A DNA stretch of 64,000 bases from Stigmatella aurantiaca (GTDB lineage Bacteria; Myxococcota; Myxococcia; Myxococcales; Myxococcaceae): positions 124,001-188,000 of the forward strand of contig NZ_FOAP01000007.1 of the NCBI RefSeq assembly GCF_900109545.1, given 5' to 3'. The translations under genes were made by a program, and so were the position numbers. Position 1 is the stretch's first letter. Each line of letters begins with the position of its first letter. The notes under the pieces are model-generated. The model was not told where the DNA came from and made no database searches. It was given only the letters and a program-made list of their open reading frames with translations. Below are positions 1 through 64,000 of the stretch, piece by piece.

Positions 1-508
1 GGTGGACGTTCACCCGGAACTTGCCGCCTCCGGCCGGGAAGAAACCGTGCCGCTCCAGCACCGCCTCCACCCGGGGCCCCATGCGCCGCACCAGGGGCAG
101 GTATGCCTTCTCCAGGAAGTCGAACGGGGGCGCCGCCGGGTTGTGCGTTCCGCCCTCCAGCATCAGGGTGGAGGGGCCACTGGCCAGCATCAGCGCGGGC
201 AGCACTGTCTGCAGCACCAGCGTGGCGCTGCCCGCCGTGCCCACCGCGAAAAAGTAATTGCCCGGCGTCAAGGCGCGCGGCTTGAACGTCAGCTCCATCG
301 AGCCCAGCTCCGCCCCCACCACCTCCGCCGCCCCCACTTCCGCCGCCGCCTTCACCGCCGTCAGGTGCTGGCGCAGCAGCCCTGGCTTGGCGCGCTTCGC
401 CCGCACGTTCACCATCTGGAACGGGGTTCCCGTCACCAGCGCCAGCGCCAGCGACGTGCGCAGCACCTGCCCTCCCCCTTCCCCGTTCGAACCGTCGATC
501 CGAATCAT
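1..508 (-). CDS. rtcA: RNA 3'-terminal phosphate cyclase (RtcA), 3' part cut by window edge
   Basis: This is the first 169 codons of RtcA, which converts RNA 3'-phosphates to 2',3'-cyclic phosphates with ATP, through an adenylated enzyme. The translation opens MIRIDGSNGEGGGQVLRTSL, the signature start of the family, and continues with the conserved FAVGTAGSATLVLQTVLP segment at about residues 85-102. The catalytic histidine region lies beyond the window. The ATG at 508 is the natural start because the family begins at this motif. It lies 127 bases downstream of rtcB on the same strand, so the two are probably co-transcribed as rtcBA and controlled by the divergent rtcR. Identification is secure; completeness cannot be judged. 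Confidence 0.95.
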   Translation of the reverse strand, partial: MIRIDGSNGEGGGQVLRTSLALALVTGTPFQMVNVRAKRAKPGLLRQHLTAVKAAAEVGAAEVVGAELGSMELTFKPRALTPGNYFFAVGTAGSATLVLQTVLPALMLASGPSTLMLEGGTHNPAAPPFDFLEKAYLPLVRRMGPRVEAVLERHGFFPAGGGKFRVNVH

Positions 509-635
509 CTGAACACCCCTCCCACTCACACCACGTAGCGGCGCCTGTTCCCCCATCCTAGCGACCGAAGTCTCGGGGGGAGCAGGCGCCTCGGCTGTCG
601 TTATCCCGGCATGGTCACCTCGCGACACCTTCGGG

Positions 636-1862
<1,227 letters not shown>

Positions 1863-1916
1863 GGTCTTGCCTTCCGCTGTTCGCCCGCGCCAGGTGCCGG
1901 GCACGGGAAGCGGTAA

Positions 1917-1932
1917 AGCAGCGCGCGTGCCA
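1917..1932 (-). promoter_or_regulatory. sigma-54 (RpoN) promoter of rtcBA
   Basis: Read on the minus strand the site is TGGCACGCGCGCTGCT, matching the RpoN consensus TGGCACG-N4-TTGCW at all but one informative base, with GG and GC exactly at -24 and -12. It is 54 bases upstream of the rtcB start codon, giving a leader of roughly 40 bases. RtcR, encoded divergently, is an enhancer-binding protein with the GAFTGA loop needed to open RpoN promoters, so site and activator fit. Confidence 0.85.
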
Positions 1933-1974
1933 ACCCACTCCCGAGGGAGGACGCCTCCAGGCCCCCCTTTTCCC

Positions 1975-1999
1975 TATCCCCTGGGATAAAGTCCTATCC
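1975..1999. promoter_or_regulatory. candidate RtcR upstream activating site (inverted repeats)
   Basis: TATCCCctGGGATA is a 14-base palindrome at 1975-1988, and its right arm GGATA pairs again with TATCC at 1995-1999, so three half-sites of the same motif lie in tandem. The block is about 45-65 bases upstream of the RpoN promoter, a normal distance for an enhancer site, and it abuts the rtcR start codon at 2002, so binding could also repress rtcR. The role is inferred from position and symmetry only. Confidence 0.45.
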
Positions 2000-2001
2000 G
2001 C

Positions 2002-3627
2002 ATGGCGAAGACACGGGCGCGCAAGACGGTGGTTCTCGGGATGCTCGGGACGATGCTCGACGGGGGGCAGGGTCCCCGGCGGTGGGACCGGTGGCGTCCC
2101 ACCGTGTCGCTGTGCCAACAGGAGGACCTGCTCGTGGACCGGCTGGAGCTCCTCCACGCCCCGAGTGCCGGGGTGCTCGCCGCCACGGTGACGGAGGACA
2201 TCCTCCAGGTGTCCCCGGACACGCAGGTGCGCGGCGTGGAGGTGGACATCCAGGACCCCTGGGACTTGGAGGAGGTGTACGGGGCCCTGCTCGACTACGC
2301 CCGGAGCTACCCCTTCCAGCCCGAGCAGGAGGACTACCTCGTCCACATCACCACCGGGACGCACATCGTGCAGATCTGCATGTTCCTCCTGGTGGAGAGC
2401 CGGCACCTCCCCGCGCGGCTGATTCAGACCGCGCCCCCCTCGGGCCGGGACCGGGGCCCCGGCGGGCACAGCATCATCGACCTGGACCTGTCCAAGCACG
2501 ACCGGCTGGCCACGCGCTTCCAGCAGGAGCAGCGCGAGGGGCTGTCCTTCCTCAAGGCGGGCATCGACACGCGCAACGCCGCGTTCAACCAGCTCATCGA
2601 GCGCATCGAACAGGTGGCCATCCGCTCCCGGGCGCCGCTGCTCATCACCGGCCCCACCGGGGCGGGCAAGTCCCAGCTCGCGCGGCGCATCTACGCGCTG
2701 AAGAAGGCCCGGCGGCAGGTGAGCGGCCCCTTCGTGGACCTCAACTGCGCCACGCTCCGGGGCGATGCCGCCATGTCGGCCCTCTTCGGCCACGTGAAGG
2801 GCGCCTTCACGGGGGCCCTGAGTGACCGGCCCGGGCTGCTGCGCCAGGCGAACGGGGGCATCCTCTTCCTGGATGAGATTGGCGAGCTGGGGGCGGACGA
2901 GCAGGCCATGCTCCTGCGCGCCGTGGAGGAGCAGCACTTCCTGCCCGTGGGCTCGGACAAGGAGGTGGAGAGCCGCTTCCAGCTCATCGCCGGGACGAAC
3001 CGGGACCTCCAGACCGAGGTGGCCCAGGGGCGCTTCCGGGAGGACCTGCTGGCGCGCATCAACCTGTGGACGTTCCGCCTGCCTGCCCTGCGCGAGCGCC
3101 CCGAGGACATCCTCCCCAACCTCCTCTACGAGCTGGACCAGGCCTCGCAGACGCTGGACACCCGGGTGACGATGAACCGCGAGGCCCAGGAGCACTTCCT
3201 GCGCTTCGCCACCTCTCCCGAGGCCCGGTGGAGCGGCAACTTCCGCGACCTGAACGCGGCGGTGCTGCGCATGGCCACGCTGGCGCCCGGCGGCCGCATC
3301 ACCCGGGAGAACGTGGACGAGGAGCTGGAGCGGCTCCGGGCCCACTGGCACCCGGGCTCCACCGGCCCGGGGGCCCCGGAGGAGCTGGTGCGGGAGGTGC
3401 TCGGGGCGGGCCTGGCGGCGGAGCTCGACCGGTTCGACCGGGTGCAGCTCGCGGATGTGCTCGCCGTGTGCCGTCAGTCCCGGTCGATGTCCGAGGCGGG
3501 GCGGGGCCTGTTCGCGCGCTCCCGCGAACGCAAGCAGAGCCCCAACGACGCGGACCGGCTGCGCAAGTACCTGGCCCGCTTCGGGCTGAGCTGGGGGGAC
3601 GTGAGCCGGGGAAGCCCCGCCTCCTGA
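2002..3627 (+). CDS. rtcR: sigma-54-dependent transcriptional activator RtcR
   Basis: RtcR activates rtcBA in response to RNA damage. Residues 1-180 form the RtcR-type CARF sensor domain (HITTGTHIVQICMF near 116-129), which binds cyclic-phosphate RNA ends or related ligands. Residues 190-430 are the AAA+ domain: Walker A GPTGAGKS at 217-224, the RpoN-contacting loop GAFTGA at 267-272, and Walker B GGILFLDEIGEL at 285-296. The C-terminal 80 residues (VQLADVLAVCRQSRSMSEAG) fit a Fis-like helix-turn-helix. Length, 541 aa, is typical. There is no strong ribosome binding site before the ATG, and the start codon abuts the palindromic block, suggesting weak, possibly autoregulated expression. Confidence 0.95.
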   Translation: MAKTRARKTVVLGMLGTMLDGGQGPRRWDRWRPTVSLCQQEDLLVDRLELLHAPSAGVLAATVTEDILQVSPDTQVRGVEVDIQDPWDLEEVYGALLDYARSYPFQPEQEDYLVHITTGTHIVQICMFLLVESRHLPARLIQTAPPSGRDRGPGGHSIIDLDLSKHDRLATRFQQEQREGLSFLKAGIDTRNAAFNQLIERIEQVAIRSRAPLLITGPTGAGKSQLARRIYALKKARRQVSGPFVDLNCATLRGDAAMSALFGHVKGAFTGALSDRPGLLRQANGGILFLDEIGELGADEQAMLLRAVEEQHFLPVGSDKEVESRFQLIAGTNRDLQTEVAQGRFREDLLARINLWTFRLPALRERPEDILPNLLYELDQASQTLDTRVTMNREAQEHFLRFATSPEARWSGNFRDLNAAVLRMATLAPGGRITRENVDEELERLRAHWHPGSTGPGAPEELVREVLGAGLAAELDRFDRVQLADVLAVCRQSRSMSEAGRGLFARSRERKQSPNDADRLRKYLARFGLSWGDVSRGSPAS

Positions 3628-3640
3628 GCCCCCTGCGGTG

Positions 3641-4135
3641 TCACGGCGGGCACAGCTCCGCCACCGAGGTGAGCGCGCGCGCCAGCCGGTGCAGCTCGTG
3701 GCTCTTGAAGGGCTTCTTCAGCTCCATCAGCGGAGGGTTCTCCTCGGCGAAGTTGCGCAGCAGCTCCTCCCACGAGTAGTCGGAGTAGGCCGAGCAGAGC
3801 ACCACGGGCAGCGCGGGGGCCACCTGGCGCAGGTGCTTCAGCGTCTCGAAGCCGTTCCATCCCGGCGGCATGCGGTAGTCCAGGAAGGCCAGGGCATACG
3901 GGTTGCCCTCGGCCAGGGCCGCCTTCACCTTGGCCACCCCTTCCTCGCCCTGGAAGGCCGAGTCCACCTCGAACAGGTCCGCGAGGTTCTCCTGCGCGGA
4001 GGAGGTGCCAAAGAGCGTCTCCTCCATCTGCGCCAGCGCATCCCAGCACTCCGCCGGGGCCGGGCAGAGCACCCGCTGGAAGTCCCGGTGAATGCTCTCG
4101 CAGTCGTCGATGATGAGGATCCGCTTCTTAGGCAT
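3641..4135 (-). CDS. single-domain response regulator with inserted segment
   Basis: A 164-residue CheY-like receiver. Acidic pocket ILIIDDCE is at residues 5-12, the phospho-acceptor Asp lies in LAFLDYRMPPG, the conserved Thr/Ser in CSAYSD, and Lys in LKKPF. Between the first helix and the second strand it carries about 30 extra residues (ECWDALAQMEETLFGTSS and following), so it is longer than a standard 120-residue receiver. No output domain is present. The ATG at 4135 overlaps the last 8 bases of the upstream kinase gene, so the two are translationally coupled and this is almost certainly the kinase's partner. Confidence 0.85.
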   Translation of the reverse strand: MPKKRILIIDDCESIHRDFQRVLCPAPAECWDALAQMEETLFGTSSAQENLADLFEVDSAFQGEEGVAKVKAALAEGNPYALAFLDYRMPPGWNGFETLKHLRQVAPALPVVLCSAYSDYSWEELLRNFAEENPPLMELKKPFKSHELHRLARALTSVAELCPP

Positions 4136-6401
4136 GTGGTTGTCCCCCCTGCGGCTCGGCATTGGCTGGTAGCTCCAGTATGAAGGAGGCCCCTTGTCCA
4201 GGTCCATTGCTATGGACCCGCAGGGAGCCGCCCAGCTCCTGGGCGGCCAGGGCACTGGAGTGCAGCCCGAAGCCGTGCCCCTCCTGGCGGGTGGTGAAGC
4301 CGTGCTGGAAGATACGGGTGAGCAGCTCCGGCGCGATGCCCACGCCGTTGTCCTTCACCTCGATGTGAACCTGCCCCCCGGGGACCTGCTGTTCGATCCG
4401 GACGATCAACCGCCGCTCCTCCTCTGGAACCGCGTCCAGCGCATACTTGGCGTTGCTGATCAGGTTGACGAGGATCAACAACACCTTGTGCTTCTCGGTC
4501 AGGACCGAGGGAATGTCCGAGAGGATGCGCTCCACCTTGACCCGGTGCCGGCCGAGCGCGGCCTGGTTGATGCGCAGCGCGTCGTCCACCAGCGCCCGGA
4601 GGTCCACCTGCTCGTTCAGGTGGTGGGACGTCCGCGCATAGCGCTGCTGCAGGTTGACGATGGCGCCAATGTGCTCGGTGTGCCGGGTGACGTCGTTGAG
4701 GAGCAGCTGAATCTCCTTGCGCTCGCTCTGCAGGTTCTTGCCCAGCTGGTTCAGGAAGGGCAGCGCCGTCTGCCCGCGCCGGTCCCCCCGGATGAAGGCG
4801 GAGAGGTCCGCCTGGTGCTCCTCCAGCAGGGACGCCACCCGCTCCACGTTCTCGAGCTTCAGCCCCGTGAGCCGCTCCTTGGCCAGCATGACCGAGATGA
4901 GGACGCTGCTGAGCACGTTGCCCACGTTGTGCAGGACGTTGGTGGCGATCTCGGCCCGGCCCACCTGCAGCGCGGTCTCCACGAGCTTGCGGTGCGCTTC
5001 CTTGAGCTCCTGCGTGCGCTCCTCCACCCGCTGCTCCAGCCCCTCGTTGGCCTGCCGCAGCGCCTCCTCCCGGCGCTGAATCTCCCCGGCCATCTGGTGG
5101 AAGGCCCGCGCCAGCTGCCCCAGCTCATCCTCGCGCCAGATGTCCAGGGTGACGTCGAAGTCCCCCTGCTCCAGCTTGTGCGAGGCCTGGGTGAAGGTGA
5201 GCAGCGGCCGGGTGATTTGCAGCCGCAAGACCCAGGACATGATGCCCAGCTCGAGCAGCAGCGACACGAGGCCAAACACCAGGACGTAGCGGGAGGCCTC
5301 GATGGCGGCGGAGGCCACGATGTGCTCGGGCAGCACCGTGACGAACGTCCACCCCGGGCCCTTCAGCCGCTCCATGGCGATGTACTCGCCGAACTCCGGC
5401 ACCTCCAGCACGCGCTGGCCGGGCTGCCGGGACTTCACCCGCTCGAAGACGCCGCTCAGGTGGGCGCGCTGCTCGGGAGTGCCCTCATTCGCGGCCGTCC
5501 CCTCGGGCAGGCCCAGGGCGGCCGGGATGGTGTAGGGCCCCATGCCGCTCTCCATCTTCACGGTGGGGTGGGCGATGAGCTGGCCATCGTCCCGGACGAG
5601 GAAGTTGTAGGCCCCGGGCAGGTGGTCCCCGATGGTCCGGAGCATCAGCTCATCGAGCAGCACATCGTGGGTGAGGGTCGCGGCATGCTGCCCATCGATG
5701 TCCAGCGGCGTGGCGAGGGTCACCATCCAGGTCTTGCTGGTCGTGTCCTCGAAGATGCCCGTCCACACGGGCTCCCGCCGGGGGTTGTTCTCCGGCAGGG
5801 AGCGCGTCAGGTACTCCATGGGGAGAAACGAGAAGGAGGCCTCGACGTCCTGGAACCACGTGGCCCCTTCCGGCCAGTAGCCCACCAGCACGCCCTCGGG
5901 AAGGAGGACGCCGGTGTTGGTGAACCGGACCTCGAAGGCGGGCCCATACTGGGACACCACCTCGTAGGCGGCGAGAATCCGGCGGCGCACGCTGTCGGTG
6001 AGCGGCACGTCCCTGGGGACGATGACCCCGGGCACCTTCGTGCCATCGAACCCCTGGGGAATGTTGCGGGTGCTTCCATCCGGCAGCCGCACGAACAGGC
6101 TGTCGAAGCGGGGCGCGGGATCCTGCGTGTTCCAGAAGCGGATCCGCTCCTCCAGGGCCTTCTTGAGAACCGTGTGGTTGTCCTCCGCCAGCAGGAAGAT
6201 GGCCTGCTCGCGCTGGCTGCGCTCGCGCACGCTCTGCTCCATCTGCAACAGGGCTTCCTTGCGGAAGGAGTTGAAGATGTGCAGGTAGCTGAAGAGCGTG
6301 GACAGGGCGATGATGACCGCGATGCGCACGCCCATCCGGATGAGCGTCGAGCGTGCCAGGGAGGTGCGTTCAGGAAGAACTAAACCGCGCGGGATGGCCA
6401 T
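4128..6401 (-). CDS. membrane sensor histidine kinase with dCache-like sensor, HNxGN type
   Basis: A 757-residue sensor kinase. Membrane segments are at about 24-44 and 371-393, enclosing a periplasmic sensor of about 325 residues that looks like a double Cache domain. HAMP follows (395-447), then a coiled coil (445-480). The phospho-acceptor His491 lies in VLHNVGNVLSSV, a variant H-box seen in a subclass of kinases rather than the usual HELR/HEVRNPL form. The ATPase region has the N box (LISNAKYAL), VKDNGVGI and GHGFGLHSSA. The start at 6401 gives a short basic N-terminus before the first membrane helix. It forms an operon with the overlapping response regulator. The ligand is unknown. Confidence 0.9.
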   Translation of the reverse strand: MAIPRGLVLPERTSLARSTLIRMGVRIAVIIALSTLFSYLHIFNSFRKEALLQMEQSVRERSQREQAIFLLAEDNHTVLKKALEERIRFWNTQDPAPRFDSLFVRLPDGSTRNIPQGFDGTKVPGVIVPRDVPLTDSVRRRILAAYEVVSQYGPAFEVRFTNTGVLLPEGVLVGYWPEGATWFQDVEASFSFLPMEYLTRSLPENNPRREPVWTGIFEDTTSKTWMVTLATPLDIDGQHAATLTHDVLLDELMLRTIGDHLPGAYNFLVRDDGQLIAHPTVKMESGMGPYTIPAALGLPEGTAANEGTPEQRAHLSGVFERVKSRQPGQRVLEVPEFGEYIAMERLKGPGWTFVTVLPEHIVASAAIEASRYVLVFGLVSLLLELGIMSWVLRLQITRPLLTFTQASHKLEQGDFDVTLDIWREDELGQLARAFHQMAGEIQRREEALRQANEGLEQRVEERTQELKEAHRKLVETALQVGRAEIATNVLHNVGNVLSSVLISVMLAKERLTGLKLENVERVASLLEEHQADLSAFIRGDRRGQTALPFLNQLGKNLQSERKEIQLLLNDVTRHTEHIGAIVNLQQRYARTSHHLNEQVDLRALVDDALRINQAALGRHRVKVERILSDIPSVLTEKHKVLLILVNLISNAKYALDAVPEEERRLIVRIEQQVPGGQVHIEVKDNGVGIAPELLTRIFQHGFTTRQEGHGFGLHSSALAAQELGGSLRVHSNGPGQGASFILELPANAEPQGGQPHA

Positions 6402-6421
6402 AGTGGAGCGGGGGAGCCCTC

Positions 6422-9211
6422 TCAGGGGTGGCTGTGCGGATCCGCAGGGTTGCTCCCCGCCATCCGCTCATCCCCGTCCCAGAACCCATCGAGATCGCGA
6501 TCAATGCCGATGCGGGTGCCCGAGCCCGGGGGCGTGCACGTGTAGGTCATGAAACCGCCTCCGGCGGCGGTGAGCCAGCGCAGGGCCTCGCTGGAGACCG
6601 GGGGCAAGGCCGCCCGGTCGCCCTGGAACAGGCCCGAGCCCTGGTAGGCGAAGCCCACCTCGAGCTGCGCCACGCGCCCCTGGGCCACCAGGTCGCACTC
6701 CCCTGCGTCCGCGCGCGCCCGGAGGAGCTGGAGGCGTGGGGTCACCACGGCGGTGTTGAGCGCCGTGTGCGTCACCTGCTGGCCCACGATGGGCGCCAGG
6801 TTGCTGTCGAAGGCCAACATGTACTGCTCCATGTTGCGCTTCGCGGCCCGGCCCTCGGGCGAGTCCGGGATCCCCACCGGGTTCTCGGGAATCACGTCGA
6901 AGCCGCTGTTGAAGCGGAACATGTCGGGGATGGCCCCGTCGCTGTTGAAACCGAAGCCTCGCACCTGGTCACCCAGGAATGGATCCGGCGGTTGCAGGCC
7001 GGAAGCAAAGCCCGCGCCGAACATTCCTACCTTTTGATACATGTTACGCAGGTGGGGAACCTTGGGGAAGAGCGGTTCGGCGTCGAAGGACGAGCGGCCA
7101 TCCGTGCCGAAGAATCCCTTGAAGGGCCCCTCCCCGGGGTTGGCGTTGGGATCGATGCGGTGGCAGGCCTCGCACGAGCCATGGAAGAAGCTCGTGGTGT
7201 TGACGAAGAAGTCGCGCCCCGCCTGCTGCGCCGGGGTGAGCGAGTTGTCGAGGTTGCGCACCGGGTTGGGCGGATAGGTGACCTGGAGGATGAACTCGGA
7301 GAACTGCTGCATCTGCGCGGGGGTGAGCTGCGCGGAGCGCCCCAGCAGGTCCACGAAGGCGGGGTTGAACTGCCGGAACGCCTCGGCCTCGTCGAAGGCA
7401 CCCTGGTCCGGCTGGACGCTCGGCGCGGTGTAGGCGCCCGTCCGGTCCCCGCGCCAGTGCATGGGGCCGTGGTTGGCCATGCCGCGCAGGCTCTGGGTGG
7501 CCAGGGGGCCCTTGAGCGGGTGGAAGTCCGTGTTCTGGCCGAACGTCGGATCCGGTCCGGATTCTGGCAGCACCGGGACGACGGGGTTGAGGTTCTTCCT
7601 CACCACGCCATCCGGGTTGCCGAGATCCCAGGAGAGGCTGTCGAAGTCCCCGAAGATGTGGCAGCTCGCGCAGGAGGAGTCGCCGTGGCTGGAGCTGTTG
7701 CGCGCGTCGTACAGGAAGACCCGGCCGCGCACCACGCTCGGAGGCTCGGGGGTGTACATGGGCAGGTGGGCCAGCTCCTGTTTCGTGGCCGTGTTGACGA
7801 TGGAGATGGCGTTGTCGAAGCGCGTGAGGACATACATGCGCTGCGCCGTCTCATCCAGCACCATGCCGGTGGGCCCGCCCCCGCTCAGGGGAATCTGGTT
7901 CGCCGGGCTGGGCACGAAGGTGTTGGCCTCGAGCGCGGCGGTCGGGAAGACGCCAATCTTCGAGGAGCCGAACGCGGCCACGTAGAGCGTGGCGCCATTG
8001 GCCGTCACCGCCATGCCCAGCGGCTGCGCGAGGCTCCGCTCGCTCTCCGCGTTGGGCACCGGGGCGCAGCACACGCCATAGTTGATGTGCTTGTTGAGGT
8101 GGCGCGGCATGACGCCCGCGGGGCTTAGCACGGTGATGCGGCTCTCGTGCAGGTGTCCTTGGAGGCTGGGCCGCGTGGGCGAGGCCGGCCCCTCGAAGCG
8201 CAGGTCATTCCGGGCCTCGGTGTTGCTGACGTAGACCTTGCCGCTCACCGGGTTGACGGCCATGTTGAACAGGATGGTGCCCACCCCGGAGAAGAAGCCC
8301 GAGGCGCCCGGGAGCTGCCGGGGCGGCGTCGCGAGCGCATCCAGGACGAACACGTCCTTGTCCGGCAGGGAGAAGCGCATCTTGTCCGTCCACGGGCGGT
8401 TGAGGGCATCGAACCAGTTCTGGCCATCGAACCGGACCAGGACGCTGACCTCGGTGCCCTGCACGCCGCTGGCGAAGTTGGGGGCGGGCACGCCGCCCAC
8501 CGCCTGGCCCCCGTTGGGAACCAGGGATTCGTGCACCACGGAGGACCGGTTGCCGGAGTGGAACGCCGCCGCGTAGACGCGCGAGCCATCCGGCGTCACC
8601 GCGAGCGCGCGCGGCGTGTCGCTGAAGAGGCTGAGGATGGTGAGCGGCGTGCCGCCCAGCGAGGTGCCCAGGTGGTTGGCGTCGAAGACCCACACATCCG
8701 CGCGGCCAATGCCGGGCGTGGTGAACCGCGGATCAAACGGAACGTTCTGCCCCCGGTGCGCCGCCGTGATGAAGGCCCGGTTCTTTCCCGGGCCCGCGAA
8801 GACGATGTCCCGCGGCTCATCTCCCACGAGCAGGGTGCGCACCACGGTGCCGCTCCGGCCATCCGCCCCCAACCGCACGACGCTGAGGCTGTCCGACAGG
8901 TGGTTGACGACCCAGACCTCGTCGTTGCTCCGCGCCGCGACCGCCACGGGCTCGAGCCCCACGGGCACTGAAGTCAAATGGGAGAGTCCTTGAGGCTTGA
9001 CCTGGAACACCTCCAGGCGGTTGTCCGGGGTGTTGACCGCGAAGAGGAACCGCCCATTCGGCGAGAGCGCGAGGGGCCGCACCTGACCGCTCTCGAAGAG
9101 CGTATACGGCGCGGCGTCCGCCCTCTGGCTGCCGCCAATCCATGCGACACAAAGCAAGGTGAGAATCCCTCTCGGAATCTCCCGGAACCACATCCTGCAC
9201 TCGGTTGTCAT
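6422..9211 (-). CDS. secreted beta-propeller / di-haem cytochrome c (YncE-MauG-like)
   Basis: A 929-residue exported protein. It has a signal peptide (ILTLLCVAWIGGSQRADA, about 16-33) and an N-terminal half of YncE-like propeller repeats (RPLALSPNGRFLFAVN, PLGMAVTANGATLYVAAFG). The C-terminal half has two c-type haem motifs, CASCH near residue 514 and CEACH near 679, resembling cytochrome c peroxidase/MauG-like proteins. It ends in a calcium-binding loop-like IDRDLDGFWDGDE. GGGGAGGGG lies just before the ATG at 9211. A periplasmic or outer-surface redox role is likely; the substrate is not evident. It is 20 bases upstream of the kinase gene on the same strand and could be co-transcribed with it. 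Confidence 0.8.
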   Translation of the reverse strand: MTTECRMWFREIPRGILTLLCVAWIGGSQRADAAPYTLFESGQVRPLALSPNGRFLFAVNTPDNRLEVFQVKPQGLSHLTSVPVGLEPVAVAARSNDEVWVVNHLSDSLSVVRLGADGRSGTVVRTLLVGDEPRDIVFAGPGKNRAFITAAHRGQNVPFDPRFTTPGIGRADVWVFDANHLGTSLGGTPLTILSLFSDTPRALAVTPDGSRVYAAAFHSGNRSSVVHESLVPNGGQAVGGVPAPNFASGVQGTEVSVLVRFDGQNWFDALNRPWTDKMRFSLPDKDVFVLDALATPPRQLPGASGFFSGVGTILFNMAVNPVSGKVYVSNTEARNDLRFEGPASPTRPSLQGHLHESRITVLSPAGVMPRHLNKHINYGVCCAPVPNAESERSLAQPLGMAVTANGATLYVAAFGSSKIGVFPTAALEANTFVPSPANQIPLSGGGPTGMVLDETAQRMYVLTRFDNAISIVNTATKQELAHLPMYTPEPPSVVRGRVFLYDARNSSSHGDSSCASCHIFGDFDSLSWDLGNPDGVVRKNLNPVVPVLPESGPDPTFGQNTDFHPLKGPLATQSLRGMANHGPMHWRGDRTGAYTAPSVQPDQGAFDEAEAFRQFNPAFVDLLGRSAQLTPAQMQQFSEFILQVTYPPNPVRNLDNSLTPAQQAGRDFFVNTTSFFHGSCEACHRIDPNANPGEGPFKGFFGTDGRSSFDAEPLFPKVPHLRNMYQKVGMFGAGFASGLQPPDPFLGDQVRGFGFNSDGAIPDMFRFNSGFDVIPENPVGIPDSPEGRAAKRNMEQYMLAFDSNLAPIVGQQVTHTALNTAVVTPRLQLLRARADAGECDLVAQGRVAQLEVGFAYQGSGLFQGDRAALPPVSSEALRWLTAAGGGFMTYTCTPPGSGTRIGIDRDLDGFWDGDERMAGSNPADPHSHP

Positions 9212-9585
9212 GAGCCCCTCCCCGTGAAAGGGCCACCCATACCATGAAACACTGTTTCATCACGATGGCAGCCCCTGTGGTGGAGTGGGCCCGGGCGGGG
9301 CCCAGCCTCCGGGAGCATGACGCGATTGGCCAGACATGGCTTTATCAGACAGGATTTCCTGTATTCATGACTTGCATGTATGGGAATGACTGGATGTCAG
9401 GGATTGAGCCTCCTGTCTTGAGAGGCTGGCGCCCCCGGCGGGCCTGGATACCCTGAACCACCCATGACTACATGAGCGGGCTGCCACTTGCGGGCACTTC
9501 CTGAATCCCGTGCCTCGCCGATTGCACGTGTCCACAGGGGGACATTCTTGGTAAGACGGCTTCCCAGCCCTCTCCGCCGCGCCGT
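9212..9585. other. intergenic region, divergent control region
   Basis: This 374-base stretch separates the divergent cytochrome and hypothetical genes and is less GC-rich than its flanks. No convincing ORF is visible. It contains an inverted repeat ACAGGA-TT-TCCTGT at 9349-9362 that could be an operator. I found no confident -35/-10 or -24/-12 element. Confidence 0.35.
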
Positions 9586-10143
9586 ATGCCCTCCCCTTCC
9601 GACAGCCGCGACTACCGCGTCCTCTTCTTCTGCCCCGCCTCCCTCGCGCAAGCCGAGCGCATCGAGGTTCCCGTGGGCCGGCTGCTGTCCCGCATCCAGG
9701 CGCCCCCCGCGGAGCTGGCCCCGCTGGAGGAGGCCGGCACACTGAGCGAGGCGGGCTGGAAGGTCTACATGGTGCGCTCGCTGTCCGAGCGCTCCGCGGC
9801 CCATGCCTTGGCCGCCTACGTGAGCGAGGCCACCTGCACGCTCGCGGCGGAGCTGGAGGCGGAGGTGCTCGGGCTCTACGTGGACGTCTCTGGAGACTCG
9901 GCGCGCGTGTGCCGGTGTGAGCCGGACCAGGGCCCGGAGACCTTCGCGGGCCGCCGCCACGTGGCGCTGGGCCGCACCGCGGAGTGGCTGGAGGTCGCCC
10001 CCGCCACCCTCGCCGCGCTCTTCCAGCTCGAGGCGCCCGATGACTACGAGCCGGATGCCGAGGACCGCTTCGTCGAGGAGAAGCTCCAGGAGGCCCGGAC
10101 GTTGATGGAGCAGTACCGGCGCCACGCCAAAGTCAGCACATGA
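9586..10143 (+). CDS. conserved hypothetical protein, probably cytoplasmic
   Basis: I do not recognise a family. The 185-residue product has no signal peptide or membrane segment. The middle contains a Cys-poor alpha/beta-looking stretch (AELEAEVLGLYVDVSGDSAR) and the C-terminus is an acidic then basic helix (VEEKLQEARTLMEQYRRHAK). The stop overlaps the start of the downstream DTW gene (ATGA, 10140-10143), so the two are translationally coupled. No clear ribosome binding site precedes the ATG. Confidence 0.6.
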   Translation: MPSPSDSRDYRVLFFCPASLAQAERIEVPVGRLLSRIQAPPAELAPLEEAGTLSEAGWKVYMVRSLSERSAAHALAAYVSEATCTLAAELEAEVLGLYVDVSGDSARVCRCEPDQGPETFAGRRHVALGRTAEWLEVAPATLAALFQLEAPDDYEPDAEDRFVEEKLQEARTLMEQYRRHAKVST

Positions 10144-10769
10144 GGTCCCGCACCCCGGAGGATCTCTCCGGACGCTGTCCCCGGTGCTACCTGCCCACCC
10201 GGCTGTGCCTGTGCGCGGACATTCCCCGCATCGACACGCGCACCGAGTTCCTCGTCATCCGCCACAACAAGGAGAAGGAGAAGTCCACCAACACCGCGCG
10301 CATGGCGGCGCTCGCGCTGGCGCGCTGCCAGGTGCTCACCTACGGGGCGCCAGGCGTGCCGTTCGATGCGTCGGTGCTGGAGGCGCCTGGAACGTGGGTG
10401 TTGTTTCCGGATGCGCCCCCGCCCGCCCCCGAGGCCCCGCTGCCCCAGCGGCTGGTGGTGCTGGATGGCAACTGGGGACAGGCGCGCCGCATGATGCAGC
10501 GCGTGCCCGCCCTGCGGCGGCTGCCCGGGCTGTCCCTGCCCCCGCCCCCCTCCCATACCCGGCGCCTGCGGCGGCCTCCCCACCCCGAGGGCATGTCCAC
10601 GCTGGAGGCCATGGCGGGCGCGCTGGCGCTCCTGGAGGGCGCGGCGCAGGCCGAGCGGCTCTACGCGCTGCACGAGCGGATGATCGACCGGGTGCTGGAG
10701 AGCCGCGGGCGGCTCGGGCCGGGGGCCCCGGGCTCAGCGGACCTTCTTGAGCTCGGAGACGAACGGTGA
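10140..10769 (+). CDS. DTW domain protein, probable tRNA-uridine aminocarboxypropyltransferase
   Basis: Proteins of this family (TapT/YfiP in E. coli) transfer the 3-amino-3-carboxypropyl group of SAM to uridine in tRNA, forming acp3U. The N-terminus has the zinc-type motif CPRCYLPTRLCLC (13-25). EKSTNTARM is near residue 46, the position where the family binds SAM, and the signature DTW motif appears here as DGNW near 109, a substitution of Thr by Gly. HPEGMSTLEAMA follows, as in the family. At 209 aa it is of normal size. The 3' end overlaps the convergent dsbD-like gene by 36 bases, and the last 12 codons are probably lineage-specific. Confidence 0.85.
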   Translation: MRSRTPEDLSGRCPRCYLPTRLCLCADIPRIDTRTEFLVIRHNKEKEKSTNTARMAALALARCQVLTYGAPGVPFDASVLEAPGTWVLFPDAPPPAPEAPLPQRLVVLDGNWGQARRMMQRVPALRRLPGLSLPPPPSHTRRLRRPPHPEGMSTLEAMAGALALLEGAAQAERLYALHERMIDRVLESRGRLGPGAPGSADLLELGDER

Positions 10770-12143
10770 GGGCGGCAGGAAGCCGGTGACGCGGGGAGCC
10801 GCCAGGGGCTCGCCATTGGAGGCGATGAACGCCACGGTGGGCAGCCCCTCCACGCCAAAGCGCTCCATCAACGCATCCAGCGCATCCTCGCTGTTCGTCG
10901 CGTCGATCTTGATGTTGAGGAAGCGCGAGGACTCCTCGATGACTTCGAACGAGGGATAGGTCTCCCGGTCCAGCTCCTTGCAGGCCGCGCACCAGTCCGC
11001 GAAGAAGTCGATCATCACCGGGCGGCCCTCGGCGCGGGCGCGGCCGAGCGCCTCCTCGAACGCGGCGGGAGAGAAGGTGGCCTCCTTGGCCGGCATCACG
11101 TGGTGCCACTGGAAGGTGGGCGCCTGGGGGGGCTCGGCCCAGCCCAGCTGGACCCACAAGGCCCCGGTGGGCGCCGCATCCAGCGCGCTCACGCGGCTCA
11201 CGAGGGCCAGCACCACCAACGTCACGCCCACGCCCTTGAGGGCGAACTGGCGGGCGTCCGACTTGAAGGAGCGGTGGATGGCGCCCACGAGCACGCCCAC
11301 CCCCGCGAGCACCGCGGCGATGAAGGCCCCCGGCACGCGCCCCAGCTCCTGGGCCATGCCCTTCACCGCCGAGCCCACCGCGGGAAACGCGTCCTTCACG
11401 TAGTTGAAGGCCAGCGCCACCAGGACGATGCCCAGCACGCTCTTCACCCACTCCATCCACACGCCGCCGCGCGGCAGCCGCACGGTGAACACGCCGATGA
11501 GGAAGAAGGGCACGCCAATGCCCAGCGCGTAGATGAAGAGCAGCCCCGCCCCCAGGGTGGTGTTGGCCGTCTTCGCCACGAACGCGAGCAGGCCCGTGAG
11601 CACCGGCCCGGTGCAGGGCGCCGCCAGAAAGCCGGAGACGCTTCCCATGAGGAAGGCGCCCGCCACGCCCGCTCCCCCCACGGTGCTGAGGCGCGTCTGC
11701 ACGCTGGAGGGCAGCTCCAGTTCGAAGGCGCCGAACATGGAGGTGGCCAGCACCAGCAGGAACACCGCCAGCCCCAGCACCACCCCCGGGTGGCCCAGCA
11801 AGGACCCGAAGGCCTGCCCCGTCTTGGCCGCCAGCACCCCCAGCCCGCTGAACACCACCCCCATGCCGATGATGTACGAGGACGTCAGCAGCAGGGCCTT
11901 GCCTCGCCCCTCGGCCTGCCGGGCGCCGAAGATGGACACGGTGATGGGAATGAGCGGGTAGACGCACGGGGTGAGCGCCGTGAGGAGCCCCCCGGCGAAG
12001 ACGATGGCCGCGCCCATGGCCAGGCTGCCCGTCTCCAGGAACTGGGAGGCGTCCAGCCCCGCGTTGGGGCCCGTGGGCAGCAGCCACGGGACGAAGAGCA
12101 CGGCGAAGCCGCACACCGCGGCGAGAATCCCGACCTTCTTCAA
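10734..12143 (-). CDS. DsbD-like thiol:disulfide interchange protein lacking the N-terminal domain
   Basis: DsbD-family proteins carry electrons from cytoplasmic thioredoxin across the membrane to periplasmic proteins. This 469-residue version starts with a signal/anchor helix (ILAAVCGFAVLFVPWLL), then a CcdA-like membrane domain whose redox cysteines lie in LTPCVYPLIP near 59 and APCTGPVL near 175. It ends in a periplasmic thioredoxin domain with the active site DWCAACKEL. The N-terminal DsbD-alpha domain of the E. coli protein is missing. The start is TTG at 12143, with AGGAGG 7 bases upstream. Its 3' end overlaps the convergent DTW gene. Confidence 0.88.
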   Translation of the reverse strand: MKKVGILAAVCGFAVLFVPWLLPTGPNAGLDASQFLETGSLAMGAAIVFAGGLLTALTPCVYPLIPITVSIFGARQAEGRGKALLLTSSYIIGMGVVFSGLGVLAAKTGQAFGSLLGHPGVVLGLAVFLLVLATSMFGAFELELPSSVQTRLSTVGGAGVAGAFLMGSVSGFLAAPCTGPVLTGLLAFVAKTANTTLGAGLLFIYALGIGVPFFLIGVFTVRLPRGGVWMEWVKSVLGIVLVALAFNYVKDAFPAVGSAVKGMAQELGRVPGAFIAAVLAGVGVLVGAIHRSFKSDARQFALKGVGVTLVVLALVSRVSALDAAPTGALWVQLGWAEPPQAPTFQWHHVMPAKEATFSPAAFEEALGRARAEGRPVMIDFFADWCAACKELDRETYPSFEVIEESSRFLNIKIDATNSEDALDALMERFGVEGLPTVAFIASNGEPLAAPRVTGFLPPSPFVSELKKVR

Positions 12144-12312
12144 CGGACAACCTCCTGAGCCACGCGGCCTTCCTTATATACGCCTGCCCCCGGGCGGGTG
12201 ACCCTCCCCTGCGCTTTCCTTGGTATTTCAAGTACTTGCGCGGCGGCGGGGAACCCGAAGGTGCGATACCAAGGGAGCAGGCCGTGGGAGACGTCGCGAA
12301 CCTTATGTTCGC

Positions 12313-12340
12313 TTGACCAGCAGGGACCCAATTTTATAAT
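12313..12340 (+). promoter_or_regulatory. housekeeping promoter of the isc operon
   Basis: TTGACC (12313-12318), a 16-base spacer and a perfect TATAAT (12335-12340) form one of the best sigma-70 type promoters in the window. It reads toward iscS, about 100 bases upstream of its start codon, within a 300-base gap that holds no gene. Confidence 0.75.
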
Positions 12341-12341
12341 T

Positions 12342-12354
12342 GACCATCTTGGTC
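12342..12354. promoter_or_regulatory. palindrome at the predicted isc transcription start, candidate operator
   Basis: GACCA-tct-TGGTC is a perfect 5+5 inverted repeat that begins one base after the -10 box and so covers the expected start site near 12347. A repressor bound here would block the isc promoter. It does not match the E. coli type 1 IscR site, and no iscR-like gene is adjacent. Confidence 0.4.
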
Positions 12355-12443
12355 CACATTGGTGAACCCGCCCGATGTCCCGCCTTGGTTTCCGGGGTGT
12401 TGGACATCCGATGCTCCGGGTGGGCACCGGAAGGTTTTTCGAG

Positions 12444-13808
<1,365 letters not shown>

Positions 13809-13910
13809 CGCCCTCCAGGACGGCCCCGGCACCGGGAGGCGGACAGGCGCCTGCCCGGGGGGCTGTTGCCGGAACACCCGGCCGGTTAAAAACGTTTTGA
13901 AGGAGCACCC

Positions 13911-14315
13911 ATGGCCTACAGCGACAAAGTCATCGAGCACTACGAGAACCCCCGCAACGTCGGCACGCTGGACAAGGCGGATCCGAACGTGGGCACCGGC
14001 CTGGTGGGAGCCCCCGCGTGCGGCGACGTGATGCGCCTGCAGCTGCGCATCACCGACGAGGGCGTCATCGAGGACGCCAAGTTCAAGACCTTCGGCTGCG
14101 GCTCGGCCATCGCCTCCAGCTCGCTCGTCACCGAGTGGGTGAAGGGCAAGACGGTGGACCAGGCGATGACCATCTCCAACAAGGACGTGGCGCGCGAGCT
14201 GTCGCTGCCCCCGGTGAAGATTCACTGCTCGGTGCTGGCCGAGGACGCCATCAAGGCCGCCATCGAGGACTTCAAGAAGAAGCGCCAGGAGCGCGCCCCC
14301 CAGAAGAGCGCGTAG
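13911..14315 (+). CDS. iscU: Fe-S cluster assembly scaffold IscU
   Basis: IscU is the scaffold on which [2Fe-2S] and [4Fe-4S] clusters are built from sulfur supplied by IscS. The three ligand cysteines are visible in GAPACGDVM (with the conserved Asp), TFGCGSAIASSS and IHCSVLAEDA. LPPVKIH is the motif recognised by HscA. The 134-residue length and start MAYSDKVIEHYENPRNVG are canonical. AAGGAGCACCC precedes the ATG. It lies 102 bases after iscS; that gap holds only GC-rich sequence with a short palindrome CAGGCGCCTG. Confidence 0.97.
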   Translation: MAYSDKVIEHYENPRNVGTLDKADPNVGTGLVGAPACGDVMRLQLRITDEGVIEDAKFKTFGCGSAIASSSLVTEWVKGKTVDQAMTISNKDVARELSLPPVKIHCSVLAEDAIKAAIEDFKKKRQERAPQKSA

Positions 14316-14330
14316 GACGAGGACTTCGGC

Positions 14331-14735
14331 ATGAGCGAGCAGGCAACGTCCCAGATTCAGCCGTCCCAGGCGGTGCCCGCCTCCGCGCCCACCGGCAAGC
14401 CGGCCGGCAAGGGCATCCTCCTGAGTGACAGTGCCGTGCAACGGCTCCAGCTCCTGCTGGCCGAGCGGCAGACGCCCGATGCAGGCCTTCGCCTCGCCGT
14501 GAAGGGCGGCGGCTGCTCCGGGCTCCAGTACGCCATGGAGTGGGCCGAGAAGCCCCGCGAGCGCGACAAGGTGTTCGAGCGCGACGGGGTGCGCGTCTTC
14601 GTGGACCCCAAGAGCTACCTGTACCTGATGGGCACGGAGCTGGTGTACGAGGAGACCCTGATGGCCTCGGGCTTCAAGCTCCAGAACCCGAACGTGAAGG
14701 CCGCGTGCGGCTGCGGCGAGAGCTTCACCATCTGA
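14331..14735 (+). CDS. iscA: A-type Fe-S carrier protein IscA
   Basis: IscA delivers iron or preformed clusters to apo-proteins. The three conserved cysteines are in KGGGCSGLQY and ACGCGESFTI at the C-terminus. The core domain is standard, but an N-terminal extension of about 28 residues (SEQATSQIQPSQAVPASAPT) rich in Pro, Ala and Gln precedes GILLSDSAVQRLQ. The extension looks disordered and has no obvious function. The gene follows iscU by 15 bases and is followed by an internal terminator. Confidence 0.95.
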   Translation: MSEQATSQIQPSQAVPASAPTGKPAGKGILLSDSAVQRLQLLLAERQTPDAGLRLAVKGGGCSGLQYAMEWAEKPRERDKVFERDGVRVFVDPKSYLYLMGTELVYEETLMASGFKLQNPNVKAACGCGESFTI

Positions 14736-14786
14736 GCCAGACGGTCTCTTCCCCCTTCTGGAAGAGGCCTCAACGGGAAGCCCGTG

Positions 14787-14814
14787 GGGCCCGGCGCGTC
14801 GTCCGGGCCCTTTT
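14787..14814 (+). terminator. rho-independent terminator inside the isc operon
   Basis: GGGCCCGG (14787-14794), an 8-base loop and CCGGGCCC (14803-14810) form a perfect stem followed by TTTTCATTTT. It lies between iscA and hscB, with no better promoter visible after it, so it probably lets only part of the transcripts run on into hscBA-fdx. Confidence 0.75.
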
Positions 14815-14841
14815 CATTTTCGTCCGCGAGGAGTGGAAACC

Positions 14842-15471
14842 GTGAAGTGCTGGAATTGCGATAAGGACACGGCCGGGCGCCCCTTCTGCCCCGCCTGCGG
14901 AAAGCTCGCCGCCCGGCCCCCCGGCGCCACGCTCTTCGACATGTTCGAGCTGACGCCCACCTATGACGTGGACGTGCCCAAGCTGGAGCGGCAGTTCCGG
15001 GACCTGTCGCTCCAGTTGCACCCGGACCGCTTCGCCCAGGCCGGCCCCAAGGAGCGGCGCCTGTCGCTGGAGCAGACCACGGCCCTCAACGAGGCCTACA
15101 AGACGCTCAAGGACCCGGCCCGCCGGGCCTTCTACCTGCTCAAGCTGCACGGCGTGGACATGGAGCGGGACGACGCGAGCGCCCAGAAGCGCATGCCCCA
15201 GGCATTCCTGGAGGAAGTGCTGGAGCTGCGCGAGGAGCTGGAGCTGGCCGTGAAGGCGCGCGACTTGACGCGCGCCCAGGCCATGGCGGTGGACGTGACG
15301 GCCCGCCAGCGCGAGGCCCAGGCCGAGGCGGCCGAGGCCCTGCGCGCCCTGACGAACACCCCCGCCGATGCGGAGCAGGTGAAAAAGGCATCGCATGCGC
15401 TGGGACGGGTGCGGTACTTCACGCGCTTTCTCGAAGAAGTCGAGGCGTTCGAGGAGGAGGTGTCGGCGTGA
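14842..15471 (+). CDS. hscB: Fe-S biogenesis J-domain co-chaperone HscB
   Basis: HscB is the J-protein that brings IscU to HscA and stimulates its ATPase. An N-terminal zinc-type module CWNCDK...CPACG (residues 3-20), common in eukaryotic and some bacterial HscB proteins, precedes the J-domain, which contains the HPD motif in [10 protein letters not shown] near residue 55. The C-terminal helical domain contains the IscU-binding surface. I placed the start at the GTG at 14842, 8 bases after GAGGAG, rather than at the GTG at 14833 that overlaps that ribosome binding site. The stop overlaps the hscA start (GTGA). Confidence 0.92.
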
Positions 15472-17315
15472 GCAAGAACGGCTACCTGCAGATCCATGAT
15501 CCCCTCAAGCCCAAGGGGCATGCGGTGGGAATCGATCTGGGCACCACCAACTCGCTGGTGGCCAGCGTCGTCCAGGGCAAGCCCCGGTGCCTGCCCGCGG
15601 ACGAGGGCGAGGCGATGCTCCTGCCCTCCGTGGTGCACTACGCGAAGGATGGCGGGGTGGTGGTGGGCGCCCGCGCGCGGAAGCTCGCCCCCGAGCACCC
15701 CACCGACACCCTCATCTCCGTGAAGCGCTTCATGGGCCGCAGCCCCGAGGACCCGGAGACGCGCAAGCTGGGGCACTACAAGTTCTTCGAGGGCCCGGGC
15801 CGGGTGGTCCGCTTCGATGTGGCCGGGGGCCAGCCCGTCACCCCCATCGAGGTTTCCGGGGAGATTCTCCGCGCGCTCAAGCGGCGCGCCGAGTCCCACT
15901 TCGCCGGCAAGGTGGAGCAGGCCGTCATCACCGTGCCCGCCTACTTCGACGAGGCCCAGCGCCAGGCCACCAAGGACGCCGGCCGGCTCGCGGGGCTGGA
16001 GGTGCTCCGGCTGCTCAACGAGCCCACCGCGGCGGCGCTGGCCTACGGCCTGGACAAGGGCAGCCAGGGCACCTTCGTGGTGTACGATTTGGGCGGCGGC
16101 ACCTTCGACGTCTCCGTGCTCAAGCTGGTGGAGGGCATCTTCGAGGTGAAGTCCACCGGCGGGGACTCGGCGCTCGGCGGGGATGACTTCGACCGGGCCA
16201 TTGCCCAGCACGTGTTCCAGTCCCAGGGGCAGACGGCCCCCTCCCCCGCCCAGGTGGCGGAGATGCTCGCCGCGGCCCGGAAGACCAAGGAGGCCCTCAC
16301 GGACGCCCCCGAGGCGGAGCTCACCGTGAGCGGCCACCGGCAGCTCGTGCGGCGCGAGGCGTTCGAGGCGTGGATCCAGCCGCTCGTCCAGAAGACGGGC
16401 ACGGTCTGCCGGCGGGCCCTCAAGGACGCGGGGATTACCGCGGCGGAGCTGGATGGCGTGATTCTGGTGGGCGGGGCCACGCGCGTGCCCGCCGTGCGCC
16501 GGTATGTGGCGGAGCTGTTCGGCCGCGAGCCGCTGGGGGACATCGACCCGGATCAGGTGGTGGCCCTGGGCGCCGCGGTGCAGGCGGACCTGCTCACCAA
16601 CGAGGACCGTCAGGACGAGGTGCTGCTGCTGGACGTCATCCCCCTGTCCCTGGGGCTGGAGACGATGGGCGGCATCGTCGAGAAGCTCATCCCGCGCAAC
16701 TCCACCATCCCCATCGCCGCCGCCCAGGTCTTCACCACCTTCAAGGATGGGCAGACGGGCCTGGACATCCACGTGCTCCAGGGCGAGCGCGAGGCGGTGG
16801 AGGACTGCCGCAGCCTCTCGCGCTTCCGCCTGTCGGGGATTCCCCCGATGGCGGCGGGCATGGGCCGGGTGGAGGTGCGCTTCCAGGTGGATGCCGACGG
16901 CATCCTCTCCGTCACCGCCCAGGAGCAGAGCACCGGCGTCACCCAGTCCATCACCGTGAAGCCCAGCCACGGGCTCACGGATGAGGAGGTGGAGCGCATG
17001 CTGCTCGACTCCATCGATCACGCCGAGGACGACATCCAGCTGCGCCAGATGCGCGAGCAGCGGGTGGAGGCCGAGCGGGTGCTCATGGATGCCACCAAGC
17101 AGCTCACCGAGCACGGCGCCCTCCTCCAGGAAGGCGAGCGGGCCACCATCGAGGCGGCCCTGGAGCGCGTCCGGGTGCTGGCCCAGGGGCAGGATTCCCA
17201 CGCCCTGAAGGAGGCCATCCACGCGGTGGACGAGGCGTCGCGGGCGTTCGTGGAGCGGGTCATGAACCAGGCCATCAGCAAGGTGGTGGCCGGCCATTCC
17301 GTCGAGGAGTACTGA
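15468..17315 (+). CDS. hscA: Hsp70-family chaperone HscA
   Basis: HscA is the specialised Hsp70 that drives cluster release from IscU by ATP hydrolysis. The 615-residue product has the Hsp70 signatures [13 protein letters not shown] (20-32), [26 protein letters not shown], and a substrate-binding domain starting around residue 380 ([14 protein letters not shown]). The lid is followed by a short tail, without the DnaK EEVD-like end. GTG start overlaps the hscB stop, showing tight translational coupling. Together with hscB and the LPPVK-containing IscU in the operon, the HscA assignment is preferred to DnaK. Confidence 0.94.
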
Positions 17316-17316
17316 C

Positions 17317-17694
17317 GTGCCGAAGGTTCACTTCAAGAGCCCTCTGCAGGAGCTCACCGTGGAGGTCCGCCCCGGAACCACCCTCCTGGATGCCGCCGAG
17401 CAGGGGGGGGCCCAGGTGGGCCACAGCTGCGGCGGGGTGTGCGGGTGCTCCACCTGCCACGTGTGGATCCGCAAGGGGCTGGACACCCTCTCCGAGCAGG
17501 AGGACGCGGAGATGGACCGGCTGGACATGGGCTTCGACGTGCGGCCCTACTCCCGGCTGAGCTGCCAGACGGCCGTGGGCGTGGAGGACGTCCTGGTGGA
17601 GATCACCGAGGAGTCCCTGACGGCCTTCATGGACGAAAACCCCGCCCTCCGGCACCAGCTGGAGGCCGAAGGAAAGTGGCCGCTGAAGAAGTGA
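17317..17694 (+). CDS. fdx: [2Fe-2S] ferredoxin of the isc system
   Basis: Adrenodoxin-type ferredoxin that supplies electrons for cluster assembly on IscU. Ligand cysteines are in HSCGGVCGCSTCHVW and LSCQTAVG, the typical C-x5-C-x2-C...C pattern. At 125 residues it has about 15 extra C-terminal residues compared with E. coli Fdx (ALRHQLEAEGKWPLKK). It starts at GTG, one base after the hscA stop. It closes the operon; iscX is absent. Confidence 0.95.
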   Translation: MPKVHFKSPLQELTVEVRPGTTLLDAAEQGGAQVGHSCGGVCGCSTCHVWIRKGLDTLSEQEDAEMDRLDMGFDVRPYSRLSCQTAVGVEDVLVEITEESLTAFMDENPALRHQLEAEGKWPLKK

Positions 17695-17714
17695 AGGGGT
17701 GAAGTCAGTTGTTC

Positions 17715-17743
17715 TTGACGGAGGCGCGGCGGTTCCCTATATG
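17715..17743 (+). promoter_or_regulatory. promoter of tRNA-Leu
   Basis: TTGACG (17715-17720), a 17-base spacer and TATATG (17738-17743) place a transcription start about 20 bases upstream of the tRNA. The tRNA therefore has its own strong promoter and does not depend on the isc operon. Confidence 0.7.
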
Positions 17744-17769
17744 TCCGCACCCACAGCGGCACCCCACCT

Positions 17770-17853
17770 GCCCAGGTGGTGGAATTGGTAGACACACTAG
17801 ATTCAGGGTCTAGCGCCTGCAAGGGCATGGAGGTTCGAGTCCTCTCCTGGGCA
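17770..17853 (+). tRNA. tRNA-Leu (anticodon CAG)
   Basis: The acceptor stem GCCCAGG pairs with CCTGGGC, the D-arm contains GGAATTGGTAGACAC, the anticodon arm CTAGA-TTCAGGG-TCTAG gives anticodon CAG, a long class II variable arm follows, and the T-arm contains GGTTCGAGTCC. The discriminator is A73; CCA is not encoded. CUG is the dominant leucine codon in this GC-rich genome. Confidence 0.96.
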
Positions 17854-17859
17854 CTGAAG

Positions 17860-17893
17860 AAGGGCCCCGGCTTTCAAAGCCGGGGCCCTTTTT
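17860..17893 (+). terminator. rho-independent terminator after tRNA-Leu
   Basis: A 15-base perfect stem, AAGGGCCCCGGCTTT / AAAGCCGGGGCCCTT with a single-base loop centre, runs into TTTCTTTTCC. It ends the tRNA transcript and, being symmetric, may also stop the convergent transcript whose gene ends at 17904. Confidence 0.88.
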
Positions 17894-17903
17894 CTTTTCC
17901 GGC

Positions 17904-19001
17904 TCACGGCGCCACGGGCTCCACCGCCTCGTGGGCCACGTGCTGCGTGGCCTGCCGGGCCAGGCTGCCGCCCCGCCGCAAATCCTTCAGGCGCAGCTTG
18001 CGCCGGTGGACGGAGAAGGCCCCCACGGACGCCTGGCTGAGCACGGTGCCCAGGTGGGTGAGCGTGGAGAAGGCCGCCGCGTCCGCCTCCGAGGCCCCGA
18101 GGCTCCGGGCCGCCCAACTGGTGACGAAGTAGTAGATGCCCATGCCCGCGGGCACCCCCGGCAGCGACTGACCCAAGGCGATGGCGCCCAGCACCACCGC
18201 CCCGGCGAACACGCCCCCGGGAATCTTCAGCCCCTGCAGGGCCAGCCCGTACGCCAGCGCGGGGGCCAGCACGGGCCCCACGGAGAACACGAGCGCCACC
18301 GCCATGCCCCGGAAGCTGCGCGCGGTGCCCAACCCGTCCGCCACGTGCTGGAGGAAGTTCTGGACGCGCGGCATCCGGTGGCGCCGGTGCAGCAGCTGGG
18401 CGAGCGGCAGGGCGTAGTGGGCCAGCAGCACCACCAGTGCGACCAGACCAATACACAGAGAGACGGCCACCTTCAGGGCCTTCTCGAAGTGGACCATCGT
18501 GTCCGCGAAGGGCCCCAGGAAGGACAGGGCCACCAGCCCCATGAGCGCGGTGAACTCCAGCAGCTTGCACACCGCCACCGAGCCCAGGCACTGCAGGAAG
18601 GGCAGCCGCTGGGTGCGGGACATCAAGAAGGAGCGGATGAAGTCCCCCAGCTTCCCCGGCAGCGCGTTGTGCGTGAAGGCGCCAATGGCCACCAGGTGGT
18701 AGCGCTCCAGGAAGGGCACCGGCTTCTGGAGCGTGCGCTGCCACTGGATGGCGCGCAGGGGGATGATGGCCGCGGACAGCAGCAGGAACGGGATGAGCCA
18801 CGGCAGGTGGCCCGGCAGCTCGGTGAAGAACTCCCGGAGGGGGAAGCGCGGCGTGAGCCACGGCCCCGGCTTGCCCAGGTTCCAGCGGAAGAAGGCCGTG
18901 GAGATGAGGGCGGCGGACAGCACCACCCCCACCGCCCCCATGAGGACCTTCAGGAGCGTCCGGCCCCAGGGCTTGCCCGGGCGTTCTTTCCGTTCAGTCA
19001 A
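17904..19001 (-). CDS. lysylphosphatidylglycerol synthase/flippase-like integral membrane protein
   Basis: A 365-residue membrane protein of the UPF0104 / LPG-synthase transmembrane family. About eight hydrophobic helices are visible, from LLKVLMGAVGVVLSAALIST (16-35) to IYYFVTSWAARSLG. Family-like motifs include HNALPGKLGDFIRSFLMS near 110-127 and SLPGVPAGMGIYY near 285. Such proteins flip or modify lipids or polyprenyl-linked molecules, but the substrate cannot be told. Its start overlaps the stop of the upstream phosphatase-fold gene by 8 bases, so it is last in a probable mevalonate-pathway transcript, which hints at an isoprenoid-lipid substrate. Confidence 0.75.
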   Translation of the reverse strand: MTERKERPGKPWGRTLLKVLMGAVGVVLSAALISTAFFRWNLGKPGPWLTPRFPLREFFTELPGHLPWLIPFLLLSAAIIPLRAIQWQRTLQKPVPFLERYHLVAIGAFTHNALPGKLGDFIRSFLMSRTQRLPFLQCLGSVAVCKLLEFTALMGLVALSFLGPFADTMVHFEKALKVAVSLCIGLVALVVLLAHYALPLAQLLHRRHRMPRVQNFLQHVADGLGTARSFRGMAVALVFSVGPVLAPALAYGLALQGLKIPGGVFAGAVVLGAIALGQSLPGVPAGMGIYYFVTSWAARSLGASEADAAAFSTLTHLGTVLSQASVGAFSVHRRKLRLKDLRRGGSLARQATQHVAHEAVEPVAP

Positions 19002-20586
19002 GGTAAGCCTCCGCGAGCCGCTGGTGCAGGTTCACGCAATGGGTCAGCCCGGAGAGCTCCACGGGTCCTTCCGCGGGCCAGCACACCGTGCTGCAGGTCT
19101 CCGTGCGGGTCAGCCCTCCGTGAGAGCCGAACTCCCAGGCGAAGCCCACCGTGGCCCCGGGCCGTACCGCCTCGCCGAAGAGCACCAGGTCTCCCGCGGT
19201 GGGCATGAAGGGCAGCTCGCGCAGGTAGTCCGCCACGGCCCGGCGGCTGAACTCCCCCGCCAGCGGGGCGCGCTCGAGTTCCTCCGCGCGGTAGACCTGT
19301 CCCTTCACCAGCGCCACCGCCGAGTCGCCGCGCCGCAGGGCCACCAGGCCAATGTCCGGGTGACATGCGGCGCGCGCCAGGACGCCCGGGTGGTGGGCCA
19401 GGAGCGCCCGCGCCTCCAGCGGTTGGCGGCCCCGGGTGAGGTAGACGTGGGCGAAGTTGCCGGACTCGACCACCACCGGCTCCTCCGGGGCGGGCCGCTC
19501 CGTGAGACAGAGCGGCGCACGTCCGTCGAGCAGCCCCCGGTGCAGCGCCTCCAGCGGTGTGGCCGGGGCCCCTCGCAGGAGCATGTTCTCCAGCCGCTGT
19601 CCCTGGCGCTGCTCGAAGGGAAGGCTCTCCACGTGACCATGGTCGGTGAGGAAGACGACGTCATAGGGGTGCTCGACGGTCCGGGCCATCGCGTACAGCT
19701 CCGCGAGGTACCCATCCACCCGCTCCAGCTCCGCGACCGCCTGCGCCGAGCGAGGCCCCCGGCGATGCGCCACCTCGTCGTAATTGCCGAACACGAGGTA
19801 AACACTGGGCACGCCCCGCACCATGTCCACCAGCGCCTTGGTATGAGCGAAGCTCCACCCGAGCCGCTGCAACAGTACCCGGCTGATCAGGAAGCCCCCC
19901 TCGTGGCGGAAGTCTCCAAGCGCCCTTCCCCAGCGCCAGATCTCCCGCAGCGCTCGCCAGGTGTCCCTCCCCAGTGAGCCCAGGTACCGGAACGGACTCC
20001 CCGTGCGCGCCGCCAGGAGCCCTTCCATTTCCGGGGACAACGCGCGTGCCATCCCCTTCAGGCTCGACAGGGTGCTCATGCAGATCCGGTTGCGCGCGCC
20101 TCCCCTGAACAAGGAGAAGTAGGTGTGCCCCCCTTCCACCAAGAGATTCGAGGGCTGCGTCCGCCCCAGCCGCTGTTCAATGTAGAGCGCGTCCTGGGGC
20201 GCGTTCATCCGCACCCGGCGCCCCAGTTCGCGGTCGAACCACGAGTAGGCAGGCAAGTTCGGATGCGGAATTCCGTAGAGGAGCCCCGCCTGGAAGCAGG
20301 GCGTGGAGGCAGGAGAGCCCCAGAAAGCCTCCTCCAGATGGTAGGCCCCCGAGCGCACCAAGGAGGAGAGGAAGGGCATCTGTCCCGTACGCACCGCCTC
20401 GTCCAGCAGATGCTTGGGAACCCCGTCCAGATGGACGAGCAACAGGCGCCGCCGTCGCGTGGCGGCCACGGGCGGCACCTCCCGGCCAATGCGCCCTGCA
20501 AGGCCACGCGCCCAGGCGTGCATGTCCGAGGTGAGTAGGCTGCTCACAGTGGTTGGCTCCCCGCTCCAGCGAGCGAAGGTGCGCAC
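18994..20586 (-). CDS. alkaline-phosphatase-fold protein (nucleotide pyrophosphatase/phosphodiesterase-like)
   Basis: The product resembles metal-dependent phosphodiesterases of the alkaline phosphatase superfamily. Metal-site motifs include LLLVHLDGVPKHLLD near residue 48, a nucleophile region SPASTPCFQAGLLYG near 92-106, NYDEVAHRRGP near 270 and VVFLTDHGHVES near 310. No signal peptide is seen, so it may be cytoplasmic. The start is uncertain: GTG at 20586 gives 530 aa, while ATG at 20523 gives 509; neither has a good ribosome binding site. It lies 74 bases after the phosphomevalonate kinase gene and overlaps the downstream flippase-like gene. Confidence 0.7.
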   Translation of the reverse strand: MRTFARWSGEPTTVSSLLTSDMHAWARGLAGRIGREVPPVAATRRRRLLLVHLDGVPKHLLDEAVRTGQMPFLSSLVRSGAYHLEEAFWGSPASTPCFQAGLLYGIPHPNLPAYSWFDRELGRRVRMNAPQDALYIEQRLGRTQPSNLLVEGGHTYFSLFRGGARNRICMSTLSSLKGMARALSPEMEGLLAARTGSPFRYLGSLGRDTWRALREIWRWGRALGDFRHEGGFLISRVLLQRLGWSFAHTKALVDMVRGVPSVYLVFGNYDEVAHRRGPRSAQAVAELERVDGYLAELYAMARTVEHPYDVVFLTDHGHVESLPFEQRQGQRLENMLLRGAPATPLEALHRGLLDGRAPLCLTERPAPEEPVVVESGNFAHVYLTRGRQPLEARALLAHHPGVLARAACHPDIGLVALRRGDSAVALVKGQVYRAEELERAPLAGEFSRRAVADYLRELPFMPTAGDLVLFGEAVRPGATVGFAWEFGSHGGLTRTETCSTVCWPAEGPVELSGLTHCVNLHQRLAEAYLD

Positions 20587-20660
20587 TCGCAGTCAGGGCA
20601 GCCATCAGGGCTCGCTGGGCTCCTCGCAGAGCAGCCAGGCAAGCCCCCGCCGGGAGCAAC

Positions 20661-21740
20661 TCAGGCGTGCGCGTCCAGCCACGCGCGCAGCCGCGCATCC
20701 GGCTGCGCTTCGCCCCGGAGCCCGGGGTCCACATCCAGCGCCATCGTGTGGAAGCCTCGCGCTTCCAGGCCCTTCATCAGCTCGGCACGCACCTCGGGGC
20801 CCGGCGCGAAGAGGATGCACCCATCTCCGCCCCCTGCCCCGGACTGCTTGCCCGCGCACCCGTAGGAGCCCGCGATGGCCAGCACCCGGCGCATGCCCTC
20901 CGTCTCGGTGGGCCCCAGCTCCTGCAACAGCGCCTGCTGCGCCGTCACGGCCTCCGAGAACGCCCGGAAGTCCCCGCCGCCCAGCCCCTCTTCAATCGCG
21001 TGTCCCAGCGCGTCCGAGCGCTCCACGAAGGCCTGGCGCCCCGCCTCGGCCAGCCGGGCCTCGACCTGGTTGATGAGCACGCGCGTCGAGGCGCTCTCTC
21101 CCGTGAAGGCGTACGCCATCGCCAGCTTCGGCGTGGGCAGCCGCCACAGGTCCACGGCAGGGGCCTCCAGCAGCGCCGCCCGGAAGCCTCCCGCGCTGGA
21201 GGCCGCCATGAGCGCCGCGGTGTCATAGCGCCGGTAGCGCAGCAGGCCGCCCGCGAAGCTCGCCGCCACGTCCCCGCCGCTCCCCTTCCCGCCCTGGCCC
21301 AGCGCGTGCGCCACCAGCGACAGCTTCAGCGTGTCGAAGCGCTCCTCCAGGATGAAGCGCGCCGCGTCCGCCGCCAGCACCGTCGCGCACGCACTGCCGC
21401 CCATGCCCAGCTTCAGCCCACCGGGGCCCACCGCGGACGGGGCAATCGCCAGCTCGAAGCCCACGCTCTGCCGGCCGTGCGCCCGCAGCGCCTCGTCCAG
21501 CGTGCGCGCCACGAAGGAGAACCCCGCGGGCACCTCGCGCTCCCACCGCACGCCCTTGGGCGTGGCACTGCCCGCGAGCAGCCCCTCCTCCAGGCACACG
21601 TGGACCCGCGCATCCGCGCGCCGGCGCACGAGCGCCGCCGTGCGCGGCGCCACCGCCGCCACCCGGGACATGCCGCCCCACAGCACGGCGTACTCCCCGG
21701 AGACGAACAGCTTCCCGGGCGCGGAGAGGGCGCGTTCCAT
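20661..21740 (-). CDS. phosphomevalonate kinase
   Basis: GHMP-family kinase that phosphorylates phosphomevalonate to diphosphomevalonate. The 359-residue product starts MERALSAPGKLFVSGEYAVLWGG, the typical phosphomevalonate kinase opening. The ATP loop is LKLGMGGSACATV near 110-122, and motif 3 is GCAGKQSGAGGGDGCILF near 310. The ATG at 21740 overlaps the stop of mvaD (TGATG), which fixes the start and shows coupling. A reading frame continues far upstream but overlaps mvaD and is not coding. Confidence 0.9.
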   Translation of the reverse strand: MERALSAPGKLFVSGEYAVLWGGMSRVAAVAPRTAALVRRRADARVHVCLEEGLLAGSATPKGVRWEREVPAGFSFVARTLDEALRAHGRQSVGFELAIAPSAVGPGGLKLGMGGSACATVLAADAARFILEERFDTLKLSLVAHALGQGGKGSGGDVAASFAGGLLRYRRYDTAALMAASSAGGFRAALLEAPAVDLWRLPTPKLAMAYAFTGESASTRVLINQVEARLAEAGRQAFVERSDALGHAIEEGLGGGDFRAFSEAVTAQQALLQELGPTETEGMRRVLAIAGSYGCAGKQSGAGGGDGCILFAPGPEVRAELMKGLEARGFHTMALDVDPGLRGEAQPDARLRAWLDAHA

Positions 21741-22726
21741 CAGAACAGGTGCTCGCTCTTGAGCACCGCGTCCCCGCCCGGCACGCACCGCACCACGTCC
21801 ACCGCCCCGCAGGCGCGCGCCAGCGCCTCGGCCGCCACCTCGTGGGCCGCGTCCGTGAGCAGCACCGGGTTGGGCCCCGCGTCCAGCGTGAACCACACCG
21901 GCGTGCCCTTCTTGCGCTGCTCGCGCAGGTGCTCGATGAGCCCCAGCGTGGCCGGGTGCATGTAGCTGAGCGGCGGATCCGCCGCGAACGCCGTGGCGTG
22001 CATGCGCCAGGCGTTGCGCTCGCTCAGCGCCCCCAGCCCCTGCAGGTCCTTGCGCTGGATGAGCTCCACCGCCCGCGGCAGCTCGGCCTCCGCGTCCTTC
22101 GCCCACGCGGCGTAGTACGGGCTCGTCTCCACGGTGAGCTTCATCCCATCCCGCGACTTCACCTCTTTCTCGTCGCGGTTGAGGATGGCCACCACCATGC
22201 GCAGCTCCGGCCAGTGCGACTCGGAGAAGCGCTGCACCGCGAAGCTGTCCGCCCCGTCCGCGCGCTCCCCTTTGCGCCACTCGCAGAAGCCGCCCTGGAT
22301 GCTGCGGCACGCCGAGCCGCTGCCCAGCCGCGCCAGCACGCTCGCCGCGCGGGGCTCGGGGGCCAGGCCCGCCGCCGCCCGGGCCGCCACCGCCAGCGCC
22401 GCGAAGCCCGCCGCGCTGCTGGCCAGGCCCGCCGCCGCCGGGAAGTCGCCGCGCGACACCATCCGCGCGGGCCCCAGCTTGCCGCCCGCCTCCGCCCGCA
22501 CCGCCTCCAGCACGCGCAGGACGCGGTCCCGCTCGCTGCCCTTGGCGGTGTGGCCGTTGATCTCCACCTGGTCCGTGTCCGCTCCGAACTCCACCGTCGT
22601 GGTGACGGACATGGGCGAGAGCGTCAGGGACAGACTCGATTGATGGGGGAGGATGAGCGCCTCATCCCGCTTTCCCCAATACTTCACCAAGGCGATGTTG
22701 GGATGCGCCAGGGCAGTCGCTTTCAT
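21740..22726 (-). CDS. mvaD: diphosphomevalonate decarboxylase
   Basis: MvaD converts diphosphomevalonate to isopentenyl diphosphate with ATP. Characteristic motifs are AHPNIALVKYWGKRDE (7-22), SSLSLTLSPMSVTT, GDFPAAAGLASSAAGFAAL near 93-111, GSGSACRSIQGGF, and TLDAGPNPVLLT. At 328 aa it is a normal bacterial length. I chose the ATG at 22726 (GAGGG 6 bases upstream and alignment to family starts) rather than an in-frame start 16 codons earlier that overlaps the mevalonate kinase gene. Gap to the previous gene is 8 bases. Confidence 0.95.
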   Translation of the reverse strand: MKATALAHPNIALVKYWGKRDEALILPHQSSLSLTLSPMSVTTTVEFGADTDQVEINGHTAKGSERDRVLRVLEAVRAEAGGKLGPARMVSRGDFPAAAGLASSAAGFAALAVAARAAAGLAPEPRAASVLARLGSGSACRSIQGGFCEWRKGERADGADSFAVQRFSESHWPELRMVVAILNRDEKEVKSRDGMKLTVETSPYYAAWAKDAEAELPRAVELIQRKDLQGLGALSERNAWRMHATAFAADPPLSYMHPATLGLIEHLREQRKKGTPVWFTLDAGPNPVLLTDAAHEVAAEALARACGAVDVVRCVPGGDAVLKSEHLF

Positions 22727-22734
22727 GGAAGCCC

Positions 22735-23667
22735 TCACAGCGCCCGCGGTCCCGCGAGCTGGCTGCTGAAACAACGGACCCCGTCATCCAGCAGCTTCTT
22801 CACCGCGGGCTCGGGTTCCAGGAAGAGGCCGATGACGGCCCCGCCGTCACCTCCAGCCCCCGTCAGCTTCGCGCCCAGGGCACCCAGGCCGCGCAGCCGG
22901 TACACCATGTCCTCCAACTGAGGCGAGGACAGCCCCAGCGCCGCCAGCAGCCCCTGGTTGACGTTCATCGCGTCCCCCAGGGCCTCCAGGTCGCCGTCCT
23001 CCACCGCCTTCGCCCCCTCCGCGGCCAGCGTGCCGATCTGCTTGAACAGCCGCGTGTACCGCTCGGGCCACCGCGCCTGCCGCTCGCGCAGGGCGCCCAC
23101 CGTGTGCTTCGTGGGGCTGCGGTCGCCCACCAGCGCCACCAGCACCTTGAGCGGACGCGGGCTCTTGAGCACCTTCAGCCGCCCCGTGGACTGGCCCGGG
23201 GTGCGCTTGTAGAGCAGGAGCTTCTCCAGCGCGCTCGTGGTGTGGTCCACGCCCGAGGGCGTGCCGTGGAACTCCTGCTCCATCTCCAGCGCCAGCCGCG
23301 CCACTTCCTGCGGCGAGTCGTCCCGGCCCGCGGCCTTGAGCAGCACGCGCGTGCTGGCCACCGCCAGCGCGCCGGAGCTGCCCAGCCCCATGGACAGCGG
23401 CAGCTCGGACTCCAGCGTCACCTTCACCCCGGGCTCTCCGCACAGCGTGGCGACACGCTGGAAGGCCCGGGTGAGCAAGGCGCGCTGGGGCCGGCTGAGC
23501 GTGCCCGGCAGCGACAGCTGGCACCGCTTCGCGGGCACCGCCCGCGCCGTCACGCCATACGACAGAGGGCCCGCCAACGCCGGGTGCCCATACACCACAC
23601 TGTGTTCGCCGAGCAGAATGACCTTGCCGGCGCCAAAGCCCTCCAACGGGGCCGCCCTTGCATTCAT
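22735..23667 (-). CDS. mevalonate kinase
   Basis: GHMP kinase that makes 5-phosphomevalonate. Motifs: GAGKVILLGEHSVVYGHPAL (12-31), the glycine-rich ATP loop LPLSMGLGSSGALAVA near 90-105, the catalytic region GTPSGVDHTTSAL, and KLTGAGGDGGAVIGL near the C-terminus. The 310-residue length fits. The ATG at 23667 has no clear Shine-Dalgarno, and the gene begins 23 bases after the HMG-CoA reductase stop. Confidence 0.94.
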   Translation of the reverse strand: MNARAAPLEGFGAGKVILLGEHSVVYGHPALAGPLSYGVTARAVPAKRCQLSLPGTLSRPQRALLTRAFQRVATLCGEPGVKVTLESELPLSMGLGSSGALAVASTRVLLKAAGRDDSPQEVARLALEMEQEFHGTPSGVDHTTSALEKLLLYKRTPGQSTGRLKVLKSPRPLKVLVALVGDRSPTKHTVGALRERQARWPERYTRLFKQIGTLAAEGAKAVEDGDLEALGDAMNVNQGLLAALGLSSPQLEDMVYRLRGLGALGAKLTGAGGDGGAVIGLFLEPEPAVKKLLDDGVRCFSSQLAGPRAL

Positions 23668-23690
23668 AGCGTGTCGAAAGAAAGGGGCCG

Positions 23691-25019
23691 CTAGCCCGCG
23701 GTCCCCGTCGCGGCGGCGGCCTCGTGAGGAGGCAGCGCGGCGATGATCTCCCGCGCCTTCTCTACCTTCACATGGCCCACCTTCACCAGTTCATTGGCGA
23801 TCTTCTCCACCCAGTCGCCGCGCGCGCCCGCCGTCACGGCCACGCACCGCGCGTGCATCGCCATGTGGCCCTTCTGGATGCCCACGCTGCCCAGCGCGCG
23901 CACCGCCGCGAAGTTCTGCGCCAGGCCCACCGCCGCGAACACCATGGACATCTCGCGCACGGTGTGCGCCTGCATCAGCTTGAGCGCCACCTGCACGCCC
24001 GGGTGGACCTTGATGGGGCCGCCCACCAGCCCGAGCGCCATCGGCAGCTCGATGCGGCCCACCAGGTGGCCCTCTTCCAGGTGCCAGGTGGACAGCGGCC
24101 GGTACTGGCCGTCACGGCACGCGAAGGCATGCGCCCCCGCCTCGATGGCGCGCCAGTCCTGGCCCGTGGCGATGGCCACCGCGTCGATGCCGTTCATCAC
24201 GCCCTTGTTGTGCGTGGCCGCCCGGTACGGGTCCGCCTGGGCGAACCGGCTCGCCTGGGAGATGCCCTCGGCGATGAGCTCGCCGGGCAGGTCGAAGTCC
24301 GCCAGGGCCGACGTCGGGATGCGGCACGTGGCGCGCGCCAGCCGGCGGTCCGCCAGGTTCGAGAGGATGCGCAGGTACACCTTGCCGCCGGTGATCTGCT
24401 CCAGCAGCGGCGTGACGCCCTCGGCCATGGTGTTGATGAGGTTGGCGCCCATGGCCTCCTGCGTGTCGACGAGCAGGTGGACGATGAGCAGGGGCTCGCC
24501 GCGCGGGCCCTCGGGCGCCGGCAGCACGCGCACCTCCACGTCCTTGGCCCCGCCGCCCCGGCGAATCATCGACGGGTGGAAGCTGTTGGCCAGCGCGAGC
24601 AGGTGCTCCTTGTGGGCCAGGATCTTCTGCGTGGCCTCGGTCGGATCGCCGTACCGGGTCAGCTGCACCTGGCCGATCATCATCGAGTCGTCGGCCTCGG
24701 CGGTGAAGCCGCCCGCCTCGCGGACGATCTTCGCGGCGAAGGAGACCGCGGCCACCACGGAGGGCTCCTCGACGGCCATGGGCACGAGGTACTCGCGCCC
24801 GTTGACCATCATGTTCAGCCCCAGCCCGAGCGGCAGCGAGAACGTGCCCACCGCGTTCTCGATCATCTGGTTGGCCAGGGTGGTCTGCAGGCTCCCGTGG
24901 CCGCTGAGCAGATCCATCTCCTCGGGGGACAGGCGGAACATCTGGGCAATCTGTGCGCGGCGCTCCTCCATCGACAGCTTGTGGAACCCTGCGAGCCTGG
25001 ACGTCACGAAGTTAGACAT
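23691..25019 (-). CDS. mvaA: hydroxymethylglutaryl-CoA reductase, class II-type
   Basis: HMG-CoA reductase makes mevalonate from HMG-CoA. The 442-residue soluble protein lacks membrane helices, as in bacterial class II enzymes. Catalytic motifs are visible: Glu in VEEPSVVAAVSFAAK, Lys in THNKGVMNGIDAVAIATGQDWRAI (read in parts), Asp in the same stretch, and the C-terminal His in KGHMAMHARC. I chose the ATG at 25019 (MSNFVTSR) because GGGAAGGA lies 6 bases upstream; the ATG at 25025 would abut that site. NADH or NADPH preference cannot be read off. Confidence 0.94.
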   Translation of the reverse strand: MSNFVTSRLAGFHKLSMEERRAQIAQMFRLSPEEMDLLSGHGSLQTTLANQMIENAVGTFSLPLGLGLNMMVNGREYLVPMAVEEPSVVAAVSFAAKIVREAGGFTAEADDSMMIGQVQLTRYGDPTEATQKILAHKEHLLALANSFHPSMIRRGGGAKDVEVRVLPAPEGPRGEPLLIVHLLVDTQEAMGANLINTMAEGVTPLLEQITGGKVYLRILSNLADRRLARATCRIPTSALADFDLPGELIAEGISQASRFAQADPYRAATHNKGVMNGIDAVAIATGQDWRAIEAGAHAFACRDGQYRPLSTWHLEEGHLVGRIELPMALGLVGGPIKVHPGVQVALKLMQAHTVREMSMVFAAVGLAQNFAAVRALGSVGIQKGHMAMHARCVAVTAGARGDWVEKIANELVKVGHVKVEKAREIIAALPPHEAAAATGTAG

Positions 25020-25054
25020 ACCCATTCCTTCCCGAGCCGTGGTGGCAGCACCCT

Positions 25055-26113
25055 CTACAGCGCCGCGAGCCAATCTTTCAATTCACCCGTCTTGATGACC
25101 GGGCGGCGCCGCAGGTCAGCGCACACTTTGCTTCCCGTCAGGAGCATGGCCTGACGCAGTCCCGCCAGGATGACCTGAAGGGCCTTCTCCGCCCCCTCCA
25201 GGCCGCCTTCCTGCTGAGCCTTGAACAGTGGCAGCGCCATGCCCGCGATGTCCGCGCCCAGCGCCAGCACCTTGGCGGCCTCCAGCCCGGTGCGAATCCC
25301 GCCCGAGGCCACCAGCCGGACCTCGGGCCCCACCGCCTGCCGCACGGAGGCCGTGGCCGCCGCGGTGGGAATGCCCCAGCCCGAGAACTCGGCGCCCACC
25401 TGCGCCAGGAGGCCCGTGGCGCGGAGCTGCTCCACCCGGACCCACGAGGTGCCGCCCAGGCCGGAGACGTCAATGTTGCGCACGCCCAGCTCCTTGAACC
25501 GGCGCGCCACGTCCGGACCGATGCCGCAGCCGGTCTCCTTCACCAGCAGCCGCGCCCCGAAGGCCTTCACCAGGCCCTCCACCAGCGCGTAGCCGCCGCG
25601 GAAGTCGCGGTCGCCCTCGGGCTGGGTGAGCTCCTGGCCGGCATTGAGGTGCAGCGCCATGCCGTCGGCCCCGATGGCATCCATCAGCCGCCGCACCCCG
25701 TCCACGCCCAGCCGCGCCGCCTGGTAAAGGCCGATGTTGCCCAGCAGCGCCACCGTGGGCGCCACGTCCCGCACCTGGAAGGAGGCCGCGCGCTCGGGCG
25801 CCTCGCTCATGGCGCGCTGGCTGCCCACGCCGAAGGCCAGCCCGTGCCGCTCCGCCAGCGTCGCCAGATCCTTGTTCACCTTCCCGGCGCGCTCCGTGCC
25901 CCCGGTCATCCCGGTGATGAGCAGCGGGCAGCGCAGGCGCTTGCCCAGGAACTCCGTGGACAGGTCCACATCCGCCGCATCCAGCTCCGGCATGGCGCAG
26001 TGCACCAGCTTGACGCACTCCAGCAAGGTGCTGTTCTGGCGGGGCTCGACTTCGCCAGTAGCGCACAAGTCCAGGTGGGCATCCTTGCGCTTGGCTGTCG
26101 TCTCATCGCCCAT
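25055..26113 (-). CDS. fni: type 2 isopentenyl-diphosphate delta-isomerase (FMN-dependent)
   Basis: Type 2 IDI interconverts IPP and DMAPP using FMN and NADPH. The 352-residue product has RKDAHLDLC near 9-17, PLLITGMTGGTERA near 63-76, FGVGSQRAM, LGNIGLYQA, LHLNAGQELTQPEGDRDF, VKETGCGIGPDVA and the FMN phosphate motif VASGGIRTGLEAAKVLALGA (read in parts). It is the first gene of the mevalonate transcript and precedes HMG-CoA reductase by 35 bases. Confidence 0.95.
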   Translation of the reverse strand: MGDETTAKRKDAHLDLCATGEVEPRQNSTLLECVKLVHCAMPELDAADVDLSTEFLGKRLRCPLLITGMTGGTERAGKVNKDLATLAERHGLAFGVGSQRAMSEAPERAASFQVRDVAPTVALLGNIGLYQAARLGVDGVRRLMDAIGADGMALHLNAGQELTQPEGDRDFRGGYALVEGLVKAFGARLLVKETGCGIGPDVARRFKELGVRNIDVSGLGGTSWVRVEQLRATGLLAQVGAEFSGWGIPTAAATASVRQAVGPEVRLVASGGIRTGLEAAKVLALGADIAGMALPLFKAQQEGGLEGAEKALQVILAGLRQAMLLTGSKVCADLRRRPVIKTGELKDWLAAL

Positions 26114-26430
26114 GGAACTCGACCCCGAAGCCCTCTCGACCCGCTGCGTCGTAAAGGAATTGAATGCTGGAAGAATTTTCTACCAAGTGTTGCTCCTCTA
26201 ACGCAAGTCAAAGGTTGAAAAGTCGTAAGAACCGGCTTTGAAGGTTCAGAAGCCTCGCTTGGGTAGGACAAAGGAACACCTCGCCCGGGCCCCGCCGTTC
26301 CTCGCCCCCTTTTAACGAATTCCACCCCGGGGGATACGCCGGGTGCACCGCGGACGCACCGCTATTGACGTGGCAAGGTGGGACGTTAGGCTGCGGCGCT
26401 TTTTTTGCAGTCCCCTTGGAGGTCGTATCC
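26114..26430. promoter_or_regulatory. divergent control region of mevalonate operon and coiled-coil gene
   Basis: This 317-base gap holds no gene. Toward the right, TTGACG (26365-26370), a 16-base spacer and TAGGCT (26387-26392) form a plausible promoter about 35 bases upstream of the coiled-coil gene start. Toward the left, TTGACT on the minus strand (26206-26211) is a possible -35 for the mevalonate operon, but no -10 sits at the right distance, so that promoter is not assigned. Confidence 0.45.
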
Positions 26431-27528
26431 GTGCTGGTCGCACTTATCCTCGTATCCATCGGCTTTGCCATCACGCTTGGCATGCTGCTGTTCGGCTCGA
26501 ACCGGGCCGCTGTCCTACCGCCCCCCGCCGCCGCCAACGCCAAGAGGGCGGAGCTGTCGGAGGACTCGTCCAAGGCCCGTGCTCGCGCCAACGCGGAGGT
26601 GGAGCGCAAGCAGAAGGAGCTCGATGAGCAGCGCGCTCAGCTTCAGGACCTGAAGGAACAGCTCAAGCAGGCCAAGCGCAAGCTGTTCGAGCAGAAGGAG
26701 TCCGAGAAGGGCGACCGCGATCTGGCCAAGGCCCGCGTCGAGGTGGAGCGTCAGGCGACCGCGCAGCTCGAGGTGGTGCGAGGCGAACTGTCCCAGGCGC
26801 TCTCGGAGATTGAGCGGCTGCGCGGTGAGCAGGGCGCGAACCGCCCCCGCCGTGCGCCCGCCCCTGCCCCCGTGGCCGCCCCGGTGACCGCCCCGGCCCC
26901 CGTGGCCCCGGGGGCCGCGGAGCCCGCCGCGGCCGGACAGATCTCCGCCCCCGCCGCCGAGGGTGAGCGCGTGGTGGCCGCCGCCGTCCAGGTGACGCCC
27001 GCCGCCGAGCCCGCCGCGGAGAAGGCGCCGCGCCGCTACCGCGAGCTCAACGACGTGGACCGGGAGAAGATGGAGCGGCTGGAGCACACCGCCAACAAGG
27101 AGCGCAGCCGCGCGGCGGAGCTGGAGCGCGAGCTGCGCCGGATCAAGGGCCGTGCCGACACCCAGCAGCGCCTCTACACCGCCAGCAAGAGCGAGCTGGA
27201 CCTGGCCAAGGACAAGTTCAAGGCGCTGGAGAAGCGCCTGAACCGCACGCTGCTCGAGCGGGACTTGCTGCGCCGGGCCATCAAGGACCTGGAGAAGAAG
27301 ACCGGCATTCTGGCCGAGCGGACCGAGCTGACGCCGGAGGAGGTCGCCGCCAGCGATCAGAAGATCGAATCGGAAGCCCGCGAGCGGGCCGCCGCCGACG
27401 CCCAGCGCGCCGCGGCGCAGGCCCAGGCGGAGAGCGAGGCCGCCAAGGCCTCCGAGGCCGCCGCGCCTGCCGCCGACGCCCCGGCCGCTCCGGGCGAGAC
27501 GGACAAGGCTCCGGTTCCGAACGCCTGA
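26431..27528 (+). CDS. membrane-anchored coiled-coil protein
   Basis: No known family recognised. The protein starts with one membrane helix (MLVALILVSIGFAITLGMLLF) and continues as a long coiled coil rich in Lys, Glu and Gln (about 45-145). An Ala/Pro-rich linker (about 148-215, with APAPAPVAAPVTAPAPVAPG) follows, then a second coiled coil from RYRELNDVDREKMERLEH onward, and an Ala-rich disordered tail. I chose the GTG at 26431 because GGAGG lies 8 bases upstream; 365 aa. A structural or scaffold role at the inner membrane is inferred from architecture only. Confidence 0.75.
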   Translation: MLVALILVSIGFAITLGMLLFGSNRAAVLPPPAAANAKRAELSEDSSKARARANAEVERKQKELDEQRAQLQDLKEQLKQAKRKLFEQKESEKGDRDLAKARVEVERQATAQLEVVRGELSQALSEIERLRGEQGANRPRRAPAPAPVAAPVTAPAPVAPGAAEPAAAGQISAPAAEGERVVAAAVQVTPAAEPAAEKAPRRYRELNDVDREKMERLEHTANKERSRAAELERELRRIKGRADTQQRLYTASKSELDLAKDKFKALEKRLNRTLLERDLLRRAIKDLEKKTGILAERTELTPEEVAASDQKIESEARERAAADAQRAAAQAQAESEAAKASEAAAPAADAPAAPGETDKAPVPNA

Positions 27529-27551
27529 GCCCCCTGAAGGGCTGAAGTCAC

Positions 27552-27585
27552 GAAGCCCCTCTTCCCACCCGGGAGGAGGGGCTTC
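27552..27585. terminator. convergent hairpin terminator
   Basis: GAAGCCCCTC at 27552-27561 pairs with GAGGGGCTTC at 27576-27585, and the inner bases extend the stem to about 15 pairs around an ACCC loop. There is no T-tract, but the hairpin lies exactly between two convergent genes. Confidence 0.6.
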
Positions 27586-27604
27586 TGTGCGTCCAGGGCA
27601 CGGC

Positions 27605-28702
27605 TCACCACCGCAGGCGGGAGCCGATGCCGAGGGTGAGGACGTTCGGGTCGGGGTGAGCGGGCTCGCCTTCGAGGTTCACGTGGTACCGCACGTCGAG
27701 GGCCAGCGGCGGCAGGTCCTTCCAGAAGGGCAGTTCCATCTCTCCGCCCACCGAGGCGCCCGCGTGGCCCGACTGGTTGTTGTAGAAGGCCAGCCCCGCC
27801 AGGAAGGAGACCCGGGTGGGGCCGAACTCCGTGCCCAGGCGCAGCAGACCTCCCAGTTGGAAGAGGGAGCGGCTCACCCGAGAGGTCTGCCCATTGGACA
27901 CCTCGGTGCGTGAGCCGATGGTGCTGTACCAGGCAGCCTCGGGGCCGAGCGCCGCATGGGAGCCGAGCAACGCCAGCAGGTGGAGCCGCCCTCCCCAGCC
28001 CTGGTTGGACTGAGCACTCCCCCGCTCTTGCGCCAGGCCCAGCGCTGCGCCCACTTCTCCCACGAAGTGCTGGCGGGAGACCTCGGGCTCACGAGGCGCC
28101 GGCCTGGGTCCTTCCCCCAGCAGGAGCGGCAGCGCTCCCGGGTCCCCCTTCTCATAGAGCGTGGACCAGTGGGGTACCAGCAGCCCGATCAACGCGCCGG
28201 CGCCCGCGCCGAGCAGCCCCCCGAGCAGCGACCCGATGCTCGCGCAGCCCCCCACGGAGGTCTCTCCGCTCTCCTCGGCCTCGCTGCAGAGGACCGCCAG
28301 GAAGATTCCTCCCGCCAATCCCCCCACCCCGAAGCCCACCACCGCGCCCTCCTCGGCTGACCGCTTCCTCACCTCCAACCGCTGCACGTCCCCGAGCAGG
28401 AGATTCAGGGCGGGCTCGGAGCCGGTCCGCAACCAGAGCGAGTCCGGCAGCAGGCGGACGACTTCGCCGGCGTGGCGCTGCCCCCCGTCCAGGCCGATGC
28501 GCACCTGCATCCCCGGCTTGAGAGCAATGGGCGAGCCTGACGGAGCGGCCGGAGGAAGGACGTCCGTGCTGGGAGCCCGCACCAACGGAGGCGCGGAGCC
28601 CGTGGGAGACATTTGGCTTTGGACGGGTGCCTCAGGCGGGTGCGCCTCCTGTCCCCAGGAGGTGTGAAGCGGCAAGAGGCACAAGAGCCAGAAGAAGCGC
28701 AT
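27605..28702 (-). CDS. secreted hypothetical protein with glycine-zipper segment
   Basis: Not assigned to a family. A signal peptide MRFFWLLCLLPLHTSWGQ is clear. A Pro/Ser-rich spacer (about 20-60) is followed by a small beta-looking domain (MQVRIGLDGGQRHAGEVVRL). Glycine-rich hydrophobic segments come next (GFGVGGLAGGIFLAVL and IGSLLGGLLGAGAGALIGLLV, about 125-175). The C-terminal 130 residues alternate like an outer-membrane barrel, ending in LTLGIGSRLRW with a terminal aromatic residue. An outer-membrane location is inferred. 365 aa. Confidence 0.65.
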   Translation of the reverse strand: MRFFWLLCLLPLHTSWGQEAHPPEAPVQSQMSPTGSAPPLVRAPSTDVLPPAAPSGSPIALKPGMQVRIGLDGGQRHAGEVVRLLPDSLWLRTGSEPALNLLLGDVQRLEVRKRSAEEGAVVGFGVGGLAGGIFLAVLCSEAEESGETSVGGCASIGSLLGGLLGAGAGALIGLLVPHWSTLYEKGDPGALPLLLGEGPRPAPREPEVSRQHFVGEVGAALGLAQERGSAQSNQGWGGRLHLLALLGSHAALGPEAAWYSTIGSRTEVSNGQTSRVSRSLFQLGGLLRLGTEFGPTRVSFLAGLAFYNNQSGHAGASVGGEMELPFWKDLPPLALDVRYHVNLEGEPAHPDPNVLTLGIGSRLRW

Positions 28703-28795
28703 GGGTCTCCTTTACTCGGAGTCCCCTGCCGGGCTGAAGTTCCGCCGTGAAATCGGCCTCGCACGGTGGCACGCGCTTCTCCGTGCCGGTGGCCG

Positions 28796-29098
28796 TCAGT
28801 GGGTGGATGCTGACGCGGATGCCGAAGGCAACACCTGGTGCAGTTCCGCGACGGAAACGGAGAGCACCACGGCGTCTCCCACGGATTGAACGGCTTGGAG
28901 CGGGATTTCAATCGTCCCGGCATGGAAGAGCGTTCGCGACGCGCCAAGCTGCTCAGCGGCGCCTCTGCGCAATTTCACCTGAAACGCTTCGACGTGCCAC
29001 GTCTGGCTATCAATGAAAAGGACAGACACTTCTCCGAGTGCCTGTCCATCGGCTGTGACGACCACCAGCCCCACGAGACTCTTGTCGGAAAGGCGCAT
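28796..29098 (-). CDS. PRC-barrel-like small protein
   Basis: A 100-residue protein with the look of a PRC-barrel domain: LSDKSLVGLVVVTADGQALGEVSVLFID near the start, then a second half-barrel (IEIPLQAVQSVGDAVVLSV). Such domains bind RNA-processing or photosynthetic partners; no partner is evident here. I chose the ATG at 29098 (MRLSDKSL) with AAGGAG 9 bases upstream over an in-frame start 26 codons before. Divergent from the YihY-family gene. Confidence 0.65.
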   Translation of the reverse strand: MRLSDKSLVGLVVVTADGQALGEVSVLFIDSQTWHVEAFQVKLRRGAAEQLGASRTLFHAGTIEIPLQAVQSVGDAVVLSVSVAELHQVLPSASASASTH

Positions 29099-29271
29099 CC
29101 TCGTCTCCTTCTCTCTCAAGAGGGTGGAGACAGCACCCACCTGATGCACTGAGAAAGCATGGAGGCGCTGACCCACCCGATGGGAGAGCCGCTCTCAAGC
29201 GCTCGCTTGGGGCATGACACGGAGCAGGCGGCTCTGCCTGGGCGGCACTACCTTTCCGTCAGGAGAGGACC

Positions 29272-30147
29272 ATGGACGGTGTGCCCCAAAGCGTTGTGAG
29301 CAGGGAAGCGTCCGGTCCAGGCAGCGCCACAACCGGGAAGAACCTCCTGGGGGACTTAAGACAGGAGTGGAAGCGGAACAAGCTGAGTGACGCCGCGGCA
29401 GCCCTCACCTTCTACGGCGTCCTCTCGTTCTTCCCCTTCCTGCTCCTCCTCGTCGCCCTGGCAGGCCTCGTCATCCCACCTGCTCAGGTGCAGGCGCTCA
29501 TCGGGGAGCTTGGCCGGGAGGTCCCCGCCGCTTTCCGTCAGCTCCCCTCGGAACAGCTCGCGAAGCTCACCGCTGGGCCTAGCATCGGGTTGCTCACCTT
29601 CAGCGCGCTGGCCGCGGTGTGGTCAGCGGCCGCTGGGGTGGCGAGTCTCATCACGGCCCTCAACACCGCCTACGGCGTGAAGGAGAGCCGTCCGCGATGG
29701 AAGGTGTATGGGATTGCCCTCTGGATGATGCTGGCGGGCGCCCTCTTGGCGCTGCTCGCCGGGCTTGTTGCCGTGGCGGCCCCTGCCCTTGCCACCCGGC
29801 TCGGCCAGCCCTGGGTGGCACTCGTGGGCTGGCTGAGGCTGCCCCTGGCGGCGATGCTGATGATGCTCCTCTGGACGGCCCTCTACTCCGTGCTCCCGGA
29901 CGTCAGACACAAGTTCAAGTTCATCACGCCCGGCTCCGTGGTAGGAGTGCTCGTCTGGCTCGCCGCTTCGCTGGGCTTCTCTTTCTACGTCTCCCACTTC
30001 AGCACTTTTGGCATCACCTACGGCGCCCTGGGCGGCATCATCGTCCTGCTGCTGTGGATGTGGATCTCCGCGCTCGCCCTGATGCTGGGCGCCGAGCTCA
30101 ACGCCGTCCTGGCTCGCCGCTCCCATGCATCAGGACGGCTTGCCTGA
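29272..30147 (+). CDS. YihY/virulence factor BrkB family membrane protein
   Basis: A 291-residue inner-membrane protein with six predicted helices. Family-like features include DAAAALTFYGVLSFFPFLLLLVAL (41-64, read in parts), ALNTAYGVKESRPRWK near 128, LYSVLPDVRHKFKFITPG and FGITYGALGGIIVLLLWMW near the end. The old RNase BN annotation of this family is wrong; the function is still unclear. AGGAGAGGACC precedes the ATG at 29272. Confidence 0.88.
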   Translation: MDGVPQSVVSREASGPGSATTGKNLLGDLRQEWKRNKLSDAAAALTFYGVLSFFPFLLLLVALAGLVIPPAQVQALIGELGREVPAAFRQLPSEQLAKLTAGPSIGLLTFSALAAVWSAAAGVASLITALNTAYGVKESRPRWKVYGIALWMMLAGALLALLAGLVAVAAPALATRLGQPWVALVGWLRLPLAAMLMMLLWTALYSVLPDVRHKFKFITPGSVVGVLVWLAASLGFSFYVSHFSTFGITYGALGGIIVLLLWMWISALALMLGAELNAVLARRSHASGRLA

Positions 30148-30241
30148 AGAGGGACCGATTCCAATCCACCCAGGAACCACGATTGTGCATTCACTAAACG
30201 TCATTAAGTTTTGACGCGCTGGTCCATGAAAGGCGTTTTCC

Positions 30242-30661
30242 ATGTCGAAGCAAGAGACCCAACCGCAGATTGCTCCCAGTGCCATTCGCGTGGAGACCGC
30301 CAGCACGGTCCAGGGACGCGCAGCGACCACCATTTCCGTGGAAGTGGACGAGCCCCGGCTCGGGCAACAAGAGGCCAGCAACAACCGGGCGGATCGCGCG
30401 ATTGCCATGGTTCCACGAACCCATGAAGGCAAGCAGGAGTGGAGAGAGGAGGAACTCATTCACTCCGGCCGCCGCATCACGGAGGACGACCGGGTCGTGA
30501 AGACGTTCAATGCGACGGTGTCAGGCCCTGTCACGGCCCACGAGGCCGGGGTCTCGGTGAAGGTGGAAACCCCGGCGGGAACCGTGTGGGCCAACGAGCA
30601 GAATGCGCCCCTGGCCACACGCGAAGCGGACAAGGCGCTCCCCGTGAGGCCGAAGCGCTGA
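30242..30661 (+). CDS. hypothetical hydrophilic protein
   Basis: A 139-residue soluble protein with no signal, helix or motif I recognise. Thr, Val and Glu are abundant (VETASTVQGRAATTISVEVD), suggesting beta structure, and the C-terminus is basic (PVRPKR). AAGG lies 9 bases before the ATG. The gene sits between YihY and a convergent histidine kinase, 9 bases from the kinase stop. Confidence 0.55.
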   Translation: MSKQETQPQIAPSAIRVETASTVQGRAATTISVEVDEPRLGQQEASNNRADRAIAMVPRTHEGKQEWREEELIHSGRRITEDDRVVKTFNATVSGPVTAHEAGVSVKVETPAGTVWANEQNAPLATREADKALPVRPKR

Positions 30662-30670
30662 CGCCCGCAC

Positions 30671-31768
30671 TCAGGTAGGCACGGAATGCGCTCTGGGCAG
30701 GCAGACGCTGAAGCGGCTCCCCTTGCCCAGCTCGCTCTCGGCGAGGAGCGTCCCGCCCAGAAAAGACACGATGGTTTTCACCACGGCCAGACCCACTCCC
30801 CGCCCCGGGGAAAAGTGCTCACTGCGCCTGTACATGTCGAAGATGGCAGGCAGCAAATCCGGTGCAATGCCCCGCCCGGTATCCTCGACCGTGATGCGCA
30901 CGCCGCTGCCCGTCTCGCTGGCCCGGACCCACACCGTCCCCACGGGAGTGTACTTGAGTGCATTATCAACGAGGTTTTGCAGCACCTGTCCCAGCAAGAG
31001 GCGGTCGGTCCTGAGCAAAATCCCGCCGGGAATCTCCTCCTGCAAGCGAATCCCCTTCTCGTCCGCGCGAGGCTGCAGGATGGCCAGAACGTCCTCGGTC
31101 ACCAGAGAGAGGTTCACCTCCTCCGCCTGATACTGAAGATTGCCAGCAAGCGCCGCTTCGGTGGCCAACTGCCCTTCGATGAGCAGCAGCAACCGGCGCG
31201 AGGCACGCTCGATGCGATCCAGGTTCTTGGGTCCCCCCTTGGAGAAGGACTCATCCCTCCGGATGAGTTCGACGCTGGCCAGGATCGTGCTCAGGGGGGA
31301 ACGGAAGTCGTGGACGAGCCGGGCCAGGAAGTCCGACTGCCGGTCCCGGAGCTGCTCCTCCCGGCGCCGAATGTAATGTTCCACCCCTGCCCGGTGCGCT
31401 TGATCAATGGCCCCGTGCAAGGTGCTCGCGGCCGCGTTGTTCAGGACGATGCCGGCCGAGTCCAGGACTCCCAGGAACGCATCCCGGAGCGAGTTGTACT
31501 CTTCTCCTAGCTCGATCAAGCCGTACCCCAGCTTGAGGCGGCTTTCGCCATGCTCTTCAGCGATCTCTCTCGGAATGTCCACGGCGCCATGCCACACCTG
31601 AGCCCGGCCCAGCGCGTTGATGATCTGGTCCACCAAGCCAGGCATGTTGTTCAGGATCGATAGGCGGGAGAGCGACCGCGCAACCGGGCGCTTGCTGACC
31701 CTCTGGAACCACTCCTCGATGATGGCGTCTCGCTGTCGAAGACACTCTGCTGTGACGGAGGGATCCAT
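30671..31768 (-). CDS. cytoplasmic histidine kinase with RsbRD-like sensor
   Basis: A 365-residue soluble kinase. Residues 1-135 form a helical domain resembling the N-terminal region of RsbRD/RsbT co-antagonists (DAIIEEWFQRVSKRPVARSL; YGLIELGEEYNSLRDAFL). The phospho-acceptor helix has FLARLVHDFRSPLSTILAS near 147-165, followed by the N box LVDNALKYTPVGT, VEDTGRGIAPDLL and GRGVGLAVVKTIVSFLGG. No membrane segment, so it senses an internal or protein signal. No response regulator is adjacent. Confidence 0.85.
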   Translation of the reverse strand: MDPSVTAECLRQRDAIIEEWFQRVSKRPVARSLSRLSILNNMPGLVDQIINALGRAQVWHGAVDIPREIAEEHGESRLKLGYGLIELGEEYNSLRDAFLGVLDSAGIVLNNAAASTLHGAIDQAHRAGVEHYIRRREEQLRDRQSDFLARLVHDFRSPLSTILASVELIRRDESFSKGGPKNLDRIERASRRLLLLIEGQLATEAALAGNLQYQAEEVNLSLVTEDVLAILQPRADEKGIRLQEEIPGGILLRTDRLLLGQVLQNLVDNALKYTPVGTVWVRASETGSGVRITVEDTGRGIAPDLLPAIFDMYRRSEHFSPGRGVGLAVVKTIVSFLGGTLLAESELGKGSRFSVCLPRAHSVPT

Positions 31769-32007
31769 GGGCGCTCTGGACTAAAGTAATCATCCCGCGG
31801 AAAAGAAGGGGCGTCCGAGCAAGTTGAGGAGGCGGCCGGGCGGCCCGGCAGGCAGGGGCTCCACGGACCGTGAGTGACAATTTGACACGCGAACCGGGGT
31901 GGCTTCCGGACATCCCAGGCGTCTTCCCTCGTGGGCGAGCCGCTTCGCTCCCTTGGCCCCATCCTTGCTCTGAACGAAGGCTTTCTTCACCTCCCGGAAG
32001 CCCCACA

Positions 32008-32559
32008 ATGGCCGCCTTCTCCCGTCTTTCCCCGTGCTCCCTTTACCGATTCGGCATGATTGCTTTCTTTGTGTTACCCGTCGGGTACGCATTTCACGTG
32101 CTCTCGGAACCAAGGATCCAAAGCTCCCTTCAGGATGCGCACGTCTCCATCAGGAAGCCCTCGGCCTTGGAACCGGCCCTCGAGGAGGAGTGTTTATCCC
32201 CCTCCGGGTCTTCCCCGCTCACTGTTAGCCAAACAGGCCCCTTCCGCTATGAGCTTGACCTCAAAGGCATGGACATACGCGACGCAGCCTGCGGGCAGAG
32301 AGGGTACCAGAGCGTCCCCGCATTGAAGGATGGCCAGGTCATCGGACTCAAACTTCTCTCCATCCGTCCAGACTCCGTTTTGCTTCAACTTGGCCTGCGC
32401 GACCAGGATGTCATCAGGTGCATCAACAGCATTCCCATGGACAGCCCAGAGGGCGCGCTTGAGGTCTATGTCCAAGTCAGGGGCACAACCTCCCGCTTCG
32501 AAGTTGAGCTGGATCGCGGCGGGAAGATGTTGCGCCACACCTACTTCCTCAAGAAGTGA
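32008..32559 (+). CDS. single-pass PDZ-domain protein, GspC-like
   Basis: A 183-residue protein with an N-terminal membrane anchor (YRFGMIAFFVLPVGYAFHVL) and a C-terminal PDZ-like domain (GLKLLSIRPDSVLLQLGLRDQDVIRCINSIPMDS, read in parts). Such PDZ tails occur in GspC of type II secretion and in related proteins. No gsp operon is near, so a secretion role is unproven. I chose the ATG at 32008 (GGAAG 8 bases upstream) over an earlier in-frame start at 31870. Confidence 0.7.
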   Translation: MAAFSRLSPCSLYRFGMIAFFVLPVGYAFHVLSEPRIQSSLQDAHVSIRKPSALEPALEEECLSPSGSSPLTVSQTGPFRYELDLKGMDIRDAACGQRGYQSVPALKDGQVIGLKLLSIRPDSVLLQLGLRDQDVIRCINSIPMDSPEGALEVYVQVRGTTSRFEVELDRGGKMLRHTYFLKK

Positions 32560-32583
32560 GGAAGCAGCCTGTCCGGAGCAGCA

Positions 32584-33171
32584 TCACCCAGAGGCGCGCT
32601 CGGACAAGCCCATGTCATTGGCGCTCAGCAGTGGCCCACGCAGGGGCACCCATTCCCGAAAGCGCCCGGCCCAGCGGCGCGGCTCGACGAGGATGACTTC
32701 ATCTCCCCATTCGAGGGCATCGAACGCCTCGGCGGTGTGGCCCGAGACGAGAGGCCCGTAGTCCAAGTGGGAGTTCAGCCACCACAGCCGTGACTCCCTC
32801 CATGCTCCGAGACACACCCAGTGATCATTCCCTCCCTCTCCGATGCACGCCAGCGCGAAAGCACCTTCCTCCAATGCCTTTCCAAGGCGCTTGAAAAAGG
32901 CCGAGCTCGGCTCCGAAGGGCGGCGCACCCAAGGCGTGGCCCGGAAGGTGTTTTGCGCGTGGAGGAAACGCTTGATGCGCAGGTGATCCGTGCCCCAGGG
33001 AGTCACGTTGAGCCAGCTTGCAAGCACCCGCTCCGGATAATGAATGCCCCCGAGCAGCAAGCCATGCCGCACCGCAGCCGCGGCGCACGAGTATTCCTTC
33101 TCCTGCCAGGCGAAACAGGCTCGCGCCACGTTCCACTCAGACACCGCGTGCACTTGGGGCTCGCTCCACAT
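32584..33171 (-). CDS. C39-like papain-fold protein
   Basis: 195 residues with the layout of a C39-like cysteine peptidase: FAWQEKEYSCAAAAVRHGLL with the candidate nucleophile Cys29, then NDHWVCLGAW with a candidate catalytic His, and LWWLNSHLDYGP with an Asn/Asp. No signal peptide, and no GG-leader substrate nearby, so a peptidase role in bacteriocin export is not implied. No good Shine-Dalgarno precedes the ATG. Convergent with the PDZ gene (24-base gap). Confidence 0.55.
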   Translation of the reverse strand: MWSEPQVHAVSEWNVARACFAWQEKEYSCAAAAVRHGLLLGGIHYPERVLASWLNVTPWGTDHLRIKRFLHAQNTFRATPWVRRPSEPSSAFFKRLGKALEEGAFALACIGEGGNDHWVCLGAWRESRLWWLNSHLDYGPLVSGHTAEAFDALEWGDEVILVEPRRWAGRFREWVPLRGPLLSANDMGLSERASG

Positions 33172-33468
33172 TCAGGGGAGGACACATAACCCGCCCTCAC
33201 TCCCGGCTCAGCCCACCAAGCGCACATCCAAGCGCCGGTTCGCACGGATGAGGCTGTCTCTCCCTTGGTAGCGGGCCCGCTTGCTGGACAAGTAGGCTTG
33301 TTCAGTCTCCCGCCGGGTAAAAACGGGTTCTGGGCCGAGCTGCTCCTTGGTTCGGAGAGGGGGGGCAGCAGGTTCTCCGCTGTAGGAGAACGCTGAAGGC
33401 CGGAACTTCATCGTCGCAGGGGCGGCCTTTCCGTAGAACGGAGTCCTCTCCGCTCCGGAAAGCGTCTC
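33172..33468. other. intergenic region with a minor possible ORF
   Basis: A 297-base stretch upstream of the broken lipoprotein gene. A minus-strand frame at 33208-33411 (67 codons) ends RDSLIRANRRLDVRLVG, which resembles the tail of OmpA-like domains, but the rest matches nothing and it may be a gene fragment. No clear promoter. Confidence 0.25.
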
Positions 33469-33675
33469 ATGGCCACTCGTCTGGGCGTCACGCTCCTGTT
33501 CCTCGCCCTCCTCAAGGCGTGCGCCACGCCGCGTGCCGTCCGCCTCGACACGGGGCAGGGCGCTCCTTGGGAGTACAGACTGTCCTCCTCCACCAAGTCC
33601 GTGAAGGTAACCTCAGAAGCATTCGAGGAGGCGCTGGCGCAGCTGGTGTTGGGTGTGCCCCTGAGAGGGTGTTGA
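33469..33675 (+). pseudogene. truncated SitA5-like lipoprotein gene (polymorphic toxin N-terminus)
   Basis: The product starts with a lipoprotein signal (TLLFLALLKAC, lipobox LKAC) and continues with AVRLDTGQGAP and EAFEEALAQLVL, which resembles the N-terminus of myxobacterial SitA5-type lipoproteins: toxins passed between cells by TraA-dependent outer membrane exchange. These are normally several hundred residues with a C-terminal toxin domain. Here the frame stops after 68 residues, exactly inside the left inverted repeat of the element at 33662-33792. The ATG at 33469 has GGAAAG upstream. Family assignment is from memory of the motif and is moderate. Confidence 0.55.
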
Positions 33676-33792
33676 TCAGGAGCGGGTAAGCAAGCTGCTT
33701 TTCTAAGGGGCCGCCTCTACATCTTGGACTTGCCCGGTCGCTGGGTAAGCCCTGCATGCAGTGGTCGCTCGCATTGGTTCAACACCCTCTCA
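33662..33792. mobile_element. 131-bp inverted-repeat element, IS/MITE remnant
   Basis: TGAGAGGGTGTTGA (33662-33675) is perfectly inverted as TCAACACCCTCTCA (33779-33792). GAGGGTGTTGA-type ends are common for insertion sequences. The 131-bp element has no coding capacity and truncates the lipoprotein frame. No target duplication is obvious, so it may be a deleted IS. Confidence 0.6.
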
Positions 33793-34171
33793 CGGCGGGG
33801 AAGAAGAACGCGAGCGCATCGAGCGCTGCCGACAAGACCTTAACGAGTGTGTCGATGGACATCCCATGAGGCTCGCACGTAGACCTGGACATCAAGGGGC
33901 GTGGCCCCCCACGGATAGCAACGAGGCACAAGAAGTGGAGGACTACTGGGAGGACGGCATCAAAGGGGTGATGAGTCATTGGGCCGACATGGTCGGCGCT
34001 GGAGGTGACCGGCCTGGGCGCGGGCCGAGGCTGGGCCGCTCAGCAAGCGTGCGTGCGGGCCCAGGCATCCAACGGCCCACGCTGGCGGAGGCGGGCTGTC
34101 CGTCATTGGATGTAGTTTTGGATGTAGTTGGAGGTCGGCTCGGCCGAAAACGAGGGCACGTTTTCCCCTGA
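33793..34171 (+). pseudogene. open frame after the inverted-repeat element, possible toxin-gene remnant
   Basis: An uninterrupted frame runs through the right repeat to 34171. It encodes an acidic helix (RIERCRQDLNECVD) and EDYWEDGIKGVMSHWADMV, then low-complexity Arg/Gly-rich sequence. It could be the displaced C-terminal part of the lipoprotein gene, but nothing confirms this, and the latter half looks non-coding. Confidence 0.25.
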
Positions 34172-34182
34172 ACGCGAGACGT

Positions 34183-34316
34183 CCGGTACGTAAATGGTAC
34201 GTAATCAGTCGGCCGCCAGCGAACGCGGGTGAACGCCAACGTTCAGTAATCTCGGAGATTTAGCCACCATCACCCGAGGGCCAAGCGGCCCTTCAAGGGT
34301 TAGGAAACCGCTGCTC
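34183..34316 (+). repeat. left copy of composite direct repeat bounding the defence island
   Basis: Contains two GGTACGTAA-like boxes (34185-34205), CCAGCGAACGCG (34216-34227), TGAACG, and 70 bases later TTAGGAAACCGC (34300-34311) followed by GCTC. The same blocks in the same order and orientation recur at 38961-39116. On the minus strand TTAGGAAACCGC reads GCGGTTTCCTAA, like a tRNA-Arg(CCT) anticodon arm. Candidate att site with arm-type sites. Confidence 0.55.
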
Positions 34317-34355
34317 TGACTCGACTTTCGCCATTTTGGGGTGAGGGAGCGCAGG

Positions 34356-34574
34356 CTATGCGGCCTGCGCAGTGTCGCTGGAATGGGGAGAGAGAGAAGC
34401 CTGCAACTGGGTCAGCAGGTTACGAGGGTTGAGCCAGTCGGCAGGAGCCAGGGTGCGTTGAGCCAGCCGGAGAATATCGGCGAAGCTGACGGTCTGCTTG
34501 GTGCGGTACCAGGGCCGCTGCGGCAGGCCCAGCTGGGGCAGTGGCGCGGCGAGTTGCACGTACCATAGCACCAA
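34356..34574 (-). pseudogene. C-terminal transposase remnant
   Basis: A 72-codon frame reads PWYRTKQTVSFADILRLAQR, resembling the C-terminal end of DDE transposases where a PWYR-x-K-x-x-x-SFADML pattern occurs. Nothing upstream on this strand continues it, so it is a fragment. The family is not certain. It lies 100 bases before the TIR gene, on the opposite strand. Confidence 0.4.
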
Positions 34575-34672
34575 GTGGACAGCGCGGCAGTACTACAGAG
34601 TGACCGCGCGGGGAGCTAGGGTGCACCACGTGCCGCGCTGGGCATGCGGCGCACAGGGAGCACCATAGCACC

Positions 34673-35059
34673 ATGGCAAACGTCTTCATCTCGCATCGCA
34701 AGGCTGACGACACGCAATCCGAGCGGCTCGCACGTGAGCTCCAGGCCGCCGGACACAAGGTCTGGTTCGACGAGTGGGAAATCAACCTCGGTGACTCCCT
34801 GATTGAGCGGATGAACCAGGGACTTGAGGGCTCGGCCTACCTCGTCCTCTGCTACTCCTCGTCCGGCGTCGATTCTCCGTGGATGTCGCGTGAGTGGATG
34901 TCGGCGCTGGCACGGCAGCTCTCGGGCCATCAGGTCAAGGTGCTGCCCATCCTGCTCACGGGCGGCCAACCGCCCGCCATTCTCGCAGACATCAAATACG
35001 CCGACCTTACGAAGGACTGGAGTCGGGGCGTCGCGGAGCTGCTCCGCGCCATCCGGTGA
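34673..35059 (+). CDS. stand-alone TIR-domain protein, probable NADase effector
   Basis: A 128-residue protein that is nothing but a TIR domain. The first strand is ANVFISHRKADD (2-13), the BB-loop region is KVWFDEWEINLGDSLIERM (29-47), and the candidate catalytic Glu lies in SPWMSREWMSAL near residue 74, the position of the catalytic glutamate of SARM1-like TIRs. Bacterial TIRs often cleave NAD+ or make signalling cyclic ADP-riboses after phage sensing. AGGGAG is 12 bases before the ATG. The gene is 4 bases upstream of the NACHT gene, so the two act together. Confidence 0.85.
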   Translation: MANVFISHRKADDTQSERLARELQAAGHKVWFDEWEINLGDSLIERMNQGLEGSAYLVLCYSSSGVDSPWMSREWMSALARQLSGHQVKVLPILLTGGQPPAILADIKYADLTKDWSRGVAELLRAIR

Positions 35060-35063
35060 GCCC

Positions 35064-38000
35064 ATGAAACGGCAGGTTTTCATCGCGCACGCCGAGGGCG
35101 AGCAGGCCGAGGCCGAGAAGCTGGCCAAGCGGCTTCAGAAGGCCGGATACGAGGTCGCCCACTACGGCACGGTGTTGGTCGGGGAGTCCATCGTGGAGGC
35201 GGCTCAGAAGGTCCTTGAGGTCGGCGGCCCCGTGGTCATCTGCGCGACGGTGAGGGCCGTGGGCACGCGGTGGGCGCACCGGATTGCGAACGCTGCTAGG
35301 ACGAGCACGCACGGACATGTCTTCGTCGTCCAGATGGAGGAAGAGGCCTTTGTCGAGTCCATCTCCTTGGGCGAGAAGGTGGCCACCTGGTGGAAGGACC
35401 CGGCGGCCGCGGCGCGCCAGCTTCTGGAGTCGCTGCAGCGCTACTACCCGCTCACGGAGGACTCCGCGGCGGCGGCGCTGCTGCACGACGCGGAGCGGCG
35501 GTATCGCCAGCTCGCGCTTGAGGCGTGCGACATCATCAACCTCTCAAATCTGCCCGAGGGCGAGCGGTACATCGCCACCCGGAAGCTCGAACTGCGCAGG
35601 TTGTATGTTCCCCTGCGCGTCAAGGTGGCAGTGCCATCCGAGGACGAGTTGTCGCAGGCGCGAATGGAGGCGCTTGAGCGGCAGCGCGAGGCGTGGATGT
35701 CGGGGGGTGCGCCGACTGACCTCGCCCAGGAGCGCTTCCCGGTGGGAGAGCGGCTCGCGCGGAGCGGGCGGCTCGTCGTGCTTGGAGACCCGGGGGCGGG
35801 CAAGTCCACGCTGCTTCGCTGGCTTGCGACCGCCTACATCCTGCGATTGAAGGAGGACGTGGAGTGGAAGGACCTGCCCGACATCGCGACCCTTCCAGCC
35901 CGGGAGTGGCTGCCGATTCTCATCCGGTGCCGTGACCTCGATCCTCGCACCATCGGGGGGCCGCTGGACGACGTCCTGCGGCACACGCTCCGCAAGTCGG
36001 AGATGTCCGAGGAGGAGTCCGAGTCCCTGCGCGCGGTCCTCCGCCACAAGTTGGCCGAGGGCCAAGCGCTGCTGCTCATCGACGGCCTCGACGAGATTTC
36101 CGAGACAGGCGCGCGCATTCGCTTCTGCGAGCAGGTCGAGCAGATTCACCGCGCGTTTCCGGCCGCGCCCATCGTGGTGACCTCGCGCATCGTGGGTTAC
36201 CGGGAGCTGGGCGGCCAGCGCATCGGCCGCGGCTTCGAGCACGTGACCGTGGACGACCTGTCCCCCGAGGACAAGGACGACTTCGTGCACCGCTGGTGCG
36301 CGGTGACCGAGCCTCCCGAGCGCCGCGCCACCACCGTCCAGGAGTTCATCCGGGACATCCACAGCACCGACCGCATCGAGCACCTCACGGGCAATCCCAT
36401 GCTGTTGACCACCATGGCGCTGGTCAAACGCAAGGTGGGCAAGCTGCCCAGGCGCCGGGCCGATCTCTACTGGGAAGCCGTGCAGGTGCTGCTCAATTGG
36501 CGCAGCGCCGAGACGGAGGACCCGCTCGCACTCTGGGAGGCCCTCCCTCAGCTCGAGTTCCTCGCATACGCGATGTGTGAGCGCGGTGTGCAGCGGCTCC
36601 GGAGGGATGAGGTGATGCGGCTGCTCGACCAGATCCGGGACGAGTACCCGAACCTCCACGCGGTGCGCAATCACACCCCGGACCAGTTCCTGAAGCTCAT
36701 CGAGCGCCGCACGGGCATCCTGGTCGAGTCCGGCCACGAGAAGCACCTCGGGATGACCGTGCCCATCTATGAATTCCGCCACCTGACCTTCCAGGAGTAC
36801 CTGGCGGCGCGAGCACTTGTGGAGCGCTGCTTTCCTCACGCGCCGATGCTCCCCCTGGCGAAATATCTCGCGCCCCTGGCCAGCAAGTTCGAGTTCACCG
36901 AATCGCCCGAGCCGACCATTCGCTGGACCACGAACTGGCCAGAGGTACTCCGCCTGTGTGTGGCCATCTGCCTCAATGACGATGTCGACAAGGCGCTCCT
37001 GGCCATCCTTGAGCCGCTGCCAGGGGAGAATCCAGAGCTGACCACTTCGATGCGAGCACTCCAGGCCGCGGCGTGTCTTGAGGACGAGCCCAACGCCTCG
37101 GACGAGGTCGCGCGAAAGATCCTCCTGCGGCTGACAAGCCAGATCGAGTCTCACAATGAGAATGAGATAGGCACCTGGGGTTGGCAGCGGATGTTCTCCC
37201 CCTTGTGGGAGACCCGTTGGGCCGGGGAGTTGATGCGCTCCTTTGCGCACGAGTTCCAGCGCAGGGACCCGATTGCCCGGAGTTTCATCTGGGAGATTTG
37301 GCACGGCTATTATGTGACCTGGTCCACGCCCGGGGAGGAGCCGTCCCGCGTCAATTTCACGCCCTACCTCTCCAGCCTCTCGGCTTCCGACGATCTTGAG
37401 GTCATCACGGCGGCAAGGAGACTGTCGAACACGCGGTGGCACTCTGCCGGCTCGCTTCAATCCATTGATGGCGACGTGTTGGTTGCACTCGTCGAGCGAG
37501 GAGGCGCGGTGTCCGACGCGGCTGCCAGGACGCTCTCCTCCCTTTGGTTCATGGACGCGCCCAATCCCATATGGCGACCAACTCCTGCCCAAGTGGAGCG
37601 ACTCCTTTCGGTGCTCGATACTGAGGCCGTGGATGTAGGGGCGGCGATCCACCTGATGAATTTCCTAGGCCGCTACGGTGTACGGGCCGCTGTCGCGCCT
37701 ATCATTTCCAGGCTGAAACACGATGAGCCGATGGTTCGGCGTGAGGCTGCTACCGCCCTGGGCGAACTCCGGGATGCAAGAGCTTTGGAACCCCTGCTGC
37801 AATCCACCCGGGATACCGAGGCGATGGTGCGGCAGGAAGCAGCCACGGCACTGGGGAAGGTTGCCGAACCAGCGGCAGTGGGTGCCCTGCACGCGATGCT
37901 CCAGGAGCCGATTCATACAGTGCGGGCCGCCGCCGCTGGGGCGCTCTGCGCGTTCCAGGGGCCGGAAGCACGCGCCGCCTTACGAGACGCCGCAAAGGAC

Positions 38001-38798
38001 CCCATCGAGGATGTGCGACGTGAGGTGCTCTGGCGTTTGAGTGCGCGCAAGAGCCCGGACGACGCAGAACTGCTGGTGTTGTTCCTGGATGACCCGTACA
38101 TGCGCGTCCGCTGCGAGGCCGCGCGCAGCCTGGGGTCGATGAGAGAGCGCATGGCGGTGGAGCCGCTGCTGGATCTACTCAGGCAGCGGCGGGCACCGTT
38201 GAACGACGACGACTTCATCCCCATGTCGAATCGTGGGCATGGATTCTTCGCCGGGCCCTTCATGGACGAGCGCCTTCCATTGGTGGAGGCCGCGCTTGCG
38301 TTAGGGGAAATCGGGGACCAGCGCGCCATCGCTCCCCTGCGTGCGATTCACGACGAGGTCGATGCCGGGGTTCGGCCGGCCATCATTCACTCCCTTGGAA
38401 TGCTTGGCGGTGGGTGCACCATCGAGTGGCTACTTCCCATGCTCCAAGCTCCCGAGTCGCCCATCCAACTGGCTGCCGCGGAAGCCCTGGCGCGACTGGG
38501 TGACGAGCGGGGGCGGGAGTTGCTGCTCCAGAAACTCGCGTCCGACTCGGCCCAGGAGCGCACCTCTGCCCTTGAGCTCCTCGCGGGCCTCTACCAGAAG
38601 CACGAGGTGGACCTTCGTCTACTGCTGATTTTTGAATACCGGGAAACAGTGTTCATGGACCCTGCCGAGGTCGTCGATGAAGCACGGCTGCAGCAGCTCC
38701 TGGAGCAGATGGAGATTGCGCCGGACGAAGCGCGCCGGGGATTCGAGGCCCTTACCCAGCGAATACCGCTCAAGCTGAAGTGGCAGCTCCAAGCCTGA
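35064..38798 (+). CDS. TIR-like / NACHT / HEAT-repeat STAND NTPase (bacterial NLR-like)
   Basis: 1244 residues. Residues 1-125 form a second TIR-like domain (QVFIAHAEGEQ, GESIVEAAQKVLE) in which the catalytic Glu position appears replaced (RWAHRI). A linker with NLSNLPEGERYIATRKLELR (159-178) leads to a NACHT ATPase: Walker A GDPGAGKS 241-248, Walker B LLLIDGLDE 336-344, sensor VVTSR near 371-375, and winged-helix features to about 600 (FRHLTFQEYLAARAL). From about 850 onward HEAT/PBS-type repeats (VRREAATALGELRDARALEPLL) form a likely ligand sensor. Bacterial NACHT proteins are known anti-phage sensors. I chose the ATG at 35064; the frame extends upstream but overlaps the TIR gene. Confidence 0.88.
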   Translation: MKRQVFIAHAEGEQAEAEKLAKRLQKAGYEVAHYGTVLVGESIVEAAQKVLEVGGPVVICATVRAVGTRWAHRIANAARTSTHGHVFVVQMEEEAFVESISLGEKVATWWKDPAAAARQLLESLQRYYPLTEDSAAAALLHDAERRYRQLALEACDIINLSNLPEGERYIATRKLELRRLYVPLRVKVAVPSEDELSQARMEALERQREAWMSGGAPTDLAQERFPVGERLARSGRLVVLGDPGAGKSTLLRWLATAYILRLKEDVEWKDLPDIATLPAREWLPILIRCRDLDPRTIGGPLDDVLRHTLRKSEMSEEESESLRAVLRHKLAEGQALLLIDGLDEISETGARIRFCEQVEQIHRAFPAAPIVVTSRIVGYRELGGQRIGRGFEHVTVDDLSPEDKDDFVHRWCAVTEPPERRATTVQEFIRDIHSTDRIEHLTGNPMLLTTMALVKRKVGKLPRRRADLYWEAVQVLLNWRSAETEDPLALWEALPQLEFLAYAMCERGVQRLRRDEVMRLLDQIRDEYPNLHAVRNHTPDQFLKLIERRTGILVESGHEKHLGMTVPIYEFRHLTFQEYLAARALVERCFPHAPMLPLAKYLAPLASKFEFTESPEPTIRWTTNWPEVLRLCVAICLNDDVDKALLAILEPLPGENPELTTSMRALQAAACLEDEPNASDEVARKILLRLTSQIESHNENEIGTWGWQRMFSPLWETRWAGELMRSFAHEFQRRDPIARSFIWEIWHGYYVTWSTPGEEPSRVNFTPYLSSLSASDDLEVITAARRLSNTRWHSAGSLQSIDGDVLVALVERGGAVSDAAARTLSSLWFMDAPNPIWRPTPAQVERLLSVLDTEAVDVGAAIHLMNFLGRYGVRAAVAPIISRLKHDEPMVRREAATALGELRDARALEPLLQSTRDTEAMVRQEAATALGKVAEPAAVGALHAMLQEPIHTVRAAAAGALCAFQGPEARAALRDAAKDPIEDVRREVLWRLSARKSPDDAELLVLFLDDPYMRVRCEAARSLGSMRERMAVEPLLDLLRQRRAPLNDDDFIPMSNRGHGFFAGPFMDERLPLVEAALALGEIGDQRAIAPLRAIHDEVDAGVRPAIIHSLGMLGGGCTIEWLLPMLQAPESPIQLAAAEALARLGDERGRELLLQKLASDSAQERTSALELLAGLYQKHEVDLRLLLIFEYRETVFMDPAEVVDEARLQQLLEQMEIAPDEARRGFEALTQRIPLKLKWQLQA

Positions 38799-38960
38799 GG
38801 GGCCTTCCAGCGTATTCGTCGTGCTGCGACTGGTACGCCTGCAGCGCGTCCTCGGATCCTTGCGCGGGCAGGGCCCCTCTTTTCTCCAGCAGGCGCAGCA
38901 CCCGATGACGCCCCCCCTCAGCAGCTGCTCCACCGGGACAGCGCGTCAGGAGGGGCGAAC
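38799..38960 (-). pseudogene. possible gene fragment downstream of the NACHT gene
   Basis: A minus-strand frame (38970 to 38770) contains HRVLRLLEKRGALPAQGSED, which looks like protein and resembles the helical end of some myxobacterial transposases, but it runs into the NACHT gene and has no complete domain. No other gene lies between 38798 and the integrase. Confidence 0.25.
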
Positions 38961-39116
38961 CCGGTACCAAACGGGTACCAAATCCAGCGAACGCGCCTGA
39001 ACGTCACTGAACGCCGCCGGACAGAAAAATGCCCTGCTTCCGCGGACTTGGGAAGCAGGGCGAGCGGCCCCGGCTGGAATCGGACCAGCGGCCTGCTGTT
39101 TAGGAAACCGCCGCTC
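38961..39116 (+). repeat. right copy of composite direct repeat, with tRNA-Arg(CCT)-like 3' fragment
   Basis: Two GGTACCAAA-type boxes (38963-38983), CCAGCGAACGCG (38984-38995) and TGAACG recur as in the left copy. TTAGGAAACCGC is at 39100-39111, exactly 4800 bases from the left one. On the minus strand 39111-39064 reads as the anticodon loop to T-arm and acceptor of a tRNA (loop TTCCTAA, T-arm GCTGG-TCCGATT-CCAGC, acceptor CGGGGCC). It is a 3' fragment, as expected at an integration site. Confidence 0.6.
39024..39061 (-). terminator. rho-independent terminator behind the tRNA-Arg-like fragment
   Basis: GCCCTGCTTCC (39031-39041) pairs with GGAAGCAGGGC (39051-39061); on the minus strand the stem runs into ATTTTTC. 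This is the natural order tRNA end then terminator, and it also ends the integrase transcript. Confidence 0.75.
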
Positions 39117-39765
39117 AACGCAGGGTGGGGATCTTCGCCGGAACGGCGTGCGTCGCGTAGAAGCGCCGCGTGGTGCTCGAGCTCTTGTGGTTAAGGAACG
39201 CCGCGACCGAGGCTGGGGCCGCGCCCTTCTCAATGGCCCAGGTGGCGATGGAGTGCCGGAACCGACCCGGCGTGAAGGGCGGGATGCCCGCCGCCTTGCA
39301 GGCCGCGTTGACCGCCATGCCGTACTTCTCGCGGCCGAAGGTACCCCGCTCCAGCAGCCGCTTCCCGGCCTCCAGCACGTCGGCGGACACGGCAGCACGC
39401 AAGGGCTCGCCACTCTTCGTCTGCGGGCACACCAACACGCCCGCGACACCTTCGGCCTCGCCCCGGTACGGCTCCACGCTGCCCATCTTAGCGAAGCGCA
39501 CCAGCTCGGTGACGTGCCAGCCGGTGCCAGCCTGCACGTCCATCTCGTCACGCCAGTAGGGCGCCAGGTGCTCACGAACTAAGAGGTAGTGCTCCCGGGG
39601 AATTACCTTGTCGCGCTTCCACTGCTCGGGCCGCGCCTGGAGCACCACCAACGTCTGGAACGTCGGGTCCTCGTTCACCGAGAGCAGGTGCTTCTCCTTC
39701 CACAACCAAGAGTAGAGGCTCTTGAGGACCGCGATCTGGTGGGAGGTTGCACATATTTTGCCCAC
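39115..39765 (-). CDS. short atypical tyrosine recombinase (integrase)
   Basis: A 216-residue integrase catalytic domain. Conserved parts are TGWHVTELVRF (box I, normally TGLRxxEL, so the first catalytic Arg appears replaced by His), TPGRFRHSIATWAIEKG (box II, with Arg kept but the preceding His changed), VAAFLNHKSSSTTRRFYATH (His and nucleophile Tyr). Only part of the N-terminal core-binding domain is present, so the gene may be truncated at the 5' end. The start GTG at 39765 lies beside a terminator and tRNA relic. The stop codon overlaps the tRNA-like att sequence. Activity is doubtful. Confidence 0.7.
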   Translation of the reverse strand: MGKICATSHQIAVLKSLYSWLWKEKHLLSVNEDPTFQTLVVLQARPEQWKRDKVIPREHYLLVREHLAPYWRDEMDVQAGTGWHVTELVRFAKMGSVEPYRGEAEGVAGVLVCPQTKSGEPLRAAVSADVLEAGKRLLERGTFGREKYGMAVNAACKAAGIPPFTPGRFRHSIATWAIEKGAAPASVAAFLNHKSSSTTRRFYATHAVPAKIPTLR

Positions 39766-39779
39766 GGTGCTCTGCGGGC

Positions 39780-39815
39780 AAAAAAGAAGGGCTTCGAATC
39801 GGATTTCAAAGCCCT
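39780..39815 (-). terminator. rho-independent terminator behind the tRNA-Phe relic
   Basis: AGGGCTT (39788-39794) pairs with AAGCCCT (39809-39815); on the minus strand the hairpin is followed by TCTTTTTT. It follows the tRNA-Phe 3' end at the distance usual for a tRNA gene. Confidence 0.7.
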
Positions 39816-39832
39816 GAAATCTCTTTACTTTT

Positions 39833-39886
39833 TGGTGCCCAGGGCCGGAATCGAACCAGCGACACGGGGATTTTCAGTCCCTGGGC
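39833..39886 (-). pseudogene. tRNA-Phe(GAA) relic lacking the D-arm
   Basis: Minus-strand sequence has an acceptor 5' strand GCCCAGG, goes straight to the anticodon arm GACTGAAAATCCCC, then GTGTC, the T-arm GCTGG-TTCGATT-CCGGC, the acceptor 3' strand CCTGGGC and ACCA. A normal tRNA-Phe carries about 22 more bases (the D-arm) after GCCCAGG. Either the D-arm was deleted, or this is a 3' att fragment that happens to follow GCCCAG. It cannot be a working tRNA. Confidence 0.7.
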
Positions 39887-41418
39887 AGTGGAACGAAGAC
39901 GTAGGCGCCTCCGCTGACCTGGGGCCCGCCCTGGCTGTCGTCCAGGCCTCCCGTGACGAGCACCGCGCCATCCGGCAGCACCGTGCAGGTGTGCAGGTAC
40001 AGCGCGGAGACGAGCGGCTCCTGGCCCAGCACCGCCGAGGTCTCGCTTACGGTGGGAATCACCTGCTCCACGAGTGCCGAACTCACGACCCGGAAGTTCG
40101 CGGGCTCCTGCCGACGGCCGCCCGCGACGAACACCCGGCCTCCGGGCAGGCTCTCGGCGCACGCATCTCCGCGGGCCACCAGTGAAGGTCCGTCCGAGAC
40201 CCGGGGGGCCGGCGAGCCCCAATCGATGACCTCCGAGACCGGCAGGGCATCCCCGGTGAACACCGGGTCCGCAGGGGAGCCGTAGCCGCCCACCACGAGC
40301 AGCCGCTGCCCTCCGAAAGGCGCCACGGCCGCATTGCGCCGGGGATAGCGCAGCTTCACTCCAGGGGAGGACGGCGCGAACGTGGCACCGTCATAGGTGA
40401 AGGTCAGCACCTCGGCGGCCAGCTCCTGGCCATCCGAGCCTCCGATGACCGCCACGCGCTGGCCGTCCGGAAGGGCCGTCACGCTCGCGCCCACCCTGGG
40501 CAGCAGCAGCGGCACGGAGAACGTCCGGAGCGCCTGCGGCTCCAGCCCCTCCAGCTCGGGCACCGGCACGCTCCCCTCCCCCACCCCTCCGGCCAGCAAG
40601 ATCCTTCCGGCGCTGTCGCTCGCGGCCCCGTGGCGGGACCGCGCCCACGCCAGCTCGAAGCCATAGAGCCCCAGGGCATCCGGGTCCCAGACCGCCGCGG
40701 TGCGCAAGGGCACCGTGACCCCGGCGATGGAGACTTCCCCTCCGGCCAGTACCACCTCGCCCTCCGGCGTCAGCGTCGCCGTGTGAAACGCCCTCCGCGT
40801 GAGGCCCTCGTCCTGGCTGGGCAGGTGGGTCAGGGTCCGTGCGCCCGGGTCCAGGACTTCGAACGAGGACAGGGTCTCGGCGTTCCCCGCGCCGTCCATC
40901 CGGAAGCCTCCCGCCAGGAGCACCCGGCCGTCCTTCAGGAGCGTCGCGGTGTGCGCGGCCCGGGGCTCGGTGAGCTGCAAGCACTCGCCCGGCCGCTGCG
41001 CGTCCTCCACCGGCACCCACGTCTCCACCCGGCGGAGCACCACGCGCACGGGCTCCGAGGGCCCTCCCTCCGCGGGCATCTCGAAGGGCGCCGAGCGCCC
41101 CATGGAGACCACCTGGCCCGAGGCGGGGGGCTCTCCCGTGTACGCCCTCACCTCCAGCACCCGGGCCCTCCCCGGGGGCACCACGGGCACGTCCTCGGGC
41201 CGCAGGTCCACGAGGGTGACGTGCTCAAGGGGGGCCTCGATGCCCTCGCCCGTTATCCGCCAGAGGAGCCGCGAGGCGTTCTCCAAGGGGGGCACCCCGG
41301 CACACGTGGTGGTGACGAGCTGGACCTGGGGCGCATGCCCCTCCTCCTGCTCCTGGCACGCAGGGGCAAGGGCCAGCAGGGCCCAGGGAAGGGCCTGACG
41401 AAAGGGGCGAAGCCGCAT
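39874..41418 (-). CDS. kelch-like beta-propeller lipoprotein
   Basis: A 514-residue secreted lipoprotein (signal PWALLALAPAC, lipobox LAPAC). Kelch/galactose-oxidase-type repeats run through the protein: AAHTATLLKDGRVLLAGGFR, FHTATLTPEGEVVLAGGE, ACAESLPGGRVFVAGGRR and HTCTVLPDGAVLVTGGLD. I chose the ATG at 41418 because the signal peptide starts there; the frame upstream is the shadow of the histidine kinase gene. The last codons and the stop (PLPRD then TGA) lie within the tRNA-Phe relic, so the natural C-terminus may have been replaced. Confidence 0.82.
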   Translation of the reverse strand: MRLRPFRQALPWALLALAPACQEQEEGHAPQVQLVTTTCAGVPPLENASRLLWRITGEGIEAPLEHVTLVDLRPEDVPVVPPGRARVLEVRAYTGEPPASGQVVSMGRSAPFEMPAEGGPSEPVRVVLRRVETWVPVEDAQRPGECLQLTEPRAAHTATLLKDGRVLLAGGFRMDGAGNAETLSSFEVLDPGARTLTHLPSQDEGLTRRAFHTATLTPEGEVVLAGGEVSIAGVTVPLRTAAVWDPDALGLYGFELAWARSRHGAASDSAGRILLAGGVGEGSVPVPELEGLEPQALRTFSVPLLLPRVGASVTALPDGQRVAVIGGSDGQELAAEVLTFTYDGATFAPSSPGVKLRYPRRNAAVAPFGGQRLLVVGGYGSPADPVFTGDALPVSEVIDWGSPAPRVSDGPSLVARGDACAESLPGGRVFVAGGRRQEPANFRVVSSALVEQVIPTVSETSAVLGQEPLVSALYLHTCTVLPDGAVLVTGGLDDSQGGPQVSGGAYVFVPLPRD

Positions 41419-41499
41419 GGCGGGCCACCGTATCAGCTTGCGCTCGGGCCAGCGCGAGCGTAGCGATGGGGGTGGGCCGTGGGTCCACCCTCCCTCGTG

Positions 41500-43041
41500 A
41501 TGAAGCTCTCGCTCGCCACGCGCATCTTCCTGGGCTACGCCGTGGTGCTCGTCACCTTCGGGGCGGTGTCCCTGTTCAGCGTGGCGGAGCTGCACCGCAA
41601 CCAGCAGGAAATCCGGCTCATCAGCCAGGGCTACCAGCAGCTCTCCCAGGACGCCGCCGCCCTGGAGACCTTCCACACCAACCAGAGCAAGGACACCGAG
41701 CGGCTCCTGGACGAGGAGAGCGTGGAGACGCGGCGGGCCCTCATCCGGCTCGCCCGGGTGTACTACCCGCCCCTGATGGCGCAGCGCATGGCCTCCGCTC
41801 AGGACAAGGCCCGCGAGGTGCTCACCTTCGCGCCCGCCGGGGAAATGCCCTTCGTGCGGGAGCTGGAGGCCCGCTTCGGCGAGCTGGAGGCCCAGCATGC
41901 CAGCCACGTCCAGAAGGCCGAGGCCGTCTTCACCGCGCTGAGCACCGAGACGCTCAACCGGCAGCAGGTGGCCGAGCTCACCGCCGGCCTGCGGCAGCTG
42001 GAGGCCACCATCGGCCGCGAGCTGCGGGTGCTGCGCGCCGCCCTGGACCACCGCATCCGCGAGCGCGTGGACCGCGTCGAGGAGCGCGAGCGGGGCACGG
42101 GCCTGGCCATCATCATGCTCTCCCTGGTGGCCATCATCGTGGGCCTGGGCGCCACGCTGCTCTCCGCGAGGACCCTGCGCCCCGTGCGCACCCTCATCGA
42201 GGGCGTCTCCCGCATTGGCCGGGGCGACTACACCGCCCAGCTCGGCGTGCAGGGCGAGGACGAGGTGGCGGTGCTGGCGCGCGAGTTCGACGCCATGGCG
42301 CGCTCGCTCCAGGCGCGCGAGCTCCAGCTCAAGGCCCAGGCCGAGGCGCTCGCCCGCGCCGAGCAGCTCGCCGCCGTGGGCCGCATCTCCGCGCAGATCG
42401 CCCACGAGGTGCGCAACCCCCTGTCCTCCATCGGCCTCAACGTGGAGATGCTGGAGGATGCGCTGGCCCAGGCCTCCTTCAGCTCCCCCGAGGTGGCCCA
42501 CGAGACGAAGGACCTGCTCACCGCGGTGACGCGCGAGGTGGACCGGCTCACCGAGGTGACGGAGCACTACCTGCGCATGGCCCGGCCTCCCCACCCCACC
42601 CTGGTGGCCGAGGACGTCACGGAGATGCTCGGCAGCCTGCTCGACTTCTCCCGGGAGGAGCTGGAGCGGGCAGGCGTCCAGGTGGTGCGCGACTTCGCCC
42701 CGGACACCCCCCTGGTCCTCGCCGACGAGGCGCAGCTCCGGCAGGTGTTCCTCAACCTGGTGCGCAACAGCCGCGAGGCCATGCCTGGCGGGGGCCGCCT
42801 CACGGTGGCCACCCGGAGCTTCGACAAAGAGGTGGAAGTGTCCGTCCAGGACACCGGCCGGGGCATGCCCGAGGCCGTTCGCGAGCGCGTCTTCGAGCCC
42901 TTCTTCTCCACCAAGGAGGGGGGCACCGGGCTGGGCCTGTCCGTCAGCCAGCAGATTCTCCAGGCCCACGGCGGCTCGCTTTCCTGCCTGAGTTCACCCG
43001 GCCAAGGCACGACCTTCGTGTTAAGGCTTCCTCGCGCATGA
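41500..43041 (+). CDS. membrane sensor histidine kinase (HAMP, NtrB-like)
   Basis: 513 residues. Membrane segments at about 11-30 (FLGYAVVLVTFGAVSLFSV) and 200-222 (LAIIMLSLVAIIVGLGATLL) enclose a helical periplasmic sensor. HAMP follows, then AEQLAAVGRISAQIAHEVRN with phospho-acceptor His in HEVRNPLSSIG, the N box LVRNSREAMPGGG, VQDTGRGMP and GGTGLGLSVSQQI. The H-box resembles those of kinases paired with NtrC-type regulators. The stop overlaps the start of the M16 peptidase gene (ATGA). I chose the ATG at 41500; no strong Shine-Dalgarno. Confidence 0.9.
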   Translation: MKLSLATRIFLGYAVVLVTFGAVSLFSVAELHRNQQEIRLISQGYQQLSQDAAALETFHTNQSKDTERLLDEESVETRRALIRLARVYYPPLMAQRMASAQDKAREVLTFAPAGEMPFVRELEARFGELEAQHASHVQKAEAVFTALSTETLNRQQVAELTAGLRQLEATIGRELRVLRAALDHRIRERVDRVEERERGTGLAIIMLSLVAIIVGLGATLLSARTLRPVRTLIEGVSRIGRGDYTAQLGVQGEDEVAVLAREFDAMARSLQARELQLKAQAEALARAEQLAAVGRISAQIAHEVRNPLSSIGLNVEMLEDALAQASFSSPEVAHETKDLLTAVTREVDRLTEVTEHYLRMARPPHPTLVAEDVTEMLGSLLDFSREELERAGVQVVRDFAPDTPLVLADEAQLRQVFLNLVRNSREAMPGGGRLTVATRSFDKEVEVSVQDTGRGMPEAVRERVFEPFFSTKEGGTGLGLSVSQQILQAHGGSLSCLSSPGQGTTFVLRLPRA

Positions 43042-44363
43042 GCTTCACACCCCATCGGGACGTCCTGCCCTCCGGGCTTCGCGTCGTCACCATCGAGACC
43101 CCTCACCTGCACACCGCCCTGCTGTCGGTGTATGTGCGGACGGGGAGCCGTCACGAGACGCCCCAGAACAACGGCGTCAGCCACTTCCTGGAGCACCTCT
43201 TCTTCCGGGGCAGCGCGGGCTGGCCCGACACCGTGAAGATGAACGCCGCCGTGGAGGAAGTGGGCGGCAACCTCAACGGCGTCACCACGAGGGACCACGG
43301 CTACTACTACACGCCCCTGCACCCGGACCATGTGGCCGTGGGCATGAACATCATCGGGGACATGCTCACCCGCCCGCGCCTCACGGACATGGAGGTGGAG
43401 CGGCAGATCATCCTCGAGGAGATGCTGGACGAGGTGGACGAGAAGGGCCGGGACATCGACATCGACAACCTGTCCAAGCGCCTGCTCTTCCCGGACCACC
43501 CGCTGGCGCTGAAGATCGCCGGCACGCGCGAGTCCGTCTCCGCGCTCACCCACGCCCAGGTGCTGGAGCACTTCGCCCGCCACTACGTCACCGGCAACAT
43601 CGTGGTGACCGCCTCCGGCCGGGTGCGGCACACCGAGGTGATGGCCCTGGCCGAGCAGGCCTTCGCGCGCCTGCCCCACGGACTCGCCACCACCGAGGAG
43701 GCGCCGCCCCCCACCCCGCCGGGCCCGCGCCTCCACTTCGTCACCCACGACGAGTCCCAGACCGAGTTCCGCCTCAACTTCCGCATCGTCCCGGAGCACC
43801 ACGAGGACTTCCCCGCGTTGCAGATCCTCCGCCGGGTGCTGGATGACGGCCTGTCCTCGCGCCTGCCCTACGAGATCGTCGAGAAGCGGGGCCTGGCGTA
43901 CTCGCTCAACGCCTCGCTGGATGCCTTCCACGACGCGGGGCTGCTGGAGATCGACGGGGCGTGCGCCCCGGAGAAGGCCTCGCTCGTGGTGGAAGAGGTG
44001 CTGCGCGTGCTGGGCACGCTGTGCACGGACCTCGTCTCCGACGAGGAGATGGCCCGCGCCAAGCGCCGGCACCGGATGCTGCTGGAGTTCGCCCAGGACT
44101 CGCCCGGGGAGCTGACCGGCTGGTTCGGCGGCACGGAGCTGTTCCGGCGCCCCGAGTCCTTCAACCGCCGGGCGGACATGGTGGATGCCCAGACCGCCGA
44201 GCACGTGCGCGACATCGCCCGGCGCTACTTCGCCCGGGAGAACCTCACCGTGGTGGCGGTGGGCCAGCGCAAGGGCCTCCAGGCCCTCCAGCGCGTGGTC
44301 GAGGCTGCGGAGGCCCTGCCCAAGGCCGCCGCCCCCGTGCTCACCGGCCGCCGCGCAGGATGA
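43038..44363 (+). CDS. M16 family zinc metallopeptidase
   Basis: 441 residues, of the mitochondrial processing peptidase/PqqL-like group. The inverted zinc motif HFLEHLFF (HxxEH) is near residue 49 and the third ligand region ILEEMLDEVDE lies near 130. The two-lobe M16 fold is complete (FRIVPEHHEDFPALQILRRV; VEKRGLAYSLNASLDAF). No signal peptide, so probably cytoplasmic. Coupled to the kinase gene by ATGA overlap. Its 3' end overlaps the convergent TPR gene by 23 bases. Confidence 0.92.
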   Translation: MSFTPHRDVLPSGLRVVTIETPHLHTALLSVYVRTGSRHETPQNNGVSHFLEHLFFRGSAGWPDTVKMNAAVEEVGGNLNGVTTRDHGYYYTPLHPDHVAVGMNIIGDMLTRPRLTDMEVERQIILEEMLDEVDEKGRDIDIDNLSKRLLFPDHPLALKIAGTRESVSALTHAQVLEHFARHYVTGNIVVTASGRVRHTEVMALAEQAFARLPHGLATTEEAPPPTPPGPRLHFVTHDESQTEFRLNFRIVPEHHEDFPALQILRRVLDDGLSSRLPYEIVEKRGLAYSLNASLDAFHDAGLLEIDGACAPEKASLVVEEVLRVLGTLCTDLVSDEEMARAKRRHRMLLEFAQDSPGELTGWFGGTELFRRPESFNRRADMVDAQTAEHVRDIARRYFARENLTVVAVGQRKGLQALQRVVEAAEALPKAAAPVLTGRRAG

Positions 44364-45663
44364 TGGGGCCCTTGGCCTTCTTCTTCTTGGGCATCGCGTC
44401 GGTGAGGGCGGCCTTGATGGAGACGTAGTCCGGGTTGCCCGGCTCCCGCGCGAGCGCCTCGTCGATGAGCTTGCGCCCCCGCTCCAGGTGAATCTTGCTC
44501 TCCGCGTACATCTGCGCGAGGGCCACCTTCTCCTCGAGCGAGGCCTCGCCGATGAAGTGGATCTTCTCCAGGGAGGCCATCGCCTCCATCTTGTGGCCCG
44601 CGTCCCGGTGGATGCGCCACATGCGCGAGAGCGCCGGGGCGAAGCGGGGATCCGAGCTCAGCGCGTAGCTGTAGTTCTCCACCGCCCCGTCCTTGTCCCC
44701 TTGCGCCTCCAGCGCCCGCGCCCGGACATAGAGCGCCCGGGGAAAGCGCGACCGGAGGCGCAGCACCTTGTCCACCAGCCCCTGCGCTTCCTTGTTCTGG
44801 CCCAGCAGGAGCTTCGTCTCGGCCAGCATCGCCAGCGCCTCCACGCTGGTGGGCTCCGCCGCGACGAGCTTGGAGAGCAGGGCATCGGCCTCCGCGGGGC
44901 GCTCCAGCCGGTTGAGGATGCGCGCGTGGAGCAGGATGACCTCGGGCCGCGCCGCGTCCTCCTTCGCCAGCGTCAGCAGGTCCTGCTCCGCCTCCGCCGT
45001 GAAGCCGCTGTTGAGGAAGTAGCGCACGCGCAGCATGCGCGCCTCCATCAGGCCCGGGTTCTCCGTGATGAGCCGGTCCATCAGCCGGGCCGCCAGCAGC
45101 TCCTCGCCCTTGAGCAGGAGGATCTCCGCCTCCACCACCTTGGCGTCCGCGTCGTCCGGGCGCGCCTTCTGGATGGGCTCCAGGGACTTGAAGGCCTCGT
45201 CCAGGCTCGCGTTCCGGGCCTGAAGCCGGGCCAGGGCGAGCAGCTCGGGGTCCGTGAGCTGCTGGTTGTCGCGCAGCACCACCAGCGTGGCAATGGCCTG
45301 CTCGGTATGGCCCCCGCGCCGGTACAGGTCCGCCATCTGCTTCTGGATGGTGGGATCATTGCCCGGGGAGATGGCCTCGGCTTCCTTGAGGGCCAGGATG
45401 GCGGGCCCCTCGTTGCCCGCGACGCGGTAGGCCTCGGCCAGCAGCAGCAGGGGTTCGATCTCCTCGGTGCGCAGGTTGGCCGCCTCGCGGAAGGAGCGCG
45501 CGGCCCGCTCCGGCTGGTGGGCGGCGATGGCGGTCCGCCCCTCGGCGATCTTCGCCTCGTAGCTCTCCGACCGGGCATGCACGGCGGCCATCTCCGGGTC
45601 CTTGCAAGCAAGCGGGAGGAGCAAAGACAGCACGGGGGTCAACTTCAGAATTCTCAAACGCAT
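44341..45663 (-). CDS. TPR-repeat lipoprotein
   Basis: 440 residues: a lipoprotein signal (PVLSLLLPLAC, lipobox PLAC) followed by about ten tetratricopeptide-like helical pairs (RAARSFREAANLRTEEIEPL; AEADALLSKLVAAEPTSVEALAMLAE, in parts). The tail is basic (MPKKKKAKGPIILRGGR). TPR lipoproteins commonly scaffold envelope complexes; no specific complex is suggested by the neighbours. Convergent with the M16 gene. Confidence 0.82.
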   Translation of the reverse strand: MRLRILKLTPVLSLLLPLACKDPEMAAVHARSESYEAKIAEGRTAIAAHQPERAARSFREAANLRTEEIEPLLLLAEAYRVAGNEGPAILALKEAEAISPGNDPTIQKQMADLYRRGGHTEQAIATLVVLRDNQQLTDPELLALARLQARNASLDEAFKSLEPIQKARPDDADAKVVEAEILLLKGEELLAARLMDRLITENPGLMEARMLRVRYFLNSGFTAEAEQDLLTLAKEDAARPEVILLHARILNRLERPAEADALLSKLVAAEPTSVEALAMLAETKLLLGQNKEAQGLVDKVLRLRSRFPRALYVRARALEAQGDKDGAVENYSYALSSDPRFAPALSRMWRIHRDAGHKMEAMASLEKIHFIGEASLEEKVALAQMYAESKIHLERGRKLIDEALAREPGNPDYVSIKAALTDAMPKKKKAKGPIILRGGR

Positions 45664-45703
45664 CGCTGAGCGGGAGGGTACCGGATGTTATCCTCCTCCG
45701 TCG

Positions 45704-46051
45704 ATGGACCCCTTTGTCCGGCGCCTCGTCGAGAGGCTCCACGATCCCACCCGGCCGCTTTCGCGCAACCGCCACTTCCACACCTTCGATACCCCCGAAG
45801 GGCGGTCGGCGCTGAAGGTCTCCCGCCGCCTCAAGAGCCTGCAGCGGGACATCCTCTCCTGCTCCCGGGAGGGCCACCGCCCCCGGTTCTTCCGCCATGT
45901 GGGCCCTGAAGGGGAGACGCGCATCGAGCTGCTCATGGAGCGCATCCAGGGCCGCCGCGTCTCCCACTTGCAGGATGCCGAGTTCGAGTTGCTTGCTCAG
46001 CTGCCAGGCGTACGCGAGGCTCTGGAGGAGACTCTCGAGCCCGCTGCCTGA
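45704..46051 (+). CDS. small hypothetical protein
   Basis: 115 residues, basic in the N-terminal half (RLVERLHDPTRPLSRNRHFH) with a central RRLKSLQRDILSC. No family recognised, no signal or membrane segment. I took the ATG at 45704; the frame is open further upstream but that part overlaps the divergent TPR lipoprotein start. It is 24 bases ahead of the TrpF-like gene and probably co-transcribed. Confidence 0.55.
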   Translation: MDPFVRRLVERLHDPTRPLSRNRHFHTFDTPEGRSALKVSRRLKSLQRDILSCSREGHRPRFFRHVGPEGETRIELLMERIQGRRVSHLQDAEFELLAQLPGVREALEETLEPAA

Positions 46052-46075
46052 GCGGGCTTGTTCCTGGAGGTGCGT

Positions 46076-46759
46076 GTGGAGCCGGTGGCCCGTGTCCGCG
46101 TGAAGGTGTGCTGCATCATGTCCGAAGAGGAGGCCCTCCTCGCCGTGCGCCATGGGGCCGCCGCGTTGGGGCTCGTTTCGCACATGCCGAGCGGGCCCGG
46201 GGTCATCTCCGAGGAGCGCATCGCGCAGATCGCCGCGAAGGTGCCGCCGCCCGTGGGCACGTTCCTGCTCTCCGCCTCCACGGACGTGGACGCGCTGGTG
46301 GCGCAGCACCAGCGCACGCGGACGAACACCCTGCAGCTCGTGGACAGCCTCCCCGCCGGGCACCTCCAGGCCCTGCGCGAGCGCCTGCCGGGGGTGCGGC
46401 TCGTCCAGGTCATCCACGTCACCGGCCCGGCCTCGCTCGATGAGGCGCTGTCGGTGGCGCCGTGGGTGGATGCGCTGCTGCTCGACAGCGGCAACCCCAC
46501 CCTCGCGGTGAAGGAGCTGGGCGGCACGGGACGGGTCCACGACTGGGAGGTCAGCCGGCGCATCCGCGAGCAGGCCTCCATCCCCGTCTTCCTCGCCGGG
46601 GGCCTGCGTCCGGAGAACGTGCTGGAGGCGGTGCGCCAGGTGGGCCCTTACGGCCTGGACATCTGCTCCGGGCTGCGGACGGACGGGCGGCTCGACGAGG
46701 ACAAGGTCTTCCGCTTCTTCCGCGCCCTGGACACGCTCGCGCCCCTCGCGCGGCCCTGA
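46076..46759 (+). CDS. phosphoribosylanthranilate isomerase-like (TrpF-like) protein
   Basis: 227 residues of TIM-barrel type. VRVKVCCIMSEEEAL corresponds to the TrpF start K-x-C-G-I with the catalytic Cys (second position Gly replaced by Cys); VDALLLDSGNP matches the catalytic Asp region, FLAGGLRPENVLEAVRQVGP the phosphate site, and GLDICSGLRTDGRLDEDKV the C-terminal motif. Both catalytic residues seem present, yet no trp genes lie nearby, so it may be a paralogue with another substrate. I chose the GTG at 46076 (GGAGG 5 bases upstream). Confidence 0.75.
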   Translation: MEPVARVRVKVCCIMSEEEALLAVRHGAAALGLVSHMPSGPGVISEERIAQIAAKVPPPVGTFLLSASTDVDALVAQHQRTRTNTLQLVDSLPAGHLQALRERLPGVRLVQVIHVTGPASLDEALSVAPWVDALLLDSGNPTLAVKELGGTGRVHDWEVSRRIREQASIPVFLAGGLRPENVLEAVRQVGPYGLDICSGLRTDGRLDEDKVFRFFRALDTLAPLARP

Positions 46760-48259
46760 TCAGGCGAACGAGGCGGACACGCGCGGCTCGGGCTCGGTGC
46801 CCGGCAGGATGGGCGTGGGGCTCAGGGCCTGGATGAGCAGCGTGCGCAGGGCCTCGGTCAGGTCATCGCCCTGCGCGAGGACGCCCGCGGGGGCGCCCTG
46901 GAGCTTCTCCGGCACCACCTCGCCCACCACCACCACCGGGACGCGGATCTCCCACGCGAGGTAGCTGGCCAGCCGGACCGCCCCTTCCGAGGCGTCCATC
47001 AGCAGCGCCCCTACCGCCCCCGCGCTGAACGGGCGCCAGAGGGGCCGGGCCGCCTCGGCGGGCGGCAGCACACAGAAGTCCAGGTGGAGCACCTCGCTCA
47101 GCTCCAGGTGTCCTAGCGTCCCGAAGCCGCTCTTCACCGCCGAGGGCTCCGCCGAGACGGCCGCCAGCCCGGGCAGGCGCGCGAACAGGCGGCGCGCCAC
47201 GGCCGGGCCGTTGCCGCAGACGAACACCTTCGCCGTCACCACCTTCAAGGGCGCCCGGCCCCGGAGCACCCGGCTGCGCAGCGAGTGCATCTCCGCGGGC
47301 CCGAGCAGCGGCCCGCTGCCCTCGGTCCCGTCCTCCTCGGCCACCCGCGCCACGCCCTTCTGCATCAGCGTGGTGAGCACGCCCAGCACTTCCAGGTCCG
47401 TGGCCGGCGCCAGGTCCAGCACCTCGCTCAGGGCGCGCGGCTGGCGCAGCAGGTCCACCACCTGCGCCGTCACCGGGTGCTGGTCCTGCGGCAGGTCCGC
47501 GTCCGGGGCAATCATCAGCCGCGTGGTGCGCGCGGGCAGCGCCGGCATCAGCCGGTTCACCTCGTCCGCCTGCCGCATGCCCTCCAGCAACGCGTCGTCC
47601 ATGCCCCGGGTGATGCGCGCCCGCGCGGTGCTCGAGCCCGGCGCGAAGGTGAACGTGCCCTCCGTCCAGGCCAGGAGCCGGAACAGCGCCTTCTCGCCCT
47701 CGACCCGCCCCAGCCGCGCGTTCGCGGGCCTGCCGTCCGCGACGGTAATCTCTCCGCGCTCGTTGCCGCGCTCCAGGTTGAGCTTCCCGCTGCGCTTGTT
47801 CATCCCGAGGATCTGCATCAGGTCCGGGATGCCCAGCTGGCTCAGCGAGCCTTCGATTTCCTGCGTGTCGCTCTTGAGGTCCTTGGCGGCCTCGGAGCGG
47901 CGGAAGATGTGCTCGATGCGGCTGAGTACCTCGTCCAGGTTGAAGGGCTTCTTGAGGTGGGCCGCCAGCCGCATGCCGCGCAGCCGGTCCACATCCAGGC
48001 TGGTGGTGGTGAGCACCACCGGGATGTCCTCCGTGCGCGGGTTGGTGCGCAGAATCTGGATGAAGGTGCGCGCCTCCAGCAGCTTGCACCCCTCGTCGAA
48101 CAGCGCCAGGTCCGGGTGGCGCAGCACGCAGATCTCCAGCGCCCGCGCGCCATCCGGCGCGTAGTGCACCTGGTAGCCCTTCTGGCGCAGGGCCCGGGAG
48201 AGCATCCGGACCGCGTCGAGGTCAGGGTCTGCGATGAGGATTTTCCGGACCGGGGCCAC
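46760..48259 (-). CDS. response regulator with PATAN/DUF4388 domain
   Basis: 499 residues. Residues 1-122 form a receiver (KILIADPDLDAVR; Asp in LALFDEGCKL; Lys in HLKKPF). A DUF4388 (PATAN) domain follows (EGSLSQLGIPDLMQILGMNKRSG, GEITVADGRPANARLG), then a winged-helix-like region and a second alpha/beta domain with no family match (about 330-480). PATAN-type regulators often control motility or gene expression in myxobacteria and cyanobacteria. Start GTG at 48259, 12 bases after the upstream regulator stop, so an operon with it. Confidence 0.85.
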   Translation of the reverse strand: MAPVRKILIADPDLDAVRMLSRALRQKGYQVHYAPDGARALEICVLRHPDLALFDEGCKLLEARTFIQILRTNPRTEDIPVVLTTTSLDVDRLRGMRLAAHLKKPFNLDEVLSRIEHIFRRSEAAKDLKSDTQEIEGSLSQLGIPDLMQILGMNKRSGKLNLERGNERGEITVADGRPANARLGRVEGEKALFRLLAWTEGTFTFAPGSSTARARITRGMDDALLEGMRQADEVNRLMPALPARTTRLMIAPDADLPQDQHPVTAQVVDLLRQPRALSEVLDLAPATDLEVLGVLTTLMQKGVARVAEEDGTEGSGPLLGPAEMHSLRSRVLRGRAPLKVVTAKVFVCGNGPAVARRLFARLPGLAAVSAEPSAVKSGFGTLGHLELSEVLHLDFCVLPPAEAARPLWRPFSAGAVGALLMDASEGAVRLASYLAWEIRVPVVVVGEVVPEKLQGAPAGVLAQGDDLTEALRTLLIQALSPTPILPGTEPEPRVSASFA

Positions 48260-48271
48260 GGTGCGCGCTCG

Positions 48272-50122
48272 CTAGTAGGGCTGCAGGTCGTACTCCGCCT
48301 GCAGCTTGGAGATGAGCCCGTCCACCACCGCGGTGTCCGAGGAATGGAAGCCCCACGTCGCCCCCTTCCCGCGCCGCTGGATGAGGGCGTAGGAGGCGTG
48401 CTCGGAGAGCCAGAAGAGAAACTCGTGCCGGGCCACCCGCTCGTCCCCTTCCAGGAACACGGGCATGAGCGCCGGGTGCGACTCCAGGTCCACCCGGCGG
48501 CCCAGCAGGTAGATGCGCGAGGCCAGCTCCGGCGGCGCCGACTCCAGCCCCGCGGCGATGGGCAGGTCCGCGCGAATCTCCGGCCCGCCCACGTAGAGCA
48601 GGCCGCGCGAGCCGGGATCCCTCATCAGCTCCCGGGCGATCTCCGCCTGGAGCTCGTCGAAGAGGACATCGGCCACCTTGCCCCGGCGCGAGGGCTCCGC
48701 GCGCTCGTCCACCGGCAGCTTGGGGCTCGTGGGGCTGCCCAGGAGCAGCTCCACCTCGTCCCAGAAGGGCAGCCCCTCCAGGAGCAGCCGCCGCTGGAGC
48801 GAGGCCCGGCGCTCGTCCATGCGCCGCCGGCACCGGTGCACCAGCTCGTCGAAGTCCTCCCCGTCCTTGGGGAAGGTGCCCGCCCCACCCACCAGCGCCA
48901 GCGGCAGCTTCGCGTCCACCTCCTGCACGTCCGGCTCGTTGCGCACCGCCGACGTCGCCCGGCGCACGAACATGAGCGCGCCGAAGAAGTCCGTCTCCGG
49001 CAGGAGCAGGTAGAACTCCTGGTCGCTCGCCTTGGCGATGACGTCCGAGTCCCGGATGATGCGCGAGAGGGCGCGGATGATGCCGCGCACCGCCTTCTTG
49101 GCCTCCGCCGCGCCCAGCCGTGCCCGCACAAGGGGCAGGTTGTCGATGCTGAAGGTGAGCAGCGAGAAGGTGCGCCCGTAGCGCCGCGCCTTGTAGATCT
49201 CCTTGGAGGCGTAGTCGGTGAAGTAGCTGAGGTTGTAGGCGGCGGTGTCCCGGTCCCTCAGGCCCAGGCGCTGGAGCGCCAGCATGCGCCGGCCGTTCTT
49301 CACCCCCACCGCCGCGAAGTCGCCAATCACCCGCGCCTGGCGCACGTGCTCGTGCTGGAACTCGCCGCTGAGCGGATCCGACAGCTGCGCCAGCCCCATC
49401 AGCTCGCCCGCGGCGAACAGCGGCACGTACAGCACCGGGGAGCGCTCCTCGCGCACGCGCCACGGGGCGGCCTCGCGCAGGCGCGCGGCGAGCGGCCCCT
49501 CCGGGCGCAGCTTCTCCACCAGGAACTGCCGGTCGAGCAGCCCCCGGTACGCGCGCAGCGTCAGATCTCCCCGGTCATCCACCACCCACAGGGCCGCGCT
49601 CTGCGCGTCGCACACGGCGGCCAGGTCCGCGATGACGCGCTCCTGCAACCCCTCCAGGTCCGGGTACGACAGGAACTCCAGGCAGCGGCGGTGCAGGTTG
49701 TGGTCGCGGGCGAACTCGAAGTTCTCGTCGCGCAGCTGGCTGCGCTCCTGGCGCAGCGCCACGCGTTGCAGGGCTCGCTCCACCGCCAGGAACAGGTCCG
49801 CCTCCTCGATGGGCTTGGTGAGGCAGTCGGCCGCCCCGGCCCGCAGCGCCATCTCCGAGCCCTTCACGTCCGGCCGGTGGCTGACGAGGAGCACCTCCTG
49901 CTCGGGATCCAGCTCGCGCAGCCGCGCCGTGAGCGCGAAGCCATCCAGCCCAGGCATCACCACGTCGGTGATGATGAGATCGAACCGCGTGAGCGCCACC
50001 TCCTCCAGGGCCCGCGCGCCGTCCTCCACCGCCACGACGCGGTAGTCCCGGCGCGACAGCAGGTCCGTCACGAACTCGCGGAAGAAGAGATCGTCATCGA
50101 CGACGAGGATGGGGGCAGCCAC
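48272..50122 (-). CDS. REC-GAF-GGDEF(degenerate) response regulator
   Basis: 616 residues: receiver (ILVVDDDLFFREFV, Asp in LIITDVVMPGLDG, Lys in CLTKPIEE), a GAF domain (about 155-285, VRQARVIGDFAAVGVKNGR) and a GGDEF-like domain. The active-site motif reads KASDQEFYLLLPETD instead of R[YF]GGDEF, so diguanylate cyclase activity is unlikely. A C-terminal region of about 170 residues (VADVLFDELQAEIARELMRD onward) has no family match. Start GTG at 50122. It follows dapF by 36 bases. Confidence 0.82.
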   Translation of the reverse strand: MAAPILVVDDDLFFREFVTDLLSRRDYRVVAVEDGARALEEVALTRFDLIITDVVMPGLDGFALTARLRELDPEQEVLLVSHRPDVKGSEMALRAGAADCLTKPIEEADLFLAVERALQRVALRQERSQLRDENFEFARDHNLHRRCLEFLSYPDLEGLQERVIADLAAVCDAQSAALWVVDDRGDLTLRAYRGLLDRQFLVEKLRPEGPLAARLREAAPWRVREERSPVLYVPLFAAGELMGLAQLSDPLSGEFQHEHVRQARVIGDFAAVGVKNGRRMLALQRLGLRDRDTAAYNLSYFTDYASKEIYKARRYGRTFSLLTFSIDNLPLVRARLGAAEAKKAVRGIIRALSRIIRDSDVIAKASDQEFYLLLPETDFFGALMFVRRATSAVRNEPDVQEVDAKLPLALVGGAGTFPKDGEDFDELVHRCRRRMDERRASLQRRLLLEGLPFWDEVELLLGSPTSPKLPVDERAEPSRRGKVADVLFDELQAEIARELMRDPGSRGLLYVGGPEIRADLPIAAGLESAPPELASRIYLLGRRVDLESHPALMPVFLEGDERVARHEFLFWLSEHASYALIQRRGKGATWGFHSSDTAVVDGLISKLQAEYDLQPY

Positions 50123-50158
50123 GGTGGAGTCGCACTCCGATACGAGGAAGCCGAAAGG

Positions 50159-51010
50159 TTACCGGGCAGGTGGAATTGTCACAACGCCCTCGAAGACGGC
50201 GTCGACCGGCCCCCGGAGGCGGATGTCCGACAAATCCGAGGGAACCCGAATTTGGAGGTCCCCTCCTGGCAGGGTGACGCGCAGCCAGGTGTCCGTGGGG
50301 AGGCGCCCGGCCAGCACGGCCGCCGCGGCCGAGGCGCAGGCCCCGGTGCCGCACGCCTGGGTCAGCCCGCAGCCGCGCTCCCACACCACGACGGTGAGCC
50401 CATCCGGGTCCACCCGGACGAACTCGACGTTGGTCCGGTCCGGGAAGGACGGGTGGTGCTCCAGGACGGAGCCCAGGCGTTCCGCCTCATATAAAGGATG
50501 GTCCAGCAGGACGAGGTGGGGGTTGCCCATGCTCACCGCCGTGCCGCGCAGGCCGAGGTGGTCCGGAATCGGCGCCTCGACGAAGGGCTTGCCCGTGGCG
50601 CCCGAGGGGAGGTTCGGGGCCACCAGGCGGGCAGGCCCCATGGAGATGTCCACCTCCGTCACGCCCGTGGCGTCGTAGCCCGGCACACAGGCGAGGAGGC
50701 CCGCGCCCGTCTCGATCTGGATGCGCTCGGGACGGCCGCCCAGGTGGTCCACCAGGTACTTCACGGCGCAGCGCAGGCCGTTGCCGCACATCTCCGCGAT
50801 GCTGCCGTCGGCGTTGTGCACCACCATGCGCGCCAGGCCCTCCTGGGAGGGAAGGAGCGAGAGGACCCCGTCCGCGCCGATGCCCCGCCGCCGGTCGCAC
50901 ATCCACCGGGACAGCTCCGCGTCGATGTCCACGCCGGTCTGGCGCCGATCGAGCACGACGAAGTCATTGCCGAGCCCGTGGTATTTGAAGATGCGTTCGC
51001 GTTCCAACAC
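50159..51010 (-). CDS. dapF: diaminopimelate epimerase
   Basis: DapF converts LL- to meso-diaminopimelate for peptidoglycan and lysine. The 283-residue product has FKYHGLGNDFVVLD (8-21), HNADGSIAEMCGNGLRCAVK with catalytic Cys, GNPHLVL and ERGCGLTQACGTGACASAAA with the second catalytic Cys. Both catalytic cysteines are present. Start GTG at 51010 or TTG at 51007; the region TAGGATAGGGCC precedes them. Confidence 0.96.
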   Translation of the reverse strand: MLERERIFKYHGLGNDFVVLDRRQTGVDIDAELSRWMCDRRRGIGADGVLSLLPSQEGLARMVVHNADGSIAEMCGNGLRCAVKYLVDHLGGRPERIQIETGAGLLACVPGYDATGVTEVDISMGPARLVAPNLPSGATGKPFVEAPIPDHLGLRGTAVSMGNPHLVLLDHPLYEAERLGSVLEHHPSFPDRTNVEFVRVDPDGLTVVVWERGCGLTQACGTGACASAAAAVLAGRLPTDTWLRVTLPGGDLQIRVPSDLSDIRLRGPVDAVFEGVVTIPPAR

Positions 51011-51079
51011 GGCCCTATCCTAATTCGCGGCCCTGGCCGTGGCAGCGGGATTCCGGGTGTGCCGCTCGCACGGCCCCCC

Positions 51080-54000
51080 TCACTCCTTGCCCTCTCCCTT
51101 GGAAGGAACGGGCGCCGGGGTGACGGCGGTGCCAGGCCGGGTGGCGGGCTTGGGCGTGAGCACGGGAGGCGCCCCGGTGCCACCGGCGGGCGTCAGGACC
51201 GGAGGCTTGGACGCGCCACTCGACGTGGGCCTTCGGGCTGGGGCCCCCGGCACCGGCACGGGCGTGCGCACCGGGGGCTGGGAGACCGCGAGCGGGGTGG
51301 GCCGCTGCCCCACCGGCTCGGCGCGCGGTGGCTCTGGGAAAGGGGCCGCGGGACGGCGCAGGGTGGCCAGCTCCTCGCGCAGCGCCTGGGATTCGGCGGT
51401 GGCGGCTTCGCGCTGCTCGCGCAGCAGCGCCAGCTCCGAGGTGAGGGCCGGATCCACGGCGGGGGTTTCCTCCAGCCGGGCCGTGAGCGCCTGAACGCGG
51501 CCCTCCAGCCGGGATTGATCCTCCAGGAGGATCTTCTTCTCCGCGCCCAGGCTCTCCGCCTGTTCCTTGAGCAGGGAGTGCTCGGATTGAAGGGCCGCGA
51601 GGCGCTCGGCGAGCTCCTTGCCCTCCTTGTCCTGGGTCCGCGCGGCCTCCGCGGACGAGGACTCCAGCGTCATCACCCGGCTCTCCAGCCGGACCCGGGC
51701 GGCCTTGGCCACGGTCAGCTCGGACTGGACGCGTTCGAGCGCGGAACTCGCCTGGCGGGCCCGGTCCTGTTCCGTGCTCAGCGCGTCCTGTGCCTGCCGT
51801 GCCTCCGCGCGGAGCTGCTCGCGCTCGGAGTCCCAGGTGGTGCGCTCCGTCTCCAGCCGCTGAATCCGCGCCTGCTCCGCCTGGAGGGACTCCTGAAGCG
51901 TGGTGAGCTCGGCGCGCAAGGTCTCCAAGGCGGCTCGCTCCGCCTCCAGCGAGGCCTCCGCTGCGGAGGCGCGGCCCGCGAAGCGCCTCGCCGATTGGAG
52001 CTGGACGCCGAGCAGCTCCAGCTGCTCGTGCTCGGACATGAGCCGGGCCTGGGTCTCGCCCAGCTGGGCCTCCATCTGCGCGAGCCGCATGTCCCGCTCG
52101 CCGAGGGCCCGCTGCATCCCCTGGAGCGCCATGCCCTGCCGGGCCACTTCGGCCCGCAGGGCCTCGCGCTCGGCCAGGACCGCCGCCTGTTCTTCCTGAG
52201 CCTGGGCCAGGGCCTGCTCGCGTGAGGCCAGCACCCCTGTGAACTGGGCCCCCTGGGCCTCGGCCTCGCGCGCACGGGCCTCCACCCGCTCCACCTGCGC
52301 ACTGAGTTCCTTGAGCGCGGCCTCGCGTTCGGCGAGCTGCGCCGCCGCGGCCTGGCGCGAGGTCTCGAACGCCTCCACCTGAGCAGCGAGCCGCTGGGCA
52401 CGTGCCTCCGCTTCCGCCAGGGACTGCTGAACCACGGTGAGCCGTGCCTGCTCCGCCTCGTGCGCGGCGCGGGCCTCGGCCTCGGCCGCCCGGGCCTGGG
52501 AGAGCTGTGTCTCCAGGGCGGTGTGCTGCTCCCGCGCCGCCGTCTCCGCCGAGGCCTTCTCCGCTTCGAGGCGATCCACCGCCGCTTGAAGCTCCGCCTC
52601 GCGCGCCTCCGCCTGAGCCAGACGCTGGGTATTCCAGCCCTGTTCCTGCGTGAGGAGGGCCTTCGACTGCGTGGCCGCGATCTGCTGCTCTTCCAGCCGC
52701 GCCTTCAGCGCCTCTTCCTCTTCCCGCGCGGCCTCCAGCTCGGCGCGCAGCAGCGTCTGCGCCTCGCGCTCGGCCTCCCAGCCCCGCCGGGCGTCGGCGA
52801 GGAGCGCGGCGAGCTGCTCACGAGCGCCCTGCTCGGTATCCAGCGACTCTTGCGCGTGACCGAGCTCCGTCTCGATCGCCTCGCGCTGCGTGCGCTCGGC
52901 CTCCAGCTCTGCCCGAAGCTGGGAGAGGCCCGCCTCGCCTTCGGTCCGCCCCAGCCGCTCGGCCGCCAGCGCCGCCTGGGATTGTGCCAGCGCCGTCTCG
53001 ACCTGAGCATGCCGGGCCTGCGCCAGGGTCAGCTCCGCCCGGACACGGCCCAGCGTCTCGTCGGCCTGGGTGCGCCCTTCCCGCTCGGCGTTCAGCGCCT
53101 CACGCACTTCGGCCAGAGCCGCGTCCAGCGTCCGCCGCGCTTGGAGTCCCTCGCCCGACTCTGCTTGGGCTTGGGCAAGTGCCGCCTGAAGCCGGGCCCC
53201 GTGGTCCTCTGCCTGGGAGCGCGCTTGCGTCTCAGCGCCCAGCGCGTCACGCGCCTCCTCCAGGGACACACGGACCTGGGCCAGGATCTCTTCCGCCCGG
53301 GAGCGGGCTTGCGCCTCGGTGCTCAGCGCCGCACGCGCTTCGGCCAGCACCGCTTCCAGATCTCGCCGCGCTTCCAGCCCCTCGCCGGACTCCGCTCGCG
53401 CCAGCGCCAGCGCCTCATCGCTCCGGGTGCGCGCCTCCTGCGCCTCGGCCAGCTCCGCCTGAAGCCGGGCCAGGGCCGCCTCCACCTCCCGGCGCTGCTG
53501 CTGCTCCAGGGAGAGCGCGGCCTCGACCGATGCAAGCACCCCCGCGTCCTCAGCACGCCCGGTCCGCTCCGAGGCCAGCGCGGCCTGGAGCTGTTCGGCC
53601 GCCAAAACCGTCTGGGCGCGAAGCTCCTGCTCGGCCGCCCAGGAGGCCCGGAGCTGAGCCAGCTCCGCCTGCGCCTGGGCCAGGGACGCCTCGCCCTGGA
53701 GACGCATCTGCTGCTCCGCCTCCAACGACTCCCGCGCTCCCGAGAGCAGCCCTTCGCCTTGGAGGCGCTGCTGGCGCTCGGCCTCGAACGCTTCCCGCTG
53801 CCGGGCCAGGGCCTCCTCGGAACGGGTGCGCTCCGCGCGCTCGGACTCCACGGTCTCCCGCAGCCCCGCCAGCGCCTCCTCCAGAAGGAGCCGCTCTTGC
53901 CGCTCCCGCTCGAACGCCTCCCCCACCTGGGAAGCCGCGGCCTCCGCGCCGGTCCGCCCCCGGCGCTCCTCCTCGAACGCATCCTTATATGCGGCGAGTT

Positions 54001-56038
54001 CCCGCGTCAGCGCCTCCGCGCGCTGCTGCCCGGCCTCGAAGTCCTTGCCCAGGGTGCCGAGCGCTGCCTCCGCCTCGGCCAACTGCTGCTGGAGCGCCTC
54101 GCGCTCCTCCTTCAGCGCTTCGGCCTGCTCTTCGGCCTGGGCCAGCGCGAGGACGCCTTCCGTCCGCGCCGAGGACTCGGTCTGGAGCTGGGCGGTGAGC
54201 GCCCTCACCTGCTGCTCCAGCGCCTCTCGCCCCAGCGTCTCCCCGGCGAGCTGGGCCACCAGCGCCTCGGTCCGCTCCCGCGCCTCGGTCACCACCTGTT
54301 CGAGCCGCTGCGTTCCCAGCTCGCGCTCCGCATCCAGCGCCTGCGCGAACGTCGCCGAGGCCTTCTCGCGGTCCTCCTCGAGGTCCACCATGCGCTCGCG
54401 CGCCGCCTGGAGGGCCTCCTCAAGCTTCTCCGCCGAATCGCGGGCCTGCGCCTCCTCGCGCTGGAGCGCCTCCAACTGCGCCTTCACGCGGGCCGCGTCC
54501 GACCGCGCCGCCTCCAGCTCGGTCTCCAACCCCCGCTGGGCCGACTCGTGCAGGAGCCGCTGCTGCTCCGCCTCATGGCGCTTGGACTCGGCGGCGGCGG
54601 CGCGCTGCCGGTTCTCCTCCAGCCCCCGCGCGAGCTGGGCCAGCTCCGCGTCCTTCATCAGCAGGGCGTCGGCGGAGGCGCGGGCCTCCTGCTGAGCCTG
54701 AGCCAGCTCCTCCTTGAGGTGCTCCACCGCGGCAAGCGCCGAGGAGTACTGTCCGGCGATGCGCAGCTCGCGCTCCCGCGCCGCCTCGGCGTAGCGCCGG
54801 CGGTCCTCGGCCTGCTCCTGCGCGCGGTCCGCGGCGATCCGGTCCTTCTCCCGGTCGATGCGCAGATTGGAGAGCTCGTCCTGCAAGTCCCTCACCTGGG
54901 CGTACGCCTGGGTCAGCCGCTCCCGCGTCTCCTCCAGGGAAGCCCCCGTCTCCTCGCGGCGGGCCCGCTCCAGCCGGTGGGCCTCCTGCGCAGCCAGGAC
55001 CTGGACGCTGGCCTCCGTCTGGGCGCGCTGGGCCTGCTCCATCTCCAGGCGCTGCTGCATCAGGCGCCGCTCGGCATCGGTGAGCCGCTCCTGGAGCACC
55101 TGCATCTCCAGCTCCCGGCGGCGCAGCTTCGCGGCCAGCTCATCCCGGTCCCGGGCCGCCTGCGGGGTCTCCCGGGCCTGCTCGAGCTGTGCCACCAGCC
55201 GGGCCCCCTCCTCGCGCGCCACCTCCAAGGAGGGCTTGAGGGAGGCCACCTCCGCCTCGCGGTCGGACAGCTCCGCGCGCAGCTTGGAGACCACCTCCTT
55301 CAGCTTTCCGGTGCGCTCCTCCCAGCCCTTGGCGCGCTGGGCCACCTCATCCAACCGGCCCCGGGTGAACGCCAGCGGCTCCGGGGGCAGCTGCACCCAG
55401 GTGGGGTCCACGCTGCGCGCAGGCTCCTGGCCCGCCACCACGACGAAGTAGGCGGCCTCGCCCCCGCGGATGAGCGAGCCATCCACCTGAAGCCCCTCTC
55501 CCCGCTCGAACGCGAGCTGATAGCCGAGCAAGGGGCTCTGGGTGGCCACCTCCACGTGGGGGAAGTGGGGCGAGAGCACATCCAGAAGCTGCCCATAGGT
55601 CGGCGGGGCACCCTCCTCGACTTCCATGAGCTGCCACAGCGCCAGCCCGCCCGGGTTGCGCAGCCCGCCGATCAGGTGGCCCTGCTTGGCCACCAGCCGC
55701 GCCAGCTCCTCCAGCAGCGCCGGGGCCCGCACATAGGGTGCGAGATCCGCCACCAGCACCGCATCGAAGCTGCCCGGCTCCAGGTCGTCAAACACGTTGG
55801 CGCGGAAGCGCAGCGAGGGGCCCCCGTACGCCTTCTGCGCGGCCTCCACCGCCGCCAGGTCCGCATCGCAGGCCACCACCACGCGGGCACCCCGCTCCAG
55901 GAGGAAGCGGGCGCTCTCGCCCCCGGTGGAGGCCACGGCACCCACCTCGAGCACGCGGCGGCGGGCGCACAGACTCTCCGCGAAAATGTACCGGGGCAGC
56001 AGTTCACTGGGCCCCATGCGGCGAAAGGTTGGGTGCAT
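51080..56038 (-). CDS. very long methyltransferase-like / coiled-coil protein
   Basis: About 1652 residues. The N-terminal 210 residues resemble a class I SAM methyltransferase (VLEVGAVASTGGESARFLLE with a following acidic ACDADL; FDAVLVADLAPYV). From about 225 to 1550 the chain is a nearly uninterrupted Ala/Glu/Gln/Arg coiled coil with internal duplications (AESGEGLEARRDLEAVLAEA and AESGEGLQARRTLDAALAEV). The tail is Pro/Ala/Thr-rich. Start is uncertain: ATG at 56038 gives this extent; ATG at 56017 (MGPSELLPRY) is possible. Such coiled coils in myxobacteria scaffold polarity or motility clusters; function here is unknown. Confidence 0.75.
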   Translation of the reverse strand: MHPTFRRMGPSELLPRYIFAESLCARRRVLEVGAVASTGGESARFLLERGARVVVACDADLAAVEAAQKAYGGPSLRFRANVFDDLEPGSFDAVLVADLAPYVRAPALLEELARLVAKQGHLIGGLRNPGGLALWQLMEVEEGAPPTYGQLLDVLSPHFPHVEVATQSPLLGYQLAFERGEGLQVDGSLIRGGEAAYFVVVAGQEPARSVDPTWVQLPPEPLAFTRGRLDEVAQRAKGWEERTGKLKEVVSKLRAELSDREAEVASLKPSLEVAREEGARLVAQLEQARETPQAARDRDELAAKLRRRELEMQVLQERLTDAERRLMQQRLEMEQAQRAQTEASVQVLAAQEAHRLERARREETGASLEETRERLTQAYAQVRDLQDELSNLRIDREKDRIAADRAQEQAEDRRRYAEAARERELRIAGQYSSALAAVEHLKEELAQAQQEARASADALLMKDAELAQLARGLEENRQRAAAAESKRHEAEQQRLLHESAQRGLETELEAARSDAARVKAQLEALQREEAQARDSAEKLEEALQAARERMVDLEEDREKASATFAQALDAERELGTQRLEQVVTEARERTEALVAQLAGETLGREALEQQVRALTAQLQTESSARTEGVLALAQAEEQAEALKEEREALQQQLAEAEAALGTLGKDFEAGQQRAEALTRELAAYKDAFEEERRGRTGAEAAASQVGEAFERERQERLLLEEALAGLRETVESERAERTRSEEALARQREAFEAERQQRLQGEGLLSGARESLEAEQQMRLQGEASLAQAQAELAQLRASWAAEQELRAQTVLAAEQLQAALASERTGRAEDAGVLASVEAALSLEQQQRREVEAALARLQAELAEAQEARTRSDEALALARAESGEGLEARRDLEAVLAEARAALSTEAQARSRAEEILAQVRVSLEEARDALGAETQARSQAEDHGARLQAALAQAQAESGEGLQARRTLDAALAEVREALNAEREGRTQADETLGRVRAELTLAQARHAQVETALAQSQAALAAERLGRTEGEAGLSQLRAELEAERTQREAIETELGHAQESLDTEQGAREQLAALLADARRGWEAEREAQTLLRAELEAAREEEEALKARLEEQQIAATQSKALLTQEQGWNTQRLAQAEAREAELQAAVDRLEAEKASAETAAREQHTALETQLSQARAAEAEARAAHEAEQARLTVVQQSLAEAEARAQRLAAQVEAFETSRQAAAAQLAEREAALKELSAQVERVEARAREAEAQGAQFTGVLASREQALAQAQEEQAAVLAEREALRAEVARQGMALQGMQRALGERDMRLAQMEAQLGETQARLMSEHEQLELLGVQLQSARRFAGRASAAEASLEAERAALETLRAELTTLQESLQAEQARIQRLETERTTWDSEREQLRAEARQAQDALSTEQDRARQASSALERVQSELTVAKAARVRLESRVMTLESSSAEAARTQDKEGKELAERLAALQSEHSLLKEQAESLGAEKKILLEDQSRLEGRVQALTARLEETPAVDPALTSELALLREQREAATAESQALREELATLRRPAAPFPEPPRAEPVGQRPTPLAVSQPPVRTPVPVPGAPARRPTSSGASKPPVLTPAGGTGAPPVLTPKPATRPGTAVTPAPVPSKGEGKE

Positions 56039-56058
56039 GGGTGTGTTCGCGAGGTAGG

Positions 56059-56086
56059 AGTATATCCGTGGGGCTTCAGGTCCCAA
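56059..56086 (-). promoter_or_regulatory. promoter of the methyltransferase/coiled-coil operon
   Basis: On the minus strand TTGGGA, a 16-base spacer and TATACT place a start near 56052, only about 14 bases before the ATG at 56038, which would leave room for hardly any leader. Confidence 0.55.
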
Positions 56087-56147
56087 GGAAAGCGCCGCGC
56101 CCCGGAGCCTTCGGGAGGGCGGCCGAACGAATGGAGGGCAGGAGATC

Positions 56148-56936
56148 ATGAACGGCGCACCCCCGCAGGGCTTCGGCTACCGCGCGAAGAAGACGTTTAC
56201 CCGGTTGATGGTGGTGGTGCTGATCCTCGCCATGGGCGGGGCAGTGCTGTTCCTGCTCTCCCAGCTCAACGCCCGCACCTTCACGCTGGACCTGTCCAAC
56301 GGCCAGCTCGTGGTGATGAAGGGCCGGATGCTGCCCGCGGGCGCGGTGCCCTACCGCCCCGGTGACTCGGCCCTGGCGGACACGTACGCGCCCATCCCCG
56401 TGGAGGGCCACGACGTCACCCCGCTCATCACCCAGCGCTTCAGCGAGCGCGAGGAGCTGGACCGGGCCCTGTTCCAGTTCCTGGAGTCCCTGGCGCGGCC
56501 GCGCATCGCCTCGGACGAACCGGAGCGCATCGAGCGCGGCGTCTACTACCTGCGGCGGGCCGAGCGCTTCTCCGGGCTGAGCCAGGAGCAGCGCACCACC
56601 CTCAAGGGGCTCCAGGCGGAGGTGGCCTACTACCAGGCCCGGCAGAAGCTGGAGGACGCGCGCAAGCTCATCGCCGAGGCCCTGGGGCAGCTGCGGCTGG
56701 CGGCCGAGAGCAACAACCGGCACTCGCGCAACGCCAACCAGATGCTCACCGTGATCAGCCCCCCCACCACCGCCCTGGAGGCCGCGCTCCGGGAGGCCGT
56801 CCACACGCTGAGCGCGCCCCGGCCGAAGGAAGAGCCCCCCGCCCCGGCGCCCCCGCAGGCCCCCCAGCCGGTGGGCGAGGACCCCCTCCTGCCCGGCCAA
56901 CCGTTGACCCCCGACGCGGGCGATGGGGGACCGTGA
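56148..56936 (+). CDS. single-pass membrane protein of unknown function
   Basis: 262 residues: a membrane helix at about 19-40 (LMVVVLILAMGGAVLFLLSQ), an extracytoplasmic beta-rich part (TFTLDLSNGQLVVMKGRMLP), a helical region (ERGVYYLRRAERFSGL; KLEDARKLIAEALGQL) and a Pro-rich tail. IF-rod-like text in the middle suggests a TPR-like fold, but no family is recognised. GGAGATC is 3 bases before the ATG. Divergent from the coiled-coil gene. Confidence 0.65.
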   Translation: MNGAPPQGFGYRAKKTFTRLMVVVLILAMGGAVLFLLSQLNARTFTLDLSNGQLVVMKGRMLPAGAVPYRPGDSALADTYAPIPVEGHDVTPLITQRFSEREELDRALFQFLESLARPRIASDEPERIERGVYYLRRAERFSGLSQEQRTTLKGLQAEVAYYQARQKLEDARKLIAEALGQLRLAAESNNRHSRNANQMLTVISPPTTALEAALREAVHTLSAPRPKEEPPAPAPPQAPQPVGEDPLLPGQPLTPDAGDGGP

Positions 56937-57234
56937 CGTGTCCTACATCATCCGACTGTTTTCTACCAACAGTCGGGGACTGATCATCGTGTGATCATAG
57001 ATTGCAAACGCCGATCCCACGCCAAGTGGGTTCGTTGGGCTGACAAACACTAGCTGTCGCGTTGACAGGTCACGCCCTCCCCCATAGCTTGTGCCCGTCC
57101 GAAGGGGCGCCCGGAACCCCGGCAGCCCTCCCAGGACCCCCCCAAAACGCACGACGAGGTGCGTCAAGCCGCCCTCCGGTCCCCGGACGGGAGGGGTGCG
57201 TCTTGCCGTGTCCTTTCTTTGGAGTGAGCCGACC
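56937..57234 (+). promoter_or_regulatory. nrdAB control region with promoter and hairpins
   Basis: No gene in this 298-base gap. CCGACTGTT and AACAGTCGG (56952-56976) form a 9-pair hairpin behind the upstream gene, without a T-tract. TGATCA occurs twice near 56980-56997. CCCAC-GTGGG (57016-57030) and ACACTAGCTGT (57047-57057) are palindromes just upstream of a promoter TTGACA (57062-57067)-N17-TAGCTT (57085-57090). The last palindrome partly resembles an NrdR box; 30 bases separate the two centres. Regulation by NrdR is only suggested. Confidence 0.55.
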
Positions 57235-59721
57235 GTGACCATCGAAACCCCCATGAAGTCGCCTGCTGTGCCCCCCCTGGCCCCGTCTTCCCCGGCCGCC
57301 AGTGAGCAGGGCCCGACGATGATGCGGGTACGCAAGCGCAATGGCTCCTCGGAGCCGGTGGACCTGAACAAGATTGTCCGCGCGGTGGGGCGCTGCTGCT
57401 CGGGGCTGACGCGGGTGGACGCGCTCCGGGTGTCCACGAAGACCATCAGCGGCCTGTACGACGGGGCCACCACGCGCGAGCTGGACAGCCTGTCCATCCA
57501 GACGGCCGCGGCGCTCATCGTCGAGGAGCCCGAGTACGCGCGCCTGTCGGCCCGCCTGCTGGCCACCTTCGTCCAGAAGGAAGTCTCCAACCAGGAGATC
57601 CACTCCTTCTCGCAGTCGATCGCCGCGGGCCACAAACACGGCCTCATCGCGGACCGGCTCCTGCAGTTCGTGCAGACGAACGCGCGCAAGCTGAACGCGG
57701 CGGTGGAGCCGTCCCGCAACGACTTGTTCGAGTACTTCGGCCTGCGGACCGTGTACGACCGCTACCTGCTGAAGAACCCGCAGACGCGTGAGGTCATCGA
57801 GACGCCGCAGGACTTCTTCCTGCGCGTGGCGTGCGCCCTGACGGACACGGCCAAGGACGCCATCGAGCTGTACCGGCTGTTCAGCTCGCTGGAGTACCTG
57901 CCCAGCTCCCCCACCCTGTTCAACGCGGGCACGCGGCACGAGCAGCTCTCCAGCTGCTTCCTGCTGGACTCGCCCGCCGACGAGCTGGACTCCATCTACC
58001 GGAAGTACACGGACATCGCGATGCTGTCGAAGTTCTCCGGCGGCATCGGCGTGGCGTACCACCGGGTGCGCGCGCGCGGCTCGCTCATCCGCTCCACCAA
58101 CGGGCACTCGAACGGCATCGTCCCCTGGCTGAAGACGCTGGATGCGTCCGTGGCGGCGGTGAACCAGGGCGGCAAGCGCAAGGGCGCGTGCTGCGTGTAC
58201 CTGGAGACGTGGCACGCGGACATCGAGGACTTCCTCGAGCTGCGGGACAACACCGGTGACGACGCGCGGCGCACGCACAACCTGAACCTGGCCAACTGGG
58301 TGTCGGACCTCTTCATGCGCCGGGTGGAGGCGGACCAGGAGTGGTCGCTGTTCGACCCGAAGTCCGTGCCGCACCTGACGGACCTGTACGGCGAGGCCTT
58401 CGAGCGCGCCTACGCCGAGGCCGAGGCCCAGGGGCTGGCCGCGCGCAAGGTGAAGGCGCGGGACCTGTACGCCCGGATGATGAAGACGCTGGCGCAGACG
58501 GGCAACGGCTGGATGACCTTCAAGGACATCAGCAACCGCAAGAGCAACCAGACGGGCAAGGACGGCAACGTCATCCACCTGTCCAACCTGTGCACCGAGA
58601 TTCTCGAGGTGACGAACGCCTCGGAGACGGCGGTGTGCAACCTGGGCTCGCTCAACCTGGGCCGGATGATCTCCAACGGCGCGTTCGACTTCGAGCGCCT
58701 GCGGGCCAACGTGCAGCTGGCCATCCGGCAGCTCGACCGGGTCATCGACCTCAACTACTACCCCATCGCCACGGCGGCGGCCTCGAACAGCCGCTGGCGC
58801 CCGGTGGGCCTGGGGCTGATGGGGCTCCAGGACGTGTTCTTCCAGCTGCGGCTGCCCTTCGACGCCCCCGAGGCCCGGGCGCTCTCGAAGAAGATCTCCG
58901 AGGAGATTTATTTCGCGGCGCTGACCACCTCCGCGGACCTGTCCGAGCAGCACGGCCCGCACCAGGCGTTCCAGGAGACGCGCGCGGCGCGCGGCGAGCT
59001 GCAGTTCGACGCCTGGGGCGTGGTGCCCGAGGACACGGCGCGCTGGAACGCGCTGCGCGAGCGCATCCAGAAGGTGGGCCTGCGCAACTCGCTGATGATC
59101 GCCATCGCGCCCACGGCCACCATCGCCTCCATCGCCGGCTGCTACGAGTGCATCGAGCCGCAGGTGTCCAACCTCTTCAAGCGCGAGACGCTCTCGGGTG
59201 ACTTCCTCCAGGTGAACAAGTACCTGGTGAGGGACCTGCAGGCGCTGGGGCAGTGGAACGACGCCATGCGCTCGAAGCTGAAGCTCTCGGAGGGCAGCGT
59301 GCAGGACCTGACCGAGCTGCCCTCGGACCTGAAGGCCGTCTACCGGACGGCGTGGGAGGTGCCCATGCGCTCGCTCATCGACATGGCCGCCGACCGCGGG
59401 GCCTTCATCGACCAGAGCCAGTCGCTGAACCTCTTCGTGGAGGCGCCGAACATCGGAAAGATGTCCTCGATGTACTTCTACGCGTGGCAGAAGGGGCTGA
59501 AGACCACCTATTACATGCGCTCGCGCCCCGCGACGCGCATCGCCAAGACGACGGTGGGCACCACGCAGGGCCAGGGCACCTCGGCCGCGCCGAACATGCC
59601 GATGGCGAGCGCCGCCCCGGCCCAGGCCCAGGCCCCGGAGGCCGCCCCGTCCAAGTACACCGAGTCCGAGGCGGTGGCGTGCTCGCTGGAGAACCCGGAG
59701 ATGTGCGAGGCGTGCCAGTAG
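57235..59721 (+). CDS. nrdA: class I ribonucleoside-diphosphate reductase, alpha subunit
   Basis: NrdA reduces NDPs to dNDPs using the radical supplied by NrdB. Residues 25-110 form the ATP-cone (RVRKRNGSSEPVDLNKIVRA), the allosteric activity site. The catalytic core has SSCFLLD, NLCTEI, AVCNLGSLNLG and APTATIASIAGCYECIEP. YFYAWQKGLKTTYYMRSRPA carries the radical-transfer tyrosines, and CEACQ at the C-terminus is the thioredoxin-reducible cysteine pair. I placed the start at GTG 57235, about 10 bases after GGAG; 828 aa. An Ala/Gln/Pro-rich linker precedes the final cysteines. Confidence 0.95.
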   Translation: MTIETPMKSPAVPPLAPSSPAASEQGPTMMRVRKRNGSSEPVDLNKIVRAVGRCCSGLTRVDALRVSTKTISGLYDGATTRELDSLSIQTAAALIVEEPEYARLSARLLATFVQKEVSNQEIHSFSQSIAAGHKHGLIADRLLQFVQTNARKLNAAVEPSRNDLFEYFGLRTVYDRYLLKNPQTREVIETPQDFFLRVACALTDTAKDAIELYRLFSSLEYLPSSPTLFNAGTRHEQLSSCFLLDSPADELDSIYRKYTDIAMLSKFSGGIGVAYHRVRARGSLIRSTNGHSNGIVPWLKTLDASVAAVNQGGKRKGACCVYLETWHADIEDFLELRDNTGDDARRTHNLNLANWVSDLFMRRVEADQEWSLFDPKSVPHLTDLYGEAFERAYAEAEAQGLAARKVKARDLYARMMKTLAQTGNGWMTFKDISNRKSNQTGKDGNVIHLSNLCTEILEVTNASETAVCNLGSLNLGRMISNGAFDFERLRANVQLAIRQLDRVIDLNYYPIATAAASNSRWRPVGLGLMGLQDVFFQLRLPFDAPEARALSKKISEEIYFAALTTSADLSEQHGPHQAFQETRAARGELQFDAWGVVPEDTARWNALRERIQKVGLRNSLMIAIAPTATIASIAGCYECIEPQVSNLFKRETLSGDFLQVNKYLVRDLQALGQWNDAMRSKLKLSEGSVQDLTELPSDLKAVYRTAWEVPMRSLIDMAADRGAFIDQSQSLNLFVEAPNIGKMSSMYFYAWQKGLKTTYYMRSRPATRIAKTTVGTTQGQGTSAAPNMPMASAAPAQAQAPEAAPSKYTESEAVACSLENPEMCEACQ

Positions 59722-59773
59722 GCCGCCCCCGCCCTTCTCCCCCCTTTTTCACGCTGTACCGAGGTCGCCGCCG

Positions 59774-60784
59774 ATGCTGCTGAACGCTGGAATGAACCTG
59801 ACGCTGCGCCCGATGGCGTACCCGGTCTTCTTCGAGATGTACCGCAACGCCATCAAGAACACCTGGACGGTGGAGGAGGTGGACTTCTCCACGGACCTGG
59901 TGGACCTGCGCGGCAAGATGACGGACGCGGAGCGCCACCTGATTCACCGGCTGGTGGCGTTCTTCGCCACGGGTGACTCCATCGTGGGCAACAACCTGGT
60001 GCTCAACCTCTACAAGCACCTGAACGCCCCCGAGGCGCGGATGTACCTGTCGCGCCAGCTCTACGAGGAGGCGCTGCACGTCCAGTTCTACCTGACGCTG
60101 CTAGACACGTACGTGCCGGACCCGGCGGACCGGGCCAAGGCGTTCGCCGCCATCGACAACATCCCCTCCATCCAGCGCAAGGCGCGCTTCTGCCTCAAGT
60201 GGATGGACTCCATCAACGACCTGGCGGAGCTGAAGACGCGCGAGGACCGGCGGCGGTTCCTGCTGAACCTCATCTGCTTCGCCGGCTGCATCGAGGGGCT
60301 CTTCTTCTTCGCGGCGTTCGCGTACGTGTACTTCCTGCGCAGCAAGGGGCTGCTGCACGGGCTGGCCGCGGGCACCAACTGGGTCTTCCGGGACGAGAGC
60401 GCGCACATGACGTTCGCGTTCGAGGCCATCCGGGTGGCGCGCCAGGAGGAGCCGGACCTGTTCGATGCCCGGATGCAGGAGGACGTGGTGTCGATGATGC
60501 GCGAGGCGGTCGAGTGCGAGACGCTCTTCGCGCAGGACCTGCTGAGCGGCGGCGTGGCGGGCCTGTCCGTGCAGGAGATGCGGCAGTACCTGGAGTACGT
60601 GGCCGACCAGCGCCTGATGATGCTCGGCATGGCGCCGGTGTTCCGGGTGAAGAACTCCCTGCCCTTCATGGACCTGCAGGACGTGCAGGAGCTCACCAAC
60701 TTCTTCGAGCGCCGGGTGAGCGCCTACCAGGTGGGCCTGGGCGTGGGCGCTGCGAACGACGTCATCCTCGACGCCGCGTTCTGA
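59774..60784 (+). CDS. nrdB: class I ribonucleotide reductase, beta subunit
   Basis: NrdB holds the di-iron centre and tyrosyl radical. Metal ligands are visible in LYEEALHVQFY with the radical Tyr four residues after His, in CIEGLFFFAAFAYVYF and in RDESAHMTFAFEAI. The 336-residue length fits. The end carries the NrdA-binding tail with VSAYQVGLG. It lies 52 bases after nrdA and is followed by a hairpin. Confidence 0.95.
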   Translation: MLLNAGMNLTLRPMAYPVFFEMYRNAIKNTWTVEEVDFSTDLVDLRGKMTDAERHLIHRLVAFFATGDSIVGNNLVLNLYKHLNAPEARMYLSRQLYEEALHVQFYLTLLDTYVPDPADRAKAFAAIDNIPSIQRKARFCLKWMDSINDLAELKTREDRRRFLLNLICFAGCIEGLFFFAAFAYVYFLRSKGLLHGLAAGTNWVFRDESAHMTFAFEAIRVARQEEPDLFDARMQEDVVSMMREAVECETLFAQDLLSGGVAGLSVQEMRQYLEYVADQRLMMLGMAPVFRVKNSLPFMDLQDVQELTNFFERRVSAYQVGLGVGAANDVILDAAF

Positions 60785-60793
60785 CGCAGCAGC

Positions 60794-60816
60794 GGGGCCC
60801 CCGGCGGGGGGGCCCC
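60794..60816. terminator. convergent hairpin between nrdB and hpt
   Basis: GGGGCCCCC and GGGGGCCCC form a 9-pair GC stem with a 5-base loop. No T-tract. It lies between the two convergent stop codons and probably acts in both directions. Confidence 0.55.
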
Positions 60817-60822
60817 AGCGGG

Positions 60823-61356
60823 CTACTTGCCCTTCATGACGCCGATGAAGGGCACGTTGCGGTACTTCTCGGCGTAGTCCAGGCCGTAGCCCACGACGAA
60901 CACGTCATCGATGACGAAGCCCTTGTAGTCGATGTCCACCTTCGTCCGGGCGCGCGAGGGCTTCTCCAGGAGCGAGGCCACCTTCACGGACGCGGGGTGC
61001 CGCGCGCGGAGGTTCTCCAGCAGGAAGCCCATGGTGAGCCCCGTGTCGATGATGTCCTCGATGACGAGCAGGTGCTTGCCCGCCATGGGCTTGCTCACGT
61101 CCGTGGTGATGCGCACCTCGCCCGTCGTCTCCGTGCCGCCCTGGTAGGACGACACGCCCAGGAACTCGAGCGTCAGCGGCAGATCGATGTTCCGGGCCAG
61201 GTCCATGGCGAAGAACGTCGAGCCCTTGAGCACACAGACGAGCGTCAGCTCCTTGCCCTGGTAGTCCCGGGTAATCTCCGCCCCCAGCTCGCGGATGCGC
61301 GCCTGGAGCTTCGCCTCGTCAATCAGCGTACCGACATCTTTTTCGTAGAAAGCCAC
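60823..61356 (-). CDS. hpt: hypoxanthine phosphoribosyltransferase
   Basis: Purine salvage enzyme that makes IMP or GMP from base and PRPP. The 177-residue product has the PRPP-binding motif LLVIEDIIDTGLTMGFLL near 90-107, the flexible loop LGVSSYQGG near 60-68 and DDVFVVGYGLDYAEKYRN near the C-terminus. I chose the GTG at 61356 because GGAGG lies 5 bases upstream and the family starts there; the frame extends upstream for 27 codons of unrelated sequence. Confidence 0.93.
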   Translation of the reverse strand: MAFYEKDVGTLIDEAKLQARIRELGAEITRDYQGKELTLVCVLKGSTFFAMDLARNIDLPLTLEFLGVSSYQGGTETTGEVRITTDVSKPMAGKHLLVIEDIIDTGLTMGFLLENLRARHPASVKVASLLEKPSRARTKVDIDYKGFVIDDVFVVGYGLDYAEKYRNVPFIGVMKGK

Positions 61357-61437
61357 GGCGCCTCCACTGCGCGGTGTTGAGGAAAAAAGTTCTCCCCCGG
61401 GGCACCTGCCTGCCCGCCGGGAGTACCCCCCGTCCAC

Positions 61438-62037
61438 TCAGTCGAACAGCTCCATCGTCTGCGGCGGCGTGGCCTCGGTGGGCTCGCCCAGGTGGCAGCG
61501 GCGGCACCGGGCCTCGTAGGCCCCCGCGGCCCCCACCACCACCCGCGCCTCGCTGGACACCAGGCGCTGGGAGCGGTTGGCGGGATTGCCGCACACCACA
61601 CAGATGGCGAGCTGCTTCGTCACGTACTCGGCCACGGCCAGCAGCTGCGGCATCGGCTCGAAGGGCCGGCCCTGGTAGTCCTGATCCAGCCCCGCGCAGA
61701 TGACGCGGACGCCCCGGTAGGCCAGCGCCTCACACACCTGGACCACTTCGGGCCCGAAAAATTGGACCTCATCAATACCGACCACCTGTGTGTCAGGCGA
61801 CAGATGGTAGAAAATTTCTTCAGCCCGTTCGATGGGGGTGGAGGTGAGTTTGAGCTGCGAGTGGCTCACCACCTGCGTCTCGTCGTAGCGGTCATCGACC
61901 TTCGGTTTGAAGACCTGGACCCGCTGTTTGCCGTAGACGGCGCGCTTCACGCGGCGAATCAGTTCCTCCGTTTTTCCGGAGAACATCGAGCCGCAGATGA
62001 CTTCTATCCACCCGATATCTTTGGGGAATTGGTGCAC
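61438..62037 (-). CDS. tdk: thymidine kinase
   Basis: Type II thymidine kinase. The 199-residue product has a P-loop VICGSMFSGKTEELIRR (13-29), the Asp-containing VVGIDEVQFF near 85-94 and a lid with zinc cysteines CVVCGNPANRSQR and ARCRRCHLG. It is upstream of hpt by 81 bases on the same strand, forming a nucleotide-salvage pair. The start GTG at 62037 is read MHQFPKDIGW. Confidence 0.94.
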   Translation of the reverse strand: MHQFPKDIGWIEVICGSMFSGKTEELIRRVKRAVYGKQRVQVFKPKVDDRYDETQVVSHSQLKLTSTPIERAEEIFYHLSPDTQVVGIDEVQFFGPEVVQVCEALAYRGVRVICAGLDQDYQGRPFEPMPQLLAVAEYVTKQLAICVVCGNPANRSQRLVSSEARVVVGAAGAYEARCRRCHLGEPTEATPPQTMELFD

Positions 62038-62245
62038 GAGAGGCTCCCCCGTCCGCTCTGGCGGAGGGCGCGGGGATACTCCGTCACGGCCCCCATGGAG
62101 TCAATCTTCCCGCCGCCGCCGCGCCCCCGCCGCGCCGGGGCCTATCCCCGGAAGACCCGCCTACCCGCCTGCCCTTCCGCGTGACGCCCACGGTTGGCAA
62201 GGCTCTTGAATGAAGGTCCTCCCAGGATCACACGGGAGGCGACAG

Positions 62246-62614
62246 GTGGCGGCGACAATCGAGCAGGGATTGACCAGGTTTCGGGCGGGACTGGGGACCT
62301 TCTACATCTCACCGGCGTCCGTGGCGCTGCTGCTGCTGAACCTGATGGACGGGCTCTTCACGCTCACCTTCCTGCAGCTCGACGTGGCCGAGGAGCTCAA
62401 CCCCCTGATGCGGGTGGCCTACGAGCACTCGCCGCTCGTCTTCATGAGCTCCAAGCTCGTCATCGTGAACGCGGGCCTGACGCTGCTGTGCCTGCACCGG
62501 GCCATGCGCGCCAGCCGCCTGGCCATCCGTGCCGGGGCGCTCATCTACGCCATCATCAACGTCTATCACCTGGCATTCTTGACGCACCTCATCAGGCACT
62601 GGCCGTTCTTCTGA
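62246..62614 (+). CDS. small DUF5658-like membrane protein
   Basis: A 122-residue membrane protein with about three helices (FYISPASVALLLLNLMDGLFTLTFLQL; VFMSSKLVIVNAGLTLLCLH; AGALIYAIINVYHLAFLTHL, all read in parts). NLMDGLFT and ELNPLMR near residues 30-60 match the small DUF5658-type pattern. I chose the GTG at 62246 (GGGAGG 6 bases upstream); an ATG at 62210 is also possible. Confidence 0.65.
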   Translation: MAATIEQGLTRFRAGLGTFYISPASVALLLLNLMDGLFTLTFLQLDVAEELNPLMRVAYEHSPLVFMSSKLVIVNAGLTLLCLHRAMRASRLAIRAGALIYAIINVYHLAFLTHLIRHWPFF

Positions 62615-62715
62615 CCGGCGGCCAACGGCGGTGCGCAGGAACACTTGCATTTACGGGCCGCTCTGTTCGAGTCTTCCCGCCAGCACCGATCTTTCGGGTT
62701 CTGGTGGGGGGCAGC

Positions 62716-63015
62716 ATGAACATCACCGACGTCAGGGTCTTTCCAGTCACTGAAGATAAACTCAAGGCTTACGTGACCATCACCCTGGATCATTGTTTTG
62801 TCATCCGCGATCTCAAGGTCATTCACGGCGCATCGGGGCTGTTCATCGCGATGCCAGCCAAGAAACGCAAGGACGGGACTTACAAGGATATCGCGCATCC
62901 TCTCAACGCGGACACGCGCACGGAGATGGAACGGGTCATCCTCTCGGAGTACGAGCGGCAGACCCAGCAAGGGCATCTGGGCATGAGCGCCCTGCTGGCC
63001 GCGGAAGCCGACTAG
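62716..63015 (+). CDS. spoVG: SpoVG family protein
   Basis: 99 residues, a full SpoVG: MNITDVRVFPVTEDKLKAYV, VIHGASGLFIAMPAKKRKDG, and HPLNADTRTEMERVILSEY. SpoVG is a small nucleic-acid-binding regulator. A G-rich run GGGGGGCAGC precedes the ATG. The spoVG-prs order recurs in many Deltaproteobacteria and Firmicutes. 39 bases separate it from prs. Confidence 0.94.
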   Translation: MNITDVRVFPVTEDKLKAYVTITLDHCFVIRDLKVIHGASGLFIAMPAKKRKDGTYKDIAHPLNADTRTEMERVILSEYERQTQQGHLGMSALLAAEAD

Positions 63016-63054
63016 ATGCTTCCCTTGCGGGCGTGGGCAGGTTAGGAGCGCCCC

Positions 63055-64000
63055 ATGCAGCCCTCGCGTGACTTCAAGGTCTTCACGGGCAGCTCCAATC
63101 CGGGGCTCGCCCACCGCATCTGCGAATACCTCAAGCGCCCCTTGGGCAAGGCCCAGGTGGGGCGCTTCTCGGATGGAGAGATCCAGGTCGAGATCGACGA
63201 GAACGTGCGCGGGCAGGACATCTTCATCATCCAGTCCACGTGCCCGCCCTCGAATGATCACCTGATGGAGCTGCTCATCTACTGCGACGCGCTGAAGCGC
63301 GCGAGCGCGGGCTCCATCAACGCCGTCATTCCCTACTACGGCTACGCGCGGCAGGACCGGAAGGTGGCCCCGCGCACGCCCATCACCGCGAAGCTGGTGG
63401 CGGACCTGCTGGAGGTGGCCGGCGCCACGCGCGTGGTGTCCATGGACATGCACGCCGGGCAGATCCAGGGCTTCTTCAACATCCCGTCGGATCATCTGTA
63501 CGGCTCGCCGGTGTTCCTGGAGGATTTGCGCAAGCGCTTCCCGGACAATCAGGACACGGTCATCGTGTCGCCGGACGCGGGCGGCGTGGAGCGGGCGCGC
63601 GCCTACTCCAAGCGGCTCAACTGCCCCCTGGCCATCATCGACAAGCGGCGCCCCCGGGCCAACGCCTCCGAGGTGATGAACCTCATCGGCGACGTGAAGG
63701 GCAAGGACGCCATCCTCGTGGACGACATGGTGGACACCGCGGGCACGCTCACCCAGGCGGCCGCGGCCCTCATGGACAAGGGCGCCCGGCGGGTGGTGGC
63801 CTACGCCGTCCACCCCATCCTCTCGGGGCCCGCGCTCCAGCGCATCCAGGACTCGGTGCTCGAGGAAGTGGTCTTCACCGACACGGTGCCCCTGTCGCCC
63901 GCGGCCCAGGCCTGCACGAAGCTCCGGGTGCTCACCACCGACCGGCTCTTTGGCGAGGCCATCGCCCGGATTCACCGGGCCGACTCGCTCAGCTCCCTGT
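63055..64000 (+). CDS. prs: ribose-phosphate pyrophosphokinase, 3' end cut by window edge
   Basis: PRPP synthase makes PRPP from ribose-5-phosphate and ATP. The 315 codons present cover nearly the whole enzyme: FTGSSNPGLAHRICEYL, GRFSDGEIQVEIDENVRG, YYGYARQDRK, MDMHAGQIQGFF, SPDAGGVERARAY and ILVDDMVDTAGTLTQAA with the PRPP-binding loop. AGGAG lies 7 bases before the ATG. The end of the gene is outside the window. Confidence 0.96.
   Translation, partial: MQPSRDFKVFTGSSNPGLAHRICEYLKRPLGKAQVGRFSDGEIQVEIDENVRGQDIFIIQSTCPPSNDHLMELLIYCDALKRASAGSINAVIPYYGYARQDRKVAPRTPITAKLVADLLEVAGATRVVSMDMHAGQIQGFFNIPSDHLYGSPVFLEDLRKRFPDNQDTVIVSPDAGGVERARAYSKRLNCPLAIIDKRRPRANASEVMNLIGDVKGKDAILVDDMVDTAGTLTQAAAALMDKGARRVVAYAVHPILSGPALQRIQDSVLEEVVFTDTVPLSPAAQACTKLRVLTTDRLFGEAIARIHRADSLSSL

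What the first reader, a model, noticed from the sequence alone, without database searches (positions are those of the whole stretch)
35064..35450. Second TIR-like domain appears catalytically dead
In the N-terminal domain of the NACHT protein the position equivalent to the catalytic glutamate of the stand-alone TIR (SPWMSREW) reads TRWAHRI, with Ile instead of Glu. The fold landmarks VFIAHAEGEQ and GESIVEAA are kept. That suggests an adaptor TIR that recruits the free, active TIR when the NACHT ring assembles.
Basis: inference. Interest (0 to 1): 0.6.

Follow-up and report, generated by a model that had tools for sequence, protein, structure and literature searches.

The report
Catalytically dead TIR paired with TIR
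A bacterial immune-like receptor carries a TIR domain that has lost its catalytic residue and is almost always encoded right next to a separate, apparently intact TIR enzyme, which suggests a bacterial version of the receptor-plus-partner TIR arrangement known from animal and plant immunity.

Summary
The NACHT protein (35064-38798) begins with a TIR domain in which the WxxxE Glu of the upstream stand-alone TIR (E74, codon 34892) is Ile74 (codon 35283). This is not a one-off loss. In 26 homologous N-terminal domains (25 systems; Myxococcota, Cyanobacteriota, Actinomycetota, Gemmatimonadota) the position is I14/L7/V4/T1, never acidic; the neighbouring TIR keeps Glu in 24 of 24. The free TIR gene lies directly upstream in 24 of 25 systems; a 4-nt overlap is possible in 21 of 24. 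The pair is kept while the receptor core changes: NACHT-HEAT, NB-ARC-APAF1_C, or NB-ARC-TPR-pentapeptide. The Glu-less domain is one clade under purifying selection. Best reading: a non-catalytic partner TIR that couples a STAND receptor to a TIR effector encoded in trans. Whether it nucleates, completes the active site of, or represses the free TIR is not settled: no heterodimer could be modelled, and one system (L070) keeps the dead TIR without a free TIR. New variant of a known kind (EAD-like coupling, TLR/MyD88, RRS1/RPS4); my paper searches found no report of it.

The parts
34673..35059 (+). Stand-alone TIR protein, 128 aa, with Glu74 (codon 34892-34894)
   Evidence: PF13676 E 4.6e-31; WxxxE aligns to AbTir/BtTir; AF2 model nearest BtTir Z 13.1, AbTir Z 12.2; Glu in 24 of 24 rows
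35064..35450 (+). Glu-less partner TIR domain, residues 1-129 of the NACHT protein; I74 at codon 35283-35285
   Evidence: PF13676; AF2 pLDDT 79.7, pTM 0.77; VIA Z 13.5 SPARTA TIR, 13.1 RRS1 TIR, 12.0 AbTir; I, L, V or T at residue 74 in 26 of 26 rows
35451..35768 (+). Linker before NACHT (residues about 130-235), conserved in the family
   Evidence: many invariant columns at residues 143-186; a SIR2-NACHT and an Mrr_cat-NACHT relative align to the window protein from residues 96 and 148 on
35772..36299 (+). NACHT NTPase (residues 237-412)
   Evidence: PF05729 E 5.4e-11; GDPGAGKST and LLLIDGLDE read in the protein (that these are Walker motifs is recalled)
37674..38183 (+). HEAT-repeat region (residues about 871-1040), probable sensor part
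   Evidence: PF13646 E 2.1e-53, 7 stretches, best 878-961; outer limits are approximate
35064..38798 (+). Complete TIR-NACHT-HEAT gene, 1244 aa
   Evidence: homologues L035-L040 align over the whole length

Best explanation
The locus is a two-gene STAND (bacterial NLR-like) module. The receptor (NACHT core, HEAT repeats) does not carry an enzyme at its N-terminus; it carries a catalytically dead TIR. The enzyme is the separate TIR made from the gene just upstream. When the receptor detects its trigger and oligomerises, its clustered dead TIRs associate with free TIRs and build or seed the head-to-tail TIR assembly in which NAD+-cleaving TIRs become active. Shown here: loss of Glu in one domain and its retention in the other; adjacency; co-inheritance; purifying selection; retention through receptor-core swaps. 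Inferred: physical TIR-TIR association, activation direction, NADase activity, and the trigger (phage is likely from what is known of relatives).
For: Residue 74: I14/L7/V4/T1 in 26 dead rows (25 systems), E in 24 of 24 free rows. The free TIR lies directly upstream on the same strand in 24 of 25 systems. The dead domain is a single clade, 100/100 support; dead and free distances correlate, r 0.82 over 22 pairs, 0 of 2000 shuffles as high. The pair is attached to three receptor cores: NACHT-HEAT, NB-ARC-APAF1_C, NB-ARC-TPR-pentapeptide. Co-occurrence: of 107 genomes of one cyanobacterial family, 4 have a close free-TIR orthologue (E < 1e-70) and all 4 have the dead TIR; the next TIR scores 1.8e-26. 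Three of these 4 are genomes from which the query alignment was built. dN/dS of the dead domain is below 1 in every listed pair (0.08-0.70). NACHT-core relatives have SIR2 (L098) or an Mrr-type nuclease domain (L099) in the same N-terminal place. Eight neighbouring genes of six loci that I scanned are unrelated to one another, so no third partner was seen. PMC11364022 (passages) and PMC11156904 (section 11) state that TIR active sites span two TIRs.
Against: No interface or activity was tested. L070/L090 keeps the dead TIR (residue I) although the best match to the free-TIR profile elsewhere in its genome is only 1.9e-6, so the dead TIR can have a use of its own there. Whether the dead TIR arose by duplication of the free one is unresolved: it sits on a long branch, and an unrelated TIR-STAND protein (L033) scores as well against the dead profile (1.2e-10) as several of the partner TIRs. 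The dead and free trees disagree on L077 and L064. The whole L092 (L064) and L091 (L063) proteins gave no TIR_2 match at E <= 0.01. Four close pairs have dN/dS of 0.50-0.56. Adjacency and co-inheritance fit repression as well as recruitment.
Confidence: 0.6

Rival explanations
1. The dead TIR is mainly a repressor: at rest it caps the free TIR, which would otherwise self-assemble and be toxic, and the activated receptor releases it, as described for the RRS1 and RPS4 TIRs in plants.
For: RRS1 TIR is among the best structural matches of the dead TIR (Z 13.1); PMC9528088 (passages) describes RRS1-RPS4 TIR contacts that prevent signalling until released. Close free-TIR orthologues were not seen without the dead TIR (4 of 4 have it; 3 of the 4 are starting genomes).
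Against: L070 keeps the dead TIR with no close free TIR to restrain. Single-protein bacterial TIR-STAND systems manage without a separate repressor TIR (recalled).
Confidence: 0.2
2. The dead TIR is a ligand-binding domain: the free TIR acts as the sensor/synthase and makes an ADP-ribose-type signal that the dead TIR binds, which then triggers the NACHT receptor.
For: The dead TIR has its own strongly conserved residues in loop regions (H33, G40, S42, C60, T62, A65, G67, T68, acidic 92/94). L070 keeps the domain without the free TIR.
Against: None of the passages I read describes a signal-reading TIR. The receptor's HEAT repeats look like the sensor, and the N-terminal position holds effector-type domains in relatives.
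Confidence: 0.12
3. The dead TIR still catalyses a reaction, with another acidic residue in the pocket.
For: Conserved acidic positions 13, 92 and 94 lie after the first and fourth strands of the model, that is, in loops that could face the active-site side (inference).
Against: None replaces Glu on the catalytic helix; no coordinates were available to measure distances.
Confidence: 0.05
4. The dead TIR is a decaying remnant of a formerly active effector domain and has no function.
For: It lacks the Glu and other free-TIR invariants.
Against: 25 systems in four phyla keep the domain with I, L, V or T at residue 74; dN/dS is below 1 in all listed pairs.
Confidence: 0.03

Closest known systems
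EAD-coupled bacterial conflict systems (Kaur et al. 2020, PMC7159879; passages read)
   Same: A small domain is fused to the core protein and a second copy belongs to an effector often encoded by the adjacent gene; copies are thought to pair; mostly in multicellular prokaryotes.
   Different: EADs are described as non-enzymatic and the effector is a further domain; here the effector itself is the partner and the receptor copy is an inactivated relative of it.
TLR/MAL/MyD88 TIR adaptors (PMC11394124 abstract and outline; PMC11364022 and PMC9153377 passages)
   Same: A receptor TIR that nucleates the assembly of a partner TIR; PMC9153377 notes that not all TIRs have the catalytic Glu and that TIR-TIR association still matters for them.
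   Different: There the partner TIR is a scaffold; here the partner keeps the catalytic Glu. Nucleation is not shown here.
RRS1/RPS4 paired plant NLRs (PMC9528088 passages)
   Same: Two TIRs of a genetic pair, one regulatory and one active; the dead-TIR model resembles the RRS1 TIR (Z 13.1).
   Different: Both plant partners are full NLRs; here one is a bare 128-aa TIR. I did not verify the state of the catalytic residue in RRS1.
SPARTA TIR-APAZ/pAgo (PMC11156904 section 11 and passages; PMC10474274 passages)
   Same: Best structural match (Z 13.5); the active site spans two TIRs, and two of the four TIR-APAZ/Ago units of the tetramer are described as inactive.
   Different: All SPARTA TIRs are the same protein, with Glu; the sensor is an Argonaute, not a STAND NTPase.
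bNACHT / TIR-NLR defence proteins
   Same: NACHT core with N-terminal TIR and C-terminal repeats.
   Different: Those act as single proteins as far as I recall; Kibby et al. 2023 was not held, so this rests on recall.
Bacterial amyloid-signalling NLR/effector gene pairs (BASS), as summarised in PMC9815663 (passages)
   Same: NLR and adjacent effector gene share a homologous motif that is thought to pass the signal.
   Different: Short amyloid motif there, folded TIR domain here.

Membership tests
TIR domain (PF13676 TIR_2) | profile match above the curated cut-off | tested here: met
   window domain 35.8 bits against cut-off 28; 11 of 12 members of A4 match at E <= 0.01, one does not
TIR NADase | catalytic Glu on the third helix (WxxxE) | tested here: not met
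   NACHT-protein TIR: I74; D/E in 0 of 26 rows. The free TIR meets it in 24 of 24
TIR NADase | NAD+ cleavage | not testable with these tools
   needs an assay of each TIR
STAND/NLR-like receptor (bNACHT type) | NACHT NTPase with C-terminal repeats and an N-terminal effector-type domain | tested here: met
   PF05729 E 5.4e-11, HEAT_2 E 2.1e-53, TIR_2 E 2.1e-7
STAND/NLR-like receptor (bNACHT type) | anti-phage activity | not testable with these tools
   none of the 6 PADLOC models listed for the protein is a NACHT or TIR-NLR system; best NCBIfam NACHT model, EruA, 36.7 bits against cut-off 1000
EAD-type coupling | one copy on the core protein, another in an adjacent gene product | tested here: met
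   24 of 25 systems
EAD-type coupling | domain is non-enzymatic in both copies | tested here: not met
   the adjacent copy keeps the catalytic-type Glu in 24 of 24; activity itself not tested
EAD-type coupling | adjacent copies are each other's closest relatives | tested here: inconclusive
   in 7 of 7 genomes the neighbour is the only other hit of the dead profile at E <= 0.001; but an unrelated TIR (L033) scores as high as several partners, and the tree leaves the origin open
TLR/MyD88-like nucleating adaptor | nucleates assembly of the partner TIR | not testable with these tools
   single-chain prediction only
Thoeris | a further effector gene that reads the TIR product | tested here: inconclusive
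   no shared third gene seen by eye in the gene lists of 14 regions nor among eight neighbouring genes of six loci scanned with Pfam; effectors encoded elsewhere were not sought. Free TIR 35.8 bits against ThcB4 cut-off 220

The most novel reading that the evidence does not exclude
The dead TIR is an obligate half-site donor: the receptor TIR supplies the BB-loop half, and the free TIR the Glu half, of a heterotypic composite NADase site, so the enzyme can only exist on an activated receptor. The dead domain keeps V39, G40 and S42 at the BB-loop/second-helix start in 25 of 25 rows that cover them, while its catalytic helix has been rebuilt. The pair would be a portable 'split enzyme' cassette that bacteria attach to different NLR-like cores.
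Probability: 0.25. Interest if true: 0.78.

Novelty: new variant of a known kind. Interest (0 to 1): 0.62.

Why it matters
If the partner TIR recruits or completes the free TIR, then the receptor-TIR/partner-TIR split known from Toll receptors and paired plant NLRs exists in bacteria as a two-gene cassette that is re-used with at least three receptor cores. It gives a small pair (128 aa and about 130 aa) in which the question of how a non-catalytic TIR controls a catalytic one can be tested directly. It also warns that annotating a STAND protein with an N-terminal 'TIR' as an NADase can be wrong.

Tried and rejected
Chance or alignment error for the missing Glu: rejected, because no alignment I made places an acid there. 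Loss of Glu as a general habit of TIRs in large proteins: not supported, 8 of 8 other TIRs keep it, but 7 of these 8 were found with free-TIR queries and two are near-copies (L085, L089), so this is a weak control; L086 was dropped as not a TIR. Pseudogene: rejected by dN/dS (pairs of the 23 rows then in hand with dS 0.05-1.6). Phage or plasmid origin: the window's dead domain has no tblastn match at E <= 0.01 in 72,556 plasmid records, and no relative of either TIR was confirmed in the viral contigs; the free TIR has 4 distant phage records at 34-38% identity and plasmid hits all below 60% identity (two best-ranked 37% and 39%). A natural fusion of both TIRs, which would have allowed a single-chain model of the pair, was not found; the 388-aa open frame that ends in the free TIR of L064/L092 looks like unused open frame upstream (judged by eye). 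Fold search alone does not single out TIR: response-regulator receivers reach Z about 12 as well, and a sequence profile of the dead domain finds no significant PDB relative (best TIR E 0.11, behind eIF3C at 0.058), so the TIR assignment rests on Pfam and hhalign too. My guess that the gene after the L092 receptor is a DUF4062-type TIR-like protein was not borne out: no Pfam match. Origin by duplication of the free TIR: not resolved. Kibby et al. 2023 was not held. Other papers of which I saw passages or an outline without using them as main evidence: PMC8195603, PMC13174449 (outline), PMC10952713, PMC10907252. Paper searches for a report of such a pair; none of the listings or passages seen describes it, but most subscription papers are not held.

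Full report
OBSERVATION. The window holds two genes on the + strand four bases apart: a 128-aa TIR (34673-35059) and a 1244-aa protein (35064-38798) with TIR_2, NACHT and HEAT matches. In both TIRs a Trp sits at residue 70; residue 74 is Glu in the free TIR (codon 34892) and Ile in the NACHT protein (codon 35283). The free TIR's Glu74 aligns with the Glu of the WxxxE motif in AbTir and BtTir (that this Glu is catalytic is established knowledge, and passages of PMC11156904, place the characteristic Glu on helix C).

RELATIVES. One scan of genome contigs with the whole protein gave seven homologues in Myxococcus, Fischerella, a Nostocales strain, Brasilonema, two Asanoa and a Gemmatimonadota MAG. 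Each of the seven has a free TIR just upstream. A profile of the Glu-less domain (A2) then hit 2 of 386 genomes in the Fischerella phylum at E <= 1e-8 and, at E <= 1e-12, 12 of 217 in the Fischerella family, 6 of 250 in the Asanoa family, 1 of 249 in the phylum of the Gemmatimonadota MAG and 3 of 195 in the window's own phylum. A wider profile (A4) hit 4 of 384 in the class of G641 at E <= 1e-9. These counts include the starting genomes, the sets overlap, and in several of these searches only part of the first-look candidates per genome was scored, so they are lower bounds. Among 98 genomes (the window's own and its nearest relatives) only the window's own has the complete system; G006 has a relic, and a third hit (G047, L033) is another TIR protein. 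The system is rare and scattered.

TALLY. In 26 Glu-less rows, from 25 systems because L065 and L066 are two contig ends of one genome, residue 74 is I 14, L 7, V 4, T 1; residue 70 is W 21, F 3, M 1, L 1. In 24 free TIRs (one of them, L074, partial) residue 74 is E 24 and residue 70 is W 24 (row lists). Some rows are close to each other (for example L061/L067/L068/L069 and L107/L109), so they are not all independent. Eight other TIRs all have Glu at that place (read by eye; a ninth was dropped because the cut-out was not a TIR); seven of the eight were found with free-TIR queries and so lean towards having the Glu.

ARRANGEMENT. In 24 of 25 systems the free TIR gene lies directly upstream on the same strand; a start codon overlapping the free TIR's stop by 4 nt is available in 21 of 24, and the other three starts lie 3, 4 (window) and 14 nt after it. 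The exception is L070: the receptor has about 185 additional N-terminal residues without a Pfam match, no TIR gene was found beside it, and elsewhere in that genome the best match to the free-TIR profile is only 1.9e-6. In the tree it is nested among systems that have the free TIR, so its state is probably a secondary loss. Conversely, among 107 genomes of the Fischerella family, 4 carry a close free-TIR orthologue (E 1.7e-71 to 1.6e-72) and all 4 carry the Glu-less domain; the next best TIR is at 1.8e-26. Three of those 4 are genomes from which the profile was built.

PORTABLE PAIR. The receptor core is not constant. It is NACHT with HEAT repeats in the window and in L091, L107, L108, L113 and L114, NACHT in the contig-truncated L093, NB-ARC with an APAF1_C match in L097, L110 and L111 and NB-ARC alone in the truncated L112, and NB-ARC with TPR and pentapeptide repeats in L092, which reaches the NCBIfam FxSxx_TPR cut-off. 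All of these have the free TIR; for L114 it lies on the other contig of the same genome (L065). In the tree the NB-ARC-APAF rows fall within a cyanobacterial group that otherwise has NACHT, both for the dead domain (12 rows, 96/86) and for the free TIR (11 rows, 99/87). The receptor core was therefore exchanged while the two TIRs stayed together, at least once in cyanobacteria and probably again in L064/L092. I consider this the strongest evidence that the two TIRs work on each other. The two trees do not agree everywhere: L077 lies among cyanobacterial free TIRs but not among cyanobacterial dead TIRs, and L064 changes place with weak support.

EFFECTOR PLACE. The closest NACHT-core relatives outside the family align from residue 96 or 148 onward. 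One has a SIR2 domain at the N-terminus (L098), the other an Mrr_cat restriction-endonuclease domain (L099, PF04471 E 1.3e-9). The N-terminus is thus an effector place, and here it holds a dead TIR with the live one supplied in trans. Eight neighbouring genes of six loci (L036, L037, L038, L041, L091, L096) are unrelated to one another (HemN, PucC, aldo/keto reductase, aconitase, amine oxidase, DUF4440, LysR, YchF), so no third component was seen.

CONSTRAINT. dN/dS for the Glu-less domain lies between 0.08 and 0.70 in the listed pairs. Examples are 0.24 for L036/L037, 0.28 for L039/L040 and 0.34 for window/L035; four close pairs have 0.50-0.56. The domain is maintained. It forms one clade with full support; the free TIRs form one group in 75% of bootstrap trees; dead and free distances correlate with r 0.82 over 22 pairs, with 0 of 2000 shuffles as high. 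This shows co-inheritance, not contact.

STRUCTURE. AF2 with eight sequences each gave pLDDT 79.7 and pTM 0.77 for the dead TIR, and 77.8 and 0.74 for the free TIR. VIA-align places the dead TIR nearest SPARTA TIR-APAZ (Z 13.5, 3.2 A, 128 aligned), RRS1 TIR (4c6s: 13.1, 2.9 A, 125), BtTir (12.2) and AbTir (12.0); receiver domains also reach about 12, so rank alone is not specific. The free TIR is nearest BtTir (13.1) and AbTir (12.2). No complex could be modelled and no coordinates were available for distances.

MECHANISM. PMC11364022 (passages) states that active TIR assemblies are open-ended head-to-tail strands joined through the BB loop and that the active site lies between two TIRs; PMC11156904 (section 11) says the same of the site in SPARTA. 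PMC10474274 (passages) speaks of active and inactive units in one SPARTA tetramer. A Glu-less TIR can therefore still provide the other half of a site, or the seed of a strand. Nucleation of one TIR by another is reported for TLR2 and MyD88 (PMC11394124, abstract and outline); repression of one TIR by its partner is described for RRS1/RPS4 (PMC9528088, passages). I give 0.6 to recruitment or nucleation, including half-site donation, 0.2 to repression, and 0.12 to ligand reading. The dead TIR could do both of the first two in turn.

NOVELTY. Closest in logic is the effector-associated-domain principle (PMC7159879, passages), in which one domain copy sits on the core protein and another on an effector that is often encoded next to it. 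It differs because EADs are described as non-enzymatic, while here one copy is the likely enzyme. [quoted passage not shown] Searches listed no paper that I recognised as describing a Glu-less TIR on a STAND receptor with an active TIR in trans. I call it a new variant of a known kind.

Noticed in passing
L095:6913-7290 (-), genome G006, same genus as the window: A 125-aa relic joins the N-terminal half of the dead TIR (residues 1-46) to the C-terminal half of the free TIR (77-128), in the opposite order to the operon and without a NACHT gene beside it; how it arose is unexplained.
   Followed up: partly
L090:53-3247 (-), genome G750: The one system without a free TIR has about 185 additional N-terminal residues, perhaps helix-turn-helix-like by eye, without a Pfam match.
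   Followed up: partly
window 39115-39765 (-): C-terminal part of a phage-type integrase just downstream of the operon (PF00589 E 1.3e-9), suggesting a mobile-island context; the only tRNA found in the window is far away at 17770.
   Followed up: partly
L098:3635-6490 (+), Agrobacterium fabrum plasmid; L099:2852-5416 (-), genome G078: SIR2-NACHT and Mrr_cat-NACHT proteins share the NACHT core and linker of this family, an example of effector exchange at the N-terminus.
   Followed up: partly
L109:2365-3087 (+), genome G1599: The receptor frame after the dead TIR ends early (241 codons from the domain start), unlike the nearly identical L107 (1255); it may be broken or cut. Not pursued.
   Followed up: no
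L092:2224-3117 (-): A 297-aa protein of unknown family is encoded directly after the NB-ARC-type receptor; no Pfam match.
   Followed up: partly
window 30671-31768 (-): Histidine kinase with an RsbRD_N-type N-terminal domain.
   Followed up: no
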